From Chryseobacterium cheonjiense (GTDB taxonomy: Bacteria; Bacteroidota; Bacteroidia; Flavobacteriales; Weeksellaceae), in contig NZ_JABBGF010000002.1 in the NCBI RefSeq assembly GCF_012927265.1, positions 806,001 to 870,000 on the forward strand: a stretch of DNA of 64,000 nucleotides, read 5' to 3'. A model generated the notes under the pieces. The model was not told the DNA's origin. It did no database searches and was given only the letters and a program-made list of their open reading frames with translations. A program made the position numbers and the translations under genes. This document shows, piece after piece, positions 1-64,000 of the stretch; the stretch's first letter is position 1, and every line of letters starts with the position of its first letter.

Positions 1-1
1 G

Positions 2-1045
2 GAAGAAATGCTGCTTTTCGCCTATCTTTGGGCAGTTATTACAGGTATTATGATTCCTGTTCTGTTCAGTTTTAGCCACGCTTCTGAATATTCCGGCTAT
101 CTTATTGCGCTCTCTGTAATGTCTTCACTACTTACGGCTAATATTAATTTGTTTGTAGGGCAGCAGAATATCAAAATGTTTAATGTGTATACGGTTTTAC
201 AACAGGTTGTACATATTATATTCATCATAATCATTGTTTATTTTGTTAAAATTACTTCCGTAAATGCTTATTTTATTGCTCAGATAAGCTGCTTTACACT
301 TTTGTTTATAACCAGTGCCGTTCAATTAACAAGAAAAGCTCATTTTAAAGGGATTTTGCTTTCAAAAAAAATAGCGTTTCAAATGTTCAGTTATGGATGG
401 AAAATACAGCTAAGCACATTTCTGCAGTTCCTGAATAACAGACTTTCATTTTATTTCCTTGAATATTTTAAGGGAATTGTAAGCGTGGGGATTTTTTCTG
501 TAGGAATTGCCTTTTCTGAAGCTGTCTGGACGGTAAGCCGGAGTCTGTCGGTCGTTCTTTACGCCGATGTCATCAATAATACCAATTCTAATGATGCCCT
601 GGAGAAAACAAAAATATCATTACGAATCAGCTTTCTCATTACCCTGCTTTTTATTGGTATGATGCTGATAATTCCTGCGAACTGGTATGCCATGATTTTT
701 GGTAAGGATTTTAGCCAGACAAAAGAAATTGTTCTGTTGCTTTCACCCGGAATTCTGGCCATTGCCGTAAGCAATATTATCGGATATTATTTTGCAGGCA
801 TCAATAAATTAAGAATTTTAAATATTAAATCTTTGGTCGGACTCCTACTTACCATTATTTCATCGTTTTATATTATTCCGAGATGGGGAATCAGGGGAGC
901 CTGTATCATAAATTCCGCTTCATACTGCCTTTCTTCAGGCGTATTATTCTGGAGGTTTTACCGGATAACTGAGTTTCGCATTCGTGATTTTATTCTTTCC
1001 AAAGCCGAAATCAACGTATTGATGAGGAAGCTTGTGAAAAAGTAA
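2..1045 (+). CDS. Polysaccharide flippase-like membrane protein, 5' partial
   Basis: The reading frame is open to the left edge of the window; the first ATG is at 8 but nothing suggests it is the true start. About 345 residues remain, whereas Wzx/MATE-type lipopolysaccharide flippases usually have 420-480, so one or more N-terminal helices probably lie outside. The protein is almost all hydrophobic segments separated by short charged loops (roughly nine to ten helices), ending in a basic tail (RKLVKK). This pattern fits the oligosaccharide flippase (polysaccharide biosynthesis C) family, which moves undecaprenyl-linked sugar units across the inner membrane. The family assignment is inferred from topology and composition; no catalytic motif is diagnostic. 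A surface polysaccharide locus may continue to the left. Confidence 0.7.
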   Translation, partial: EEMLLFAYLWAVITGIMIPVLFSFSHASEYSGYLIALSVMSSLLTANINLFVGQQNIKMFNVYTVLQQVVHIIFIIIIVYFVKITSVNAYFIAQISCFTLLFITSAVQLTRKAHFKGILLSKKIAFQMFSYGWKIQLSTFLQFLNNRLSFYFLEYFKGIVSVGIFSVGIAFSEAVWTVSRSLSVVLYADVINNTNSNDALEKTKISLRISFLITLLFIGMMLIIPANWYAMIFGKDFSQTKEIVLLLSPGILAIAVSNIIGYYFAGINKLRILNIKSLVGLLLTIISSFYIIPRWGIRGACIINSASYCLSSGVLFWRFYRITEFRIRDFILSKAEINVLMRKLVKK

Positions 1046-1125
1046 AGTTAAAATGCCGCCTTTTACAATGCTGTTAAATAATCCTGAACGTCAATAAATC
1101 AGGAGAAATATTAAAAATAAGTTTT

Positions 1126-1133
1126 TATCTTTG
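1126..1133 (+). promoter_or_regulatory. Bacteroidota -7 box (TATCTTTG)
   Basis: TATCTTTG matches the TAnnTTTG -7 consensus of Bacteroidota and ends six bases before the ATG at 1140. Transcription from it would begin almost at the start codon, giving a leaderless or nearly leaderless mRNA. Confidence 0.6.
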
Positions 1134-1139
1134 CGGTAC

Positions 1140-1643
1140 ATGAAGAATATTTTTTTCGGAATTCTGATTATTTTTTGTGCCTTCCTCAGTTGCAGGACAG
1201 GTGACGATGATGTGCAGAATATAGATCAGATCCTGAATATTTATATGAAAAACAAAGCCGGGAGAGATCTTTTTCATCAGAAGAAAGATTTTACCTACTT
1301 CACCTATTCCTTTAATGACACTAATGGAGATAAGGATGTTTCACCGGTAAACAGCAGCCTGCGGGCAACAGCTGATTCTACACTTTTTATAGAATATATC
1401 GCAGGAGCTAAAAGAGTAGGGGTTGACTCATTAAATCCCGATAATAAAATTTACCGTTCTGACATTAAGGTGACGCTCATCAAGAGACTTAACAATACGA
1501 TTTTAGATACGATTCAAGAAAATCTTAAAATCGAGTACAGGATGACGCCGTCCCTGTTCGAAGTCTCGAAAGTATATTATAACGATACCTTAAGATTCAC
1601 AAAACAGGCAGGTTCGCCCAATGTCGTTACAATCGTAAAATAA
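1140..1643 (+). CDS. Small hypothetical lipoprotein
   Basis: A 167-residue protein starting MKNIFFGILIIFCAFLSC, a lipoprotein signal peptide with the lipobox cysteine at residue 18. The frame also opens at a TTG at 1131, but that codon lies inside the -7 box, so the ATG at 1140 is chosen. The mature part is polar, with no recognised catalytic motif; alternating hydrophobic residues in the C-terminal half (for example LKIEYRMTPSLFEVSKVYY) suggest a beta-rich fold. It lies alone between the flippase and serS, and serS has its own promoter. Probably anchored in the outer or inner membrane; function unknown. Confidence 0.75.
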   Translation: MKNIFFGILIIFCAFLSCRTGDDDVQNIDQILNIYMKNKAGRDLFHQKKDFTYFTYSFNDTNGDKDVSPVNSSLRATADSTLFIEYIAGAKRVGVDSLNPDNKIYRSDIKVTLIKRLNNTILDTIQENLKIEYRMTPSLFEVSKVYYNDTLRFTKQAGSPNVVTIVK

Positions 1644-1647
1644 TTTA

Positions 1648-1655
1648 TACATTTG
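1648..1655 (+). promoter_or_regulatory. Promoter -7 box of serS (TACATTTG)
   Basis: TACATTTG matches TAnnTTTG. It starts four bases after the stop of the preceding lipoprotein gene and would give serS a leader of about 50 bases. Confidence 0.5.
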
Positions 1656-1709
1656 CAAAACTGTTGACATTCTGATGTTCAACATTCTAATAACTAACAT
1701 CTAAATAAA

Positions 1710-2978
1710 ATGTTACAAGTCAATTTTTTGCGCGATAATAAAGAGCGCGTTTTAGAGGGTCTTAAAAAAAGACAATTCAGGAATCCTGAGTTGGTAGACG
1801 AAGCTATTGCTACCGACGATGAAAGAAGGAAAATTCAGTTTGAATTGGATTCACAGCTTGCCGAGAGCAACAAAATTTCCAAGGAAATAGGGCTTTTGAT
1901 GAAAGAAGGAAAAAAAGAAGAAGCCGAATCTGCAAAATCTAAAACAGCACAGCTTAAAGAATCGACTTCGGAATTGAAATCCCAGTTAGATGTTAAAGAA
2001 AAGGAACTCATCAATATTTTATATCAGCTTCCGAACATTCCTCATGAAAAGGTAAAAAGCGGAGCTTCAGCAGATGATAATGAAATCATTTATCAATCTC
2101 ACGATGTGGAAGGTCTTGGAGAAGGAGCTATTCCTCACTGGGAGCTGGCGAAAAAATACAACCTTATCGACTTTGAGCTGGGCGTAAAAATTGCCGGTGC
2201 TGGATTTCCTGTATATTTAGGAAAAGGGGCAAGACTTCAGAGAGCTTTGGTTCAGTATTTCCTTGATAAAAATGTTGAAAAAGGATATATGGAAGTTAAC
2301 CCGCCACATGTTGTGAACGAAGCTTCAGGATACGGAACCGGGCAGCTGCCGGATAAAGAAGGACAGATGTATTATATTAACGAAGATAATCTTTACCTAA
2401 TTCCTACAGCAGAAGTGCCGGTTACCAATCTTTACCGTGATGTTTTACTTGAGGAAAAAGATCTTCCGATTATGAATACGGCGTTCTCTCAGTGCTATAG
2501 AAGGGAAGCGGGAAGTTACGGTGCTCACGTAAGAGGGCTGAACCGCCTTCATCAGTTCGAAAAAGTAGAAATTGTAAGAATTGAAAAACCTGAGAATTCT
2601 TATGCTGTTCTGGAAGAAATGGTAGAGCATATCAAAGAAATTCTGAGTGATCTTGAACTTCCGTACCGCGTATTAAGACTTTGCGGCGGAGATACAGGGT
2701 TTGCTTCTGCCATGACCTACGATTTCGAGGTATGGAGCGCAGCCCAGGAGAAATGGCTGGAGGTAAGTTCTGTCTCTAATTTTGAAACATTCCAGGCTAA
2801 CAGATTAAAATGCCGTTACAAAACAGACGGAAAATCTCGGCTTGTACACACCTTAAACGGTTCTGCAATGGCACTGCCGAGAATTATGGCAGCTTTGCTG
2901 GAGAATAATCAGACCGAGGATGGAATTAAGCTTCCGAAGAAAATTGCAGAGTATGCAAGATTTGATATGATTAATTAA
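1710..2978 (+). CDS. serS: Seryl-tRNA synthetase
   Basis: Class II aminoacyl-tRNA synthetase that charges tRNA-Ser (and tRNA-Sec where present). At 422 residues it has the normal length. Residues about 1-105 are the charged, helical tRNA-binding coiled coil (MLQVNFLRDNKERVLEGLKKR...). The catalytic domain follows, with motif 2 near CYRREAGSYGAHVRGLNR and motif 3 near the end (LNGSAMALPRIMAALLENNQ). The TAEVPVTNLY segment forms the serine and ATP pocket. It starts at the ATG that follows an A-rich stretch; no Shine-Dalgarno sequence is visible, which is usual in this phylum. Monocistronic, with its own promoter and a hairpin terminator downstream. Confidence 0.97.
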   Translation: MLQVNFLRDNKERVLEGLKKRQFRNPELVDEAIATDDERRKIQFELDSQLAESNKISKEIGLLMKEGKKEEAESAKSKTAQLKESTSELKSQLDVKEKELINILYQLPNIPHEKVKSGASADDNEIIYQSHDVEGLGEGAIPHWELAKKYNLIDFELGVKIAGAGFPVYLGKGARLQRALVQYFLDKNVEKGYMEVNPPHVVNEASGYGTGQLPDKEGQMYYINEDNLYLIPTAEVPVTNLYRDVLLEEKDLPIMNTAFSQCYRREAGSYGAHVRGLNRLHQFEKVEIVRIEKPENSYAVLEEMVEHIKEILSDLELPYRVLRLCGGDTGFASAMTYDFEVWSAAQEKWLEVSSVSNFETFQANRLKCRYKTDGKSRLVHTLNGSAMALPRIMAALLENNQTEDGIKLPKKIAEYARFDMIN

Positions 2979-2992
2979 AATTATATTATACA

Positions 2993-3030
2993 AAAAAGAG
3001 GCTGTTCCTAATGGGGCGGCCTCTCTTATT
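2993..3030. terminator. Hairpin terminator between serS and the safE-like gene
   Basis: GAGGCTGTTCC and GGGGCGGCCTC (2998-3023) pair around a TAAT loop, with A-rich sequence before and T-rich sequence after. The two genes converge here, so it can serve both strands. Confidence 0.7.
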
Positions 3031-3045
3031 ATTTAATTAAATTAA

Positions 3046-3813
3046 TTAATGGCAATTTGTATTAGAATGATTGTGCGTACTATGATCTCCGGGTAAATGA
3101 CAGTCACCCTGATTTTCCTTAGAGATCGTCATCGCTTCTGCTCTTGGAGAGAGATAAGGAATACCCAACTCAAGGCCTCTTACAATAAATAATCCTCCCA
3201 GGATAATCATTACCAACGGGATTACCTTCAGTATTTTTATCCGAAAAGCCTGATTCATGAGATTTCCGACCAAAACTACCGCAAACATGAATGGAAGTGT
3301 TCCCAAACCAAATAAGGCCATATATGAAGCTCCCTGCCATATTCCGCCGCTCGCAAGGCTTGCTGTCAAAGCCATGTAAACCATTCCGCATGGTAGAAAG
3401 CCATTTAGTATTCCGGTTGTAAATCTTGAGCGGTAATCAGCTTTCTGCAACAGTTTGCCCAAATTTGATTTTACTTTGAATAAAAATTTAGAAAAGAAAG
3501 GAACTTTTGAAGCAAAGTCTTTTCCTCCGAATGAAAATACAGCCATTATAATCAACAGTATACCTACAGCAATGGTAAGGTATTTTTGGATACCCGCCAT
3601 CTCAAAGCCCTCCCCGATAATTCCCAGAATTGCTCCCAAAAGAGAGTAGGTAAAAATTCTCCCAAACTGATAGGTGAGATTCTGGAGATAATAATTGGTA
3701 GCCTGCTGTTTTGTTAATCCCATTGAAAGAGCAATAGGGCCGCACATGCCGATACAATGAAAACCGGAAGCAAATCCCAATCCTATAGCCGATACAATAA
3801 GTGCTATTTCCAT
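3046..3813 (-). CDS. TauE/SafE (DsbD_2-type) membrane protein of the cbb3 locus
   Basis: A 255-residue integral membrane protein with about six helices. It opens with a conserved GFHCIGMCGP segment (residues about 17-26), the hallmark of the DsbD_2/SafE-like family found beside ccoG and ccoH in Bacteroidota and Epsilonproteobacteria. The C-terminal 25 residues are rich in Cys and His (DCHLPGDHSTHNHSNTNCH), a likely metal-binding tail. Its start overlaps the end of ccoH by 10 bases, so the two are translationally coupled. Together with the copper ATPase CcoI nearby, this suggests a role in copper handling or redox maturation of the oxidase. The copper role is inference; automatic annotation as a sulfite exporter is probably misleading here. 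Confidence 0.85.
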   Translation of the reverse strand: MEIALIVSAIGLGFASGFHCIGMCGPIALSMGLTKQQATNYYLQNLTYQFGRIFTYSLLGAILGIIGEGFEMAGIQKYLTIAVGILLIIMAVFSFGGKDFASKVPFFSKFLFKVKSNLGKLLQKADYRSRFTTGILNGFLPCGMVYMALTASLASGGIWQGASYMALFGLGTLPFMFAVVLVGNLMNQAFRIKILKVIPLVMIILGGLFIVRGLELGIPYLSPRAEAMTISKENQGDCHLPGDHSTHNHSNTNCH

Positions 3814-4256
3814 ATCACATCATAATCCATTCTGTAATCTGTTTTGTCTTTGGTCCAATTCAATCGTAAGGTGTAATTTCCCATTTTCAGTACCTGAGCC
3901 GGGATAATAAATGATTTGTTGGCGTCCATCTGCACAGATTTGTGTATATCTAAATTCTGATCGTCGGTTCTGTTTAAAACAAATTTTACCGTTGTATTGG
4001 AGTTATCATAATCTTTCGGGAATGTAATTTTGATCCCGTTTTTGTCTTGGCTGTAGACAGGCTTTTCCTGTAAAGTATCGGCTCTTTTTTTGGCATCGAT
4101 AACATCCTGATATTTTAATTCTTCTTCATAATAATTATCCGTTACCATTTCGGAGTTTTTCTGTCCGTTCGGAAAAAGGAATAACATGGAAAGTATAAAG
4201 ATCATGAAAGCGGCTAATGCTATTACAACACCGTGTCCCCAAGTGAATTTTTTCAT
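3804..4256 (-). CDS. ccoH: CcoH/FixH family cbb3 oxidase assembly protein
   Basis: A 150-residue protein starting MKKFTWGHG, with one N-terminal membrane helix (residues about 7-27) and a periplasmic domain, the FixH layout. The frame opens ten codons earlier at a TTG (4286), but that extension lies inside an intergenic hairpin, so the ATG at 4256 is chosen. CcoH family proteins interact with CcoN/CcoP and are needed for stable cbb3 assembly. Its last bases overlap the start of the SafE-like gene. The hairpin between ccoG and ccoH may reduce or tune expression of this distal pair relative to the structural subunits. Confidence 0.88.
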   Translation of the reverse strand: MKKFTWGHGVVIALAAFMIFILSMLFLFPNGQKNSEMVTDNYYEEELKYQDVIDAKKRADTLQEKPVYSQDKNGIKITFPKDYDNSNTTVKFVLNRTDDQNLDIHKSVQMDANKSFIIPAQVLKMGNYTLRLNWTKDKTDYRMDYDVIWK

Positions 4257-4278
4257 TTCGAAATTTATATATTTTAAA

Positions 4279-4312
4279 AGCCTCAATTCTGCTCAATACA
4301 GATATTGAGGCT
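4279..4312 (-). terminator. Intra-operon hairpin between ccoG and ccoH
   Basis: On the minus strand AGCCTCAAT and ATTGAGGCT form a 9-bp perfect stem with a 16-base loop, followed by TTTTAAAA. It could be a partial terminator or an mRNA-stability element setting the level of ccoH and safE. Confidence 0.5.
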
Positions 4313-4318
4313 CTGATA

Positions 4319-5773
4319 TTAGAATTGTAGTTTAAAAGGTCCTTCAAAATAAGTCTGGTAAGAATCTACCAGTTTTCCGCTCATATCATACACACCGATC
4401 ATGATGTTCTGTTTAGAAAGATTCATTTCACTTTCCGGGAAGCTGATATTAACGGTTCCTTTAGTAATCTTATCTCGGTCAACCGTAATTTTGCTTGACG
4501 CGCTGTAGATAACTTCTCCATGTTTTGGCTCAATTACTTTAATGGTTACAACCTTCTTCTCATTAGTCTTATTAAGGAAAGTATAATTGTAGGTATTGGT
4601 AATTTTGCCGTCTCTTACAAAGAATGTACTTCCGGCAGGCTTAATGAATTTAGCTTCCATCTCGCCACGGTTATACAGAAGATATCCCAGAAAACCGGTT
4701 AGCAATACAAGAATCAAGGCAAATCCTTTCATTCTTCCTGTAAATTTAAACTTGGTTTCTTTTTCTATCTCGTTTTCTGTAGCATATCGAATTAGCCCTT
4801 TTGGAAGCCCAACTTTTTCCATTACCTCGTCACAGGCATCAATACAGGCTGTACAGTTTACACATTCCAGCTGCTGTCCATCTCTGATATCAATTCCGGT
4901 AGGGCAAACCACCACGCACTGATGACAGTCGATACAATCGCCTTTTCCGGCTGCTTTACGATCTTCTCCTTTTCTCCATTTTGCTCTGTTTTCTCCTCTT
5001 TTAAAATCGTAAAAAACGTTAACGGTATCTTTATCAATAAGAACACCTTGTAGTCTTCCGTAAGGACAAACCAAAGTACAAACCTGTTCTCTAAACCATG
5101 CAAATACAAAATAAAATGCTGCTGTAAGCAAAATCATGACAATGAAATTGGTAGGATGAGCAAATGGTCCTTCCGAAACGATTCTGAAAACCTCCTCATA
5201 TCCTACGATATACATAAACATGAAATGGGTAATGATTAAGGAAATGATAATATAAACGGTCCATTTCAAACCCCTTTTCCAGATTTTCTCAGTATTCCAT
5301 TCCTGTCTGTCCAGCTTCATCTGCTTGTTTCTGTCTCCCTCAATTGCATATTCTATTTTACGGAAAATCATTTCAAGGAAAATTGTCTGAGGGCATATCC
5401 ACCCGCAGAAAATTCTACCGAAAGCAATCGTAAATACAATAATAAAAATAAGAGAAGCAATGGCTCCCAATGTAAGGATGAAAAAATCCTGAGGATAGAA
5501 AGGCTGTCCGAAAATGAAAAACTCTCTATCAATTACATTAAATAAGATAAGCGGATTGCCATTGATTTTGATAAATGGTACCGAGAAATAAATTAATAAT
5601 AAAATACAGCTTACAAGATACCTGTAGTTGGTATACTTTCCTCTAGGCTTTCTGGGATATACCCATTTTCTTTTTCCGGACTGATCCATCGTGCCTATAG
5701 AATCTCTGTAAGTTTCAGGGTCCAGAACCTGGCCCTGTCCGCCCCGTGCTTCTATTTCTTCTATGTCTGACAT
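4319..5773 (-). CDS. ccoG: CcoG, polyferredoxin for cbb3 oxidase maturation
   Basis: A 484-residue membrane iron-sulfur protein. Four or five helices (residues about 50-225, plus one near 350) flank two 4Fe-4S ferredoxin motifs at about residues 265-310: CIDCHQCVVVCP and CVNCTACIDAC. The C-terminal region is an Ig-like periplasmic domain (residues about 370-484), the FixG C-terminal fold. CcoG (RdxA/FixG) is known to reduce Cu(II) for insertion into the CuB site of cbb3 oxidases. It lies between ccoP and ccoH, the usual order. The start MSDIEEIEARGGQ is the first ATG after a hairpin-containing gap of 98 bases. Confidence 0.95.
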   Translation of the reverse strand: MSDIEEIEARGGQGQVLDPETYRDSIGTMDQSGKRKWVYPRKPRGKYTNYRYLVSCILLLIYFSVPFIKINGNPLILFNVIDREFFIFGQPFYPQDFFILTLGAIASLIFIIVFTIAFGRIFCGWICPQTIFLEMIFRKIEYAIEGDRNKQMKLDRQEWNTEKIWKRGLKWTVYIIISLIITHFMFMYIVGYEEVFRIVSEGPFAHPTNFIVMILLTAAFYFVFAWFREQVCTLVCPYGRLQGVLIDKDTVNVFYDFKRGENRAKWRKGEDRKAAGKGDCIDCHQCVVVCPTGIDIRDGQQLECVNCTACIDACDEVMEKVGLPKGLIRYATENEIEKETKFKFTGRMKGFALILVLLTGFLGYLLYNRGEMEAKFIKPAGSTFFVRDGKITNTYNYTFLNKTNEKKVVTIKVIEPKHGEVIYSASSKITVDRDKITKGTVNISFPESEMNLSKQNIMIGVYDMSGKLVDSYQTYFEGPFKLQF

Positions 5774-5796
5774 ATGTACTAGTATTTAAAAAAGAA

Positions 5797-5843
5797 AAAA
5801 CATAATTCGTTACTATTTTTAAGGTAATAACAAATTATGTTTT
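5797..5843 (-). terminator. Hairpin between ccoP and ccoG
   Basis: Two 16-base arms (5797-5812 and 5828-5843), both containing CATAATT/AATTATG, pair with one G-U wobble on the minus strand and are followed by a T-rich run. It resembles a terminator; downstream ccoG would then depend on readthrough or an unseen promoter. Confidence 0.45.
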
Positions 5844-5871
5844 TCATATGTTTCTAATTTTTTTGTTAAAA

Positions 5872-6753
5872 TTATTCTTTCTCCCAATGCGCTTCAGTTC
5901 CCTGAGGAGCTGCGCCACCCTGAGCCGGTGTTACCGGAGGTAATTCCTGGTTGATGTGATATACATACGCTGCAATCTTTTCAATTTCAGCACCGGAAAC
6001 CTCTCCGTTCTTACCGAACGCTCTCATCGCAGGATTGGTAGGAGATCCGTTCCAGTCCATGTGGAATACATTTTTAAATAATGTTTTTTCCGGCTGGTTG
6101 ATCCAGTAATTATCCGTAAGGTTCGGACCGATACCACCACCACCGTCTTCCTTGTGACAAGATGCACAGTTCGTTTTAAAGAGTTCTTTACCTTCTGCAA
6201 TATTATCAGCTGAATACTTAGCTGTTTCAATAGTTACAGGAGGCTGTGTCTTCTGATATTCTTCAATGCTGGCCAACTGCTCTTTATATTCTTTTTCATA
6301 TTCTGTTAATGGATGAGCAAAATCGGTGAAAGAATATGCTGCAACATACACAATACAAAAAGCGGTCCCAAAATAGAACAAACCTACCCACCATTTCGGC
6401 AATTGGTTGTCCAATTCCATAATCCCGTCGAAACCATGGTCAATAAGGATGTCCTTCTCTTCAGCAGCAGACTGTTTTTTAAATGCAGCCTGATATAACC
6501 TTGTTAAATAAGGAACTTTCTTCTCTGCCAGATAAGCAGCCTTCTCTTCAGGAGATAGTTTTTTGAATTTGTTATTCTCAATAAGATCTCCGATAGCACT
6601 GTGAATGTATGCCAAAATACCGCCAATCACTACAGTTCCCCAGAAGTAAGGTGAGCCCAGGAACTCATAACTCTGTACAAACAGATAATAAAAAACTATT
6701 AAAAGTCCGATTATTATTAGGATGTTTACAAAAACCGGTGTTCTTTGTTTCAT
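5872..6753 (-). CDS. ccoP: Cytochrome c oxidase subunit CcoP, single-haem form
   Basis: A 293-residue subunit of the cbb3 oxidase. Two helices (about 8-45) begin the protein and a third precedes the periplasmic part (about 122-142). The haem-binding site is CASCH at residues 196-200, followed by GGGGIGPNLTDNYW and a methionine-containing C-terminal half. Proteobacterial CcoP carries two CXXCH motifs; only one is present here, as is common in Bacteroidota. The last 25 residues are Pro/Ala/Gly-rich. It delivers electrons from the quinol:cytochrome c pool to CcoO/CcoN. The gap to ccoQ is 10 bases. Confidence 0.95.
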   Translation of the reverse strand: MKQRTPVFVNILIIIGLLIVFYYLFVQSYEFLGSPYFWGTVVIGGILAYIHSAIGDLIENNKFKKLSPEEKAAYLAEKKVPYLTRLYQAAFKKQSAAEEKDILIDHGFDGIMELDNQLPKWWVGLFYFGTAFCIVYVAAYSFTDFAHPLTEYEKEYKEQLASIEEYQKTQPPVTIETAKYSADNIAEGKELFKTNCASCHKEDGGGGIGPNLTDNYWINQPEKTLFKNVFHMDWNGSPTNPAMRAFGKNGEVSGAEIEKIAAYVYHINQELPPVTPAQGGAAPQGTEAHWEKE

Positions 6754-6763
6754 AATAAGTAGG

Positions 6764-6967
6764 TTAATTTTTTAAATTAAAATTATCATCATCCTGATCG
6801 TCACTCAGAGGAGCTTCTTCTTCTTCCTTGTAAAACTTTTTAGGTCTGCTAAAAACATATATTACAAGTGCTACGAAGAACAGCATAAAGAAAATCAGAG
6901 CCAAGGTCTGGTAAAAGCCAGCATTGTCCGTATTGGATAATATGTCTTTAAAGTTCTGAGGTATCAT
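6764..6967 (-). CDS. ccoQ: CcoQ/FixQ small cbb3 subunit
   Basis: A 67-residue protein with one membrane helix (TLALIFFMLFFVALVIYVF, residues about 22-40) followed by RPKKFYKEEEEAPLSDDQDDD, an acidic cytoplasmic tail. Size, topology and position between ccoNO and ccoP identify it as CcoQ, which stabilises the oxidase complex. The sequence itself is too short to be diagnostic; context carries the call. Confidence 0.85.
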   Translation of the reverse strand: MIPQNFKDILSNTDNAGFYQTLALIFFMLFFVALVIYVFSRPKKFYKEEEEAPLSDDQDDDNFNLKN

Positions 6968-6985
6968 GATGGGAACTTTTTAATG

Positions 6986-9244
6986 TTAGTTATTACTTGC
7001 TGTTTTGATTTCAGTCGTTTTGATATCCGTTCCTAATCTCTGAAGATAAGAGATCAGAGCTACGATTTCTTTTTTCTCCAGTTCACCTTTAGGTCTCTTT
7101 GCATACGCATCTTTCAAGTCGGTAGCTTCAGAGAATATATCCCTTACAATTTTAGTAGCCTGGTTATCTGCCCAAGAGTTTGCAGAATCAATTTCAGCTT
7201 TGGTGTAAGGCACCTCAAATGCACTCTTCATCAGCTTCATTTTATCAACCATTTTAGATCTGTCAAGATCCGTAGCAATTAACCAAGGATAACGTGGCAT
7301 GATAGAACCTGCTGACGTAGATCTTGGGTTGTACATGTGCTTGTAATGCCATGAACTTGGGTTTTTACCACCTTCTCTATGTAAATCCGGCCCGGTTCTC
7401 TTAGATCCCCAAAGGAATGGTCTGTCATATACGAATTCACCTGCCTTGGAGTACTGTCCGTTTTTACCGTTGAATCTTACGATCTCATCTCTGAATGGTC
7501 TTACCATCTGGGAGTGACATGCGTTACATCCTTCTCTGATATAGATATCTCTACCTTCTAATTCAAGTGGAGAATATGGCTTCACTGCTGAAATCGTAGG
7601 TACACTTTTCTTAAGAGATAGCGTAGGGATGATCTCCACCATACTACCTATTGAGATAGCCAGTAAAGACAAAATACCCATTAATGCAGGAGTTCTTTCC
7701 AACCAAAGGTGAGTGCCTTCTCCCTCCTTACGTTTTCCGGTGATGTTGGCTAAAGCCGGAGCTTCTGCAGGTACATCTTTCTGGAAAGATCCTTTTCTTA
7801 CGGTAGCAATAAGGTTAATCACCATTAAGATTGCCCCTGAAAGATATAAGAATCCACCGAAGAATCTCATTTTAAAGTAAGGAATAATTGCCGTTACGGT
7901 ATCAAGCCAGTTTTTCCAAACCAATGTTCCGTCCGGGTTGAACTGCTTCCACATTAATCCTTGTGTGAAACCTGAGATATACATTGGTACCGCATAGAAA
8001 ATGATTCCCAGTGTTCCTAACCAGAAATGCCAGTTAGCAAGTCTTGTAGAATATAATTTCGTTCTCCATAAGATTGGGATCAGGTAATAGATTACACCAA
8101 ATGCCATGAAACCATTCCATCCAAGTGCACCTAAATGTACGTGACCGATTACCCAGTCTGTAAAGTGACCGATTTTATTAATATTTTTAGTTGCCAATAA
8201 CGGCCCTTCAAACGTTGCCATACCATAACAGGTTACCGCAACAACGAAGAATTTAAGAATAGGATTTTCTCTTACTTTATCCCATGCTCCTCTTAATGTT
8301 AAAAGCCCGTTTAGCATACCTCCCCAAGATGGTGCAATAAGCATAATCGAGAAACCTGTTCCCACTGCCTGAGCCCAAGCCGGTAAAGCGGTATACTGAA
8401 GGTGGTGAGGACCAGCCCAGATATAAACGAAGATTAATGACCAGAAGTGAATAATCGATAGTTTATAAGAGAATACCGGTCTGTCTGCAGCTTTAGGTAG
8501 GAAGTAATACATCAAACCTAAAACCGGAGTAGTCAGTACGAATGCAACCGCATTATGACCGTACCACCATTGTACGATAGCATCTTTTACCCCCGCATAT
8601 GCCGAATAAGATTTCCAGCCTGTGAAAGATAAAGGAACCTCCAGGTTATTAAAGATGTGAAGCATTGCTACGGCAATCCAGGTTCCGATATAAAACCAGA
8701 TGGCAACATATAAATGCCTAACTCTTCTTTTAGCTATCGTTAAGAACATATTCGCCCCGAAAATCACCCATGAAATGGTAATTAAAATATCGATTGGCCA
8801 TTCATGCTCTGCATATTCTTTAGAAGTGTTAATCCCCATAAAGAACGTAATATACGTTACAATGATCATGATCTGCCATGTCCAGAAATGGATCCAAGAC
8901 AGGGTATCACTGTACATTCTTGTTTTCAGTAATCGCTGCAAAGAATAATATACCCCTACATAAACAACATTCATTACGAATGCGAAAATAACGGTAGATG
9001 TATGCAGCATTCTGATTCTTCCAAATCCAAACGCACCATGCGTATTTATCAGCCCTTCTATACCGCCACCGACACTCTTGATGGTTGTATCGTCAGTTCC
9101 GAATAAAAATTCCGGAAGCTCAGGGTAGAAAAGCATTAATGCAGCTGTAAGCCCAAACAAAAACCCTATGATCCCGAAAACTACGGTCGCATAAAGAAAT
9201 GCCCGGACAATACTGTTGTCATAACTAAACTTTTGTGTTTCCAT
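6986..9244 (-). CDS. ccoN: Fused cbb3 oxidase subunits I and II (CcoN-CcoO)
   Basis: A 752-residue fusion. Residues about 1-480 are CcoN, the haem-copper catalytic subunit, with ligand histidines in MLHTS (low-spin haem), WYGHNAVAF and AGPHHLQYT (CuB region) and IGHVHLGALGWNG (haem b and b3). Residues about 535-750 are CcoO, with a membrane anchor (MGILSLLAISIGSMVEIIP) and a c-type haem site CNACH at residues 573-577. Proteobacteria encode these separately; the fusion is typical of Bacteroidota. It is the terminal oxidase core, reducing oxygen at high affinity in the inner membrane. ccoS lies 5 bases upstream and ccoQ 18 bases downstream. Confidence 0.97.
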   Translation of the reverse strand: METQKFSYDNSIVRAFLYATVVFGIIGFLFGLTAALMLFYPELPEFLFGTDDTTIKSVGGGIEGLINTHGAFGFGRIRMLHTSTVIFAFVMNVVYVGVYYSLQRLLKTRMYSDTLSWIHFWTWQIMIIVTYITFFMGINTSKEYAEHEWPIDILITISWVIFGANMFLTIAKRRVRHLYVAIWFYIGTWIAVAMLHIFNNLEVPLSFTGWKSYSAYAGVKDAIVQWWYGHNAVAFVLTTPVLGLMYYFLPKAADRPVFSYKLSIIHFWSLIFVYIWAGPHHLQYTALPAWAQAVGTGFSIMLIAPSWGGMLNGLLTLRGAWDKVRENPILKFFVVAVTCYGMATFEGPLLATKNINKIGHFTDWVIGHVHLGALGWNGFMAFGVIYYLIPILWRTKLYSTRLANWHFWLGTLGIIFYAVPMYISGFTQGLMWKQFNPDGTLVWKNWLDTVTAIIPYFKMRFFGGFLYLSGAILMVINLIATVRKGSFQKDVPAEAPALANITGKRKEGEGTHLWLERTPALMGILSLLAISIGSMVEIIPTLSLKKSVPTISAVKPYSPLELEGRDIYIREGCNACHSQMVRPFRDEIVRFNGKNGQYSKAGEFVYDRPFLWGSKRTGPDLHREGGKNPSSWHYKHMYNPRSTSAGSIMPRYPWLIATDLDRSKMVDKMKLMKSAFEVPYTKAEIDSANSWADNQATKIVRDIFSEATDLKDAYAKRPKGELEKKEIVALISYLQRLGTDIKTTEIKTASNN

Positions 9245-9249
9245 ATCAA

Positions 9250-9474
9250 CTATTCACTTTTTTCTTCAATTTTTTTACTTTCTCCTTTTTCATCATCGTT
9301 TTCTTTGTTGCCAGGTTCATTCTTTTCCTTGATTTCATCAGAGTCGAAAAGAATTCTTACGGCAGGGGACTCATCGTCCTCAAACTGCCCTTTTCTGGCG
9401 TACACTATAAACACGACCAGGAAAACTGCAGCCAAAGAAACACTGCATAAGATCATTAAATATAGAATATCCAT
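9250..9474 (-). CDS. ccoS: CcoS, cbb3 oxidase maturation protein
   Basis: A 74-residue protein with one N-terminal helix (ILYLMILCSVSLAAVFLVVF), then a short conserved stretch (YARKGQFEDDESPAVRILFD) typical of FixS/CcoS, and a highly charged tail of about 30 residues. CcoS is needed to insert haem b and copper into CcoN. It is the first gene of the leftward oxidase operon, 5 bases from ccoNO, and follows a good -7 box. The long Lys/Glu tail is longer than in Proteobacteria. Confidence 0.9.
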   Translation of the reverse strand: MDILYLMILCSVSLAAVFLVVFIVYARKGQFEDDESPAVRILFDSDEIKEKNEPGNKENDDEKGESKKIEEKSE

Positions 9475-9505
9475 TAGACAACAAAATTAACCTATTTTCG
9501 GGGTT

Positions 9506-9513
9506 CAAATTTA
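9506..9513 (-). promoter_or_regulatory. Promoter of the ccoS-ccoNO operon
   Basis: On the minus strand TAAATTTG matches TAnnTTTG and lies about 32 bases before ccoS. About 17 bases further upstream, overlapping the expected -33 region, is the exact palindrome TTCGTCACGAA (9530-9540), a candidate operator, perhaps for the Crp/Fnr protein encoded at 12040. The operator role is inference. Confidence 0.5.
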
Positions 9514-9583
9514 GTGAAAAATAATGATATTCGTCACGAAATACGGCTTTTGTCTAATTTAAAACCAGTCTAAATAAGGGCGT

Positions 9584-11968
9584 TTAAGCGTGTTTTTTGA
9601 AATATTTCCTGCCCAATATCCAAGTTGAAAGAGTAGTGAAAGAAACAACTGTGATGGAACTTGCCGGCATAATCAGAGCGGCGAAGAGAGGATGCATATG
9701 TCCTGTAACTGCGTAACTTAAGCCTACAACATTGTAAAGAAAACTGATTATGAATGTCATCTTCACAATCGTCATCGAGCCTTTGCAGACATTCAGGTAT
9801 TTATCGAGAAGTACCACTTTTTCACCGTCCATAATGACATCGGAAGAAGGGGTAAAACTATTAGTGTCGTCAGCAATCGCTATACCTACATTACTTTGCT
9901 TTAACGCTCCGGCATCGTTAAGTCCGTCTCCAAGCATGGCTACTCTAAAGTTTTGATCCTGAAGGTTTTTGATGTAATTCAGCTTGTCTTCTGGGCTTTG
10001 GTTAAACGCCATTCCTTTGTATGAAGGAATCAGTTCTTTAAGCTGGTTTTCTTCCGAAGAATTATCACCGCTAAGAATGAAAACATGGTAGCCTGTAAGT
10101 TTTTTAAAGAGGTTTTTCAGATTTTCGCGATATTCATTTTTAAAAATAAATTTCCCGATAAACTCATTATTTTTGCTGATGTAAACTGCCGTTTCCAGGT
10201 TCTTTGACTCCTGATTATTATATCTTGCCGAACCGATTTTATAAAGATTGCCTCTTACCATCGCTTCATAACCTTTCCCTGAAATTTCTTTAAAATGTTC
10301 TACCTGATAGTAGTCATCATTGATTTCAATAAAATCATACAGCGATTTTGAAAGCGGGTGATTGGAGTTCTTTAAAAGTGTTTTGATATTCAGCAGGTCA
10401 AAGTCTTTAATCTCTAATCCTTCATAGGTGATATTGGATTTTTTTCTGTGGGTGATGGTTCCTGTCTTATCAAAAACAATCGTATCAAGTTTGGAAATTT
10501 TCTCAATCGTGATCGTATCTTTTACATAAAACTTATTTCGACCTAAAATCCTCATAATGTGTCCAAAAGTAAAAGGAGCGGACAGGGCAAGCGCACAAGG
10601 GCAGGCAATAATCAAAATGGCAGAAATTACCTGAAACATCTTGTCAAGATCAATAAAATACCAGTAAATACCTGAGATTAAAGCGATGCCTAAAATGATG
10701 AAAGTGAAATACTTGCTTACATTATTGGTTAAGGTGTCTAGTCCGGTTTCGTGCTTTTTAAAAGCTTCTTTGTTCCAAAGTTGGGTAAGGTAACTTTGGT
10801 CAACATTTTTAATCACTTCCAGTTCCAGTGAAGAACCGATTTGTTTTCCGCCTGCAAAAATTTTATCTCCCGGCTGTTTACTAATGGTGGCGCTTTCACC
10901 TGTAATAAAACTGTTGTCTATATTTCCTTCACCGTTAATGAGGATGGCATCAACAGGAATGATTTCCTGATTTCTTACTAAAATACGGTCTCCTATTTTA
11001 ATTTCTGAAAGTAGAATATTATCCTGTTTGCCTTCAAAATCCACTTTAGTAACAGCAATAGGGTAGAATGATTTGTAATCGCGGTCATATGAAAGTGCAT
11101 TGTAGGTTCTCTTCTGGAAAATTTTACCCAAAAGCATGAAGAATAAAAGTCCGCACAGGGTGTCAAAATATCCGGGACCATAGTTGGTTGCCACTTCATA
11201 AAGACTTCGCCCGAAAAGAACGATAATTCCCAGGACTATAGGAACATCAATATTTACAATTTTATTTTTTAGCCCGTACCATGCAGATTTGTAGTAATCT
11301 GAGGCAGAATATACCACTACCGGAATTGCCAGCAGACACATCAAAGCCCTAAAGAGTCCTTTATAATGTTCCATCCAGTAATCTTCACCGCCGATATATT
11401 CGGGAAATGCGAGAAACATTCCGTTTCCGAAAGCAAAAGCAGCAATAGCAAATTTTACCAGAAGTGATTTATCGAGATGTTCAACGTTTTTATCGGCTGT
11501 TTCTAGACTGATTACCGGCTTGTAGCCCAGATTAGTAAGAAAATTGGCTAATTCGCTCAATTTTAATTCATTATGATTGAATGAGATCTGCAGCGTCTTT
11601 CTGGTAAAATTAACCTGGGAATATTTTATATTTGAATTTAATGTATGAAGGCTTTCCAGCAACCAGATGCAGGAGGAACAATGGATTACAGGAATTTTAA
11701 ATGTAACGAGACTGGTGCTTCCTTCGGAAAAATCAGTTACTTTTTCAAATATTTCCGGGGTGTCAAGATAATCGAACTGCCCGGAATTTTCATCACCCGG
11801 ACGAATTCCTGCTCTCTTATTAAGCTCGTAGAAATTATTTAAATTATTAGCATTAAGAATTTCATAAACCGATTTACAACCGTTACAGCAGAAAGTCTTT
11901 TCGTCAAATAAAATTCTCTCTTTTTCGATGCCTTGGCCACAATGAAAACAGTTCTCGCTCACCTTCAT
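9584..11968 (-). CDS. ccoI: CcoI/FixI copper-transporting P-type ATPase
   Basis: A 794-residue P1B-type ATPase. The N-terminus has a cysteine-rich metal site (C7, C10, C27, C28, C31), then an HMA-like domain with HCSSC near residue 97. About eight helices follow; the sixth carries the CPC copper motif at residues 456-458. The phosphorylated aspartate is D500 in DKTGTIT and the hinge is GDGLNDAGALK. Such ATPases export copper needed for cbb3 assembly; the adjacent cco operon supports CcoI over detoxifying CopA. It has its own promoter, divergent from the Crp/Fnr gene, and stops 110 bases before ccoS. Confidence 0.95.
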   Translation of the reverse strand: MKVSENCFHCGQGIEKERILFDEKTFCCNGCKSVYEILNANNLNNFYELNKRAGIRPGDENSGQFDYLDTPEIFEKVTDFSEGSTSLVTFKIPVIHCSSCIWLLESLHTLNSNIKYSQVNFTRKTLQISFNHNELKLSELANFLTNLGYKPVISLETADKNVEHLDKSLLVKFAIAAFAFGNGMFLAFPEYIGGEDYWMEHYKGLFRALMCLLAIPVVVYSASDYYKSAWYGLKNKIVNIDVPIVLGIIVLFGRSLYEVATNYGPGYFDTLCGLLFFMLLGKIFQKRTYNALSYDRDYKSFYPIAVTKVDFEGKQDNILLSEIKIGDRILVRNQEIIPVDAILINGEGNIDNSFITGESATISKQPGDKIFAGGKQIGSSLELEVIKNVDQSYLTQLWNKEAFKKHETGLDTLTNNVSKYFTFIILGIALISGIYWYFIDLDKMFQVISAILIIACPCALALSAPFTFGHIMRILGRNKFYVKDTITIEKISKLDTIVFDKTGTITHRKKSNITYEGLEIKDFDLLNIKTLLKNSNHPLSKSLYDFIEINDDYYQVEHFKEISGKGYEAMVRGNLYKIGSARYNNQESKNLETAVYISKNNEFIGKFIFKNEYRENLKNLFKKLTGYHVFILSGDNSSEENQLKELIPSYKGMAFNQSPEDKLNYIKNLQDQNFRVAMLGDGLNDAGALKQSNVGIAIADDTNSFTPSSDVIMDGEKVVLLDKYLNVCKGSMTIVKMTFIISFLYNVVGLSYAVTGHMHPLFAALIMPASSITVVSFTTLSTWILGRKYFKKHA

Positions 11969-11982
11969 AAATTATTGAACTA

Positions 11983-11990
11983 CAAAATTA
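11983..11990 (-). promoter_or_regulatory. Promoter -7 box of ccoI
   Basis: On the minus strand TAATTTTG matches TAnnTTTG and lies 14 bases before the ccoI ATG. It is back to back with the promoter at 12026 in a 71-base divergent gap, so one regulator could control both genes. Confidence 0.5.
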
Positions 11991-12025
11991 TAACAATTTT
12001 TTTTGTTTATCGAGTTAAAAAGTTC

Positions 12026-12033
12026 TATTTTTG
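12026..12033 (+). promoter_or_regulatory. Promoter -7 box of the Crp/Fnr gene
   Basis: TATTTTTG matches TAnnTTTG and ends six bases before the ATG at 12040, predicting a leaderless transcript if that ATG is used, or a 12-base longer leader if translation begins at the second ATG (12052). Confidence 0.55.
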
Positions 12034-12039
12034 TGATAA

Positions 12040-12765
12040 ATGTCATATAAAATGTCGCAGGAACAACAGATTGCCATCGAAGAAAGGTTCGCCAGAGTTT
12101 TTAATGATAAATCATTTAAGGAGAGACTTTCCAGTGCTGATTTCGAAAAATATATCAACGCCAAAAAGAAACTGAGTTTCCAGAAACATGATACGATTTT
12201 CGAAGACGGAGAAGCTCCAAAAGGAGTTTTTGTTCTGGAGAAAGGAGCTGCGAAATTATCAAAATCGGGAGCGTTCGGGAAAGACCAGATCTTAAGATTT
12301 ATCAAAGAAGGTGATATTATCGGTTATCGATCGCTGCTGTGCGGGGAAAATTTCCAGGCAAAAGCGGAAGCTATGACAGATATTGAAGCAACTTTTCTGC
12401 CGGCCGATGTTTTTATGTACCTGTTGGAAATAGATCCTCAACTGTCATTTGTTATGCTTCAGAAGATTTCCTATGAATTGGGAGAATCTTCCAATACCAT
12501 CACTTTCCTTGCCCAGAAAACGGTAAGAGAAAGACTTGCGGAAATTTTACTCCTGCTTGAGCAAAAACTGGGTGTAGATCCTGAAGGCTTCATCAAAATA
12601 TCTTTAACAAGAGAAGAAATCGCCAATATTATAGGAACGGCCACCGAAAGTGCCATCCGCCTTATTTCCGAATTCAAGGGAGACAATCTCATTGAAGTGG
12701 ACGGAAGGAACATTAAGATTCTCAACCACGACAAACTAATGAAACTCGGTCACGTAGTTTTATAA
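12040..12765 (+). CDS. Crp/Fnr family transcriptional regulator
   Basis: A 241-residue regulator with a cyclic-nucleotide-binding beta-barrel (residues about 30-150) and a C-terminal winged helix (LTREEIANIIGTATESAIRLISEF, residues about 190-213, given here as one helix-turn-helix span). It lacks the N-terminal cysteine cluster that holds the oxygen-sensing 4Fe-4S centre of enteric FNR; the only obvious cysteine is in LLCGE. It is divergent from ccoI and near the cbb3 operon, so it probably regulates microaerobic respiration, but its signal cannot be read from sequence. The start could be 12040 or 12052. A hairpin terminator follows. Confidence 0.9.
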   Translation: MSYKMSQEQQIAIEERFARVFNDKSFKERLSSADFEKYINAKKKLSFQKHDTIFEDGEAPKGVFVLEKGAAKLSKSGAFGKDQILRFIKEGDIIGYRSLLCGENFQAKAEAMTDIEATFLPADVFMYLLEIDPQLSFVMLQKISYELGESSNTITFLAQKTVRERLAEILLLLEQKLGVDPEGFIKISLTREEIANIIGTATESAIRLISEFKGDNLIEVDGRNIKILNHDKLMKLGHVVL

Positions 12766-12781
12766 AAATCATACAAACTTC

Positions 12782-12806
12782 AAGTCGGCCTAGCGCCGAC
12801 TTTTTA
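12782..12806 (+). terminator. Rho-independent terminator after the Crp/Fnr gene
   Basis: AAGTCGGC and GCCGACTT form an 8-bp perfect stem with a CTAGC loop, followed by five T. It separates the regulator from panB. Confidence 0.85.
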
Positions 12807-12824
12807 ACTTAAAATAGATACATT

Positions 12825-13640
12825 ATGTCTGTTCATTCTGAAATAAAGAAAGTTACAACGGAAACCTTGCGCAAGATGAAATTTGACAAGGAAAAGATAA
12901 CCATGCTCACCGCATACGATTATACTACTGCAAAGATGGTGGATGCCGGAGGAATTGATGCAGTTCTTATCGGTGACTCTGCAGCCAATGTCATGGCAGG
13001 TTTTGAAACCACGCTTCCCATTACGCTGGATCAGATGATTTATCATTCGCAAAGTGTAGTACGTGGAACAGACAGGGCTTTAGTCGTTGCCGATCTTCCT
13101 TTCGGTACTTATCAGAGCAACCCGGAAAAAGCTTTGGAATCCGCGGTAAGAATGATGAAAGAAGGTGGTGCTCATGCCGTAAAAATTGAAGGTGGAAAAG
13201 AAATTTCAAAATCCATCAAAAAAATCATCAATGCCGGAATTCCTGTAATGGGACATTTAGGGTTAACACCTCAGTCAATCTATAAATTCGGGACTTATAA
13301 AGTAAGGGCAAAAGAAGAAGCCGAAGCAGAAAAATTAATTGCTGATGCCCAACTGCTGGAAGAGCTGGGCTGCTTTTCGGTGGTGCTTGAAAAAATTCCT
13401 GCAGATCTGGCTAAAAAAGTAACAGAATCTATTTCAATCCCGACGATCGGTATCGGTGCAGGGCCGCACTGCGACGGACAGGTTTTGGTATATCATGATA
13501 TGGTAGGAATGAACAAAGGTTTCAGTCCTAAATTTTTAAGAAGGTATCTTGATCTTTATACTGAAATCACGGGTGCTGTAGCACAATATGTAAATGATGT
13601 AAAAAGTCAGAATTTCCCTAACGACAGTGAAAGCTATTAA
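12825..13640 (+). CDS. panB: 3-methyl-2-oxobutanoate hydroxymethyltransferase
   Basis: Ketopantoate hydroxymethyltransferase, the first step of pantothenate (coenzyme A) synthesis, transferring a hydroxymethyl group from methylenetetrahydrofolate to 2-oxoisovalerate. The 271-residue TIM barrel shows [18 protein letters not shown], the metal and substrate segments [10 protein letters not shown] and [11 protein letters not shown], and [18 protein letters not shown] near the C-terminus. The start MSVHSEIKK is the first ATG after the terminator. It is followed after 3 bases by a membrane protein and then an RluA enzyme, so the three are probably one transcript. Confidence 0.97.
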
Positions 13641-13643
13641 TTC

Positions 13644-13967
13644 ATGAATAATCAACAGACAACCCAGGGAGTAATTTCTATCGTAGCGCTATTATGTCTT
13701 GTAGTAGGCTGGTTTGATCTTTTTTCTCCAGACATCAATATATTGCTTTCCCGAAGAGTATTTTACGTACTTATCGGAATAAGCTTTTTTCTTCAGGCTC
13801 CTTTTATGACGACAAAAAATTTCATGTACGCCATGTATGCAGCAGCAGGATTATGTATTGTAGGAGCGCTTTTTCCGGTAGACTGGAAAATTTCCGGAAT
13901 TAAAACATTAGGCCTTCTCGGAGGCATTATTCTTTCATTTTCAAACAGACCCAATTATCGTAAGTAA
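13644..13967 (+). CDS. Small membrane protein, unknown function
   Basis: A 107-residue protein with four hydrophobic segments (residues about 10-27, 37-53, 60-76, 86-100) and almost no polar domain. Three bases separate it from panB and two from the RluA gene, so it belongs to that operon. The last residues (SNRPNYRK) are basic and probably cytoplasmic. No family is recognised with confidence. Confidence 0.8.
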   Translation: MNNQQTTQGVISIVALLCLVVGWFDLFSPDINILLSRRVFYVLIGISFFLQAPFMTTKNFMYAMYAAAGLCIVGALFPVDWKISGIKTLGLLGGIILSFSNRPNYRK

Positions 13968-13969
13968 AA

Positions 13970-14647
13970 ATGGAGGAACAGATTATGTATGAAGACAACC
14001 ATCTTCTGGTGATCAACAAAAAAGTAGGACAGCTGGTACAGGGTGATAAAACAGGAGACGACTCTTTACTGGAACTGATTAAAAACTTTATAAAAAAAAG
14101 GGATAATAAACCGGGGAATGTATTTCTTGGTCTGGTTCACCGTATCGATCGGCCTACTTCAGGTCTTGTGATTTATGCTAAAACTTCCAAAGCATTGTCA
14201 CGACTTACGCAGATGGTTAAAAATCGAGAGATAAAAAAAACATATTGGGCGGTTGTTGCAAAAGAAATGATTCCGCAGACCCAGAGACTCATACATTTTT
14301 TAAAGAAAAACGAAAAAAATAACAAAGCCATTGTTTTTCCAAAAGCTACGGATGGTGCTAAAGAAGCGATTCTTACTTACCATGTTATCAAAAGTCTCGA
14401 TAATTATCTTCTGTTGGAAATAGATTTGGAAACGGGACGACATCACCAGATCAGGGCCCAGCTTTCAAAGATTGGCGTCCCGATAAAAGGTGATCTTAAA
14501 TACGGATCTCCAAGATCGAATCCGGACGGAGGAATAAACCTTCACGCCCGCAAACTGGAATTTGTTCATCCCGTAACCAAAGAAAATATCGAAATTACCG
14601 CACCCGTGCCTCAGAATGATGCCGTATGGAGAGCTTGTGAAGAATAA
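13970..14647 (+). CDS. RluA-family pseudouridine synthase
   Basis: A 225-residue pseudouridine synthase with the RluA signature HRIDRPTSGLVIYAKTS around residue 62; the Asp in HRID is the catalytic nucleophile. It lacks the N-terminal S4 RNA-binding domain of RluC/RluD, so it is the short RluA/TruC-like form that modifies rRNA or tRNA uridines. The conserved RHHQIRAQLSKIG segment lies near residue 155. It is the third gene of the panB operon. The precise RNA target cannot be told from sequence. Confidence 0.93.
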   Translation: MEEQIMYEDNHLLVINKKVGQLVQGDKTGDDSLLELIKNFIKKRDNKPGNVFLGLVHRIDRPTSGLVIYAKTSKALSRLTQMVKNREIKKTYWAVVAKEMIPQTQRLIHFLKKNEKNNKAIVFPKATDGAKEAILTYHVIKSLDNYLLLEIDLETGRHHQIRAQLSKIGVPIKGDLKYGSPRSNPDGGINLHARKLEFVHPVTKENIEITAPVPQNDAVWRACEE

Positions 14648-14753
14648 TTATATTTAATTCCGTAAAAATACTGAGCTTAAAACAGTAAATTCCCGGTGAT
14701 GAATTTTGTTTTTTAGAGATAGTTTTACATCATCAAACTAAAGAACAATAATC

Positions 14754-15341
14754 ATGCTTACACTGGGACAACTTAAAGAAGCAACCTGCGCCAAATCAGC
14801 ATACGCCTTAAAATTTTTACCGTATGTTATTGAAACATGCGACAGGTTTTCAATTAATACCCCTTCAAGAATACTTAATTTCCTGGCACAGGTAGGCCAC
14901 GAAAGCGGCGGCTTATTCTACACGGAAGAGTTGGCCAGCGGAAGCGCTTATGAAGGAAGAAAAGATTTGGGAAATACCCAGAAAGGTGATGGGGTGAGAT
15001 TTAAGGGAAGAGGATTAATTCAGATTACCGGAAGAGCAAACTATAAAGCAGTATCGCTTGCTCTGGGAACTGATTTTATTACAAATCCTACATTTTTAGG
15101 CGGAAAGAATGTGACAAAGTGTAATGAGGTCCAGTTAAAAAATGCTGTGGAAAGTGCAGGGTGGTTCTGGAACAGTAAGAATCTGAATGCACTGGCAGAT
15201 CAGATCGATATCACCAAAAATATAGATACCGGAAATAATCTTGTTGTATTTAAAAAAATCACAAAAACAATAAATGGCGGTTATAACGGTTTGCCAGACA
15301 GGCTGAACCGGTATAAATCAGGATTGCAGTATTTCCTTTAA
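14754..15341 (+). CDS. GH19 chitinase/lysozyme-like protein (endolysin-like)
   Basis: A 195-residue protein covered by one glycoside hydrolase 19 domain: AQVGHESGGLFYTEE (with the catalytic glutamates), FKGRGLIQITGRANY, ESAGWFWNSKN and INGGYNGLPDR near the end. No signal peptide or membrane segment is seen. Size and domain content resemble phage endolysins that cut peptidoglycan or chitin-like glycans. No holin, phage structural or contractile-injection gene is nearby, so it may be a prophage remnant or an effector gene captured alone. It is monocistronic, with a repeat-filled gap downstream. Confidence 0.9.
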   Translation: MLTLGQLKEATCAKSAYALKFLPYVIETCDRFSINTPSRILNFLAQVGHESGGLFYTEELASGSAYEGRKDLGNTQKGDGVRFKGRGLIQITGRANYKAVSLALGTDFITNPTFLGGKNVTKCNEVQLKNAVESAGWFWNSKNLNALADQIDITKNIDTGNNLVVFKKITKTINGGYNGLPDRLNRYKSGLQYFL

Positions 15342-15380
15342 TTGTAACAGACTATCTTCAGACTGAAAATAGTCTTTATT

Positions 15381-15491
15381 TTTTAGGAGCTTTTTCCCGC
15401 TATCGCTACTCGCTTTATTAGATTTCGGCGGCGGCAAAGCCGCCGCCGAAATCTAATAAAGCTCAGACAGGCCGCTCAATCGGGGCTAGGG
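15381..15491. repeat. F1 element, copy 1: conserved flanks around a perfect palindrome
   Basis: The left flank contains AGCTTTTTCCCGCT and ACTCGCT; the right flank contains GCTCAGACA, CAATCGGGGCTAGGG. Between them is a 24-bp perfect inverted repeat (15412-15435 with 15439-15462, loop AAA) rich in GGCGGCGGC/GCCGCCGCC. The flanks match copy 2 at 34596 but the palindrome does not. CCCG of the left flank can pair with CGGG of the right, enclosing the central stem. Confidence 0.8.
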
Positions 15492-15561
15492 TAGGGTCAC
15501 TCATTTCAATATTGGAAAATATAAAAATTATTGATTATCAATAAAATGAAGCGAAAATTAA

Positions 15562-15880
15562 ATCTGTGTCATTTGCGAAATCTGCGGGAGATCAAAAAGA
15601 AACAATCATAAACCAATAAAATTTCATCAAGCTTCGCGAAGCAAATCCATTTGTCTCTGCTTACTAAAATAAGAAGCCTAAATGGGAAGTCTTTGCGTTA
15701 AAACCAAACATCTGCATCATCCGCAAAATCTGCGGGATATAAAATTAAAAATCAATTCATAAAAGAATATTTTCACGCTTCGCGCAGCAAATATATTTGC
15801 CTCTGCTTACTAAAATAAGGAACCTGAATAAGAATTCTTTGCGCTAAAACCAAAATCTCTTTATCATTAGCAAAATCAAA
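15562..15880. repeat. F3 tandem array of a degenerate ~145-bp repeat
   Basis: Two consecutive units (15562-15709 and 15710-15854) and the start of a third align along their length. Each begins ATCTG..TCAT..GC.AAATCTGCGGG, carries AGCAAATnnATTTG and CTCTGCTTACTAAAATAAG in the middle, and ends CTTTGCG(T/C)TAAAACCAAA. No reading frame of note. The 605 bases from 15342 to 15946 otherwise hold only F1 copy 1. Confidence 0.75.
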
Positions 15881-15932
15881 AACTTCCGACTTCCTCCTTC
15901 ACAAAAAATTTTGCCCATTTCAAAAAAATGTC

Positions 15933-15940
15933 TACCTTCG
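15933..15940 (+). promoter_or_regulatory. Probable promoter of the thi operon
   Basis: TACCTTCG differs from TAnnTTTG by one base and lies seven bases before the riboswitch P1 stem, just where a transcription start for the aptamer would be expected. Confidence 0.4.
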
Positions 15941-15946
15941 TTCCAG

Positions 15947-16029
15947 ACTTTAGGGGTGTCTGTTTGTGAACAGGCTGAGATTTTACCCTTTGAACCTGAT
16001 TTCTAGATCATACTAGCGTAGGGAAAAGT
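15947..16029 (+). ncRNA. TPP riboswitch (THI element) upstream of thiS
   Basis: It shows the conserved THI-box pieces in order: AGGGGTG, GGCTGAGA, ACCCTTTGAACCTGAT, and TAGCGTAGGGAA. ACTTT (15947-15951) pairs with AAAGT (16025-16029) to close P1. The start codon of thiS is 70 bases downstream; the segment between contains TGTACA twice, able to form a small hairpin that may be part of the expression platform. Binding of thiamine pyrophosphate should lower expression of the whole thi operon. Confidence 0.95.
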
Positions 16030-16098
16030 GAGATGACTTTTGCTGTACATTCTATTGTACAATGACGGACATTCCTAAAGTATATAAAAAATTTAGGA

Positions 16099-16305
16099 AT
16101 GGAACTCACAATCAACCACACTGTAAGAAATTTTGAAATACTTCCAAAGACACTGGAAGCATTACTTGCTATAGAGATTCCCCACAAAAGAAAAGGAATT
16201 GCCGTAGCACTCAACAACCGCATTATTCCGCAGTCATCCTGGCCGGAAACATTCCTCAACGATAAAGATTCAATTTTAATCATCACTGCCACACAGGGCG
16301 GTTAA
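16099..16305 (+). CDS. thiS: Sulfur carrier protein ThiS
   Basis: A 68-residue ubiquitin-like protein ending in the diagnostic Gly-Gly (TATQGG). ThiF adenylates this C-terminus and it is then converted to the thiocarboxylate that donates sulfur to the thiazole ring made by ThiG. It starts MELTINHTVRNFE, a typical beta-grasp opening. It is the first gene after the TPP riboswitch and is followed by thiC after 18 bases. Confidence 0.95.
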   Translation: MELTINHTVRNFEILPKTLEALLAIEIPHKRKGIAVALNNRIIPQSSWPETFLNDKDSILIITATQGG

Positions 16306-18691
<2,386 letters not shown>

Positions 18692-18719
<28 letters not shown>

Positions 18720-19447
18720 GTATTGCCGGCTTCGATCCAAGCGGTGGAGCGGGTTTGCTGGCGGACGTTAAAACATTTGAACAGTTAAAAGTTCAGGGAT
18801 TGGCTGTCTGTACGGCAATGACTTTACAAACAGAGTCAGAGTTTTTTGGAATGCGGTGGCAACCTTTAGAAGAAATTTTAAACTCCATTCATGTTTTAAT
18901 GAAAAATTATGATGTGAAAGCAGTAAAAATAGGGGTGGTAAAAGATGCAGAATTTTTAAATGAAATAATAAAAACTATTAAATTAATTAATTCAGAAACT
19001 AAAATAGTTTGGGACCCCGTTTTGAAGAGCACCTCTGAATTCTCTTTTTTTGATCTGAATACCATTTCACCATTAAAACATATAATCCAACAAATCAATT
19101 TAATCACTCCAAATTATAATGAATACAATATTCTGAAAGAAGCAGGCCTTTTTGAAGAGCCGCATAATTTATGTTCAATATTAATGAAAGGGGGGCATCG
19201 GGAAGATAAAATCGGAACAGATATTTTAATTCAAAATGGAAAAGAAATATTTATTGAACCGAGTGATACGTTTTCTGGTTTTTATCCAAAACACGGTTCC
19301 GGATGTGTGCTTTCTTCAGCGATTGCCGGTTGTTTAGCATTAGGAAAAGACATAGAACAAGCATGCCGAAGCGGAAAATTATACATCGAAAAATTTTTAA
19401 CAAGCACACCTGCTTTATTAGGGTTTCATTCTCGAATGGACCATTAA
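18692..19447 (+). CDS. thiD: Hydroxymethylpyrimidine/phosphomethylpyrimidine kinase
   Basis: A 251-residue ribokinase-fold enzyme that phosphorylates hydroxymethylpyrimidine phosphate to the pyrophosphate. Motifs: IAGFDPSGGAGLLADVKTFE at the N-terminus, IVWDPVLKSTS, LITPNYNE, LMKGGH and the anion-hole segment KHGSGCVLSSAIA. The ATG at 18692 overlaps the preceding gene by 28 bases; a second ATG at 18716 (MSIAGFD) would leave only four. The longer form is kept because family members usually have a few residues before IAG. Confidence 0.95.
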
Positions 19448-19454
19448 ACTTTGA

Positions 19455-19525
19455 GCTTTGCTGAATGAATACACTTATAAATTAAAAACAATAAAAAAAC
19501 TTAGCGCCTTTGTGTTAAAAAATAA
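19455..19525. repeat. F3-type sequence between thiD and thiE
   Basis: The gap ends in CTTAGCGCCTTTGTGTTAAAAA just before the thiE ATG (19-base core CGCCTTTGTGTTAAAAA), the same right-end motif as the F3 array (CTTTGCGTTAAAA). It also contains GCTGAATGAA, shared with the gap before thiF. All other thi genes overlap or nearly touch, so this spacer looks inserted. Confidence 0.45.
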
Positions 19526-20140
19526 ATGGAAAAATTACAATACATCTCTCAGGGTATCACAATAGAAGAACAGGAAAAAAATATACGGAAAGCGCTCGAT
19601 AATGGTGTAAAATGGATTCAGGTACGCTGGAAAAAAGCTCCCGAAAGAGAATTCATTAAGCTCTGTGAAATTTCAAAAAAATTATGCTCAGATCATCACG
19701 CTGTTTGCATCATTAACGATCATGTTCAGATTGCAAAAGATATTGATGCAGACGGCGTTCATGTAGGGCTCAATGATATGTCAGTTGAAATAGCGAGACT
19801 TATTTTAGGAGAAGATAAAATTATCGGAGGGACGGCCAATACATTTCAGAACGTTCATCAGCGAATGGTAGAATCGTGTGATTATATTGGACTTGGTCCT
19901 CTCAGATTTACAACAACTAAAGAACAGCTGAGTCCGGTTTTAGGATTCAGAGGATATCAGAACATCATTCAGGAATTACATGACAAATCACTTGAAATTC
20001 CTAAAATTTTTGCCATCGGCGGTGTGGTATTGAACGATATAGAATTACTACAGCAGATCGGAATTTACGGAGTAGCCGTTTCGGGGCAGATCACGGAGCA
20101 GCCTTCTATCATTACCAAATTTAAAACAGCTTTACAATGA
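19526..20140 (+). CDS. thiE: Thiamine phosphate synthase
   Basis: A 204-residue TIM barrel that joins hydroxymethylpyrimidine pyrophosphate to thiazole phosphate, giving thiamine phosphate. Unlike the paralogue at 18132 it has the full motif set: [51 protein letters not shown] and [11 protein letters not shown]. It ends in a four-base overlap with thiG, so the two are coupled. Confidence 0.95.
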
Positions 20141-20913
20141 ATAATCAACACTTAACAATTGCAGACAGAACCTTCGGATCAAGATTATTTCTGGGAACAG
20201 GAAAATTCGGGAATCTTGCAGAAATGACCAGTTCCATCATGGCATCGGGAAGCGAAATGGTAACCATGGCACTCAAGCGAATTGATTCACAATCTTCAGA
20301 AGACGATCTGCTTAACGCCATACAGCCGACAGGAGTTCATCTTTTGCCGAATACTTCAGGAGCGAGAACGGCCAAAGAAGCAGTTTTGGCAGCACAGCTG
20401 GCAAGGGAAGCTCTGGAAACCAATTGGGTAAAACTTGAAATTCATCCCGATCCTAAATATCTGCTTCCGGATCCTATAGAAACATTATATGCTACAGAAG
20501 AACTGGCAAAATTAGGATTTATCGTAATGCCATACATTCATGCTGATCCTGTTTTATGCAAACGTCTGGAAGACGCCGGAACAGCGGTTGTCATGCCGTT
20601 GGGAGCTCCGATTGGAACCAACAAAGGACTGAGAACACTGGATTTTTTAGAAATTATCATCAGCCAGAGTAATGTTCCCGTTGTAGTAGATGCAGGAATT
20701 GGTGCACCCTCCGATGCGGCAAAAGCTATGGAAATGGGTGCTGATGCGGTTTTGGTGAATACAGCAATTGCAGTAGCCCAGAATCCTGTAAATATGGCAT
20801 TGGCTTTTAAAGAAGGTGTCATTGCCGGAAGAAGAGCTTTTGAATCCGGACTAGGAGCGATAGCACAGCATGCTGAAGCTTCGAGCCCGCTGACTGCATT
20901 TTTATTTGATTGA
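20137..20913 (+). CDS. thiG: Thiazole synthase ThiG
   Basis: A 258-residue (beta/alpha)8 enzyme that builds the thiazole ring from deoxyxylulose phosphate, the ThiS thiocarboxylate and dehydroglycine. The Schiff-base lysine is K99 in WVKLEIHPD. Phosphate-binding and conserved segments are [43 protein letters not shown] and VNTAIAVA. It works with ThiH encoded 11 bases downstream, which supplies dehydroglycine from tyrosine. Confidence 0.97.
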
Positions 20914-20924
20914 AATTAAATAAG

Positions 20925-22043
20925 ATGAAGAGTTTTAAGCATTTTTTTGAAAAACATCAATGGGATGAGGTGAAAGTAAGGCTTGGGAAAGTAACGCTAC
21001 ATGATGTTGAAAAAAGTCTTCAGAAAAAAAATAAAACGATAGATGATTTTTTACATTTTATTTCACCTGTTGCCTCTCAGAAACTGGAAGTAATGGCAAA
21101 AATGGCGCAGCAATTAACTCAGAAGCGATTTGGTAAAACCATTCAGCTGTATGCGCCGCTGTATCTCAGCAATGAATGCCAGAATATTTGTACCTACTGC
21201 GGTTTCAGTCTGGATAATTCCATTAAAAGAAAAACACTTTCCGATACAGAACTGATGATAGAAGCCGCCGTTTTAAAATCAATGGGCGTCAATCATGTTT
21301 TGCTGGTAAGCGGTGAAGCCAATAAGACGGTTGGAGTTGATTATTTCCTGAATGCCATACAGCTTTTGAAACCACATTTTGCCAATATTTCGATTGAAGT
21401 ACAGCCCTTATCGGAAGAAGAGTACCGAAAGCTGCATGAAGCAGGAGTAAATGCGGTTTTGGTTTACCAGGAAACCTATCATCAGGAAGTGTATAAGAAA
21501 TATCATCCAAAAGGAAAAAAATCAAATTTTAATTTTCGCCTGGAAACACCGGACAGAATAGGAAGTGCCGGAATTCACAAAATAGGACTGGGAGTTTTAC
21601 TGGGACTGGAAGACTGGAGAATCGATAGTTTTTTTAATGCATTGCACATTGATTATCTTCAGAAAAATTATTGGAAAAGCAAATATTCCGTTTCATTTCC
21701 GAGACTGCGGCCTGCCGAAGGTATTATAGAACCTAATTTTATCATGGAAGATAAAGATCTGCTTCAACTGATCTGCGCGTACAGAATCTGGAATGAAGAT
21801 CTGGAAATTTCAATTTCGACAAGAGAGAATGAAAAATTCAGAAATCATATAATTTCATTAGGAGCAACAACAATGAGTGCAGCTTCTAAAACTAATCCGG
21901 GAGGCTATTCCGTAGATAAAGAATCTCTGGAACAGTTTGAGACCAGCGATGAAAGAAGTATGGATGAAATTAAAAATATTATTAAAAAAGCAGGCTACGA
22001 TCCCGTAATGAAAGACTGGGACTCGGTTTACAGCGGAATCTAA
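20925..22043 (+). CDS. thiH: Tyrosine lyase ThiH (radical SAM)
   Basis: A 372-residue radical SAM enzyme that cleaves tyrosine to p-cresol and dehydroglycine. The cluster motif is CQNICTYCGF (CX3CX2C), near residue 85. The frame also opens at a TTG at 20910 that overlaps the thiG stop; the ATG at 20925 (MKSFKHFFEKH) is preferred. Conserved GEANKT, VSFPRLRPAEG and STRENEKFRNH segments agree with the family. The presence of ThiH rather than the oxidase ThiO means thiazole is made by the oxygen-independent route. Confidence 0.95.
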   Translation: MKSFKHFFEKHQWDEVKVRLGKVTLHDVEKSLQKKNKTIDDFLHFISPVASQKLEVMAKMAQQLTQKRFGKTIQLYAPLYLSNECQNICTYCGFSLDNSIKRKTLSDTELMIEAAVLKSMGVNHVLLVSGEANKTVGVDYFLNAIQLLKPHFANISIEVQPLSEEEYRKLHEAGVNAVLVYQETYHQEVYKKYHPKGKKSNFNFRLETPDRIGSAGIHKIGLGVLLGLEDWRIDSFFNALHIDYLQKNYWKSKYSVSFPRLRPAEGIIEPNFIMEDKDLLQLICAYRIWNEDLEISISTRENEKFRNHIISLGATTMSAASKTNPGGYSVDKESLEQFETSDERSMDEIKNIIKKAGYDPVMKDWDSVYSGI

Positions 22044-22069
22044 AACTTTAAAAAAAAGCATCTATCATT

Positions 22070-22160
22070 TGCTGAATGAAATGCCTCTGCGAACGAAGAA
22101 ATCTTCAGAATAATTTTGAAGTTACTTGCGTTCTCTGCGTTAAAAAAAAATCAACAATAA
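22070..22160. repeat. F3-type sequence between thiH and thiF
   Basis: Contains GCTGAATGAAATGCCTCTGCG and ends ACTTGCGTTCTCTGCGTTAAAAA shortly before the thiF ATG (core TCTGCGTTAAAAAAAA). Same right-end motif as other F3 copies; no reading frame. Confidence 0.4.
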
Positions 22161-22167
22161 ATTATTA

Positions 22168-22878
22168 ATGAAAAGCGAAGACACCTTTGCCCGATACAGC
22201 CGACAGATCTTTATCGAAGAAATCGGTATAGAAGGCCAGCGAAAAATAATGAATGCCAGAGTTTTAGTCATTGGAGCCGGTGGTTTAGGTAATCCGGTCA
22301 TACAATATCTGGCTGCTGCGGGAGTAGGCACTCTGGGTGTTGCAGATTTTGATAAGGTAGAACTTCACAATTTAAACCGACAGATTGTTCACAATGAGAA
22401 GACGGTTGGGATGTCTAAAGTAAAAAGTGCTGAAAATTTTGTCAGAGCCTTAAATCACCAGATTCAATATATTGGCATTGAACAAAAAATTGATGAAACA
22501 AACGCTGAAGAAATAATTTCCGAATTTGATATCGTTGTTGACGGTTCCGATAATTTTACAACGAGATATTTGGTTAATGATATTTGCGTAAAACTTCAAA
22601 AGCCTTTGGTGTATGGAAGTATTCTCGGATTTTCCGGTCAGGTTGCTATTTTTAATCATCGTGGAAGCAAAAATTTAAGAGATATTTTTCCGGAGCCTCC
22701 TGTTGATGAAGATTTTCCGGATTGCGACAGCCTTGGTGTTCTAGGCCCATTACCGGGAGTTGTCGGAAGCATGATGGCAAATTTAACATTAAAGATCATT
22801 ACAGATCTGCCATTGCAGCTGAATCGGTTGACGTTAATTGACACGCTAAATTGGCGTTTTCAGACCATTGATTTTTAA
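22168..22878 (+). CDS. thiF: ThiF/MoeB/HesA-family adenylyltransferase
   Basis: A 236-residue E1-like enzyme that adenylates the C-terminus of ThiS. The nucleotide-binding loop is VIGAGGLGNPVIQYLAAAGVG (GxGxxG within it, residues about 32-52), followed by LNRQIVH and VVDGSDNFTTRYLVND. The catalytic cysteine region is PDCDSLGVLGPLPG. The two CXXC pairs that bind zinc in E. coli ThiF and MoeB are absent, so this is a zinc-less form. It is the last gene of the thi operon, separated from thiH by 124 bases carrying an F3-type repeat. Confidence 0.92.
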   Translation: MKSEDTFARYSRQIFIEEIGIEGQRKIMNARVLVIGAGGLGNPVIQYLAAAGVGTLGVADFDKVELHNLNRQIVHNEKTVGMSKVKSAENFVRALNHQIQYIGIEQKIDETNAEEIISEFDIVVDGSDNFTTRYLVNDICVKLQKPLVYGSILGFSGQVAIFNHRGSKNLRDIFPEPPVDEDFPDCDSLGVLGPLPGVVGSMMANLTLKIITDLPLQLNRLTLIDTLNWRFQTIDF

Positions 22879-22925
22879 ACAAAAATTTCAATATTCCAAG
22901 TATGGTACAGGTAAATATTGTTTTT

Positions 22926-22990
22926 GTAAGTTTGGCTAAAGCCGGCAAGAAGTAAAATAGAAAAAGCGGACTAAAGTCCGCTCCAATGGA
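22926..22990. repeat. F2 twin-hairpin element, copy A
   Basis: Two imperfect palindromes about 22 bases apart: TTGGCTAAAGCCGG (22932-22945) and AGCGGACTAAAGTCCGCT (22965-22982). Inverse orientation to copies at 34806 and 58643. It lies between the convergent thiF and OMP receptor genes and may also act as a terminator. Confidence 0.75.
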
Positions 22991-23008
22991 TAAAAATACC
23001 TTTTAAAT

Positions 23009-25243
23009 TTATTGTCCCTGCGGCATCACACCACCGTTGTCTTCTTTTTTCGTCTGATTCAGGATATTGGCATCTTCTTTAGCCAGTTTGTTTTTCGTTG
23101 GAATTTTATAATTTACGGATAATCCGAAGTTTCTTGTATCATATTTACTTCTTATAAATACAGATTCTCCTGATGGCGGGTTCGAGCGTACCTGCATTAC
23201 CTGTCCGTTGAAAATATCATTCGCGAACACTGAAACAGTCAGACGGTTGTCCATGAACTTCTTCGTTAACGTAAGGTCAAAAGAATTGTTGAAAGGCTTT
23301 TCTGCTGTAAAGTAGAAATAACCAGCTTTAGGAGTTAAATAACTGTAATTGGCGGTAAGTTTAATTTCTTTTGGTAAAATGATCTGTGTCATGATATTAA
23401 AAATCCAGAAACCTTTATTGTTCAGATTGTCAATGTCATGTTTTTGGTATCCGGCATAAATGTACATGAAATTAATTTTATCAGGGTTAAAATTAAACTT
23501 CATAATCTCGCTCAGAGGTTTGCTGAAGACCATAAACGGAACAGGCAACCCGACATTGAAATTGTGAATTCTCATGTCTGAAATATTGATCTGCTCATTA
23601 AATAAGTTTTTCCCGTCTTTTCTGATAATCTGTGCCACCTGGTTTTTAGCTGAACTCACACTATATCCGATGAATGCATAATCAAACGCGGAAATCTTCA
23701 GTTCATAATTATCAAAAATAGTAGGCTGAAGATTCGGGTTACCGGTGACCTGTGTGTTCGGTCCTTGGAAGGTTACGTTATTAGGATTCAGTGCGGAAAT
23801 GCTTGGCAGGTTTATTTTCTTATTGTAATTCGCCGCTACATAGACCTGGTTCATCAGATTGTACTGAACACTGGCATTCGGAAATAATTTAAATTTATTA
23901 AAAGGAATAAGATCTGCTTCAATAAGGGTATTGGTTTGATCGTTATATCTTGTAATACCGGAGATATCATAATTTTCTGCACGGGTTCCCAATATAAAAT
24001 CAAATTTTTTGAGTTTCGCCTGGAATTCCAGATAAGTTGCAGTTGTTTGTCTTGTATAATCCAGGTTAGTGATTCCTTTGCTTTCCGTGTCGAATTCCTG
24101 ATGCTCATACAAACCGCCCAGGCTTACTTTTCCGCCGTCAAGAAGATTCAGCGGTTGAGAATAGTCTACTTTAAAATTAGCGACTCTCATATCAGAGGTA
24201 TTATCCAGAACATTTCCCAAAGAGACTCTTGGTTCCCATGAACTGGTATCGGCATATTTTTTATCTCTGAAAATATTATCCTGCACAAACTTACTGTCGG
24301 ATTTTGTATAGCCAAACTGGAAATCCAGTTTTTGTGCCTTATCTGAGAAGCGCTTTTGGTAAGTAACCACTGCTTCCTGTCTCGTGGTAAGCGTATGGGC
24401 AGCATCGGATGCGTCAAAACTAAAATCTCTGTACGTAAATTGTTGCGGATTCGTGTTAGGAATCGGTTTGGCTTCCTGCCCGTCTCCGTCACTTAATGTA
24501 TAATTGTCATTATTATTATGGTAAATATCATAATTTACAAGCAACCGGTCCTGTCCCAAGTCAAAAGTCAGTCCCGATTTTGCAAAATAACCTCTTCCGA
24601 ATCTGTCGGTATTGCTTGTTAAAAGATTATCCTGCTTGCCGCTCAGCATACTTTCACGATAATTTTGACCGATATTTAATTGCCATCCGAAGATTTTATT
24701 TCTTGCATTTAAATTGAGGGAATTGCTCGTTCTGCTTCTGTATTTATCGTAATTTGTAAAAGAGTAGTTGCCGGAATAGGTTGCCGTTAAATATTTATTA
24801 GCATTTTTATTGGTAATGATATTCATAATCGCACCACCGGAAGTAGCGGGAAATTCGGCGCCTGGCTGGGTGATCACTTCAATTCGGTCTACGGAATTGG
24901 CAGGCATACCTTCGAGGAAAGAATTCAGTTCATTGGAGGTTATATTTAAAGGCCTTCCATTAAGGAATACATCCAGCACTTTTCCCTGATACATCATTCC
25001 TGCAATATCAGTGGAAACAAGCCCCGGAAGCTTTTTGATACCTTCCAATACATTTCCGTTATTGAGTTGCGGCTGCTCGGAGAAATCGAAGATTGTTCGG
25101 TCAGCTTTTTGCTCAACGGCTTTTTTAGTTTTGGTGATGGTTACCCCTTCAATTTGTTTTTCCTTTACCTGGCTATTAGACTTTTCCTGAGCGAATATCA
25201 GGACAGTACTCAGTAATGATAAAGCAGTTATTGTTTTTTTCAT
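23009..25243 (-). CDS. Outer-membrane beta-barrel receptor (OMP_b-brl_3 type)
   Basis: A 744-residue outer-membrane protein with a signal peptide (MKKTITALSLLSTVLIFAQ), a TonB-dependent-receptor-like plug (about 50-150, with LNGNVLEGIKKLPGLV-type, FLNGRPLNI and ADRIEVIT-like segments: VDRIEVITQPGAEFPATSGG), then about 22 strands of alternating aromatic residues. The fold matches the OMP_b-brl_3 family common in Flavobacteriia, some of which lack a TonB box. No carboxypeptidase-like N-terminal domain is present. Substrate unknown; it has no SusD partner, so glycan uptake is not indicated. The final residues are Asn/Gln/Gly-rich. Confidence 0.88.
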   Translation of the reverse strand: MKKTITALSLLSTVLIFAQEKSNSQVKEKQIEGVTITKTKKAVEQKADRTIFDFSEQPQLNNGNVLEGIKKLPGLVSTDIAGMMYQGKVLDVFLNGRPLNITSNELNSFLEGMPANSVDRIEVITQPGAEFPATSGGAIMNIITNKNANKYLTATYSGNYSFTNYDKYRSRTSNSLNLNARNKIFGWQLNIGQNYRESMLSGKQDNLLTSNTDRFGRGYFAKSGLTFDLGQDRLLVNYDIYHNNNDNYTLSDGDGQEAKPIPNTNPQQFTYRDFSFDASDAAHTLTTRQEAVVTYQKRFSDKAQKLDFQFGYTKSDSKFVQDNIFRDKKYADTSSWEPRVSLGNVLDNTSDMRVANFKVDYSQPLNLLDGGKVSLGGLYEHQEFDTESKGITNLDYTRQTTATYLEFQAKLKKFDFILGTRAENYDISGITRYNDQTNTLIEADLIPFNKFKLFPNASVQYNLMNQVYVAANYNKKINLPSISALNPNNVTFQGPNTQVTGNPNLQPTIFDNYELKISAFDYAFIGYSVSSAKNQVAQIIRKDGKNLFNEQINISDMRIHNFNVGLPVPFMVFSKPLSEIMKFNFNPDKINFMYIYAGYQKHDIDNLNNKGFWIFNIMTQIILPKEIKLTANYSYLTPKAGYFYFTAEKPFNNSFDLTLTKKFMDNRLTVSVFANDIFNGQVMQVRSNPPSGESVFIRSKYDTRNFGLSVNYKIPTKNKLAKEDANILNQTKKEDNGGVMPQGQ

Positions 25244-25301
25244 AATATTTCCTACTACCAGGTTAGACGAAGTAATTTCATTTTTGTTACAGGGTAAGGC
25301 T

Positions 25302-26117
25302 TTATTTTATATACTTTAAAACAGATTCGGGTCTGTATTTGGGACTTCTCTTCAGAAAATCCATGAAAAATGCGGTATGGGTACCTCCCATCAGCAGTAC
25401 GATGCGGTCATTTTTGTTGATGTTGATTTTATTGAAATTGGAGAACATTACCAGATTCCTATGATACATTTTAGCAGCCTCGTCGGCTCCTTCGTTCCTG
25501 TCTTTTGTGGAGACATAAGTCAGCAAATCTGCATTAATGTTAATCAGCATATCGAGCATTTGAGGATGATTGTTGAGTTTAAACAGTTCGCGGAAAGTCA
25601 TTTTATCCTCAGGGTATTTTTTCTCAGAGGCATCCACCAGTGCGCCATATCGCTCATAGGTGGCATCATCCCGTTTGTTCCTAAGATGATAGTAGAGGCT
25701 GTAGTCGTATCCTTCCTTATAATCTATACCGAAAATTTTAGAGGTTCCGGACAGCCTTCCAATTTCAAAAGCAAGAAGTTCGATCTCGCCCGGATTTTTA
25801 TATTTCTTTTCCGGATTCTGAAGATATTCCAGGTAGTCTTCCTGAAGAACAGTGTTGTTTTCGGGAAGATCTTCCACCACGATAATGGTCGGCCTGAATG
25901 CGGCAATCTCTGCGGCGATTTCATGGATCCTTCTTTTATTTTCTGTGTTGTGCTCATCAAATTGGGTAGTGTTTGCATCAGAAGTATTGCCCATGTGAAA
26001 GGTGGCGATATTTAAAATAGGAACGGCATCATCAAATTTATCTTTAAACTGAAACGTTTGGGCCTTCAAAGAAGCTGCAAAGGCAAGAAAGAACGTGGTA
26101 AAATATATTGTTTTCAT
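25302..26117 (-). CDS. DUF5694-like secreted protein, paralogue 2
   Basis: A 271-residue protein with a signal peptide (MKTIYFTTFFLAFAASLKAQ). Conserved positions shared with the gene upstream are ILNIATFHMGN (Phe-His), IIVVEDLPENN (Glu and Pro), YHRNLVMFSNF (Arg-Asn..Met-Phe) and RIVLLMGGTHTAFF. The ordered H..E..R..GxxH pattern resembles the TraB/TIKI/ChaN/EreA superfamily of metal-dependent hydrolases. It starts 24 bases after the paralogue at 26142, in one operon. Exported to periplasm or beyond; enzymatic activity is inference from the pattern. Confidence 0.8.
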   Translation of the reverse strand: MKTIYFTTFFLAFAASLKAQTFQFKDKFDDAVPILNIATFHMGNTSDANTTQFDEHNTENKRRIHEIAAEIAAFRPTIIVVEDLPENNTVLQEDYLEYLQNPEKKYKNPGEIELLAFEIGRLSGTSKIFGIDYKEGYDYSLYYHLRNKRDDATYERYGALVDASEKKYPEDKMTFRELFKLNNHPQMLDMLININADLLTYVSTKDRNEGADEAAKMYHRNLVMFSNFNKININKNDRIVLLMGGTHTAFFMDFLKRSPKYRPESVLKYIK

Positions 26118-26141
26118 GGTAATAATAAGTAAAGTAAATTC

Positions 26142-26981
26142 TTATTTCAAAGAATCGAATTCTGTATAATCGAAATCAGGGGATGATGTGAATAGCTTTC
26201 TCAGAACAGAGGCGTGCCCATTGCCTACAATTACCAGCAATCTGTCTTCCGGGTGATGCGGAATATTCTGAATATTTCTGAACATTCTCAGGTTTCTGTC
26301 GTACCAATACAACGCCAGCATATCGGCACCGTCATGTTCTCTCAGCTTAAAATCGCCACTCAGGTATGCCCCGTATTCATACTGATGGTATTCTTTTCCG
26401 TTCGTATATTTGAAAAGATCCAGCAGCGATCTGAAGTTTTTGGGTTCCGAGCTTTTAAAGAAAATATTGTACTGTTTTGAAACAGGATCATCGCTCTGAA
26501 AGTCGTATTCTGCAGACAGGTTCTTGAAATATAGCGAATCGGTCTTCGCAAATTTTTCCTGCAGATCATCCAGCACCGAATTTGCATCTATGCTGTACAG
26601 CTCGTTTATCTTAAGCTCTTTCGCAATACGCATGGCCAGCTGATACCGCTCATCCCTTTTATCGGCATACTTCCCTTCCTTGTATTCTTTTAGTTTCTGG
26701 TTGGCATTCCATTCAGGAAATGCTTCGATAGCAATTTTGGTCGGCTTGAACTTTTTAATATACTCTACAAGCGCAGTGACTTCTTTTGCCGTTTTTGGCG
26801 AAAGAACGTCCACCTGATCGCTTTTTTCAGTCTTGTGTGCATCGAGATTAGGATAATCAAAATGGAAGGACCCTACGACGAGTACTTTTGTTTTGGCACC
26901 GGGAAAATATTCCGCCGGTTTTTTCTGAGCGGTAATAATTGTTGATAAACAAATCAAAAATGTGCATACTAATGTTTTCAT
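26142..26981 (-). CDS. DUF5694-like secreted protein, paralogue 1
   Basis: A 279-residue protein with a signal peptide (MKTLVCTFLICLSTIITAQ). It carries VLVVGSFHFDYPNLD, KIAIEAFPEWN, LYWYDRNLRMFRNIQ and RLLVIVGNGHASVLRKLF, the same ordered His, Glu, Arg and Gly-x-Gly-His positions as the next gene. Members annotated as DUF5694 are frequent in Bacteroidota and may be distant TraB/TIKI/EreA-like hydrolases. The two genes probably arose by tandem duplication but have diverged strongly. A -7 box lies at 27050, giving a leader of about 65 bases. Confidence 0.82.
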   Translation of the reverse strand: MKTLVCTFLICLSTIITAQKKPAEYFPGAKTKVLVVGSFHFDYPNLDAHKTEKSDQVDVLSPKTAKEVTALVEYIKKFKPTKIAIEAFPEWNANQKLKEYKEGKYADKRDERYQLAMRIAKELKINELYSIDANSVLDDLQEKFAKTDSLYFKNLSAEYDFQSDDPVSKQYNIFFKSSEPKNFRSLLDLFKYTNGKEYHQYEYGAYLSGDFKLREHDGADMLALYWYDRNLRMFRNIQNIPHHPEDRLLVIVGNGHASVLRKLFTSSPDFDYTEFDSLK

Positions 26982-27049
26982 GAATAATTGATTGAGGTTA
27001 ATAAATAAATGATGATATCATTTAAAATGATAATCTGTACTGTTTTTTG

Positions 27050-27057
27050 CAAAATTA
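27050..27057 (-). promoter_or_regulatory. Promoter of the DUF5694 pair
   Basis: On the minus strand TAATTTTG matches TAnnTTTG. It lies in the 210-base divergent gap with the LytS gene, whose own box is at 27180. Confidence 0.45.
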
Positions 27058-27179
27058 TTGTTTGCCATCAGAAAGACTGCTGCCATTTCGACCAACCACA
27101 TTTAAACAAGTGTAAAATGAATTTGTCGGAAAAAAATAACTGTTTATCGAAAAAAGGAGATGAATCTTCATAGATAATC

Positions 27180-27187
27180 TATTTTTG
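27180..27187 (+). promoter_or_regulatory. Promoter -7 box of the LytS-like kinase
   Basis: TATTTTTG matches TAnnTTTG and ends only four bases before the ATG at 27192; the transcript would be leaderless. Confidence 0.6.
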
Positions 27188-27191
27188 TTGT

Positions 27192-28208
27192 ATGAAAACC
27201 AGTAAACTGCTTTATCTGCATATTTTCTTTTGGACAATTTATAGTACCGGCGCGGTTCTCATTCCCTATTTTGTATTTCATTCTAAGAATACGATTTTTA
27301 ATATAACCTTCTTTATAACCAGTATCACTTGCTTTTATGTCAACTATTTTATTGTAGTTCCAAGGTTTTTTGATGCCGACAAAATTTATAAATCTTTTTT
27401 CGCTTTTTTTCTTAGTGTAAGTTCTTTTGTATTGGTGAGATATTTTGCGGAAGAATGGTTTTTGCCAACGTTTTTCGGGATAAGGAATTATGCAGAAGAG
27501 ACAGGTTTTGTCTTTTATTTCTTCGATAATATTTTTTACAGCAGTACCACGATCTTTATCAGTACTACCTTTTGGTTTTTTAAATATTCCATTATTGCAG
27601 AAGAAGAAAAGTCTCAGCTTATTGAAGCCCGGAAAACCGCAGAGTTACAGGCGCTGAAAACCCAGATCAATCCTCATTTTATTTTTAATTCTTTAAATAA
27701 TATCTACTCGCTCGTATATCAGAAATCAGATAATGCATTGCCCGCTATTGAAGAGCTGAGCCGCCTGCTGCGATACAGTACAAAAGATCTCGGCGAAGAC
27801 CGAATTGCTTTGGAGAAAGAAATAGGCTATATCGAAAGTCTCATAGCTTTGGAAAAACTTAGGATTAAAAATCCCGAACTGCTGGTCATTGAAAAGAAAA
27901 TTCTTCATCCGGATCTTAGCATTTCGCCGATGATTTTGGTTCCGTTTGTTGAAAATGCTTTCAAGCATGGTGATTTCCGCGACAAAGGTTTTAATGTGAA
28001 AATTTCTGATGAAAACAAAATGCTGCAATTTTATCTTTTAAATTATAAAAAAGAGAAGATAAAAGATTCTATATCAGGAATTGGCATTGAAAATGTGAGA
28101 AAAAGGCTGGAAATTTTATATCCTAAAAAATACTCATTGGATATCAAAGATTCTGAAACGGAATTTATTGTTGATTTAAAAATTGATTTACGGAATGAAG
28201 ACCATTAA
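27192..28208 (+). CDS. LytS/YehU-type sensor histidine kinase
   Basis: A 338-residue inner-membrane kinase. Four helices occupy residues about 5-135 with almost no periplasmic domain. The His_kinase (PF06580) motif LKTQINPHFIFNSLNNIYSL contains the phosphorylated H162. The ATPase part shows PFVENAFKHG (N box) and a short GIGIENVRKRL glycine box. Kinases of this type in Bacteroidota pair with LytTR regulators; its partner overlaps its 3' end by 14 bases. The signal cannot be read from the sequence. Confidence 0.93.
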   Translation: MKTSKLLYLHIFFWTIYSTGAVLIPYFVFHSKNTIFNITFFITSITCFYVNYFIVVPRFFDADKIYKSFFAFFLSVSSFVLVRYFAEEWFLPTFFGIRNYAEETGFVFYFFDNIFYSSTTIFISTTFWFFKYSIIAEEEKSQLIEARKTAELQALKTQINPHFIFNSLNNIYSLVYQKSDNALPAIEELSRLLRYSTKDLGEDRIALEKEIGYIESLIALEKLRIKNPELLVIEKKILHPDLSISPMILVPFVENAFKHGDFRDKGFNVKISDENKMLQFYLLNYKKEKIKDSISGIGIENVRKRLEILYPKKYSLDIKDSETEFIVDLKIDLRNEDH

Positions 28209-28878
28209 ATGTATCATTGTTGATGATGAGCCGCTGGCTGTCTCTTTGCTGGAAAATTATATCCGGGAAATGCCTTCTCTTGAACTGATATTCTCGGCTG
28301 AAAATCCGGTTGATGCGTTAGAATATATCCGGAACAATACTGCAGATCTCATCTTTCTGGATATTCAGATGCCGGAACTTTCGGGGATTAATTTTATGAA
28401 AATTGTGGGCGATAAAATGAAATATATTTTAACAACAGCCTATTCAGAATACGCTTTGGAAGGATATGACCATAATATTGTCGACTATCTCCTGAAGCCG
28501 ATTTCATTCGAACGTTTTTCTAAAAGTGTTGAAAAGGCACAGGTACGTTTCCCATTAAATACGCCGGAACAAAAGCACTTCTTCGTAAAATCTTCCGGGC
28601 AGCAGCACAGAATCTACTTTGAAGATATTTTATATGTTGAGAGCATCAGAGATTATGTAAATGTCAAAACTGCAAAAGAAGAGTTTATTGTTTTAGATAC
28701 TCTGAAGTCAATGGAGCAGCAGCTTCCTGAAAACTCCTTTATCAGGATTCACAAATCTTTTATCGTTAATCTCAATCATATCAAAACTATCGGAGCCAAA
28801 AAGATCATCGTCCATCCGGAACATGAGATTCCGATAGGAGAGAGCTACAAAATGAATTTTCTAAATCGTATCAAGTAA
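28195..28878 (+). CDS. LytTR-family response regulator
   Basis: A 227-residue regulator with a receiver domain (residues 1-118; IIVDDEPLAV, phosphorylated D56 in LIFLDIQMPE) and a LytTR DNA-binding domain (about 130-227; ILYVESIRDYVNV, FIRIHKSFIVNL, EIPIGESYK). The frame also opens at a TTG at 28183, but the ATG at 28195 is the normal start MKTIKCIIVDDEP. It overlaps the kinase gene, so the pair is coupled. Downstream is a strong bidirectional terminator. Targets are unknown; the divergent DUF5694 pair is a candidate. Confidence 0.94.
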   Translation: MKTIKCIIVDDEPLAVSLLENYIREMPSLELIFSAENPVDALEYIRNNTADLIFLDIQMPELSGINFMKIVGDKMKYILTTAYSEYALEGYDHNIVDYLLKPISFERFSKSVEKAQVRFPLNTPEQKHFFVKSSGQQHRIYFEDILYVESIRDYVNVKTAKEEFIVLDTLKSMEQQLPENSFIRIHKSFIVNLNHIKTIGAKKIIVHPEHEIPIGESYKMNFLNRIK

Positions 28879-28908
28879 AAAAGCAACTTCAATTTGAAGT
28901 TGCTTTTT
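28879..28908. terminator. Bidirectional terminator between LytTR and aconitase genes
   Basis: AAGCAACTTC and GAAGTTGCTT form a 10-bp stem around AATTT, flanked by A-run and T-run, so it can stop transcription from both sides. Confidence 0.88.
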
Positions 28909-28931
28909 CTATTATTAATTAAATCTAACAA

Positions 28932-31199
28932 TTAATTTTCTTGTTGCTTAATCAGGTTTAATGCAGAACCGGCCTTAAACCAATCGATCTGCTGATCGTT
29001 GTATGTATGGTTTGCCGTAACGATGTCTTTAGATCCGTCAGCATGAACGAATTCTAACGTAAGTTGTTTTCCCGGAGCAAACTGCTCAAGATCAAGGAAA
29101 TTCACTGTATCGTCCTCCTGAATTTTATCATAATCGGCTTCATTAGCGAAAGTTAATCCTAACATTCCTTGTTTTTTAAGGTTTGTTTCGTGGATTCTTG
29201 CGAATGATTTTACCAATACCGCTTTTACCCCAAGGTGTCTTGGTTCCATGGCAGCATGCTCTCTTGAAGAGCCTTCTCCGTAATTCTGGTCACCTACAAC
29301 AATTGAAGGAATTCCCGCAGCCTTATAAGCTCTCTGTACAGCAGGAACTTCACCGTATTCACCGGTAAGCTGGTTTTTCACTTTGTTGGTTTCCATGTTG
29401 TAAGCATTCACCGCTCCGATCAGCATGTTGTTGGAAATATTATCTAAGTGACCTCTGTATTTCAACCATGGTCCTGCCATGGAAATGTGGTCGGTTGTAC
29501 ATTTTCCGAATGCCTTGATCAAAACTTTAGCACCAGAGATGTTTTTACCGTCCCAAGCCGGGAACTCTTCTAATAGCTGAAGTCTATCTGAGGTTGGGCT
29601 TACATTTACGGACACGTGAGAACCGTCTTCAGATGGAGCCTGGTAACCGTTGTCTTCAACTGCGAATCCTTTAGATGGCAATTCAGAACCTTTTGGCTCG
29701 TCTAATTTAATCTGCTCACCTGCTTCGTTGGTTAAAGTATCTGTAATTGGGTTGAAGTCTAATCTTCCTGAGATTGCTACTGCAGCTACCATTTCAGGAG
29801 AAGCTACGAAAGCGTGTGTATTCGGGTTACCGTCTGCTCTTTTCGCGAAGTTTCTGTTGAAAGAGTGAATGATAGAGTTTTTCTCTCCTTTTTCAGCACC
29901 TTCTCTGTCCCACTGCCCGATACATGGTCCGCAGGCATTGGTAAAGATTCTTGCGTTTTCGAATTTTCTGAAAGAGTCTAAGAATCCGTCTCTTTCAGCA
30001 GTATATTTTACCTGCTCAGAACCTGGGTTGATCCCTAAGATTGCTTTAGGCTTAACACCTTTTGCAACGGCATCTTCCACGATAGAAGCAGCTCTTGATA
30101 AATCTTCGTAAGAAGAGTTGGTACAAGATCCGATCAAAGCCCATTCCACCTCAAGCGGCCATCCGTTGGCTTCTGCTTTTGCTCTGAATTCAGAAACAGG
30201 TGTTGCCAAATCCGGAGTGAAAGGTCCGTTTAAGTGAGGGGTCAATTCAGAAAGGTTGATTTCTATCAGTTGGTCGAAATATTGTTCAGGGTTTGCATAT
30301 ACTTCAGCGTCACCTGTTAAGTGTTCGGCAATCTGATCTGCAGCATCCACAACATCCTGTCTTCCTGTAGAAGCAAGATATCTTCTCATGGAATCGTCAT
30401 ATCCGAAGGTAGAAGTCGTAGCACCGATTTCAGCACCCATGTTACAGATGGTTCCTTTTCCTGTTGCGGAAAGAGATTCTGCTCCTTCTCCGAAATATTC
30501 TACGATGCATCCTGTACCTCCTTTTACAGTAAGGATTCCTGCTACTTTAAGGATAACATCTTTTGCAGAAGTCCATCCGGACATTTTTCCGGTAAGTTTT
30601 ACCCCGATCAGTTTTGGCATTTTAAGTTCCCATGCCATACCTGCCATTACATCTACTGCATCAGCACCTCCTACACCAATTGCCACCATTCCTAAGCCTC
30701 CTGCATTTACCGTGTGAGAATCGGTACCGATCATCATACCGCCAGGGAAAGCATAGTTTTCCAATACTACCTGGTGAATGATTCCGGCTCCCGGTTTCCA
30801 GAAACCGATTCCATATTTATCGCAAACAGAACTCAAAAAATTGAAAACTTCCGAGTTTTTATTGATACCTTCCTGTAAATCTTTATCAGCACCTACCTTG
30901 GCCTGGATAAGGTGATCTGCGTGAGCCGTTGAAGGAACAGCTACTTTCGCTTTACCTGCCTGCATAAACTGCAACAGCGCCATCTGTGCGGTTGCATCCT
31001 GCATTGCTACTCTGTCCGGTGCAAAATCTACATAAGAATTTCCTCTTTCATAAGCCTGTGTAGCATTTCCTTCCCAAAGGTGAGTGTATAATATTTTTTC
31101 TGATAATGTAAGAGGTTTTCCCACTATCTGTCTTGCTGCTGCAATCCTTTCAGGGTAACGCTCGTACACTTTTTTGATCATATCGATATCAAATGTCAT
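28932..31199 (-). CDS. acnA: Aconitate hydratase
   Basis: A 755-residue TCA-cycle enzyme interconverting citrate and isocitrate, of the mitochondrial/AcnA-like type. The three cluster cysteines are in [10 protein letters not shown] and [10 protein letters not shown]. Other conserved parts are [25 protein letters not shown] near residue 158 and, in the swivel domain, [22 protein letters not shown] with the substrate-binding SSREH. Cytoplasmic. It is monocistronic, with a -7 box at 31244 and a terminator at its 3' end. The symbol is by family; annotation as plain acn is equally good. Confidence 0.96.
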
Positions 31200-31243
31200 A
31201 TCTCAAAAACGTTTTAAAATTATCAAACAATTATAAATGTTCC

Positions 31244-31251
31244 CAAAATTA
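31244..31251 (-). promoter_or_regulatory. Promoter of aconitase
   Basis: On the minus strand TAATTTTG matches TAnnTTTG, 44 bases before the ATG. Confidence 0.45.
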
Positions 31252-31329
31252 CGAAATTTTAATATTTTATGGGAGTTATATTATTTAGATTCTTTATAAA
31301 TATGAGTTTTATAATATCTATTTTCATTG

Positions 31330-31337
31330 TATTTTTG
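31330..31337 (+). promoter_or_regulatory. Promoter of the WG-repeat protein
   Basis: TATTTTTG matches TAnnTTTG and ends eight bases before the ATG at 31346; a TTG lies about 20 bases further upstream (near -33). Leader of at most a few bases. Confidence 0.5.
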
Positions 31338-31345
31338 CAGATACT

Positions 31346-32098
31346 ATGGGTTTAAAAAAGATAATTCAGGTTCTAGGTGTTTTGATTTCGGCAGCTGTTT
31401 TTTCTCAGAAATCAACTCCGAAAAAAGTACCTGTAAAAAAGAAGACGGTAGCTGTTGCAAAAAATGAAGTATTACCTGTTGTCAATCAGGATCTTCCTTT
31501 GTTGATTCCGAAGAAAAAAGACGGTAACTTCGGATACGTTAATCAGAAAGGTAAATTTATCATCCCGCCGGAATATCATATTGCGGTTTTCTTTTATGAA
31601 GACTGCACCCTCCTGAATTCTCCGAATGAAAAGCTTCGGAAATTCGGGACCTCAGAATATGCAACGGTAGAAAAAGATGAAATCTCATACAGGGTCGATA
31701 AAAAAGGCAAAAGAGTATATCGTTTCCGACAGGAAGATCTGGGAAAGTGTGTTCATAAAGAATATGTTCAGCAGCTGTATCAGGCTTATGTTTTAAATGG
31801 TTTTTACGGAATTATTGAAAAAGCTACTTTTAAAGATCCGGCAGATTACAGGCAGTTCCAGATCTATCCGCAGTATGAATACCTCTTTATACTCGAAGGT
31901 GATGATGTTGCCAATCCGATGATTGTTGCTTCAAAGAATGATATGTTTGGGGTGATTGACGTGCACAACAAAGTGGTTATTCCTTTTGAATACAGCGACA
32001 TCAAACGCAATTTCAGCTGGAAGCTCGGTAAAATGTTTGATGTTTCGAAAGATGGGAAAAATTATTATTACATCGATTCAAATAATAATACTTACTGA
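31346..32098 (+). CDS. Secreted WG-repeat protein
   Basis: A 250-residue protein with a signal peptide (MGLKKIIQVLGVLISAAVFSQ), then a Lys-rich linker. Two WG-repeat-like units are visible: GNFGYVNQKGKFIIPPEYH (residues about 63-81) and MFGVIDVHNKVVIPFEYSDI (about 209-228), with a third weaker one near FYGIIEKATFKDP. WG repeats form beta-propeller-like structures on secreted proteins of unknown role. It is monocistronic. Nothing nearby indicates a partner. Confidence 0.85.
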   Translation: MGLKKIIQVLGVLISAAVFSQKSTPKKVPVKKKTVAVAKNEVLPVVNQDLPLLIPKKKDGNFGYVNQKGKFIIPPEYHIAVFFYEDCTLLNSPNEKLRKFGTSEYATVEKDEISYRVDKKGKRVYRFRQEDLGKCVHKEYVQQLYQAYVLNGFYGIIEKATFKDPADYRQFQIYPQYEYLFILEGDDVANPMIVASKNDMFGVIDVHNKVVIPFEYSDIKRNFSWKLGKMFDVSKDGKNYYYIDSNNNTY

Positions 32099-32188
32099 TT
32101 AACCCTCGTCAAATGGGGGGTGCATTTGAAAATTCTTTCAATAATGCTGGGTGTTAATTTTTTTAAGGTATATCTGATAATATTTTTG

Positions 32189-32196
32189 TAATTTTG
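32189..32196 (+). promoter_or_regulatory. Promoter upstream of the second TPP riboswitch
   Basis: TAATTTTG matches TAnnTTTG and lies ten bases before the aptamer, so transcription would start right at the riboswitch. Confidence 0.6.
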
Positions 32197-32205
32197 CGGC
32201 AGAAA

Positions 32206-32276
32206 TAAAGGGGTGCTGTCACAAGCTGAGATTATACCCAATGAACCTGGAACGGGTAATGCCGTTTAGGGAAACA
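32206..32276 (+). ncRNA. TPP riboswitch upstream of a TonB receptor
   Basis: It shows AGGGGTGC, AAGCTGAGA, ACCCAATGAACCTGG, ACGGGTAATGCCG and TTTAGGGAAAC in the THI-box order. The start codon is 125 bases downstream; the intervening AT-rich stretch has inverted repeats (AGATGATT/AATCATCT), and CCGCCCCTTTTATT (32364-32377) is complementary, with one bulge, to the 5' strand of the aptamer. Together these may form the expression platform. The 302-base gap from 32099 holds nothing else. Confidence 0.95.
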
Positions 32277-32400
32277 TGTAAATAATTGATAGATGATTAT
32301 TGATAATTTATTAACAAAAAATAAAAATCAATCATCTTTTATCATTAATCATTTATAGATAATCCGCCCCTTTTATTCATTAAATGTTAAAATTTATAGA

Positions 32401-34506
32401 ATGAAAGGATTATTTTTTTTAGGCCTTACTGTAGGCGCAGCTGCCTTTATCCAGGCACAAAATACCGATTCCTTAAAAATAAAGGAAATTGAAGCCGTTA
32501 ATTTTACCAGAAGACTTCCCGTAGCCAAAGAAATCATTAATGTTCAGAAAGATCTCGACAGCAGAAACTTGGGACAGGATCTTCCGATTCTTCTGAAAAA
32601 CCAGACTTCCATTATATCTACATCAGATGCCGGGAATGGAGTGGGCTATACAGGTTTCAGAATCAGGGGTGTTTCCGGAAGCGGAATCAATGTGATGATG
32701 AACGGTGTTCCATACAATGATTCGGAAAGTCAGGGTACATTCTTCGTCAACGTTCCGGATCTTACCAGTTCTGCTTCCCAGATTCTGATTCAGCGAGGAG
32801 TGGGAACATCCAACAACGGGGCTGCCGCTTTCGGAGCAAGCATTAATGTGCTTTCAAAAGATCCTGAAGAAAAGTTTTATGTTAAAACAGATGACAGCTA
32901 CGGATCATTTAATACCTATAAATATTCTGCAGAAATAGGATCCGGAAAATTCTGGGGGAACCGGCTTTCCGTGATGGGAAGATATACGCACATCAATTCA
33001 GATGGATATATCGACAGGGCTTTTTCAAAGTTGAATTCCTATAATTTCACGGCTTTATATGAAGAAGGAAACACAAGAATCCGTTTAATGGCTTTCGGAG
33101 GTAAAGAAAAAACCTATCAGGCCTGGAATGGAATCGATAGAAAAATCTGGGAAACCGATCCTAAATTCAATTATTCCGGAGCAATTTATGATGCAAATTG
33201 GGAAAATATTGTAGGCTTTTATGATAACGAGACCGACAATTACCAACAAAATCATTATCAGTTGCTTTGGGAACAGAAATTTAATGATAAATGGAACCTC
33301 GAAACAACCATACATTATACCAAAGGGAAAGGATATTACGAAAATTATAAGCAGGGTGATCCATTCGCCAGATATAACTTACCTGATGTTGGAAGTGAAG
33401 AATATTCTGATTTTATCAGGAAAAAGTGGCTGAATAATGATTTCTACGGAATCGTATCAACGCTTTACGGAAAACTGGGAACGGTTGATGTAAACTTCGG
33501 TGCAGTCGCCAATCAGTACTACGGAAGGCATTTCGGAAATGTAACAGGCGTTTTCATTCCCCAGATTGATGAACACGAGTATTACAGAAACCGCTCCGTG
33601 AAAAATGAAGTGGCAGGTTTTGCAAAAGCATTGGTAAGAGTAAACGATTTCGAATTTTTCGGAGACCTCCAATTGAGAAATGTAGATTACGATACAAAAA
33701 TCATTACTTCAGGAGATGGGGAAGGAGCAGATTTAAACAAAAACTGGCTGTTCTTCAATCCAAAAGCGGGAATCAATTATAAAATTCCGGCAGGAAAAGT
33801 TTTCGTTTCCTATGCACACGCTCACCGCGAACCCAACCGGGACGATCTTCTCGCAAATAATGACGTAAAAGCCGAAAAGCTTCACGATTTTGAAGCCGGT
33901 CTCGAAAAACAGTTTGGGCCTGTATCTTTCACCGCCAATCTCTACTATATGTATTATGTCAATCAACTTGTTCTAAATGGCGAGCTAAACAATGTAGGTG
34001 CATTCATCAGAACCAATTCCGGGAAAAGTTTCCGAAGCGGGATCGAGCTCGGAGCATTGGCTAAAATTTCAAAACAGTGGGAACTTAACGGAAATGTAAG
34101 TTTCAGTAACAACAGGAATTTGGACTTTAAAGTAGAAAATGAAAACGGCGTTCAGGATCTTGGGAATACACAGATTTCCTTCTCTCCGGACGTGATTGCC
34201 AATCTTTCAGTGAAATTCAACCTAAATAAAAATTTCCAGTTTGCCTTACTTAATCAGTATGTCGGAAAACAGTATCTCGATAATTCGGAAGATCGCAACC
34301 TCAAGCTGAACGACTATTTCCTTACCGATTTTAATGCACAGTACCAGTTTAAAATCAAAAACAACGACATCGCGCTCAAGCTTCTTGTTAATAATATATT
34401 TAACAGAAAATACGTTAATAACGGAGCGGTATGGGACAGTGAACCCTATTACTTTTCACAGGCCGGAACCAATTTCATGTTCGGGATCAGCTGGGAAATA
34501 CAATAA
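32401..34506 (+). CDS. TonB-dependent receptor, probable thiamine (precursor) transporter
   Basis: A 701-residue outer-membrane receptor with signal peptide (MKGLFFLGLTVGAAAFIQAQ), a plug domain (residues about 40-160: GFRIRGVSGSGINVMMNGVPYND, read as the plug core, and IQRGVGTSNNGAAAFGASINV) and a 22-strand barrel ending in an aromatic residue (SWEIQ). No carboxypeptidase-like extension. The TPP riboswitch directly upstream indicates uptake of thiamine, its phosphates or a precursor, like the OMR1-type receptors described in Bacteroidota. Substrate identity is inference from regulation. No PnuT-type inner-membrane transporter is adjacent. Confidence 0.93.
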   Translation: MKGLFFLGLTVGAAAFIQAQNTDSLKIKEIEAVNFTRRLPVAKEIINVQKDLDSRNLGQDLPILLKNQTSIISTSDAGNGVGYTGFRIRGVSGSGINVMMNGVPYNDSESQGTFFVNVPDLTSSASQILIQRGVGTSNNGAAAFGASINVLSKDPEEKFYVKTDDSYGSFNTYKYSAEIGSGKFWGNRLSVMGRYTHINSDGYIDRAFSKLNSYNFTALYEEGNTRIRLMAFGGKEKTYQAWNGIDRKIWETDPKFNYSGAIYDANWENIVGFYDNETDNYQQNHYQLLWEQKFNDKWNLETTIHYTKGKGYYENYKQGDPFARYNLPDVGSEEYSDFIRKKWLNNDFYGIVSTLYGKLGTVDVNFGAVANQYYGRHFGNVTGVFIPQIDEHEYYRNRSVKNEVAGFAKALVRVNDFEFFGDLQLRNVDYDTKIITSGDGEGADLNKNWLFFNPKAGINYKIPAGKVFVSYAHAHREPNRDDLLANNDVKAEKLHDFEAGLEKQFGPVSFTANLYYMYYVNQLVLNGELNNVGAFIRTNSGKSFRSGIELGALAKISKQWELNGNVSFSNNRNLDFKVENENGVQDLGNTQISFSPDVIANLSVKFNLNKNFQFALLNQYVGKQYLDNSEDRNLKLNDYFLTDFNAQYQFKIKNNDIALKLLVNNIFNRKYVNNGAVWDSEPYYFSQAGTNFMFGISWEIQ

Positions 34507-34553
34507 CCATCAGGCTATATTGAAATAATTATAGTAAAAAGTAAAGTTAGATT

Positions 34554-34579
34554 AAGGCTGCTTCGGCGGCCTTTTTTTT
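34554..34579 (+). terminator. UUCG-tetraloop terminator after the TonB receptor
   Basis: AAGGCTGC, TTCG, GCGGCCTT form an 8-bp stem with a UUCG loop (one G-U pair), followed by six more T. Confidence 0.9.
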
Positions 34580-34595
34580 GGATTCTATCAGAATT

Positions 34596-34723
34596 ATTTT
34601 TAGAAGCTTTTTCCCGCTTTCCGCACTCGCTATTTCTTTATTTTCCGGGGCGCGGCGGCTTCGCCGCCGCGCCCCGGAAAATAAAGAAATGAGCTCAGAC
34701 AATTGCTTCAATCGCGGCTAGGG
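34596..34723. repeat. F1 element, copy 2: conserved flanks around a different perfect palindrome
   Basis: Left flank AGCTTTTTCCCGCTTTCCGC and ACTCGCT, right flank GAGCTCAGACA, GCTTCAATCGCGGCTAGGG; both align base for base with copy 1 at 15381. The centre is a 28-bp perfect inverted repeat (34632-34659 with 34663-34690, loop TTC) built on GGGGCGCGGCGG, unrelated to the copy 1 centre. Followed after about 80 bases by F2 copy B. The 468-base gap 34507-34974 contains only these elements and the terminator. Confidence 0.8.
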
Positions 34724-34805
34724 AAACAGTTGGTTATTCACATTTGTTCCAAAAATCAATGTAGGTTTCAAGCTAAAACTTATTGCCTAAATCCTGACAG
34801 CTCAT

Positions 34806-34870
34806 CAATAGGAGCGGGCTTTAGCCCGCTTTAGAAAAATAAACCATCGATTGGCTTTAGCCAAAGCTTA
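34806..34870. repeat. F2 twin-hairpin element, copy B
   Basis: AGCGGGCTTTAGCCCGCT (34813-34830) and TTGGCTTTAGCCAA (34851-34864) separated by about 20 bases, preceded by CAATAGG and followed by AGCTTA. Same layout and orientation as the copy at 58643 and the reverse of the copy at 22926. Confidence 0.8.
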
Positions 34871-34959
34871 TAACATGGACAGGATTTCTAAAATCAGATC
34901 TGCATATTTTAAACTTAATACTGAACAATTCTTATATAACAAAAGTCACGAAAAAGTCA

Positions 34960-34967
34960 TAAATTTG
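34960..34967 (+). promoter_or_regulatory. Promoter of the HU-CCDC81-like gene
   Basis: TAAATTTG matches TAnnTTTG and ends seven bases before the ATG at 34975. Confidence 0.5.
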
Positions 34968-34974
34968 CTGCCAA

Positions 34975-35751
34975 ATGAATATTTCAGCTTACATTTTAGA
35001 ATATTTGAAACAATTCGGTACCGTTACGGTTCCGGATTTTGGGGTGTTTTCACTTGAAAACTCCAAAGCCATTATCAATTCAGAAAATGGGAGCATCCTT
35101 CCTCCTGCAAGTAAAATTGTATACAGCCCGGATTATAGGATAAAATCTGATGAGCTGGCTGCTTTTATTGCCGGTCACAAACAGATGACCACGGAAGCGT
35201 CCAAAACAGATCTGCAGATCCAGACCGATTTCTGGAAGAAGAAACTGCAGGCAGATCAGATGCTGGAGATTCAGGGACTTGGTACTATTTATATCGAGGA
35301 AGGCGAAACGCATTTCAAAGGAAACAGGCTTCAGTCAGATCATCCCGATTTTTATGGGCTGGAAGAAATTAAAATTTCGGACATCCATAATAACGAATCT
35401 CCAAAAACCGTTTCCAAAAATTCCGGAAAAGATTACCGCTTTAATAAATCAATTCTCTGGATTTTCCTCATCATTATTCCTGTTCTGGGAATTTTATATG
35501 TTGCTTACACGCAGCAGGAGCTTCTTTTTGGTGAAAAGTCTTTTGGAAACACCAATCCTTCTGTGCAGACCAGAACTCACCGGATCGTTGAAAAAGATAC
35601 TGCAAAAGCGCAAAAGATTGCACCCCCGGTTGTACCATCAGATTCTCTGAAAAAAGATACTGTGGTAAAGCAGAATATTCAGCCGGCAATACAGAAAGCT
35701 GTAAACAATCCGGCTCCTACACATAACACTAAGAAGAAATGGCAAAAATAA
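34975..35751 (+). CDS. HU-CCDC81-like membrane protein
   Basis: A 258-residue protein. Residues 1-70 (ISAYILEYLKQFGTVTVPDFGVF and following) and about 75-130 (FWKKKLQADQMLEIQGLGTI, EGETHFKGN) match the pair of prokaryotic HU-CCDC81 domains, a derived HU fold. A helix (SILWIFLIIIPVLGILYVAY, about 158-177) and a Thr/Lys/Pro-rich tail follow. Relatives usually end in a peptidoglycan-binding SPOR domain; none is seen here, so this is a shortened form. The HU part lies on the cytoplasmic side. It overlaps the thioesterase gene by 13 bases. A role linking DNA or divisome to the envelope is speculation. Confidence 0.82.
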   Translation: MNISAYILEYLKQFGTVTVPDFGVFSLENSKAIINSENGSILPPASKIVYSPDYRIKSDELAAFIAGHKQMTTEASKTDLQIQTDFWKKKLQADQMLEIQGLGTIYIEEGETHFKGNRLQSDHPDFYGLEEIKISDIHNNESPKTVSKNSGKDYRFNKSILWIFLIIIPVLGILYVAYTQQELLFGEKSFGNTNPSVQTRTHRIVEKDTAKAQKIAPPVVPSDSLKKDTVVKQNIQPAIQKAVNNPAPTHNTKKKWQK

Positions 35752-36263
35752 AGAAGGCGTCAGAATCCCTGACGGTAATGACGAACATTGTACTTCCCAA
35801 TGATACCAATCAGCTGAGGAATCTTTTCGGAGGCGAGCTCTTGGCAAGAATGGACCGATGTGCATCCATCTCTGCAACAAGACACTGCGAAAGACGAGTA
35901 GTAACGGCTTCCGTGAATCACGTTTCATTTGATCATCCAATTCCGGAAGGAGGAATTGTTGTGATGGAATCCAAAGTTTCCAGGGCTTTCTCTACCTCCA
36001 TGGAAATTTATGTTGACGTGTGGCTGGACGACCCTATTAACCACAAAAAAATTCAGACCAATAAAGGAATTTATACTTTCGTGGCGGTTGATGAATTCAA
36101 CAGACCCATCCCAATCCCTGAAATGGAACCGGAAACTGATCTTGAAAAAGAAAGATACGCAGCCGCACTCAGAAGAAAGGAACTCTCCCTGATTCTTTCC
36201 GGAAGAATGAAACCTTCTGAGTCAATTGAGCTTAAAAAGCTTTTTGGGGAGGAAACAAAATAA
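35739..36263 (+). CDS. Acyl-CoA thioesterase (hotdog fold, YciA/BACH type)
   Basis: A 174-residue hotdog thioesterase. The active-site segment is NDTNQLRNLFGGELLARMDRCASISA, with the catalytic Asn/Asp and Gly-Gly of the 4HBT family, and SVNHVSFDHPIPEGG follows. It hydrolyses acyl-CoA to free acid in the cytoplasm; chain-length preference cannot be read. The start MAKIKKASES overlaps the upstream gene by 13 bases. The C-terminal RRKELSLILSGRMKPSE helix is typical of Bacteroidota members. Confidence 0.93.
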   Translation: MAKIKKASESLTVMTNIVLPNDTNQLRNLFGGELLARMDRCASISATRHCERRVVTASVNHVSFDHPIPEGGIVVMESKVSRAFSTSMEIYVDVWLDDPINHKKIQTNKGIYTFVAVDEFNRPIPIPEMEPETDLEKERYAAALRRKELSLILSGRMKPSESIELKKLFGEETK

Positions 36264-36284
36264 TTTGATTTAAGAAATTATTTG

Positions 36285-36420
36285 TAGTTTTTTTGACGCA
36301 AAGTTGGTGATTATCTTGGTTGTACTTAAGAAAGAATTAATCAACAAGTTTGATGAAGCTGTAATCTAATCTGCTAAATCTGAATAATCTGTGCGGATTT
36401 TAAATAAAACTTAAATAAAT
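36285..36420. repeat. F3-type sequence after the thioesterase gene
   Basis: Contains GACGCAAAG at the left, TTAATCAACAAGTTTGATGAAGC in the middle (core AATCAACAAG) and TCTGTGCGGAT at the right; the same modules occur in the copies at 52508 and 58741 and in the 15562 array. Confidence 0.5.
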
Positions 36421-36770
36421 AATTTCTTTCAGCGAAAGTCCACAAAAAATTATTGTAACAAGTACAGATAAAACCGACAAAAATAGTTGTCGGTTTTTTA
36501 TTGCTGCTTCAGTAGAGGATTCTAAGTAATCGCCGGTTTTAGCAAACATTTTTTCAGGAAAGAATATGGGTAATGCCAAAAGACATAAAAGCAGAAAATT
36601 AAGACCTACTTCAAACCATAAAAATTTTTACTCCCAAAACCGTCTCCACCGTCTCCGGAATAGTGAACGGGAATAATTTCCTGTACAGAAGAAAATTGCT
36701 GTGACAGCACAATAATATATACAAGAAGAAGCAATACGGAAATACCGAAAATGGCCTTAGGTGATTTCAT
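36400..36770 (-). pseudogene. Frameshifted DUF1648-like membrane protein gene
   Basis: Reading from the ATG at 36770, the frame encodes 54 residues (one helix, then VQEIIPVHYSGDGGDGFGSK, the DUF1648 signature) and stops at 36606. In another frame the sequence continues without interruption from about 36615 to a TAA at 36400: FEVGLNFLLLCLLALPIFF, EKMFAKTGDYLESSTEAAIK, NRQLFLSVLSVLVTIIFCGL. Joined across an indel near 36615-36625 (next to an AAAAATTTTT run) this makes a protein of about 123 residues with three helices. Either a true frameshift or a sequencing error in the homopolymers. An F3 repeat begins at the 3' end. Confidence 0.7.
36470..36499 (+). terminator. Terminator-like hairpin 200 bases after the thioesterase gene
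   Basis: AAAACCGACAA and TTGTCGGTTTT form an 11-bp perfect stem with a six-base loop and six T. It sits inside the 3' half of the frameshifted gene on the other strand, so it may be coincidental coding sequence or a terminator for the rightward transcript. Confidence 0.55.
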
Positions 36771-36819
36771 GGAAAACTAAAAAATTCAATTACAAAAGCT
36801 GTTTCTGAATCTTTGTAAC

Positions 36820-36827
36820 TACCTTTG
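36820..36827 (+). promoter_or_regulatory. Promoter of the 2-hydroxyacid dehydrogenase gene
   Basis: TACCTTTG matches TAnnTTTG; predicted leader of about 75 bases containing an F3-like stretch that ends in GTGTTAAAAAAA directly at the ATG (36908). Confidence 0.5.
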
Positions 36828-36907
36828 CAGAACAAATATAAAAATTATCAACGTAATTTCGTTTGTGTCATTTGTGCAAAACAATAGTGTCATTAGTGTT
36901 AAAAAAA

Positions 36908-37858
36908 ATGAAAATACTCCTTTTAGATAAAAACCATCCCTTGATTACCGAACAGCTTCTTGCAAAAAATTTTATTTTGGAAGAAGATTTCACCTCTTCT
37001 TATGATGAGGTCTGCCATAAGATAAAAAACTATGATGGTGTCATCATCCGGAGCAGAATTCCTTTGGACAAGAATTTTCTGGAGCAAGCTAAAAACCTGA
37101 AATTTATTGCGAGAGTAGGAGCAGGAATGGAAAATATTGATATTCCTGTAGCACAAAAATTGGGAATTCAGCTGATCAATTCTCCGGAAGGAAACCGTGA
37201 TTCAGTTGCAGAACATGTGGTAGGAATGCTGCTGATCCTTATGAACAGGCTTTTCATTGCATCCCAGGAAGTGAAAAATGGGATCTGGCTCCGAGAAGAA
37301 AACAGAGGTGACGAACTGCTGGGAAAAACGATAGGCCTCATCGGATATGGAAATATGGGCAAAGCGACTGCCAAAAGGCTTTCAGGGTTCGGATGCAAAG
37401 TAATTTTCCATGATATTCTGCCCGGCCTTTCCGATGAATATGCGACTCAAGTTTCCCTGGATGAGCTTAAGGAAAAAGCAGAAGTTCTGAGCTTACATAT
37501 TCCGTTGACGGAAGATTCATATTATCTCGTAGACGGACCTTTTATTTCAGAAATGAAAAATGATTTTTATTTCGTCAATACTGCACGTGGAAAAAACGTG
37601 GAAACCAAAAGTCTTGTTGAAGCTATTAAATCAGGAAAAGTAAAAGGAGCATGTCTCGACGTTCTGGAATATGAAAAGTCTTCTTTCGAAAAGCTGGAAT
37701 CAGAAAATGAAGACCTGCAGTTTTTGCTCGAATCTGAAAAAGTGATTGTAACACCACATATCGCTGGATGGACTATCCAAAGCAAGGAAAAACTTGCCCA
37801 GGTAATCGTGGATAAAATTCTTGCGCAATTTTCAGGTAATTTTCAGTCGATTCATTAA
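36908..37858 (+). CDS. D-2-hydroxyacid dehydrogenase (phosphoglycerate dehydrogenase-like)
   Basis: A 316-residue NAD-dependent dehydrogenase. The frame opens at a TTG at 36863, but those codons are repeat sequence; the ATG at 36908 gives the normal start MKILLLDKNHP. The Rossmann motif is GLIGYGNMGKATAKRLSGFG (residues about 141-160); catalytic Arg lies in NTARGKNVE, Glu in CLDVLEYE and His in VTPHIAGWT. It lacks the ACT/regulatory domains of long SerA. It could be 3-phosphoglycerate dehydrogenase for serine synthesis or a general 2-ketoacid reductase; no ser genes are beside it. Confidence 0.9.
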   Translation: MKILLLDKNHPLITEQLLAKNFILEEDFTSSYDEVCHKIKNYDGVIIRSRIPLDKNFLEQAKNLKFIARVGAGMENIDIPVAQKLGIQLINSPEGNRDSVAEHVVGMLLILMNRLFIASQEVKNGIWLREENRGDELLGKTIGLIGYGNMGKATAKRLSGFGCKVIFHDILPGLSDEYATQVSLDELKEKAEVLSLHIPLTEDSYYLVDGPFISEMKNDFYFVNTARGKNVETKSLVEAIKSGKVKGACLDVLEYEKSSFEKLESENEDLQFLLESEKVIVTPHIAGWTIQSKEKLAQVIVDKILAQFSGNFQSIH

Positions 37859-37967
37859 TTTTCTGAGTTTGGCAACAGATTATTTTATGTTAAATAATTC
37901 ATAATGTACAGTCAGGAGTTAATAATTATTTTCAGTTTTATTAAATTGCCGCTCATTTTTGAAATTC

Positions 37968-39230
37968 ATGAGGATGCGTAATCTTGTACTTATTATCACT
38001 GCCTGTATAGCTCTTTTTGCCTGTAAAAACAAGACTGAAAATCAGGAGAATGCCACCGGAAGCACGACTAATCTCCCGAATTACGGAAACGTAGATTTAA
38101 GTAAAGTTTTTACAAAAGAAGACAGTCAGATCCCTGATAAGGCATCGCTTTCAAGATATATTGATCAGTACTACAAAAGAGTATGGGAACGTGGCGACCT
38201 CAGTGGCGGAATCCTGGTTGCGAAAGGTGATGATATTCTGTACGAAAACTACAGAGGTTTTGCAAGAGAAGGCAATCAGAATCCTATCGACAGGAATACA
38301 CCCCTTCATGTTGCCTCGGTATCAAAAACACTTACGGCAATGGCAATGCTTAAGCTGGTAGAGGCTGGTAAAATAAATCTGGACGATCATCTTACGAAAT
38401 TTTTTCCGGGATTCCCTTATCCGAATGTTACTGTTAAAACTTTGCTCGACCAAAGAAGCGGTCTTCCGAAATATGAATATTTCATCACTAAAATACAGCC
38501 TGCTCCTGCTGAGCTTTCCAAAGCGTTCATCACAAACCAGGATATTTTAAATATGATTATTAAGTACAAACCTGACCTGGCGAGAGATACAGATACGGGA
38601 TTCATGTACTGCAATACCAATTTTGCCATGCTTGCGCTGCTGATCGAAAAGATCACCAATACTCCTTTTCCGCAGGCCATGAAAGAGATGGTGTTTGACC
38701 CTCTTAAAATGAAAAATACTTTTATCTTCCAGGAAAAAGATATTCCAACAGCATCCCAGTCATTTTATTATGGCGGCAAAAGGCTTTATCCGTTGGACAG
38801 GCTGGATCTGATTTACGGAGATAAAAATGTATATACCACCCCAAGAGACCTTTATAATTTTTCTAAAGCCATGTTTTCGAAAGATTTTTTAAAGCCTGAG
38901 CTTATGGAGCAGGTTTTTACACCATACAGCAATGAAAAATTCGGAACCAATAATTACGGATTGGGTTTCAGGATGAAAATTTTTGACAACGGAGAAAAAC
39001 TCACGTACCATAACGGATGGTGGCACGGTACCAACTCTGTATTTGCGCATTTATTAAAATCAAAAGTAACCATTGTGGCCATTGGTAACATGTATTCCGG
39101 AAAAGTTTATACGGCACTTGCATTATCGGGATTATTTGAAGATTTTCCGGCACAAAAAGATAAACTTCACAGTGTAATGAGTGATGATAAAGATACATTA
39201 AAAGGACATGGTGAAGTTTATGGAGAATAA
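37968..39230 (+). CDS. Serine hydrolase, beta-lactamase class C-like lipoprotein
   Basis: A 420-residue protein with a lipoprotein signal (LVLIITACIALFAC). The frame opens at a TTG at 37959; the ATG at 37968 (or 37974) is a better start. The catalytic SVSK (residues near 112: HVASVSKTLTAMAML) is the SxxK motif and MYCNTNFAML gives YxN, with HNGWWHG as the K/HxG box. This is the penicillin-binding-protein/class C esterase fold, usually a D-aminopeptidase, esterase or carboxypeptidase rather than a real beta-lactamase. Anchored in the envelope; substrate unknown. Confidence 0.9.
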   Translation: MRMRNLVLIITACIALFACKNKTENQENATGSTTNLPNYGNVDLSKVFTKEDSQIPDKASLSRYIDQYYKRVWERGDLSGGILVAKGDDILYENYRGFAREGNQNPIDRNTPLHVASVSKTLTAMAMLKLVEAGKINLDDHLTKFFPGFPYPNVTVKTLLDQRSGLPKYEYFITKIQPAPAELSKAFITNQDILNMIIKYKPDLARDTDTGFMYCNTNFAMLALLIEKITNTPFPQAMKEMVFDPLKMKNTFIFQEKDIPTASQSFYYGGKRLYPLDRLDLIYGDKNVYTTPRDLYNFSKAMFSKDFLKPELMEQVFTPYSNEKFGTNNYGLGFRMKIFDNGEKLTYHNGWWHGTNSVFAHLLKSKVTIVAIGNMYSGKVYTALALSGLFEDFPAQKDKLHSVMSDDKDTLKGHGEVYGE

Positions 39231-39234
39231 TGTT

Positions 39235-39242
39235 TATTTTTG
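39235..39242 (+). promoter_or_regulatory. Promoter of the Ig-like lipoprotein gene
   Basis: TATTTTTG matches TAnnTTTG, 13 bases before the ATG at 39256 and five after the preceding stop. Confidence 0.5.
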
Positions 39243-39255
39243 CGTAAACATCTTC

Positions 39256-41025
39256 ATGAAAAGACTTCTTGTATTATTTGTTATTGGTTTTCTTTTGCAG
39301 TCCTGTGCGAGAGTAGGATCACCTGTAGGAGGCCCGAAAGATACGTTAGCACCAAAATTTTTAGGCTCTAATATTGATTCGGCGAGAATTAATGTTCCCA
39401 GGGACATTAAAGAGCTGCGCCTTGATTTCGACGAATACGTGACCCTGAAAGACATCAATAAGAATCTAAGCATATCGCCACCGATTAAAAATATTACCAG
39501 AATTATCCCCTCCAGTATCGCCAATAAATTTGTTCTTATCCAATGGAAAGATACCCTGCAGGCCAATACAACGTACAATTTCAACTTCGGAAACGCTATT
39601 TCGGATAACAACGAAAATAATATCCTTAGATATTTCAACTTCGCTTTTTCTACCGGTGAAAAGCTGGATGATCTCTATATCAGCGGAGAAATAAAAGATG
39701 CGTTATCGCTCAAAAAAGCTTCTGAAAACAAATTTGTCGTAGGGCTTTATCCGGTAAAAGATACCATTGATTATAAGCAGAAGCCTTATTATATCACCAA
39801 GGTTGACGATGACGGCTATTATGAGCTGAATTATCTTGCGCCCGGAAAATATAGAATTATCGCTTTTGAAGATGAAAACGGAAACTCTATATACGATCCC
39901 GGAAAGGAGAAAGTAGGTTTTCAGAAAGAACCTGTTGTAGTTGAAAAGTCAATCTCAGGATTGAATGTAAAGCTTTATCCGTCTAAGAAGCCGGTGAAAT
40001 ATCTTGAAACGAAAGAAGTGCCGGGAGGTGTTTTAATGACTTTTGAAGGCCGGCCGGATAGTGTGAGGGTACAGTCTCAAAACGAAAAGCTTACAGATTA
40101 CAAGGTGACCCATGCTCCTAAATCGGATTCGGTCAGAATATGGTTTGATGCGGTGAAAAGCAATCTCGGGCAAACCACAGTCGAAAACGTGAAGTTCGGA
40201 TATAATGCAGGAGTTAAAAAAGATACTCTTTATAATGCTTCTTTGTTTTACCGTTACAATACCAAGAATGCAATGGATGTAAACAGTGATAATGGCGGCG
40301 GAATGCTTGCTCCAAAAGAAAACTTTAAAATCAGTTCAAACTACTATATTAATAAACTAAGCACAGACAAATGGATCTTCAGGGCAGCAGGGGACAGCCT
40401 GAATACACTTCCCTTCACCGCAAGAATCTCGGAAACAAATCCTTATCAGATTATTGTAAATGCAGATTTTGTTTCGGGCAAAAAGTATCAGCTTACAGTA
40501 CCTAAGGAAACGGTTTCATCTTTTTATGCTAAAAATTATCAGTCAAAACGTTTTGATTTCGAAGTTGATAAAGTGGAGAATTACGGAAGCCTGACCTTTA
40601 AGCTGGAAAATGCTCCTACGTCAAGCTATTGGATTCAATTGGTAGACAGCTCAGAAAAAGTTCTTTATCAGAAGTATACCAAAGGTAACGATGTGAAGTT
40701 TGATATCCTTAAACCGGCAGAATATATTGTACGGATACTGGTAGATAACAATGAAAATAAATATTGGGATGAGGCCGATTTCCAGAATGATATTTTTGCA
40801 GAAGATTCTTATATTTATTATAAAACGGTAATTGTAAGGCCTCTGTGGGACAGCAACGAAAAATGGGATCTGAAGGATACAAGAGTTCTGGATACATCCA
40901 AGCTCGATACTCCAAAGCCGAATAACAGTACCGCTCCAACGCCTTCTTCTAACTCAGTTACACCAAATACAGGAGCCAGACCTGAGCTGAAAAGCGACAG
41001 AACTTTGATAAAGCCGACAAGATAA
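39256..41025 (+). CDS. Large lipoprotein with N-terminal Ig-like domain
   Basis: A 589-residue protein beginning MKRLLVLFVIGFLLQSC, a lipoprotein signal with cysteine at residue 17. An upstream ATG at 39208 would override this signal and is rejected; the -7 box at 39235 lies within that extension. Residues about 25-140 are a bacterial Ig-like (SbsA/Big_5) domain (LDFDEYVTLKDINKNLSISPP). A repeated-strand region with YYELNYLAPGKYRIIAFEDENGN resembles a carboxypeptidase-regulatory-like fold. The C-terminal 45 residues are Thr/Pro/Ser-rich. Envelope protein conserved in Flavobacteriia, function unknown. Two bases separate it from the haem-binding gene. Confidence 0.88.
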   Translation: MKRLLVLFVIGFLLQSCARVGSPVGGPKDTLAPKFLGSNIDSARINVPRDIKELRLDFDEYVTLKDINKNLSISPPIKNITRIIPSSIANKFVLIQWKDTLQANTTYNFNFGNAISDNNENNILRYFNFAFSTGEKLDDLYISGEIKDALSLKKASENKFVVGLYPVKDTIDYKQKPYYITKVDDDGYYELNYLAPGKYRIIAFEDENGNSIYDPGKEKVGFQKEPVVVEKSISGLNVKLYPSKKPVKYLETKEVPGGVLMTFEGRPDSVRVQSQNEKLTDYKVTHAPKSDSVRIWFDAVKSNLGQTTVENVKFGYNAGVKKDTLYNASLFYRYNTKNAMDVNSDNGGGMLAPKENFKISSNYYINKLSTDKWIFRAAGDSLNTLPFTARISETNPYQIIVNADFVSGKKYQLTVPKETVSSFYAKNYQSKRFDFEVDKVENYGSLTFKLENAPTSSYWIQLVDSSEKVLYQKYTKGNDVKFDILKPAEYIVRILVDNNENKYWDEADFQNDIFAEDSYIYYKTVIVRPLWDSNEKWDLKDTRVLDTSKLDTPKPNNSTAPTPSSNSVTPNTGARPELKSDRTLIKPTR

Positions 41026-41027
41026 TC

Positions 41028-41486
41028 ATGAAAACATTTAAAAGAATACTTTTTTGGTTTCTGATTGGTTTTGCCCTGATTCAGTTTATTCCAACAGATA
41101 AGGTGAATAAACCGGTTGATCATCAGGTAAATTTTATAGATATCAAAAGAACACCTCAGAAGATATCGCAGCTCATTAAAGGTGCCTGTTACGATTGTCA
41201 CTCAGATGAAACGGTATATCCTGACTATGCCTATGTGGCTCCGGTTTCGTGGTCCGTAAAAAGTCATGTCAATGAAGGCCGAGAACATTTGAATTTTTCC
41301 GTTTGGGGGAAATATAATGAGGATTTAAAAAAGAGTATGCTGGAGAAGGCCGTTCAGACCATACAAAATAAAACCATGCCTATGCCCGGTTATGTGGTGT
41401 ATCACAAAGAAGCCAATTTATCTGAAGCAGAACGCGTATTGTTGGTTCAGTATTTTGAAACGATACTGAAGTCAAAAACATATTGA
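41028..41486 (+). CDS. Haem-binding domain protein (Haem_bd)
   Basis: A 152-residue protein with an N-terminal helix (FKRILFWFLIGFALIQFIP) and a c-type haem site CYDCH at residues 54-58. The downstream YPDYAYVAPVSWSVKSHVNEGREHLNFS is the conserved Haem_bd (PF14376) segment, and MPMPGYVVYHKEANLSEAE a likely axial methionine region. Such small cytochromes sit in the periplasm, anchored by the helix. It is cotranscribed with the large lipoprotein. Electron-transfer partner unknown. Confidence 0.9.
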   Translation: MKTFKRILFWFLIGFALIQFIPTDKVNKPVDHQVNFIDIKRTPQKISQLIKGACYDCHSDETVYPDYAYVAPVSWSVKSHVNEGREHLNFSVWGKYNEDLKKSMLEKAVQTIQNKTMPMPGYVVYHKEANLSEAERVLLVQYFETILKSKTY

Positions 41487-41660
41487 TTAATTTCTAATTT
41501 AGATTGTGAATGAATAAACTGTATAAATTATAGTTTGTATTCAATATGTTTAAGAATTTTCAATTTTTCAATTCATCTTTGCTATATACATGTAGCTTGA
41601 ATTTAAAGGTTAGAAACAAATTTTATATCATTTCTATTTATTACTTCTTGATCTTTCTTC

Positions 41661-42110
41661 TTATTCTAATGGTTTCTTTTTAGATATCCATATTCCTCCT
41701 ATTACATTGCTATCTTCATAAACCCAAACACTTAAAAACTTAGCGGGAGAAACTTTTTCCGTTTTAATGTTGAAAATAAATAAATCAACAGGGTCAAAAC
41801 TTTTAAGACGCTTATTTTTATAAGCTGAGTTTAATTCTAGAATTTCAATATTGCCATAGTTCTCTTTGTTTTTTTGACATTCTTTTTCAAAATTCGAAAT
41901 CATGGATTTTTCAATCCTTTTATCAACTTTAAAATTTTTAAGTGTAGTACTATTGTTTTTGTAACATTTATCTAAAAATGTTTCTATAAAACTCTTTCCA
42001 ATCGACAGTCTTGTGGGATTAATTTCTGCATGATCTATTTTGGAGTATAATTTTTGGGAATTTGATAAAAAGAAGAAGTTTCCTAAAATAGCTAATAATA
42101 TTTTTTTCAT
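41661..42110 (-). CDS. Hypothetical secreted protein
   Basis: A 149-residue protein with a hydrophobic N-terminus (MKKILLAILGNFFFLSNSQ), probably a signal peptide. The remainder is Lys/Asn-rich; one region (FLSVWVYEDSNVIGGIWISKK) looks like a pair of strands. Base composition is more AT-rich than neighbouring genes. No family recognised. It lies alone in about 800 bases of AT-rich sequence between the haem protein and the nudix operon and could be recently acquired. Confidence 0.65.
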   Translation of the reverse strand: MKKILLAILGNFFFLSNSQKLYSKIDHAEINPTRLSIGKSFIETFLDKCYKNNSTTLKNFKVDKRIEKSMISNFEKECQKNKENYGNIEILELNSAYKNKRLKSFDPVDLFIFNIKTEKVSPAKFLSVWVYEDSNVIGGIWISKKKPLE

Positions 42111-42289
42111 TCTAATACAATACGTTAGTTACTATAATTTGCTATAAGATAATATATACGAATGTTTATTGTATCATTCGTATAGAAATTTTTATTGGCC
42201 GTATCTTTAATGCGCTTATCTTTATAAACTTTATAAATTATTCACTGGCACAAAAAAATTACTGTATTTTTGAATTGTGATGTCTTTAG

Positions 42290-42805
42290 TTAAATCTTCC
42301 GAATGTAATCAGCGAAAAACTTTTTTTGCGAATCAAAAGCAAGATCTTCAGGATTTAACTCCTGTAAAGAAATCCAGACCGCTGCTGAAATTTCAGAGAT
42401 ATCAAGTTTTACCTGAAACTTTTCCTGAACCTTATATTCGTAAAAAAGATCAATTGTATTATAGTCTATTTCTTTATACTGATATACATTCGGAAGACTT
42501 GTGAGATACTTTAAATTTGAAATATCCACCTCAAGCTGCAGTTCTTCGAAAAGCTCTCTTTTGCAGGTTTCTTCTGCACTTTCACGAGGGTCTACAAAAC
42601 CTCCCGGAAGGTCAAGCTTTCCTTTTTTTGGATCTCTGTTCCTTTTGGTAAGGTAAATTTCATTTTCAAATCGTATAACCACAGCTACTGCTCCGGCTAC
42701 ATTATTATAAAGAGTGAAATTACATTCGGGGCAGCTCCATTTCTTTTCGCCGTCCCAGTTCAGAGATTCTTTGCCGCAACTTGGGCAATATTTCAATATT
42801 TTCAT
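42290..42805 (-). CDS. NUDIX hydrolase with zinc ribbon
   Basis: A 171-residue enzyme. An N-terminal zinc ribbon (CPSC and CPEC, residues about 7-30) precedes the Nudix fold; the Nudix box GGFVDPRESAEETCKRELFEEL (read as G-x5-E-x7-REUxEE) lies near residues 68-89. Zinc-ribbon Nudix enzymes include NADH pyrophosphatase-like and nucleotide-cleaning hydrolases; the substrate cannot be told. The start overlaps the end of xerD by four bases, so it is the last gene of the enoyl-CoA hydratase-dCMP deaminase-xerD operon. Confidence 0.93.
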   Translation of the reverse strand: MKILKYCPSCGKESLNWDGEKKWSCPECNFTLYNNVAGAVAVVIRFENEIYLTKRNRDPKKGKLDLPGGFVDPRESAEETCKRELFEELQLEVDISNLKYLTSLPNVYQYKEIDYNTIDLFYEYKVQEKFQVKLDISEISAAVWISLQELNPEDLAFDSQKKFFADYIRKI

Positions 42806-43716
42806 TGGACAATATTCATATTTCTCGGATGATAATTTAAAATAACATCCCGAAGTTCTTCTGTTTTTAGATGAGTGTAAATTTCTGTTGTAGTAATACT
42901 CGAATGGCCCAGCATTTCCTGGATATAACGGAGGTCTGCACCATTCTGCAATAAATGTGTTGCAAAAGAGTGTCTAAAGGTATGTGGTGAAATTTTCTTG
43001 CTTACCCCTGCCTTATCCGTAAGTTCTTTTATTATTAAAAATACGATCACTCTGGACATGGATGTACCTCTGCTGTTCAAAAACAGCGTGTCTTCATATC
43101 TTTTGCTGACCTTAATTTTAGAACGGATATCAGAGATATAGCTTAGCAGTAATGCTGCGGTGTAATCAGCAAGCGGAACAAAACGGGTTTTGTTACCTTT
43201 ACCCAGCACTTTGATATAATGCTCGCGGAAATTAATGTTGGAGATTTTCAGCTCTATAAGCTCCGATACCCGGAGTCCGCATCCGTACAGTACCTCAATA
43301 ATGCACTGATTTCTTTTCCCAAGATCAGAATCCAGTTCAATGGCACTGATGATTTTATTGATGTCCGGAAGGCTTAAAGTGTCCGGCAGATAAAGCCCTA
43401 GTTTCGGGCCTTCTAATAAAGTTGCAGGATTGTCTTTACGATACTCATCCTCAACAAGATATTTGAAGAAAGCCTTTATAGACGATATCCATCTTGCCTG
43501 TGAGCGTTCGCTGAATTTTTTTTTGGAAAGGTTAAAGATATATTCCTGCAGGTTTTCGTACTGAATGGTATCAGGTCCCATATTCTCTAAATCTTCTTCC
43601 GCGTATTCTTTTAGTTTTTTGATATCCCTAATGTACGCATCAAGAGTATTTTCTGAAAAATTTCTTTCGAAACGAAGAAAAATTTCAAAATCCTTAATTT
43701 TTTCATCCCAAGTCAT
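42802..43716 (-). CDS. xerD: Tyrosine recombinase XerD
   Basis: A 304-residue site-specific recombinase. The N-terminal SAM-like core-binding domain (residues 1-90) is followed by the catalytic domain with R (YGCGLRVSELI), K (VLGKGNKTRF), HxxR (HTFRHSFATH), H (LGHSSITTTEIYTH) and the Tyr nucleophile in that last motif. It resolves chromosome dimers at dif with its partner XerC, acting at the septum. The length is standard. Five bases separate it from the dCMP deaminase gene. Location inside a housekeeping operon argues for XerD rather than a mobile-element integrase. Confidence 0.95.
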   Translation of the reverse strand: MTWDEKIKDFEIFLRFERNFSENTLDAYIRDIKKLKEYAEEDLENMGPDTIQYENLQEYIFNLSKKKFSERSQARWISSIKAFFKYLVEDEYRKDNPATLLEGPKLGLYLPDTLSLPDINKIISAIELDSDLGKRNQCIIEVLYGCGLRVSELIELKISNINFREHYIKVLGKGNKTRFVPLADYTAALLLSYISDIRSKIKVSKRYEDTLFLNSRGTSMSRVIVFLIIKELTDKAGVSKKISPHTFRHSFATHLLQNGADLRYIQEMLGHSSITTTEIYTHLKTEELRDVILNYHPRNMNIVQ

Positions 43717-43721
43717 GTGTG

Positions 43722-44144
43722 TTATTTTTTTAATTCATATTCCGAAATTTGTATTATTTCAATGCCATGGTTCTTTAAAAATGATATTCCATCATCGTCC
43801 GAGTATTCATTGATATACACAAGCCTGTTAATTCCGGCCTGTAAAATGAGTTTACTGCATTCTTTGCAGGGGGAGAGCGTCAAATATAACGTGGCTCCTT
43901 TTGCAGATTGTGTGGAAGCGGCCAGCTTTAAAATGGCATTGGCTTCTGCATGAAGCACATACCAGTGTGTTTTGCCTTCCTCATCCTCACAGCAGTTTTC
44001 AAAACCTGACGGGGTACCATTGTAACCATCTGAAATAATCATCCTATCTTTTACGATAAGAGCTCCTACCTGCTTTCGTTTACAGTAGGAAAGTTGTGCC
44101 CATTCCTGAGCCATTTTTAGATAAGCTTTGTCAAACTTATTCAT
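43722..44144 (-). CDS. Deoxycytidylate (dCMP) deaminase
   Basis: A 140-residue zinc-dependent deaminase with HAEANAI (catalytic Glu) and SPCKECSKLI (zinc cysteines), the ComE operon protein 2/dCMP deaminase layout. It converts dCMP to dUMP, feeding thymidylate synthesis. The CCEDEEGKTHWYVLHAEA region resembles dCMP deaminases more than cytidine deaminases. Cytoplasmic. Lies between the enoyl-CoA hydratase gene and xerD on one transcript. Confidence 0.92.
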   Translation of the reverse strand: MNKFDKAYLKMAQEWAQLSYCKRKQVGALIVKDRMIISDGYNGTPSGFENCCEDEEGKTHWYVLHAEANAILKLAASTQSAKGATLYLTLSPCKECSKLILQAGINRLVYINEYSDDDGISFLKNHGIEIIQISEYELKK

Positions 44145-44189
44145 ACAGCAGCATCGTTTTTTTCGAAATAATTTTTATTAAGGGTAAAT

Positions 44190-44957
44190 TTAGAAGCTGG
44201 GCTTTCTTTTTTCCAGAAATGCAGAAACTCCTTCTTTTTTATCATCAAGGTCAAAAAGCTCTCCGAAATACTTAATCTCGGTCTCAAAACCTTTATCCGT
44301 ATCTGATAAATTGACAGCATGAATAGCTTTGGATATTGCCATTGGGGAATTATTGGCAATAACGTTGGCCAGTTCTTTTGTTTTGGTTAATAAATCTTCA
44401 ATAGGATACACTTCATTTACCAGTCCGATTTCCTTTGCTCTCTGAGCCGGAACCATTTTGGCAGAGAAGATCATTTCGTTGGCAATACCTTTTCCTACAA
44501 GCTTCGGAAGCCTTTGGGTTCCTCCGTAACCCGGAATTAATCCCAGTGTTACTTCAGGTAATCCCAGCTTTGCATTTTCCGATGCATATCGAATGTGGCA
44601 TGCCATGGCAAGCTCAAGACCACCACCCAATGCGAAGCCGTTTACAGCTGCAATTACGGGCTTGGTCATGTTTTCTATTTTATTGAATAATGAGTTTTGA
44701 CCGTTTCTGGCAAGCTCTTCTGCTTTTTCCTGCCCGAAATCACTGAATTCTTTTATATCTGCTCCGGCAACGAAAGATTTTTCGCCGCTTCCTGTAAGAA
44801 TAATCACTCTGCAATCTGCATCAGCGTTTAATTCTTCCAGTGCTGAACTTAGTTCACTGATCGTTTTGGCATTTAATGCGTTCAGACTTTCAGGACGGTT
44901 GATAATAATAGTAGATATTTTATCTTGTTTATCTAATAATATATTTTCGTAACCCAT
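44190..44957 (-). CDS. Enoyl-CoA hydratase/isomerase family protein
   Basis: A 255-residue crotonase-fold enzyme. Oxyanion-hole segments are SFVAGADIKEF and GFALGGGLELAMACHIRYAS; the catalytic glutamates of hydratases lie in LGLPEVTLGLIPGYGGTQRL. It probably hydrates short enoyl-CoA in beta-oxidation. It starts the leftward operon with the dCMP deaminase, xerD and nudix genes (45, 5 and -4 base spacings), an unusual mix that is probably one of convenience rather than shared function. Confidence 0.93.
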   Translation of the reverse strand: MGYENILLDKQDKISTIIINRPESLNALNAKTISELSSALEELNADADCRVIILTGSGEKSFVAGADIKEFSDFGQEKAEELARNGQNSLFNKIENMTKPVIAAVNGFALGGGLELAMACHIRYASENAKLGLPEVTLGLIPGYGGTQRLPKLVGKGIANEMIFSAKMVPAQRAKEIGLVNEVYPIEDLLTKTKELANVIANNSPMAISKAIHAVNLSDTDKGFETEIKYFGELFDLDDKKEGVSAFLEKRKPSF

Positions 44958-45008
44958 TTTTCAACTTATAAAATATTATTCTGTGCAAATTATAAATTTT
45001 TTATAAAA

Positions 45009-45038
45009 AAAAGGAAAAAAAGTCAATATTTTTTCCTT
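45009..45038 (-). terminator. Terminator of katA
   Basis: On the minus strand AAGGAAAAAA and TTTTTTCCTT pair around an eight-base loop, followed by eight T. It separates katA from the enoyl-CoA hydratase gene on the same strand. Confidence 0.75.
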
Positions 45039-45062
45039 TCTGTTAAATTATTGATTAGAATT

Positions 45063-46550
45063 CTATATAGAATGATTCATCATATTGGCATCAATAACAA
45101 CATTAAGCTGCGTTGCTACCTTCATTCCCAACTCAATATTTGCTCTGAAAAAGTGGCAAAGCTGGCGGTTGATGATTTCATCTCTTTTAGGGCCTGTAAT
45201 GCCCTTCATGCTCCCCACAATATTGTTAATGAGATTATGTCTGTCTTCCGGGCTCATGGCTTTAGAATAAAGCAATCCAGGCTGTGTGTAATGATCGGCG
45301 TCATTTTCATTCCGGTTATAATTAGATACATGAGCGCTGTCCAGTTCGTATTCGTAATTTTTATAGGATGAATCGGGTTTAATGTCATCAAAACTGTTCG
45401 GGTGATAGTTCGGCTTGTCCTGATAATAGCTGGAGTCTGCCATAAAGCCGTCACGCTGATAATTGTTCACTGCGAAAGGGCATCTGTTCACTTCAAGCTG
45501 GTGTGCATTAACGCCGACTCTGTAGCGGTGTGCATCTGGATAAGAAAACAGCCTTCCCTGAAGCATTCTGTCGGGAGAAAAACTGATGCCATTGATCAGA
45601 TTGCTTGGCGAAAAAGTTGATTGCTCCACGTGGGCAAAATAATTCGCAGGAATTTCATTCAGTTCCATTTCACCAACCTCAATTAACGGGAAATCTCCCT
45701 GGAACCATACTTTCGTGATGTCGAAAGGATTCCATCTGAAGTCTCTTGCCTGCTCTTCCGTCATCACCTGAATATACATCGTCCATTTTGGAAAGTTTCC
45801 TTCTTCTATGGCATTGCAAAGATCTTCCTGTGCAAAATCGGGATTTTCACCGGCCATTTTTACAGCGTCCGCATCGGTAAAGTTCTTGATTCCCTGTTTT
45901 GTTTTCAGGTGGAATTTTACCCATACCCTTTCATTCTTATCGTTGATCATCGAAAAAGTATGAGACCCGAAACCGTGCATATGGCGATATCCGTATGGTG
46001 TTCCTCTGTCTGACATTAAAATAAGAACCTGATGAAGAGATTCCGGGTTAAGGCTCCAGAAGTCCCACATCATTGTTGCGCTTTTAAGATTGGTTTTCGG
46101 AACTCTTTTTTGGGTGTGGATAAAGTCGGGGAATTTTTTGGCATCTTTAATAAAGAAAACCGGGGTGTTATTCCCAACAAGATCCCAGTTCCCGTCTTCC
46201 GTATAAAATTTCAGGGCAAAACCTCTTGGGTCTCTGGCCGTGTCTGCGCTTCCTTTTTCGCCTCCTACCGTAGAAAAACGGGCAAACATTCTGCATGAGT
46301 TTCCTACTTTAGAAAATAGTTTGGCTTTTGTATATTGACTGATGTCGTGTGTTACTGTAAATGTTCCGTATGCGCCGGTACCTTTGGCATGAACAATTCT
46401 TTCGGGGATTCTCTCTCTTACAAAATGGGCAAGATTTTCCTGTAAAACGAAATCCTGCAATAAAACCGGGCCTCTTGGGCCTACTGTCTGTGAGTCCTGA
46501 TGCTCATAATAAGGAGCACCGTTGCTTAGTGTTAATTTTTTAGAATCCAT
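45063..46550 (-). CDS. katA: Catalase (small-subunit, clade 3 type)
   Basis: A 495-residue haem catalase. The distal histidine lies in RIVHAKGTGAYG, the distal Asn region in FFIKDAKKFPDF, and the proximal haem-ligand tyrosine in RLFSYPDAHRYRVG. PRGFALKFYTEDGNWDLVGNN is also typical. Without the C-terminal flavodoxin-like domain it is the small-subunit type. It decomposes hydrogen peroxide in the cytoplasm or periplasm. It is divergent from oxyR (131-base gap with both promoters), so peroxide induction by OxyR is expected. Confidence 0.97.
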   Translation of the reverse strand: MDSKKLTLSNGAPYYEHQDSQTVGPRGPVLLQDFVLQENLAHFVRERIPERIVHAKGTGAYGTFTVTHDISQYTKAKLFSKVGNSCRMFARFSTVGGEKGSADTARDPRGFALKFYTEDGNWDLVGNNTPVFFIKDAKKFPDFIHTQKRVPKTNLKSATMMWDFWSLNPESLHQVLILMSDRGTPYGYRHMHGFGSHTFSMINDKNERVWVKFHLKTKQGIKNFTDADAVKMAGENPDFAQEDLCNAIEEGNFPKWTMYIQVMTEEQARDFRWNPFDITKVWFQGDFPLIEVGEMELNEIPANYFAHVEQSTFSPSNLINGISFSPDRMLQGRLFSYPDAHRYRVGVNAHQLEVNRCPFAVNNYQRDGFMADSSYYQDKPNYHPNSFDDIKPDSSYKNYEYELDSAHVSNYNRNENDADHYTQPGLLYSKAMSPEDRHNLINNIVGSMKGITGPKRDEIINRQLCHFFRANIELGMKVATQLNVVIDANMMNHSI

Positions 46551-46611
46551 ATACTTATGATTTGCTTGCGGGTCTATAATGATAGCTGTCTGTAATGACT
46601 TATTAAAATAT

Positions 46612-46619
46612 CAAATTTA
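46612..46619 (-). promoter_or_regulatory. Promoter of katA
   Basis: On the minus strand TAAATTTG matches TAnnTTTG, giving a leader of about 55 bases. Its core is only 35 bases from the oxyR -7 box, so OxyR bound between them could act on both. Confidence 0.5.
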
Positions 46620-46653
46620 CTTTAATTTTTAATTACAAATGGCAAAAACATTT

Positions 46654-46661
46654 TATCTTTG
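46654..46661 (+). promoter_or_regulatory. Promoter of oxyR
   Basis: TATCTTTG matches TAnnTTTG exactly, 20 bases before the ATG at 46682. Confidence 0.6.
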
Positions 46662-46681
46662 TCATAGATAATATTAATCAG

Positions 46682-47632
46682 ATGAACATTCAGCAACTGG
46701 AGTATCTTATCGCTGTAGATAAGTATAAACATTTTGGTAAAGCAGCTCAGGCATGCTTCATTACGCAGCCCACGTTAAGTGCAATGATACAAAAATTTGA
46801 AGATGAACTGGATGTAAAGGTTTTCGACAGGACTACACATCCGATACGTACCACAGATGTGGGGCTTCAAATCATTGATCAGGCGAAAGTGATTATAGAA
46901 TCTGTCAATGAACTGAAAAATAAAGCCAATCTTTTAAACAATATTTTAGGAGGTACCATCAACATCGGAATCATCCCTACCGTTTCTTCTTTTATCCTTC
47001 CCACAGAGATTTTTAAATTTCTTGAAGATAATCCTAAAATCCAGATGAATGTAAAGGAAATGACAACTGACAATATCGTTAAGGCTCTAAAAGCAGGGGA
47101 ACTTGATGCCGGAATTATTTCTACACCTTATGATTCTGCAGATGAATTCTATCAGGATTTCCTGTTCAACGAAGAATTGATGATTTACAGTTCCGATACG
47201 GAAGCCAATAAGAAAAATTCCTACGTAGTTCCCGAAGAGCTGAATGTGGAAAAAGTATGGCTGCTTGAGGAAGGAAATTGCCTGAGAAATCAGTTTGAAA
47301 ACATTTGCCACCTGAAAGAAAATACATTAAAGCCTAAAAACTTAGACTTCCTTGCTTCTAATATTCAGACTTTAGTGCATATGGTTGATAAAGTGGGAGG
47401 AATCAGTATTCTGCCGGAGCTTGCATTAAGTCAGCTTTCAGATCAGCAGAAAGAAAATGTTTTCAGATTCAAAAAACCTTTTCCATACAGAGAGATCAGC
47501 ATTATTTATTATAAGCCAACCTTCAAACAAAAAATTATTGACGAATTATCACATTCAATAAGAACCTCGCTGGAGAAAAAGCTTAATTATCACGGAAATC
47601 CAAAAGAATTCGTAAGCATTAAACCTCAATAG
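46682..47632 (+). CDS. oxyR: OxyR, LysR-type hydrogen peroxide sensor
   Basis: A 316-residue LysR-type regulator. The winged helix at residues 1-60 contains FGKAAQACFITQPTLSAMIQKFE. The effector domain keeps the redox pair: C200 and C209 in GNCLRNQFENIC, the CX8C spacing of E. coli C199/C208, which form a disulfide on contact with peroxide. Position divergent from katA supports the assignment. Expected to activate katA and other peroxide-defence genes. No neighbouring peroxiredoxin is visible in this window. Confidence 0.94.
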   Translation: MNIQQLEYLIAVDKYKHFGKAAQACFITQPTLSAMIQKFEDELDVKVFDRTTHPIRTTDVGLQIIDQAKVIIESVNELKNKANLLNNILGGTINIGIIPTVSSFILPTEIFKFLEDNPKIQMNVKEMTTDNIVKALKAGELDAGIISTPYDSADEFYQDFLFNEELMIYSSDTEANKKNSYVVPEELNVEKVWLLEEGNCLRNQFENICHLKENTLKPKNLDFLASNIQTLVHMVDKVGGISILPELALSQLSDQQKENVFRFKKPFPYREISIIYYKPTFKQKIIDELSHSIRTSLEKKLNYHGNPKEFVSIKPQ

Positions 47633-47697
47633 GTTTTTATTAGTAAATGGCTGATAAGCTGCTAATTTCACGAAATTTATAATAACAGGGCAAAAAT

Positions 47698-47847
47698 TTG
47701 AGTATTAAAAAAATAGTACTTAAATTTGCCCACGTTTACGAACGAGGAAAAATTTGTCCTGATTGCAACCTCTATAAAAAAATGCTAAAACAGTATTTCT
47801 TTTTAGCCGTACCGACAATTATTCTTATTTTTCTTCGTCAATTTTAA
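47698..47847 (+). CDS. Candidate 49-aa CPDC-motif small membrane protein
   Basis: The leader of metK contains a frame starting at a TTG (47698) and running to a TAA at 47847. It encodes a basic segment, then KICPDCNLYKK (a CXXC zinc-knuckle-like motif) and a hydrophobic helix FFLAVPTIILIFLRQF. Residue pattern and codon choice look protein-like, but the only upstream start is TTG, with no box before it, and a hairpin (GGGCAAA...TTTGCCC) covers its first third. A -7 box TAAATTTG (47721) inside the frame might drive metK instead. Could be a real small protein, a truncated gene or a regulatory leader. Confidence 0.35.
   Translation: MSIKKIVLKFAHVYERGKICPDCNLYKKMLKQYFFLAVPTIILIFLRQF
47721..47728 (+). 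promoter_or_regulatory. Possible promoter of metK
   Basis: TAAATTTG matches TAnnTTTG; it would give metK a leader of about 135 bases. It overlaps the candidate small frame at 47698. Confidence 0.35.
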
Positions 47848-47868
47848 TCTAAAAACAAATAGAGTAAT

Positions 47869-49149
47869 ATGTCTTATTTATTTACGTCTGAATCCGTTTC
47901 AGAAGGACATCCGGATAAAATTGCCGATCAGATTTCTGATGCATTAATCGACCATTTTTTAGCATACGATAAAAATTCTAAGGTAGCTTGTGAAACGCTT
48001 GTTACCACAGGGCAGGTAGTACTTGCCGGTGAAGTGAAGTCTGATGCGTATCTTGATGTACAGACGATTGCCAGAGAAGTAATCAACGGAATAGGCTATA
48101 CAAAAGGGGAATATATGTTTAATGGAGACTCCTGCGGTGTAATTTCAGCCATCCACGAGCAGTCGCCGGATATCAATCAGGGTGTTGACAGAGCGGTAGA
48201 AGATGAGTCTTTCGAAGCTAAAGCAAATGCACAGGGAGCCGGAGATCAGGGAATGATGTTTGGTTACGCAACTAATGAAACAGCCAATTACATGCCTTTG
48301 GCACTGGACCTTGCCCATACTATTCTTAAAGAACTTTCAGCAATCAGAAGAGAAGACTCGGAAATCAAATATCTTCGTCCTGATGCAAAAAGCCAGGTAA
48401 CGATTGAATATTCTGAGGATCACAGACCTATCAGAATCGATTCTATTGTTGTCTCTACACAGCATGATGATTTTGGAACTGAAGAAGAAATGCTGACTAA
48501 AATCAGAGAAGATATTAAAAACATTCTGATTCCTAGAGTGGTAGCGTTGCAATCTGATGAGATTAAGGCTTTATTTAATGATCAGATCAAATATCATATC
48601 AATCCTACCGGAAAATTCGTAATCGGTGGTCCTCACGGAGATACAGGACTTACGGGAAGAAAGATTATTGTAGATACCTACGGAGGTAAAGGTGCTCACG
48701 GAGGTGGTGCTTTCTCCGGGAAAGATCCGTCAAAAGTTGACAGAAGTGCTGCCTACGCGACAAGACATATCGCTAAAAACCTTGTGGCTGCAGGTGTTGC
48801 TGATGAAGTATTGGTACAGGTTTCTTATGCAATCGGTGTTGCGGAGCCTTGTGGTTTATACATCAATACGTACGGAACTGCGAAAGTTGATCTTCACGAT
48901 GGAGCTATCGCAAAAAAAGTTTCTGAAATCTTCGACCTTCGACCTTACGCTATTGAGCAAAACCTGAAACTTAGAAACCCTATTTATCAGGAAACTGCTT
49001 CTTACGGACATATGGGTAAAGAACATTATGTAGCTGATAAAACCTTCAATAAAGGACAAAAAAATGAGCTTACACTTACTGGTTTAGAGTTCTTTACATG
49101 GGAGAAATTAGACAAAGTAGATGAAATTAAATCCGCTTTCGGAATTTAA
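47869..49149 (+). CDS. metK: S-adenosylmethionine synthase
   Basis: A 426-residue enzyme that makes S-adenosylmethionine from methionine and ATP. Signature segments are [19 protein letters not shown] at the N-terminus, [12 protein letters not shown] (methionine-binding loop) and [19 protein letters not shown] (phosphate-binding). Slightly longer than the E. coli enzyme (384) owing to small insertions, as usual in Bacteroidota. Cytoplasmic, essential. Terminator directly downstream. No known SAM riboswitch motif was found in its leader. Confidence 0.98.
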
Positions 49150-49176
49150 TTTTCACAATAATAAACAAATGAATAG

Positions 49177-49209
49177 CTGCTTTATCTTTCAGGTAAGGCA
49201 GTTTTTTTT
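49177..49209 (+). terminator. Terminator of metK
   Basis: CTGCTTTA pairs with TAAGGCAG (one G-U) around a nine-base loop, followed by eight T. Confidence 0.8.
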
Positions 49210-49235
49210 AATTTTACATGTAAATAGAACAGAAC

Positions 49236-49727
49236 ATGAACAAATCACAATTCGTTATTACTTTCCTTACCGTTTTTTTTCTCAGCACTTTTGCTAAAGC
49301 CCAGCTTACCGTACATAAAATGGTAAGTGTAGGATATACGTATCAAAATCAAAGTTTTGGCGAAGTGGGAGGGAAGTTGCTGTTTCTGAAGAGCGATGAT
49401 GTTATCTACAGGCTTGGAGGTTCTGCATTAATGGGATCTGCAAATTCAAAGTTTGCCATCATGCCCAAGATTTCTGCTGATGTGCTGCTGAATTTTCAGA
49501 AAGATGTAGATTTTTATCATTCATATTACTTCCTGATCGGCGCAGAAGGAACGAATAAATATATTGCTCCAAAAGTTGGTTTTACGCTTTTCGGAATGCT
49601 TGATCTTACGGGAGGATATGCTTTTCCTATAGGAAACAGCGGAATAAACGGCAAAGAGCTGAAAGGGCTGAATATTAATTTTACACTAAATATCCCTACT
49701 GTATTCATTCACGACATGTTTAAATGA
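49236..49727 (+). CDS. Small secreted beta-rich protein, unknown
   Basis: A 163-residue protein with a signal peptide (KSQFVITFLTVFFLSTFAKAQ). The mature part has alternating aromatic strands (VSVGYTYQNQSFGEVG, DFYHSYYFLIGAEG, GFTLFGMLDLTGGYAFPIG) and ends PTVFIHDMFK, suggesting a small outer-membrane beta-barrel of about eight strands. No recognised family and no evident partner. Monocistronic; a TAATTTTA at 49208-49215 is one mismatch from the -7 consensus. Confidence 0.8.
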   Translation: MNKSQFVITFLTVFFLSTFAKAQLTVHKMVSVGYTYQNQSFGEVGGKLLFLKSDDVIYRLGGSALMGSANSKFAIMPKISADVLLNFQKDVDFYHSYYFLIGAEGTNKYIAPKVGFTLFGMLDLTGGYAFPIGNSGINGKELKGLNINFTLNIPTVFIHDMFK

Positions 49728-49922
49728 TTTTTTTTAAATTTTTCTCTTAAAAATTTAATAATAGGTTAACAGTTATTAAAAAATTATTATATTTACATCA
49801 TTAAAAATTGTATCCGCCTATTGATAAGACTTTACTCTGAAGAATTGTTTTGTATTTACAGCTGAAACCAGATGAAAAATCTGGAAAGTGTTTTTTCAGC
49901 AAAAATAGTATTGAGAGAAGTT

Positions 49923-50513
49923 ATGAAATCAAAATCGGATAGTTTACTTATTTCCCTTTATCAAAAAGGAGACGAAGAGGCGTTGTCGACCCTTATTCAC
50001 CGCCATCAGAGAGAACTGTTTACATTCATTTTTTACAAAATTAATGATGAAGATCTGGCAAATGATGTTTTTCAGGATACATTCATGAAAATCATTGTTA
50101 TGCTGAAGGAAGGACGCTATAACGAAGAAGGAAAATTCATTCTTTGGGCGAAAAGAATTGCCCATAATTTAATTATTGATCATTTCAGGGCCAAAGCCAA
50201 GAATATCAAAGTTTCAGAAACAACTTTTGAAACAGAAGAATATTCTATCTTCGACCTGTTGAGAGAACCTTCCGAGAATATTGAAGATCAGCTGGTAACC
50301 AACCAGATTCAGGAGGATCTTTTAAGAATGCTCCAGTTTCTTCCTGAGAATCAGCAGGAAGTAATAAAATTGAGATTTTTTGACGGGCTTAGCTTTAAGG
50401 AAATTGCAGATCATACCGAGATGAGCATCAATACCACATTGGGACGGGTGAGATATGCATTGATAAACCTGAGAAAAATCATGGATGAAAATCATATTAT
50501 CTTGACACGATAG
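49923..50513 (+). CDS. ECF-type RNA polymerase sigma factor
   Basis: A 196-residue sigma-70 family factor with region 2 (LIHRHQRELFTFIFYKIND, DVFQDTFMKIIVMLKEGR, about residues 20-60) and region 4 (LPENQQEVIKLRFFDGLSFKEIADHTEMSINTTLGRVRYA, split here at residue about 140). An ATG at 49872 would add 17 residues of non-conserved sequence; the ATG at 49923 (MKSKSDSLLISLY) is the expected start. No anti-sigma gene follows; instead there is a 44-residue protein. Function and signal unknown. Confidence 0.9.
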   Translation: MKSKSDSLLISLYQKGDEEALSTLIHRHQRELFTFIFYKINDEDLANDVFQDTFMKIIVMLKEGRYNEEGKFILWAKRIAHNLIIDHFRAKAKNIKVSETTFETEEYSIFDLLREPSENIEDQLVTNQIQEDLLRMLQFLPENQQEVIKLRFFDGLSFKEIADHTEMSINTTLGRVRYALINLRKIMDENHIILTR

Positions 50514-50561
50514 ATAATAATATCGGAAAATTCTCGTTTTAAGGAAAACATTTAACCGCCT

Positions 50562-50696
50562 ATGAGAAAAAATGATTCCTTAAAAGTGAAAACTTTGAAA
50601 CCAAAAAAGCAAACGATTGAGTTTTTACTCAATTTTTCGAAGAATCTTGATGTTGTAAAAACCAAGAACAAGAATTATCCGATTTCCAAAAATTAA
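50562..50696 (+). CDS. 44-aa basic small protein downstream of the sigma factor
   Basis: An ATG frame 48 bases after the sigma factor gene encodes MRKNDSLKVKTLKPKKQTIE and 24 further residues ending YPISKN. It is highly basic (about 13 Lys/Arg), lacks a signal or membrane helix and has a central hydrophobic stretch FLLNFSKNL. It is too short for most ORF callers. Its position behind an ECF factor and protein-like sequence argue for a real small gene, possibly a sigma-associated or nucleic-acid-binding peptide. Conservation not tested. Confidence 0.6.
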   Translation: MRKNDSLKVKTLKPKKQTIEFLLNFSKNLDVVKTKNKNYPISKN

Positions 50697-50699
50697 AAT

Positions 50700-50707
50700 T
50701 AATTTTG
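50700..50707 (+). promoter_or_regulatory. Promoter of the HAD nucleotidase
   Basis: TAATTTTG matches TAnnTTTG and ends six bases before the ATG at 50714; predicted leaderless. Confidence 0.55.
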
Positions 50708-50713
50708 TGCTGT

Positions 50714-51409
50714 ATGAAAATTCAGCACATTTTTTTTGATCTCGACAATACCCTGTGGGATCACCGCAGAAATGCTTACCTTACCATTAAACAGCTTTTT
50801 GAAAAAGAGGAAATTACCCTGAAATACGGAATTGACTTTGAAGAGTTTCATTCCGTTTATCACGAAATCAATGAAAAGCTTTGGGAAGATATCCGGGACG
50901 GAATTATTGATAAAGAGTATCTGCGGAAACACCGTTTTTACGATACGTTCAGAAGTTTTAATGTTGATGATGAACAATTGTCCTTGTATTTTGAGGAACA
51001 CTTCCTCGACAAAATTCTGAATTATAATGAACTGGTCGAAGGGGCAGCATACATCTTAGACTACCTTAAAGCCAAAAAATATACGCTGCACATCATTTCC
51101 AACGGTTTCAAAGAGGTAACGGAAAGGAAGTGTATTTTATCGGGAATAGCTCCCTATTTTCAGACTATTACCAGTGCTGATACAGTTGGCGTCAGAAAGC
51201 CGCGACCGGAAATTTTTGAGTACTCCCTGAAGCTTGCTGGTGCATCAAAAGAGGAAAGTATACTGATCGGTGACGATTGGATCGCTGATGTTGTCGGAGC
51301 AAAAAATTTCGGGATGGACGTTATTTTCTTCGATGTTTTAAATGAAAATAAACAAGAAGAGGATCTGAAAATCATTAAGCATCTTTTGCAGATTAAAGAG
51401 TATTTATAA
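50714..51409 (+). CDS. YjjG-family HAD nucleotidase
   Basis: A 231-residue haloacid dehalogenase-fold phosphatase. Motif I is FFDLDNTLWD (nucleophilic Asp), motif II HIISNGF, motif III KPRPEIFEYSL with Lys, and motif IV LIGDDWIADVVGAKN. The YjjG/YfnB subgroup dephosphorylates non-canonical pyrimidine nucleotides. The frame opens at a TTG (50705) that lies within the -7 box; ATG at 50714 is chosen. Cytoplasmic, monocistronic. Confidence 0.92.
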   Translation: MKIQHIFFDLDNTLWDHRRNAYLTIKQLFEKEEITLKYGIDFEEFHSVYHEINEKLWEDIRDGIIDKEYLRKHRFYDTFRSFNVDDEQLSLYFEEHFLDKILNYNELVEGAAYILDYLKAKKYTLHIISNGFKEVTERKCILSGIAPYFQTITSADTVGVRKPRPEIFEYSLKLAGASKEESILIGDDWIADVVGAKNFGMDVIFFDVLNENKQEEDLKIIKHLLQIKEYL

Positions 51410-51410
51410 A

Positions 51411-51443
51411 AGTTTCGGCGGCACCTTTGGTGCCGCCGAAACT
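51411..51443. repeat. Perfect 15-bp palindrome between HAD and trpS genes
   Basis: AGTTTCGGCGGCACC and its exact complement flank a TTT loop. No T-run follows on either strand, so it is not a classical rho-independent terminator, although it sits between convergent genes. It shares TTTCGGCGGC with the F1 copy 1 palindrome but has none of the F1 flanks. Confidence 0.7.
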
Positions 51444-51463
51444 ATATCATAAGGTTTAAAACA

Positions 51464-52432
51464 TTAAAGCCCTAAACTTTTTCTCACTCTTGTAATGGTT
51501 TCCGTAGCAATAACTCTTGTTTTGGCTGCTCCTTCCTGCAGTTTGGCTTCCAGTTCCTCAAGATTGTTCATATAGTAAGAGAAAAGCGCTCTTTCTTTTT
51601 CAAATCTTGTTAAAATTAAATCCAGAAGCTCTTTTTTAGCATGACCATAACCGAAGTTTCCTGCCAGATATTTGGCTCTTAATGATTCAGTCTGTTCGGG
51701 AGTTGCAATCAGCTGATAAATCGCAAAAACCTTGTCGGTTTCAGGATCTTTCGGTTCTTCCAGGGATTTAGAATCGGTTTCAATGCTCATGACCTGCTTT
51801 TTCAGTTCTTTTTCAGGCAAGAAAATATTGATGATATTTCCTCTTGATTTAGACATTTTGTGTCCGTCGATACCGGGAACATATTTGGTATTCTCCTGAA
51901 GCTCAGATTGCGGAAGTACAAAAACTTCACCCATTTGATTATTAAATCTTGACGCGACATCACGGGCAATTTCCAGATGCTGAAGCTGGTCTTTTCCTAC
52001 AGGAACGATTTCTGCATCATATAATAAAATATCGGCAGCCATCAGGATAGGATAGGTGAATAAACCAGCGTTCACGTCCTGTAACCGGTCTGCCTTATCT
52101 TTGAAAGAATGTGCTAAGGTTAATCTCTGATACGGAAAAAAACATGATAAATGCCAAGAAAGTTCACAGGTTTCAGGGATGTCACTTTGTCTGTAAAAAA
52201 AAGTTTTTTCAGTATCCAGCCCACAAGCAAGCCAAGCCGCAGCAATCTCGTAGGTATTTTGTTTAAGCTCTTCCGCATCTTTAATCTGGGTTAAAGAATG
52301 AAGATTGGCGATGAATAAAAAAGATTCGTTTCCTTCCTGTTTCGATAGTTCAATCGCAGGAATAATAGCACCCAACAGGTTTCCCAGGTGTGGCGTTCCG
52401 GTGGCTTGAATGCCGGTAAGAATTCTTGACAT
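51464..52432 (-). CDS. trpS: Tryptophanyl-tRNA synthetase
   Basis: A 322-residue class I synthetase charging tRNA-Trp. The HIGH-like motif is TPHLGNLLGA and the KMSKS motif lies in GHKMSKSRGN near residue 196. YPILMAADILLYDAE and VGKDQLQHLEIARDVA are typical of bacterial TrpRS. Starts MSRILTGIQATG. Monocistronic with a -7 box at 52466. Confidence 0.97.
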   Translation of the reverse strand: MSRILTGIQATGTPHLGNLLGAIIPAIELSKQEGNESFLFIANLHSLTQIKDAEELKQNTYEIAAAWLACGLDTEKTFFYRQSDIPETCELSWHLSCFFPYQRLTLAHSFKDKADRLQDVNAGLFTYPILMAADILLYDAEIVPVGKDQLQHLEIARDVASRFNNQMGEVFVLPQSELQENTKYVPGIDGHKMSKSRGNIINIFLPEKELKKQVMSIETDSKSLEEPKDPETDKVFAIYQLIATPEQTESLRAKYLAGNFGYGHAKKELLDLILTRFEKERALFSYYMNNLEELEAKLQEGAAKTRVIATETITRVRKSLGL

Positions 52433-52465
52433 TGTTTAAAATTTATATTTAAAATTAATGAATTG

Positions 52466-52473
52466 CAAATTTA
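52466..52473 (-). promoter_or_regulatory. Promoter of trpS
   Basis: On the minus strand TAAATTTG matches TAnnTTTG, 33 bases before the ATG. Confidence 0.5.
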
Positions 52474-52507
52474 ATTAATTCTCTAAAATATAGGTTAGTT
52501 AAGGTCT

Positions 52508-52655
52508 ATTAAACGCAAAGATTTAAGATTGTACTTTTAATATCAGAGTGCAAAGCAAATATATTTGCTGCTCGAAGCTTCATCAATCAACTTGTTGATT
52601 CATTCTTTGCCTACTTGAATTTTTATCATTTAATGTAAACTTTGCGTTAAAAAAT
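52508..52655. repeat. F3 element with terminal inverted repeats
   Basis: About 145 bases bounded by TTAAACGCAAAG (left) and CTTTGCGTTAAAA (right), which are inverse complements. Inside are AGCAAATATATTTGCTGC, GCTTCATCA and AATCAACTTGTTGATT, all shared with other F3 copies. No reading frame. Lies between the convergent-end-to-start pair sanA-like/trpS (both leftward). Confidence 0.7.
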
Positions 52656-52669
52656 ACACGCTGGAAAAA

Positions 52670-53311
52670 TTAAGGAATCAAAACTTTATCCCCTCCAAAC
52701 TTAGGCTCAACGCCAAAAATCAAATCCCAATACACTTTTGTTTTTGCAAGATATTCTCTCATATTGGTTTTGAAGCCTGCATATTTATTCACATCTTCAG
52801 CATTAAACCCGAATGATTCCATTCCGTTTTGCCTGGCCAGAAACACAGCTCTTTCATTATGAAACTTTTGGGAAATAATAACCAGCTTTTTTTGTCCGAA
52901 AATTTCTTTTGCTCTCACGACTGAATCCAGGGTCCGGAATCCGGCAAAGTCGAGAAAAATTCTGTCCTGAGGAATTCCGCGCTCCATTAAGGCGAGCTGC
53001 ATATCTTCAGGTTCGTTATAATCTTTCGTGCTGTTGTCGCCGCTTACAATGATGTATTGTATTTTTCGTGTTTTATACAATTCCACGGCGGCATCGATGC
53101 GGTTGTAGAAATAAGCATTCGGCGCTCCGTTATTTAAGTTTTTGCTTGTACCCAGCAGCAATGCCGTTTTTGTTTTGGGAATGTACGCAGTTTTATAAAA
53201 AAGGTAAGGATCACTGTTCTTTTTAATGCTGTAATTCGCCCAGACAATAAAAAGAATTCCTGCAACCAGAAGAAGCAGGAAAATCTTACATAATTTCTTG
53301 AATATTTTCAT
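52670..53311 (-). CDS. SanA/YdcF-like (DUF218) membrane protein
   Basis: A 213-residue protein with one N-terminal helix (LCKIFLLLLVAGILFIVWA) and a DUF218 domain: TKTALLLGTSKN, YIIVSGDNSTKDYNEPEDM, AEMA-type segment ALMERGIPQDRIFLDFAGFRT, IISQKFHNERAVFLAR. SanA is linked to vancomycin exclusion and envelope polysaccharide metabolism in enterics. It is the last gene of the ileS-to-lspA leftward series, 17 bases after lspA. Function in this organism unproven. Confidence 0.88.
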   Translation of the reverse strand: MKIFKKLCKIFLLLLVAGILFIVWANYSIKKNSDPYLFYKTAYIPKTKTALLLGTSKNLNNGAPNAYFYNRIDAAVELYKTRKIQYIIVSGDNSTKDYNEPEDMQLALMERGIPQDRIFLDFAGFRTLDSVVRAKEIFGQKKLVIISQKFHNERAVFLARQNGMESFGFNAEDVNKYAGFKTNMREYLAKTKVYWDLIFGVEPKFGGDKVLIP

Positions 53312-53328
53312 CGTGTGTATAAAATTCC

Positions 53329-53967
53329 TTAAAATTCCAAGCCGTTCGGGAAAGCTTTTTTTCTGAAAATTAATAGTAAAGCTGCACCTACAGTAATTGC
53401 AGAATCCGCTACATTAAAAATATATTTAAAAAACTCAATGTGTTTTCCTCCTATCAATGGCCAGCTTTCAGGAACGTTCCAGTCTACCAGAGGGAAATGC
53501 AGCATATCCACTACACAACCTCTCATAAAGGTAGAATATCCTTCGCCAAAAGAGGAGAATTTAGAAATTCCGCCATAGCCGATCCATCGGTCAATACTTG
53601 CGTCGTATACAGTTCCGCTGTCGAAAATCAGTCCGTAAAACATTCCGTCTATCAGGTTACCGATTGCCCCGGCAAAGATCATGGCCATCGGAATCAGAAG
53701 ATAATTAGATTCTCCGCGCTGCAACCATTTTTTAAATAAATAAATCATTCCCCCGATCAGGATAATCCTTACCAAAACAAGGAAATATTTTCCGATAACG
53801 CCTCCGAAATGAAGACCGTAAGCCATTCCCGGATTTTCTACAAAAGTAAGCTTAAAGCCCGGAAGCACAGAAACGCTGTCGTCAAGGTTAAAATGTGTTT
53901 TCACATAAATTTTTGATGCCTGATCAATCAAAAGAATAAGAAAGGTCACCAATACTATCTTTTTCAT
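53329..53967 (-). CDS. lspA: Lipoprotein signal peptidase (signal peptidase II)
   Basis: A 212-residue inner-membrane aspartyl protease that removes lipoprotein signal peptides. Four helices; conserved FVENPGMAYG, GNLIDGMFYG with the first catalytic Asp, and FNVADSAITVGA with the second. Longer than E. coli LspA (164) because of an insertion (residues about 118-165), normal in Bacteroidota. Its start overlaps the preceding small gene by one base. Confidence 0.95.
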   Translation of the reverse strand: MKKIVLVTFLILLIDQASKIYVKTHFNLDDSVSVLPGFKLTFVENPGMAYGLHFGGVIGKYFLVLVRIILIGGMIYLFKKWLQRGESNYLLIPMAMIFAGAIGNLIDGMFYGLIFDSGTVYDASIDRWIGYGGISKFSSFGEGYSTFMRGCVVDMLHFPLVDWNVPESWPLIGGKHIEFFKYIFNVADSAITVGAALLLIFRKKAFPNGLEF

Positions 53968-54158
53968 TATAATCCTTTAGGTTTTGTTGGTTTTCCTGTT
54001 TTCTCGTTCTTTCTGTCAACGATTTTTTTTATCGTCTTCTGATTGTGATGCATGTTCTTGGTATGGAATTTTTCGAACTTAATGTTCATTTCTTTTAAGA
54101 CACTTTTCAGCGCACTGAGTTCCATTGCATTTTTTGGATGTACAATAATGGATTCCAC
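53967..54158 (-). CDS. 63-aa DUF2683-like small protein
   Basis: Begins MESIIVHPKNAMELSALKSV, a pattern (SIIVHPKN..L.ALK..LK.....FE) seen in small Bacteroidota proteins annotated DUF2683 and sometimes as antitoxin-like. The C-terminal half is very basic (KKIVDRKNEKTGKPTKPKG). It overlaps lspA by one base. No toxin gene lies beside it. Function unknown. Confidence 0.7.
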   Translation of the reverse strand: MESIIVHPKNAMELSALKSVLKEMNIKFEKFHTKNMHHNQKTIKKIVDRKNEKTGKPTKPKGL

Positions 54159-54176
54159 GTTTTTTTCTAATTTAAA

Positions 54177-54422
54177 TTATTTTTTGGACAGCTCATCAAG
54201 CCTTTTTCTGTCTTTGGGCGAAAGATCGTTGATGCCGTTTTTGCCCATTTTGCTTAAAAGCCGGTCTATTTCTTTTTCCCTTTCGCGTTTATCCGAATTA
54301 AACCGGTCATCAATCGTAAGATTTTTGTTTCTTTCAGGAAAAAGACGGTTCCTGATCCGGTCTCTGTACACAAAGGCCAGGATGACTACGATGATAATGA
54401 TTAAAATAAATAATTCGCTCAT
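54177..54422 (-). CDS. 81-aa membrane protein with DUF6576-like tail
   Basis: One N-terminal helix (ELFILIIIIVVILAFVY) followed by basic residues and a conserved tail EKEIDRLLSKMGKNGINDLSPKDRKRLDELSK, read as the DUF6576 motif (IDxLLxKxxxxGxxxLxxxxxxxLxxxSK) that also ends many Bacteroidota rhomboid proteases. Here it is separate from any protease. It is 18 bases upstream of the DUF2683-like gene in the leftward series. Role unknown. Confidence 0.8.
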   Translation of the reverse strand: MSELFILIIIIVVILAFVYRDRIRNRLFPERNKNLTIDDRFNSDKREREKEIDRLLSKMGKNGINDLSPKDRKRLDELSKK

Positions 54423-54504
54423 GGATATAAACTAAAAATTAGGTTTATAAAGTATCATACAATACAATATAAACCCAAATTTATTTTTAATCAACCTTCT
54501 TAGG

Positions 54505-54885
54505 TTATTTCTGCATATTTTTCGCTTCGATGCTCAGCGTTGCATGAGGAACAGCCAGAAGTCTTTCCTTAGGAATTAATTTTCCGGTTACTCTGCAAAC
54601 GCCATAAGTTTTGTTTTCAATTCTTATCAGAGCGTTTTTAAGATCACGTACAAATTTTTCCTGTCTTCCGGCCAAAATAGAATTCTGTTCTTTGCTTAGT
54701 GTTTCAGCACCTTCCTCAAAGGCTTTAAACGTTGGTGAAGTATCATCCGTACCATTATTCTGGTCGTTGATGAAACTTTCTCTGATAAGTTTCAGGTCGT
54801 TTTCAGCTTTTTCTATTTTTTCCTTAATGATTGCCTTAAATTCTTGCAGATCAGCATCACTGTATCTTACTCTTTCGTCTGACAT
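54505..54885 (-). CDS. DksA/TraR-family protein, zinc-site degenerate
   Basis: A 126-residue protein with a helical hairpin (residues about 8-85) and a C-terminal segment YGVCRVTGKLIPKERLLAVPHAT characteristic of DksA/TraR zinc-finger proteins. Only one of the four zinc cysteines (in GVCRVTG) is kept, the usual situation in Bacteroidota members. DksA proteins bind RNA polymerase secondary channel and assist the stringent response. Lies between ileS and the 81-aa gene, 60 bases from ileS. Whether it works with ppGpp here is unknown. Confidence 0.88.
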   Translation of the reverse strand: MSDERVRYSDADLQEFKAIIKEKIEKAENDLKLIRESFINDQNNGTDDTSPTFKAFEEGAETLSKEQNSILAGRQEKFVRDLKNALIRIENKTYGVCRVTGKLIPKERLLAVPHATLSIEAKNMQK

Positions 54886-54945
54886 GGTTCTTTTCTCTTT
54901 TTTAATAAAATTATGAAATGGAATTTGAAAAACAATAACTATATG

Positions 54946-57900
54946 TTAATTTTTTTCAACATTTATCTTAAAATTAACTTCATCTATTTCGATTTCGTTA
55001 AAATTTGAAAGTGAAGATACAATTTCTATTTTATTTGACAAGACTTCGGATGAAATATATTCTTCGTTTTTTCTGATGTCATCTATGAAGGGCGAATGCT
55101 CTTCCAGAGAGATCACAATCCTGTCTGTCAAATCGAAATCTTTATCTTTTCGCAGGTTCTGAACCCTGTTGATGAATTCTCTTGCGATACCTTCAGATTT
55201 TAATTCTTCTGTCAACGTCAAATCTAATGCCACAGTTGTTTTCCCATCGGAAGTTACCGTCCATCCCGGGATATCTTTTGTGGAAATCTCTACATCATCG
55301 AGTGTAATTTCATAACCCTGAACATCTAGTTTTCCCTCTTTTTCAAGTTGTGAAATCTGTTCTGCATTGAAATTGGCAATCTCACCTCCAACCGTTTTCA
55401 TGTCTTTTCCTAATTTAGGACCTAAAGCTTTGAAATTCGGTTTGATCTGTTTTACAATAAGATGTGCTGCTTCTTCCGCGTTGATCAGTTGGATTTCCTT
55501 AACATTTACTTCCTGCTTGATCAATTCTGAGACCGCTGAAATCTGTTCTTCCGTTTTAGAATCCAAAACAGGAATCAATACTTTTTGCAACGGTTGGCGA
55601 ACTTTTACATTTTCTTTCTTTCTCAAAGAGAAAACCATACTTGTAATGTTCTGTGCCAGATGCGTCTTTTCAACCAGCTCTTCATCGATAAGGCTTTCAT
55701 CCGCAACCGGGAAATCTGTTAAATGTACAGATTCAAAGTTTTCTTTTCCTGTGGCTTTATTAAGATCCTGGTACAATTGATCCATAAAAAATGGGGCAAT
55801 GGGTGCAGAAATTTTGGCAACTGTTTCAAGACAGGTATATAAAGTCTGGTAAGCTGAGATTTTATCTTCAGAATAATCTCCCTTCCAGAAACGTCTTCTG
55901 CACAATCTTACGTACCAGTTGGATAAATTATCATTCACAAAAGTACTGATGGCTCTCGCTACTCTGGTCGGTTCATAATCTTCGTAGAAAGCTTTTACTT
56001 CTTTGATCAGTAAATTTAATTCGGACAAAATCCATCGGTCGATTTCAGGCCTGTTTTGAACCACGGGTTCAGCGAATTTAAATCCGTCAACATTCGCATA
56101 CAATGCAAAAAACGAATACGTATTGTACAAGGTTCCGAAGAACTTTCTTCTGATTTCATCAATTCCCGCAATATCAAACTTAAGATTCTCCCATGGATTG
56201 GCATTGGAAATCATGTACCAACGCGTTGCATCCGGACCATAAATGGCTAAGGTTTCAAACGGATCAACTGCATTTCCTAATCGTTTTGACATTTTTTGTC
56301 CTTCTTTATCGAGAACAAGTCCGTTACTCATTACATTTTTATAAGCAACAGAATCAAAAACTGCCGTTCCGATCGCGTGAAGTGTGTAGAACCATCCTCT
56401 TGTCTGATCAACACCTTCCGCAATAAAATCTGCCGGGAAGGCTTTATTGGTATCAATTAATTCTTTATTCTCGAAAGGATAATGAAGCTGTGCATAAGGC
56501 ATTGCTCCCGAATCAAACCAAACATCGATCAGGTCACTTTCGCGTTTCATGGCTTGTCCTGAATCCGATACTAAAATCACTTTATCAACCACATTTTTGT
56601 GAAGGTCAACAAGTTCGTAATTGGATTCAGACATATTTCCGATGATAAAACCTTTGAACGGATTTTCTTTCATAAATCCTGCTTCAATCGATTTTTCTAT
56701 TTCATTATACAATTCTTCTACAGAACCGATGATTTTTTCTTCTGCCTGCCCTGAGCCTGTCGATGGGTCTGTTCTCCAGATCGGCAACGGAATTCCCCAA
56801 TATCTTGAACGGGAAAGATTCCAGTCGTTTACATTTTCCAGCCAGTTGGCGAAACGTCCTTCTCCCGTTGATTTCGGCTTCCAGTTGATTTCTTTATTTA
56901 AATCTACCAGTCTGTCTTTCACGGCGGTCATTTTTACAAACCATGAATCCAACGGGTAATATAACAATGGTTCATCTGTTCTCCAGCTGTGCGGATACGA
57001 GTGAACATATTTTTCTACTTTAAAAGCTTTGTTTTCTTTTCTTAATTTTAAAGCAATCCTTTCATCTACAGAAAGATAGGCCTTCAAATCTGAAATAATA
57101 GACTTGAGGTTTTCTTTTTGAATTTTGAATTCCTCTTCTTTTTCTGCTTCGCTCAGGTATTCTCCTTTTACATATTCATTCGCAAAACCGTAGATTTCGT
57201 CGTTTACCTGAGGTAAAAATCTTCCCTGTAAATCTACCAGCGGCACAGGATTTCCGTTTTTATCCAAAACAAGCATTGGCGGAACTTCAGGAGTGGCTTC
57301 TTTGGCCACTTTGGCATCATCAGCACCAAACGTTGGCGCAGTATGAACGATACCGGTTCCGTCTTCCGTCGTTACAAAGTTTCCTGAGATTACCCTGAAC
57401 GCATTTTCCGGATTTTGGTGTGGAAGTGCATAAGGTAAAAGCTGCTCATATTTGATTCCAACTAAATCAGCCCCTTTGAATTCGGCTAAAATCTGATAAG
57501 GAATAACTTTACTTTCTGAAGTGTAATTTGCGAAATCTTCTTCTGTACCTTCACTGTATTTTTTTCCGAATTGTTTCGAAAATAAAGCTTTGGCTAAAAC
57601 AACATTTACCTGCTCAAAAGTGTATTGATTGAATGTTTTAACTAAAATATAATCGATTTTCGGACCTACTGTCAACGCTGTGTTGGAAGGTAACGTCCAC
57701 GGAGTTGTTGTCCAGGCTAAGAAATGCACATCGCCAAATCCCTGTAAAAATGGAGGCAATGTTTCCGGCAATGTTTTAAACTGTGCCACCACTGTTGTAT
57801 CTGAAACATCACGGTAAGCTCCCGGCTGGTTTACTTCGTGCGAAGAAAGTCCGGTTCCCGCTTTCGGAGAGTACGGCTGGATGGTGTAGCCTTTGTACAG

Positions 57901-58416
57901 TAACCCTTTGTCATACAGTTGTTTCAGTAACCACCAAACGGTTTCCATATATTTAGACTTGTACGTGATATACGGATCGTCAAGATCAACCCAATATCCG
58001 ATTTTTTCGGTAAGATTGTTCCAGACATCTGTGTAACGCATTACGGCTTCACGACAAGCTTTATTGTAATCTTCAATTGAAATCTTAGTGCCAATATCTT
58101 CTTTAGTGATTCCTAATTCTTTTTCCACGCCAAGCTCTACCGGAAGTCCGTGTGTATCCCATCCCGCTTTACGGAACACCTGTTTTCCGTTCTGGGTCTG
58201 GTAACGACAGAAAATATCCTTTAACGCTCTGGCCATTACGTGGTGAATTCCGGGCATACCGTTTGCAGAAGGAGGACCTTCATAAAAAACAAACTCAGGT
58301 TGCCCCTCACGAATCTCAACACTCTTATTGAAAGTTTTATTCTGTTTCCAGAATTCCGCTACATTCTCGGCTACGTCAATAAGGTTGAGGTTTTTGTACT
58401 CTTTAAATTGGCTCAT
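54946..58416 (-). CDS. ileS: Isoleucyl-tRNA synthetase
   Basis: A 1156-residue class I synthetase. The HIGH motif is in ANGMPGIHHVMARALKD, KMSKRLGN near residue 707, and the editing (CP1) domain between. The long form (over 1100) is the eukaryote-like type that some bacteria use, often mupirocin-tolerant, and lacks the C-terminal zinc finger of E. coli IleRS. Residues about 550-558 (DPSTGSGQA) look like a short insertion absent from neighbours' expected sequence. First gene of the leftward series, with a -7 box at 58452. Essential, cytoplasmic. Confidence 0.97.
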   Translation of the reverse strand: MSQFKEYKNLNLIDVAENVAEFWKQNKTFNKSVEIREGQPEFVFYEGPPSANGMPGIHHVMARALKDIFCRYQTQNGKQVFRKAGWDTHGLPVELGVEKELGITKEDIGTKISIEDYNKACREAVMRYTDVWNNLTEKIGYWVDLDDPYITYKSKYMETVWWLLKQLYDKGLLYKGYTIQPYSPKAGTGLSSHEVNQPGAYRDVSDTTVVAQFKTLPETLPPFLQGFGDVHFLAWTTTPWTLPSNTALTVGPKIDYILVKTFNQYTFEQVNVVLAKALFSKQFGKKYSEGTEEDFANYTSESKVIPYQILAEFKGADLVGIKYEQLLPYALPHQNPENAFRVISGNFVTTEDGTGIVHTAPTFGADDAKVAKEATPEVPPMLVLDKNGNPVPLVDLQGRFLPQVNDEIYGFANEYVKGEYLSEAEKEEEFKIQKENLKSIISDLKAYLSVDERIALKLRKENKAFKVEKYVHSYPHSWRTDEPLLYYPLDSWFVKMTAVKDRLVDLNKEINWKPKSTGEGRFANWLENVNDWNLSRSRYWGIPLPIWRTDPSTGSGQAEEKIIGSVEELYNEIEKSIEAGFMKENPFKGFIIGNMSESNYELVDLHKNVVDKVILVSDSGQAMKRESDLIDVWFDSGAMPYAQLHYPFENKELIDTNKAFPADFIAEGVDQTRGWFYTLHAIGTAVFDSVAYKNVMSNGLVLDKEGQKMSKRLGNAVDPFETLAIYGPDATRWYMISNANPWENLKFDIAGIDEIRRKFFGTLYNTYSFFALYANVDGFKFAEPVVQNRPEIDRWILSELNLLIKEVKAFYEDYEPTRVARAISTFVNDNLSNWYVRLCRRRFWKGDYSEDKISAYQTLYTCLETVAKISAPIAPFFMDQLYQDLNKATGKENFESVHLTDFPVADESLIDEELVEKTHLAQNITSMVFSLRKKENVKVRQPLQKVLIPVLDSKTEEQISAVSELIKQEVNVKEIQLINAEEAAHLIVKQIKPNFKALGPKLGKDMKTVGGEIANFNAEQISQLEKEGKLDVQGYEITLDDVEISTKDIPGWTVTSDGKTTVALDLTLTEELKSEGIAREFINRVQNLRKDKDFDLTDRIVISLEEHSPFIDDIRKNEEYISSEVLSNKIEIVSSLSNFNEIEIDEVNFKINVEKN
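56744..56770 (-). repeat. In-frame repeat-like insertion in ileS
   Basis: On the minus strand this 27-bp stretch reads GACCCATCGACAGGCTCAGG plus seven bases and encodes DPSTGSGQA between IWRT and EEKIIG. It resembles the CATCGACAGGCTCAGG-type short repeats that appear in many bacterial genomes and in translated form as PSTGSGQ. Its length is a multiple of three, so the frame is preserved. Confidence 0.5.
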
Positions 58417-58451
58417 TGTAATATATCAATATCGTTGATTAATTAAGTTGG

Positions 58452-58459
58452 CAAATTTA
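58452..58459 (-). promoter_or_regulatory. Promoter of ileS
   Basis: On the minus strand TAAATTTG matches TAnnTTTG, 35 bases before the ATG. Confidence 0.5.
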
Positions 58460-58642
58460 CTAAAATTTACCGGTTTATAATATATGTTTTATTTTCATAT
58501 TTGCAATAAAAATTTCTGTTTCAGAAAGATAAAATAGAAGTATTAATTTTTGTCAACAGTAAGGAGTAGATTGTAAACTTTTGAAGAAGTTTAAACACAA
58601 ATGACACGAATGTTTCACAAGCATTGCGGATTCTGATGGGGA

Positions 58643-58709
58643 TTAATAGGGGCGGGCTTTAGCCCGCTTCAGATTGTAACGCTTCAAATTGGTTTTAAAC
58701 CAAACTTAT
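58643..58709. repeat. F2 twin-hairpin element, copy C
   Basis: GGCGGGCTTTAGCCCGCT and TTGGTTTTAAACCAA separated by about 25 bases, preceded by TTAATAGG and followed by ACTTA. The second stem differs from copy B at a G-C/A-T pair (GGC..GCC versus GGT..ACC), a compensatory change. Confidence 0.8.
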
Positions 58710-58740
58710 TTTTCCTTCAGTTTTAAATGTAAAGCTATTT

Positions 58741-58930
58741 GAATTCTACATATTTTAAGAAGGAAAGATTTAATCAACAAGTTGATTTGATGAACCTTTT
58801 TTTTACACTTCGCGCAGCAAATTTATTCGCCTTTGCCCTCTGAAAATAAATTTAGAATAAAAATTTTGCGTAAAATTGATGTCAAGAGATTTTCAAGAAC
58901 GATCAAAGAACTAAAATACGATAGCAATGG
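58741..58930. repeat. F3-type sequence before the AMP-ligase gene
   Basis: Contains AATCAACAAGTTGATT, TTGATGAACC, CTTCGCGCAGCAAATTTATT, CGCCTTTGCCCTCTG and TTTTGCGTAAAATTG, the F3 modules in the order seen at 15710. The 589-base gap 58417-59005 otherwise holds F2 copy C and two promoters. Confidence 0.6.
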
Positions 58931-58978
58931 AAATCTGTGGGCAATAAAATCTTCACGAGAAAATTAATTTTAATTAAA

Positions 58979-58986
58979 TAAATTTG
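58979..58986 (+). promoter_or_regulatory. Promoter of the AMP-ligase gene
   Basis: TAAATTTG matches TAnnTTTG, 19 bases before the TTG start at 59006. Confidence 0.5.
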
Positions 58987-59005
58987 TCCTTTAAAAATAA
59001 ATCTA

Positions 59006-60298
59006 TTGGACTTCTATCCATCCATCGAAAGATCAGACATTAGGGAAATCAAAAAGTTTCAGGAGCAAAAACTTCAGGAGCTTTTGGTTTACCTTGAAAA
59101 AAACTCACCTTTTTACCAAAAAGTATTCAGGGAAAACAAAATCAATATTTCTGAGATTCAGACTTTAGAAGATCTTCAGAAAATCCCGATCACCACAAAA
59201 AACGATATTCAGCAGCATAATGATGATTTTTTCTGTGTAACTCCGGATAAAATTGTGGATTACAGCACGACATCAGGAACACTAGGTGACCCCGTAACCT
59301 TCGGATTATCAGATAACGACCTTGAAAGATTGGCTTATAATGAAGCAATTTCTTTTGCCTGTGCCGGAATTCAAAAAGGAGATGTTGTCCAGATGATTAC
59401 AACCATCGATAAAAGATTCATGGCCGGACTTGCTTATTTTTTAGGCTTAAGAAAAATGGGTGCGAGTGTTGTCAGAATGGGACCGGGAATTCCTGAACTT
59501 CAGTGGGATTCTATTTTCAGATACAGGCCGAAATATTTAATTACTGTTCCTTCATTTTTATTAAAAATGATCGATTATGCCGAAAAACACGGAATTGATT
59601 ATAAAAACTCAAGTGTTTACGGTGCAGTTTGTATCGGGGAGAGTATCAAAAATCAGGACTTTACAGATAATATTTTATCCCAGAAAATTAAAGAAAAATG
59701 GGATATTAAATTATTCTCAACCTACGCTTCCACAGAGATGAGTACCGCTTTTACAGAGTGTGAAGAACAAATCGGCGGACATCATCATCCGGAGCTAATC
59801 ATTACCGAAATTCTTGACGACGATGGGAATCCGGTAAAAGAAGGTGAAAGCGGGGAATTAACCATTACAACTTTAGGTGTTGAGGCTATTCCGTTATTAA
59901 GATTCAAAACGGGAGATATTGTAAAAGTACATGATGAACCTTGTGCGTGCGGAAGAAATACAATGAGATTCGGTCCGGTGATCGGCAGGAAGCAGCAGAT
60001 GATCAAATATAAAGGAACTACATTGTATCCGCCCGCGATGAATGATATTCTGAATGATTTCGATGGTATTCTGTGTTACCAGATTGTTATTCAGTCGAAT
60101 GAAATCGGGTTGGATGAAATTATTATTAAAATAAGTACAGACAGTGGTTCCGAAGGTTTTGTAAGTGAGGTAAGAGATCATTTCCGGGCAAAGCTGAGAG
60201 TAAGTCCGAAAATTGAACTTGTTGATTTTGATATTTTATCTAAAACAGTTTTTAATCCAAACAGCAGAAAGCCAATTACGTTTATCGATTTAAGATAA
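59006..60298 (+). CDS. Phenylacetate-CoA ligase-like AMP-forming enzyme
   Basis: A 430-residue adenylating enzyme of the PaaK-like subgroup. The P-loop is YSTTSGTLGDPV (about residues 86-97), STYASTEMSTAF and GELTITTLG are nucleotide-binding segments, and a Cys-rich DEPCACGRNTMRFGPVIGR and FNPNSRKPITF carry the C-terminal lysine. The start is TTG, with MDFYPSIERSDIREI, preferred since no ATG precedes LLVYLEKNSPFY. With the ammonia-lyase, halogenase-like enzyme and fabG next to it, it probably activates an aryl acid (p-coumarate or cinnamate type) for flexirubin synthesis; the substrate is inference. Confidence 0.88.
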   Translation: MDFYPSIERSDIREIKKFQEQKLQELLVYLEKNSPFYQKVFRENKINISEIQTLEDLQKIPITTKNDIQQHNDDFFCVTPDKIVDYSTTSGTLGDPVTFGLSDNDLERLAYNEAISFACAGIQKGDVVQMITTIDKRFMAGLAYFLGLRKMGASVVRMGPGIPELQWDSIFRYRPKYLITVPSFLLKMIDYAEKHGIDYKNSSVYGAVCIGESIKNQDFTDNILSQKIKEKWDIKLFSTYASTEMSTAFTECEEQIGGHHHPELIITEILDDDGNPVKEGESGELTITTLGVEAIPLLRFKTGDIVKVHDEPCACGRNTMRFGPVIGRKQQMIKYKGTTLYPPAMNDILNDFDGILCYQIVIQSNEIGLDEIIIKISTDSGSEGFVSEVRDHFRAKLRVSPKIELVDFDILSKTVFNPNSRKPITFIDLR

Positions 60299-60300
60299 AT

Positions 60301-60330
60301 AAAACGGCCTGAAATTTCAGGCCGTTTTTT
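60301..60330. terminator. Bidirectional terminator between AMP-ligase and halogenase-like genes
   Basis: ACGGCCTGAAA and TTTCAGGCCGT make a perfect palindrome flanked by an A-run and a T-run. Confidence 0.9.
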
Positions 60331-61573
60331 ATACTTGTTGCTTTTCTTTTTTAATGAATTCCGCGAGATTCTTGATCGCTGTATCATGTATTCGTACAAA
60401 AGTATTTTTTTTGTCCCATACATAACCTGCGAGAACTGCACAGATTTTTCTTTTCACATCGGGGTTTTCCGGTTGGTGGAAAAACAATTCCTGGAGATTT
60501 CCGGTGTACCATTCCTTTACATACGTGGTAAAAACGTCAACACCATAAAGAATATAGTCCGCAAATTCCTTTTGCCAGTCAACTTTCTCACCATTCAGCT
60601 GTCTCAATGCCAATTTTGCGGCCGTCATTCCGCCCTCTGTGGCAAAAGCCATTCCTGAAGAAAATACCGGATCAAGAAATTCCGAAGCATTTCCTGTTAA
60701 GGCAAAACCGTCACCGTATAATTTTTTTACTGAACACGAATAATCTTTAAGATGTTTAGGCTCGAAAAGAAAGTCTACATCTCCGAAACGTTTTACATAA
60801 TAATCTGAAAGAGAAATCGCTTTTCTCAAAGCTTCTGTGGTATCGCCGTTTTCAGAAAGTCGATCGATATATTCAGTAGGTCCCACAATTCCTACGCTCG
60901 TATTTCCGTTGGAAAAGGGAATTACCCAAAGCCAGACTTCCGTTTCGATAATATCAAAAGAAATCAAAGTTCCTTCGGTGCCTTCTTCTCTGTTAATATC
61001 TTTAACATGAGAAAAAATAGCAGAGTGGGGAGAAAGTTTTGAAGGTTTTTCTAAATCAAGAAGTCTCGGTAAAACTCTTCCGTAACCGCTGGAGTCGATG
61101 ACAAATTTGGCGTGGATTTCTTTTGTTTCGCCATTTTTATTTTTTACAGTGGTCACAGAATCTGTTCCGTTGAATTCAATCCCGATAACTTCCGTTTCGA
61201 ATTCCAGATCAATTCCTTTATTAATAACTTCCTGAGCCAGAACATTGTCAAAATCTGCTCTGGGAACCTGCCACGTCCAGTCCCAGCCTTCTCCGAACTT
61301 ATTGCTGAAATCAAAAATGCATACTTCTTTTCCTCTCAGAAACCGGGCGCCCAGTTTTTTTTCAAAACCCATCTTATGGAGTGCGGGAAATAAGCCTGCT
61401 TCATCAAAATGATCCATTACCCGTGGAATGAGGCTTTCTCCGACAACCAGTCTTGGGAATTTCGTCTTTTCAACAACTTTTACGTTGACGTTGTTCTTCT
61501 TTAAGTATGAAGAAGATACGCATCCGGACGGGCCGGCTCCGATTACAAGAACGTCAACAAATTCTTTGCTCAT
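60329..61573 (-). CDS. Flavin-dependent halogenase/hydroxylase-like oxidoreductase
   Basis: A 414-residue FAD enzyme. Rossmann motif VLVIGAGPSGCVSSSYL at residues about 8-24, the GESLIPR loop, and WLWVIP at residues 214-219 matching the WxWxIP motif of flavin-dependent halogenases; DRLSEN and GNASEFLDPVFSSG follow. It may halogenate or hydroxylate the aryl head group of the pigment, but related enzymes in flexirubin loci can also act as monooxygenases. The motif alone does not prove halogenation. It is convergent with the ligase gene and divergent from the ammonia-lyase gene. Confidence 0.88.
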   Translation of the reverse strand: MSKEFVDVLVIGAGPSGCVSSSYLKKNNVNVKVVEKTKFPRLVVGESLIPRVMDHFDEAGLFPALHKMGFEKKLGARFLRGKEVCIFDFSNKFGEGWDWTWQVPRADFDNVLAQEVINKGIDLEFETEVIGIEFNGTDSVTTVKNKNGETKEIHAKFVIDSSGYGRVLPRLLDLEKPSKLSPHSAIFSHVKDINREEGTEGTLISFDIIETEVWLWVIPFSNGNTSVGIVGPTEYIDRLSENGDTTEALRKAISLSDYYVKRFGDVDFLFEPKHLKDYSCSVKKLYGDGFALTGNASEFLDPVFSSGMAFATEGGMTAAKLALRQLNGEKVDWQKEFADYILYGVDVFTTYVKEWYTGNLQELFFHQPENPDVKRKICAVLAGYVWDKKNTFVRIHDTAIKNLAEFIKKEKQQV

Positions 61574-61602
61574 CTTTGATTTTTTATTTTAATAATAACT
61601 TC

Positions 61603-61610
61603 TATCTTTG
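61603..61610 (+). promoter_or_regulatory. Promoter of the ammonia-lyase gene
   Basis: TATCTTTG matches TAnnTTTG exactly; leader about 55 bases. Confidence 0.6.
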
Positions 61611-61670
61611 CCGCAAATTAATAACAATTAATTAATAATTACAAAATTATCATATTATTACTTTCAATAA

Positions 61671-63191
61671 ATGAAAATAAATAACTTTTTAGAACTGAGC
61701 GATTTTAAAAAAATCATCAATGAGAATAAGAAAATAGAACTGGACGAAGCACTTCTTGCCAGAGTAAATGAAAGCTTTCAGTTCTTAAAGGAATTTTCAA
61801 AAAATAAAGTAATATATGGTGTGAACACAGGCTTCGGACCGATGGCACAATTTAAGATCAGTGACGAAGATACACACCAACTGCAGTACAACCTAATCAG
61901 AAGCCATTCTTCAGGAATCGGAAATCCGCTTCCGGCAGACGAAGCAAAAGCCTGTATGTTGGCCAGGCTTAATACATTATCTCTGGGGAAATCAGGCGTT
62001 CATGAGTCTGTAGTAAATTTACTTAAAGAATTAATAAACAGAGATATTACACCGCTTATTTTTGAGCATGGAGGTGTTGGAGCGAGTGGAGATTTGGTTC
62101 AGCTAGCGCATCTTGCTTTGGTGTTGATCGGGGAAGGTGAAGTTTTCTATAAAGGAGAACGAAAATCAACGAAAGAGGTTTTTGAAATTGAAAACTTACA
62201 GCCGATTCAGGTAGAAATCCGTGAAGGATTAGCTTTAATGAACGGAACTTCCGTGATGTCCGGAATTGGTGTTGTTAATGCACATAAAGCGAATCAGTTA
62301 ACGGATATTTCAATCAAATTATCTTGTGCGATCAACGAAATCGTTCAGGCGTACGACGATCATTTATCAGAAGTACTGAACGGAACAAAACTTCATGAAG
62401 GACAGCAGAAAATTGCAGAAAAAATGAGGACTCATTTGTCCGACAGTAAATTGATCAGAAAAAGAGCAGATCATTTATATACTCATTTTGAAGAGCAGGA
62501 AAAAGTTTTCAAAGAAAAAGTTCAGGAATATTACTCTTTACGATGTGTTCCGCAGATTTTAGGACCTGTTTTGGATACTCTGGAATATGCTGAAAAAGTA
62601 TTGGAAAACGAAATCAATTCAGCGAATGATAATCCGATCATCAATGTTGAAGATCAGCATGTTTATCACGGTGGAAATTTTCACGGAGATTACATCTCTT
62701 TGGAAATGGATAAGCTGAAAATTGTAGTAACAAAACTGACCATGCTTGCCGAAAGACAGTTGAATTATTTACTGAATTCCAAAATTAATGAGATCTTACC
62801 TCCGTTTGTTAATTTGGGTAAATTAGGATTCAATTTCGGGATGCAGGGTGTTCAGTTTACGGCTACGTCAACCACGGCAGAAAGCCAAATGCTGTCGAAT
62901 CCGATGTATGTTCACAGTATTCCTAATAATAATGATAATCAGGATATTGTAAGCATGGGAACAAACGCTGCAGTTATCTGCAGAAAGGTTATTGAAAATG
63001 CTTTCGAGGTATTGACGATTGAGGCCATTACTATTGTTCAGGCCATTGAATATCTTGGCTTTCAGGATAAAATTTCATCAGCAACTAAAGAGCTGTATGA
63101 CGAAATTAGAAAAATTATTCCCGCATTTTCGGATGATATGGTGATGTATCCTTATCTGGAAGAGGTGAAGAAATATTTGAAGACAGTGTAA
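61671..63191 (+). CDS. HAL/PAL/TAL-family ammonia-lyase, probable tyrosine ammonia-lyase
   Basis: A 506-residue lyase with the MIO prosthetic group formed from A138-S139-G140 in GGVGASGDLVQ. NTGFGPMAQF and QLQYNLIRSHSSGIG form the active site, with S78-H79 at the specificity position, and SANDNPIINVEDQ and STTAESQMLSNP follow. HAL enzymes also have Ser-His there, so specificity cannot be settled from sequence; the aryl-polyene context and the absence of hut genes argue for tyrosine, giving p-coumarate. It probably starts the pigment operon with fabG downstream after 73 bases. Confidence 0.9.
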   Translation: MKINNFLELSDFKKIINENKKIELDEALLARVNESFQFLKEFSKNKVIYGVNTGFGPMAQFKISDEDTHQLQYNLIRSHSSGIGNPLPADEAKACMLARLNTLSLGKSGVHESVVNLLKELINRDITPLIFEHGGVGASGDLVQLAHLALVLIGEGEVFYKGERKSTKEVFEIENLQPIQVEIREGLALMNGTSVMSGIGVVNAHKANQLTDISIKLSCAINEIVQAYDDHLSEVLNGTKLHEGQQKIAEKMRTHLSDSKLIRKRADHLYTHFEEQEKVFKEKVQEYYSLRCVPQILGPVLDTLEYAEKVLENEINSANDNPIINVEDQHVYHGGNFHGDYISLEMDKLKIVVTKLTMLAERQLNYLLNSKINEILPPFVNLGKLGFNFGMQGVQFTATSTTAESQMLSNPMYVHSIPNNNDNQDIVSMGTNAAVICRKVIENAFEVLTIEAITIVQAIEYLGFQDKISSATKELYDEIRKIIPAFSDDMVMYPYLEEVKKYLKTV

Positions 63192-63264
63192 TTTTTTAAT
63201 GAAATTAATTGTCTTTAATAAGGAAATAAAATATACTTTAAAAACTAACACTACAAAGTAACAC

Positions 63265-63996
63265 ATGAAATGTGCAATCGTCACAGGAGGCTCAAGAGGA
63301 ATTGGAAGGGCCATCTGTATAAAACTGGCTGAGGAAAAGAATTACCATATTTTAATTAACTACACTTCGAACGAGGCTGCAGCAAAGGAAACTCTGGCTA
63401 AAGTTGAAGAACTTGGATCTACAGGTGAGATCCTGAAATTTGACGTAGGAAACGCAGAAGAAACCCAGAAAATTTTAACGGAATGGCAGGGAAATAATTC
63501 TGATGCTACCGTTGAGGTTATCGTAAATAATGCCGGAATTACACGAGACGGACTGTTCATGTGGATGCCGAGTGAGGACTGGAACGCGGTGATTAACACC
63601 AGTTTAAATGGTTTTTTCAATGTGACGAATTTCTTTATTCAGAAACTGTTGCGTAATAAATACGGAAGAATCATCAATATGGTGTCAGTTTCCGGAGTGA
63701 AAGGGACAGCAGGACAGACAAACTACTCTGCTGCAAAAGGAGCTTTGGTAGGAGCTACAAAAGCTCTGGCTCAGGAAGTAGCAAAACGAAATATTACGGT
63801 AAACGCAGTGGCGCCGGGATTCATTAAAACAGATATGACCCAGGAGTTTAACGAAGACGAATTAAAAGCGATGATTCCTGCAAACCGATTCGGAGAAGCA
63901 GAAGAGGTGGCAGATTTAGTTGCGTTTTTAGCTTCTAAAAAATCATCGTACATTACAGGTGAAGTTATTAACATCAACGGAGGAATCTACTCATAA
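63265..63996 (+). CDS. fabG: 3-oxoacyl-ACP reductase FabG
   Basis: A 243-residue short-chain dehydrogenase. GGSRGIGRAI is the cofactor loop (TGxxxGIG type), NNAGITRDG the NNAG motif and the catalytic Ser-Tyr-Lys lie in MVSVSGVKG and YSAAKGAL; PGFIKTDMT and NGG at the C-terminus complete it. It reduces beta-keto groups on an acyl carrier protein. Position after an ammonia-lyase indicates the pigment-specific ketoreductase rather than the housekeeping enzyme, which is inference. The window ends four bases after the stop. Confidence 0.92.
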   Translation: MKCAIVTGGSRGIGRAICIKLAEEKNYHILINYTSNEAAAKETLAKVEELGSTGEILKFDVGNAEETQKILTEWQGNNSDATVEVIVNNAGITRDGLFMWMPSEDWNAVINTSLNGFFNVTNFFIQKLLRNKYGRIINMVSVSGVKGTAGQTNYSAAKGALVGATKALAQEVAKRNITVNAVAPGFIKTDMTQEFNEDELKAMIPANRFGEAEEVADLVAFLASKKSSYITGEVININGGIYS

Positions 63997-64000
63997 TAAT

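Follow-up and report, generated by a model that had tools for sequence, protein, structure and literature searches.

A Flavo-1 variant with variable perfect palindromes in Chryseobacterium, the arms of which are probably kept paired by replication template switching

We analyzed a 64,000-nucleotide stretch of the Chryseobacterium cheonjiense genome (contig NZ_JABBGF010000002.1, positions 806,001 to 870,000 of the forward strand), referred to here as the window. It contains two copies of a repeat element that we call F1, and a terminator-like hairpin precedes each of the two. The relevant features are as follows (gene names are readings of the translations).

Ending at 15341: lysozyme-like ORF upstream of copy 1
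15350..15384, + strand: terminator-like hairpin and T-run, identified by eye, after the lysozyme-like ORF and directly before copy 1
15388..15407, + strand: left outer arm of copy 1 (AGC...CCCG...), pairing with the right outer arm, based on covariation in 165 elements and the minus-strand Flavo-1 alignment
15412..15435, + strand: left palindrome arm of copy 1, 24 nt, perfect
15436..15438, + strand: loop of copy 1, AAA
15439..15462, + strand: right palindrome arm of copy 1, 24 nt, perfect
15470..15491, + strand: right outer arm of copy 1 (...CAATCGGGGCTAGGG), based on window matches and covariation
15389..15491, - strand: Flavo-1 (RF01705) match of copy 1, 25.5 bits against a gathering score of 42, covering model positions 1-76 of 76
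Upstream of copy 2: TonB-receptor-like ORF
34554..34579, + strand: terminator-like hairpin and T-run, identified by eye, after the TonB-receptor-like ORF and upstream of copy 2
34605..34624, + strand: left outer arm of copy 2, based on sequence and covariation
34632..34659, + strand: left palindrome arm of copy 2, 28 nt, perfect
34660..34662, + strand: loop of copy 2, TTC
34663..34690, + strand: right palindrome arm of copy 2, 28 nt, perfect
34702..34723, + strand: right outer arm of copy 2 (CGCGG, one position unpaired against CCCG)
34606..34723, - strand: Flavo-1 (RF01705) match of copy 2, 25.4 bits against a gathering score of 42, covering model positions 1-76 of 76

A hairpin like that at 34554..34579 is present in the six relatives inspected. 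The window also holds repeated intergenic units that match many places in relatives (15560-15850) between copy 1 and a TPP riboswitch (15942-16041), which lies upstream of a thiC-like ORF; this riboswitch and a SAM-II riboswitch at 47738-47798 score above the Rfam cut-off. A second high-copy repeat, GCGGGCTTTAGCCCGC with GGCTTTAGCC, is found at 34803-34874 and has many matches in relatives. Similar repeats flank a Y1 transposase gene of the same genome (L371, contig C1:400155) and may be the cognate REP elements of that transposase. Beside another Y1 gene, in genome G170, an Acido-Lenti-1 RNA match was obtained at the cut-off (L379, 1681-1726).

Both copies are present as the earlier note had described them: near-identical flanks enclose two different perfect palindromes, of 24 bp with the loop AAA in copy 1 and of 28 bp with the loop TTC in copy 2. 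The right flank was matched twice in the window, against 0.03 matches expected, and the flank-gap-flank pattern gave two matches in the window and none in 100 shuffles. RNA folding of both copies on both strands resulted in z scores from -6.1 to -7.8. An intrinsic terminator role of the F1 center was rejected, since by eye there is no U-run directly 3' of the hairpin; the arms are followed on the + strand by TCAGACA (copy 1) or GAGCTCAGACA (copy 2) and on the - strand by GAGTAGCG or AGCGAGTG.

To compile further copies, the inner flanks (ACTCGCT, 33-63 bases, AGCTCARACA) were used as search pattern. The earlier note had considered that these two copies might be the only ones in the genome; this is not so, since the pattern retrieved 32 copies from the C. 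cheonjiense genome (G000) and its reversed control none. F1 copies were found in 70 of the 118 sampled genomes of the genus, the reversed control giving one match in one other genome; 14 of the 118 contained at least ten copies, and the largest count was 33. Among the matches listed, named genomes belong to Chryseobacterium, Kaistella, Soonwooa, Epilithonimonas, and Tenacibaculum. Thirty-five copies were found in Chryseobacterium gambrini (G192) and 33 in Chryseobacterium mucoviscidosis (G193).

Many of these sites are shared between species. Flank alignment identified 135 orthologous pairs among the fetched loci, many of them from the same sites and therefore not independent. G025 and G003 likewise carry an F1 element before thiC, in the region that corresponds to the copy at 15381. 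Between G192 and G193 there are 30 one-to-one orthologous pairs (L317 and L320 being without a clear G193 ortholog), and G025, which has 32 F1 copies, adds the 23 loci among the matches listed, L250 included. According to a simple ORF caller, the left neighbor gene points toward the element in 21 of 31 copies of the C. cheonjiense genome and in 134 of 202 overall (orthologs retained). The words TTGTCA and TCAATA are enriched to the right of the elements. Precise empty sites with target duplications were looked for, and none were found. Two further ideas were rejected: plasmid- or phage-borne copies, since copy 2 used as query gave no match at 1e-5, and a fixed-distance promoter motif, TANNTTTG, which was not enriched. 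At L234 and L235 (G003), identical F1 centers form part of a longer repeat, with similarity extending by eye about 90 bp or more to the right.

The earlier note had proposed Flavo-1 as a possible identity, and this guess was right in part. Both window copies align with the model over its full length and match its outer conserved positions, but with 25.5 and 25.4 bits they miss the gathering threshold of 42 bits, by which plain membership in the Rfam family was rejected. The inner part of F1 differs from the Flavo-1 inner helix consensus (AAauCCUUU ... AAAGauU). Because a full-length alignment is combined with a score of 25 against a cut-off of 42, we regard F1 as a Flavo-1 variant that has its own inner core. 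Nor do the flanks merely belong to an Rfam family with a fixed center: they match Flavo-1, below its cut-off, but the center is variable. The C. cheonjiense genome contains at least 48 Flavo-1 matches at E values up to 10, of which 16 exceed the cut-off; these totals are lower bounds, as 150 of 1,111 candidates were scored and window copy 1 was missed. Seventeen of the 48 matches overlap F1 copies, and the other 31 include two weak ones (E values of 0.37 and 7.3). Passages of one article on such matches (PMC9723704) report them in sense or antisense orientation, many outside transcribed regions, and the passages naming Flavo-1 in the literature searched give no function for it. Near the first bases of three contigs of the C. 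cheonjiense genome (C4, C1, and C3), perhaps beside rRNA operons, lie L026, L027, and L028, respectively, Flavo-1-type copies that closely resemble one another and have a third core.

A number of properties of the element can be derived from these data. (i) The outer arms form a conserved paired structure. The three base pairs tested are of Watson-Crick type at frequencies of 0.91, 0.94, and 0.99 over 165 elements (orthologs retained), with mutual information exceeding all 2000 shuffles, so that the pairing of the CCCG and CGGG flank segments proposed in the earlier note is backed by covariation. (ii) The centers are mostly perfect or nearly perfect palindromes. Among 221 distinct elements, orthologs included, 129 have perfect GC-type stems, 28 have stems with one mismatch, and five have stems with two, whereas 19 centers are imperfect or short and 40 are low in GC. 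The median length of stems with at most two mismatches is 24 bp, and the common loops form the reverse-complement pairs AAA/TTT, GAA/TTC, and GGA/TCC. Some copies carry an imperfect center (TTTTTTGTGCC...GCTTACAAAAA type) inside the same inner flanks, and a perfect hairpin is therefore not required. (iii) The centers follow a loose pattern, consisting of an AT-rich base, a GTTTCGG-like middle, and a GC-rich apex, with a median identity of about 0.7 between copies within one genome. That the stem sequence is "wholly replaced" was thus an overstatement: centers do differ, but they have this loose pattern in common, and the differences between orthologs are mostly gradual and mirrored on both arms.

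The remaining mismatches are unevenly divided between two types. On the F1 strand, stem mismatches are A.C in 16 cases and G.T in five (p 0.027; orthologs included), A.C corresponding to G.U on the Flavo-1 strand. Stems together with the flank pairs from loci unbiased by the search pattern gave 21 versus 6 (p 0.006); the fixed left flank in the pattern favors C.A at the flank pairs of loci L117-L232, and the five cases counted come from other loci (L315/L335 once). The A.C excess points to the Flavo-1 strand as the folded one, an interpretation that we put forward with moderate confidence since the stem count in the C. cheonjiense genome alone is 2 to 2. Low-GC loci among L117-L231, mainly from Tenacibaculum, have AT-rich centers; at one stem position, 38 such copies, which are not independent, show A.C 16 times, A-T 13 times, G-C nine times, and G.T never.

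The most informative data come from the comparison of orthologous centers. Between G025 and G192, 20 loci provided 489 stem columns, of which 431 were conserved, 33 contained mirrored substitutions, 11 were mirrored indel columns, and 14 were asymmetric; three of the 23 loci (L396, L405, and L407) were excluded because of foreign centers. Between G192 and G193, 26 of the 30 pairs provided 575 conserved, 16 mirrored, and 20 asymmetric stem columns, along with three mirrored and five asymmetric indel columns; excluded were L285/L347, L311/L338, and L291/L342, with different centers or a single flank, and L322/L290, which is of the imperfect class. Independent mutation predicts 0.70 and 0.52 mirrored substitutions, respectively, and the excess is thus about 30- to 47-fold. 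Between G025 and G192, mirrored substitutions occupy 6.7% of the stem columns, and the nearest 150 bp diverge by 6.5%; between G192 and G193, the values are 2.6% and 5.0%, i.e., half the adjacent rate. These adjacent rates were calculated from those flank sides that could be aligned (37 of 40 and 49 of 52, respectively). Mirrored change therefore lies far beyond independent mutation, at half to equal the adjacent rate. Outer arms changed at 44 of 1,270 and 33 of 1,467 sites, about half the adjacent rate, indicating that they are constrained, the sequence of the center much less so. Since asymmetric columns (20) outnumber mirrored ones (16) between G192 and G193, any correction of the arms would not be instantaneous.

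The loops add a second kind of change. Exactly reverse-complemented loops were observed between orthologs in four of 26 loci (G192 versus G193) and five of 20 (G025 versus G192), as well as at the L286 locus, amounting to nine different loci. At L328/L341 (27-bp stem, flanks 98.1% identical), L331/L346, and the L286 locus, the loop is inverted with the stem unchanged, and the L331 loop (TTTT) is inverted relative to both other genomes. Compared with random draws from the pooled loops, there is no clear excess of reverse-complemented loops (about 0.15 expected; 0.15 and 0.25 observed), as reverse-complement pairs already make up the pool; the argument for inversion is hence carried by the loops that differ while their stems stay the same. 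C-runs or G-runs at the apexes of L296, L300, and L351 in C. mucoviscidosis suggest sequencing errors at hairpins, and the C-runs make G193 loop calls less certain. Half-converted centers were found as well. In L309 of G192, the left arm is the complement of its own right arm save one indel, and a different left arm is retained at this site in G025 and G193; with G025 assumed to be the outgroup, one arm was apparently largely rewritten to match the other. L396 of G025 has the CGTTTTTTTCGG motif of another locus on one arm and lacks it on the other.

Taken together, we consider F1 to be a variant of the dispersed Flavo-1 element that has a different inner core and in which the copying of one arm from the other by template switching during replication probably keeps the centers paired. 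The outer arms make up the conserved fold, which encloses a variable center, namely a long inverted repeat with a spacer of 3 to 4 nucleotides. When replication passes this repeat, the new strand may occasionally switch template and copy one arm from the other, which would erase mismatches, mirror changes and indels on both arms, and in some cases invert the spacer. Mutation and, occasionally, transfer from other copies would supply new arm sequence, which would be mirrored afterwards; several center differences consist of adjacent multi-base changes, which suggests input from other copies too. According to passages of PMC8604942 and PMC8794818, template switching homogenizes the arms of inverted repeats and inverts their spacers, and both footprints were found when we tested for them here. 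Of the three options offered by the earlier note, hairpin-templated copying is accordingly the best supported, by the mirrored changes and indels, the reverse-complemented loops, and the rewritten arm. That the copying is due to replication template switching, and not to some other process acting on the arms, is our inference, as is a function of the outer fold that would be read from the Flavo-1 strand.

Selection on structure, the second of these options, would require the stems and keep them paired by two-step compensatory mutations. It is in agreement with the covariation and half-rate change of the outer arms and, slightly, with the center, given the preference for G.U-type mismatches on the Flavo-1 strand (16 versus 5 in stems; 21 versus 6 with flanks). 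The fact that mirrored change between G192 and G193 proceeds at only half the adjacent rate shifts some weight from template switching to selection. On its own, however, selection leaves unexplained that the centers change at half to equal the adjacent rate; mirrored stem changes exceed the independent expectation 30- to 47-fold, mirrored indels occur, loops invert without any stem change, and imperfect centers within the same inner flanks show that perfection is not essential to the family, all of which makes selection alone unlikely. The third option, an exchange of palindromes or cores among dispersed copies as the source of most diversity, does describe real events. L291, L342, and L405 represent one orthologous site with three different centers; at the L287/L407 site, the G025 center (L407) resembles that of L393, a different locus, whereas G192 and G193 carry another; and L045 and L233 have one common center in different outer arms. 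Whole cores differ too. Among six relatives inspected at the 34596 slot, G012, G018, and G020 carry the canonical Flavo-1 core and G023 a third core, and there is no element in G003 and G010. At L284, a different core type follows a left flank with 99% identity over 160 bases, the right flank being without match, and L325 is perhaps another core swap, its right flank being matched only in part, at 83%. Independent insertion into the same slot is a possible alternative for the cases at 34596, L284, and L325. Such swaps of whole centers or cores account for only a small share of the loci compared: just three of the 23 G025 loci have a center that is foreign in whole or in part, most differences are small and mirrored, and within-genome center pairs at least 90% alike are rare (6/496 among the 32 C. 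cheonjiense copies, 2/406 among 29 of the 35 G192 copies, and 3/325 among 26 of the 33 G193 copies). As the main source of diversity, exchange is hence quite improbable. A broader version, doubtful but worth retaining, is that the outer arms serve as a fixed docking site in which the entire core, be it F1, canonical Flavo-1, or of the ACTCATACTCC...GGGGTAACCG type, would be replaced in place by an unrecognized exchange, with template switching regenerating perfect palindromes. If this were true, the family would be a modular set of hypervariable hairpins that can be exchanged for one another, and not an RNA family the centers of which are noisy.

Two other explanations have very little probability. 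In one, F1 is a REP-like element mobilized by a Y1 (RAYT) transposase, with single-strand transposition shaping the hairpins. In raw counts that ignore genome size and kinship, Flavo-1 and Y1 co-occur within the order (of 79 genomes, 15 have both, four Flavo-1 only, seven Y1 only, and 53 neither), and atypical structures beside Bacteroidetes Y1 genes are described in passages of PMC6006769. On the other hand, G177 lacks any Y1 match at an E value of 0.001 despite its 34 Flavo-1 matches, neither a Flavo-1 match nor the flank signature was found within about 1.2 kb at any of 20 Y1 loci, and many sites are common to several species. Mobilization by RAYT was rejected because Y1 and Flavo-1 track each other loosely and no copies were found beside the Y1 genes at these 20 loci. 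A GTAG/CGTC foot tag is not family-wide, as the outer arms of 181 elements contained GTAG five times, CTAC 66 times, and CGTC or its complement never. In the other, equally remote, explanation, the variation would be a sequencing or assembly artifact at hairpins that are hard to read, as the C-runs at some C. mucoviscidosis apexes (L296, L300, and L351) and a G-run in L208 of ZHDP1 might indicate. Against this, mirrored differences and loop inversions are also present between G025 and G192, a comparison without the C. mucoviscidosis assembly, and we reason that, with arms shorter than 30 bp, an assembly that uses words of at least about 33 bases should give the correct loop orientation.

It has long been asked whether perfect stems arise from two separate mutations or from a single templated event, and the F1 family provides a large number of replicate perfect hairpins, at sites common to several species, that drift at a measurable speed. 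The data also hold a warning, since covariation in the center, usually taken to prove an RNA function, can arise from a mutational mechanism; covariation in the more slowly changing outer arms remains the better evidence of such a function.

F1 can be compared with three known systems. (i) Like Flavo-1, it is dispersed in Flavobacteriales, matches the model over its full length with the same outer conserved positions, and occupies genomic slots that hold a Flavo-1 core in some relatives; unlike Flavo-1, it has ACTCGCT...AGCTCARACA in place of the inner helix and, in Chryseobacterium, usually a long perfect palindrome as its center. (ii) F1 resembles REP elements with RAYT transposases, as characterized in passages of PMC3733652 and PMC6006769, in being intergenic, palindromic, and multi-copy, but it is longer and modular and has no consistent GTAG/CGTC foot, and no Flavo-1 match was found beside the Y1 genes at the 20 loci. 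(iii) Arm homogenization, multi-base compensatory change, and spacer inversion, e.g., from GAA to TTC, are features in common with the template-switch evolution of RNA hairpins and of yeast inverted repeats, as set out in passages of PMC8794818 and PMC8604942, respectively. In contrast to the systems treated there, F1 is a single bacterial element in many dispersed copies that drift rapidly (32, 35, and 33 copies in three genomes), and these many copies thus constitute replicate loci that can be compared with one another.
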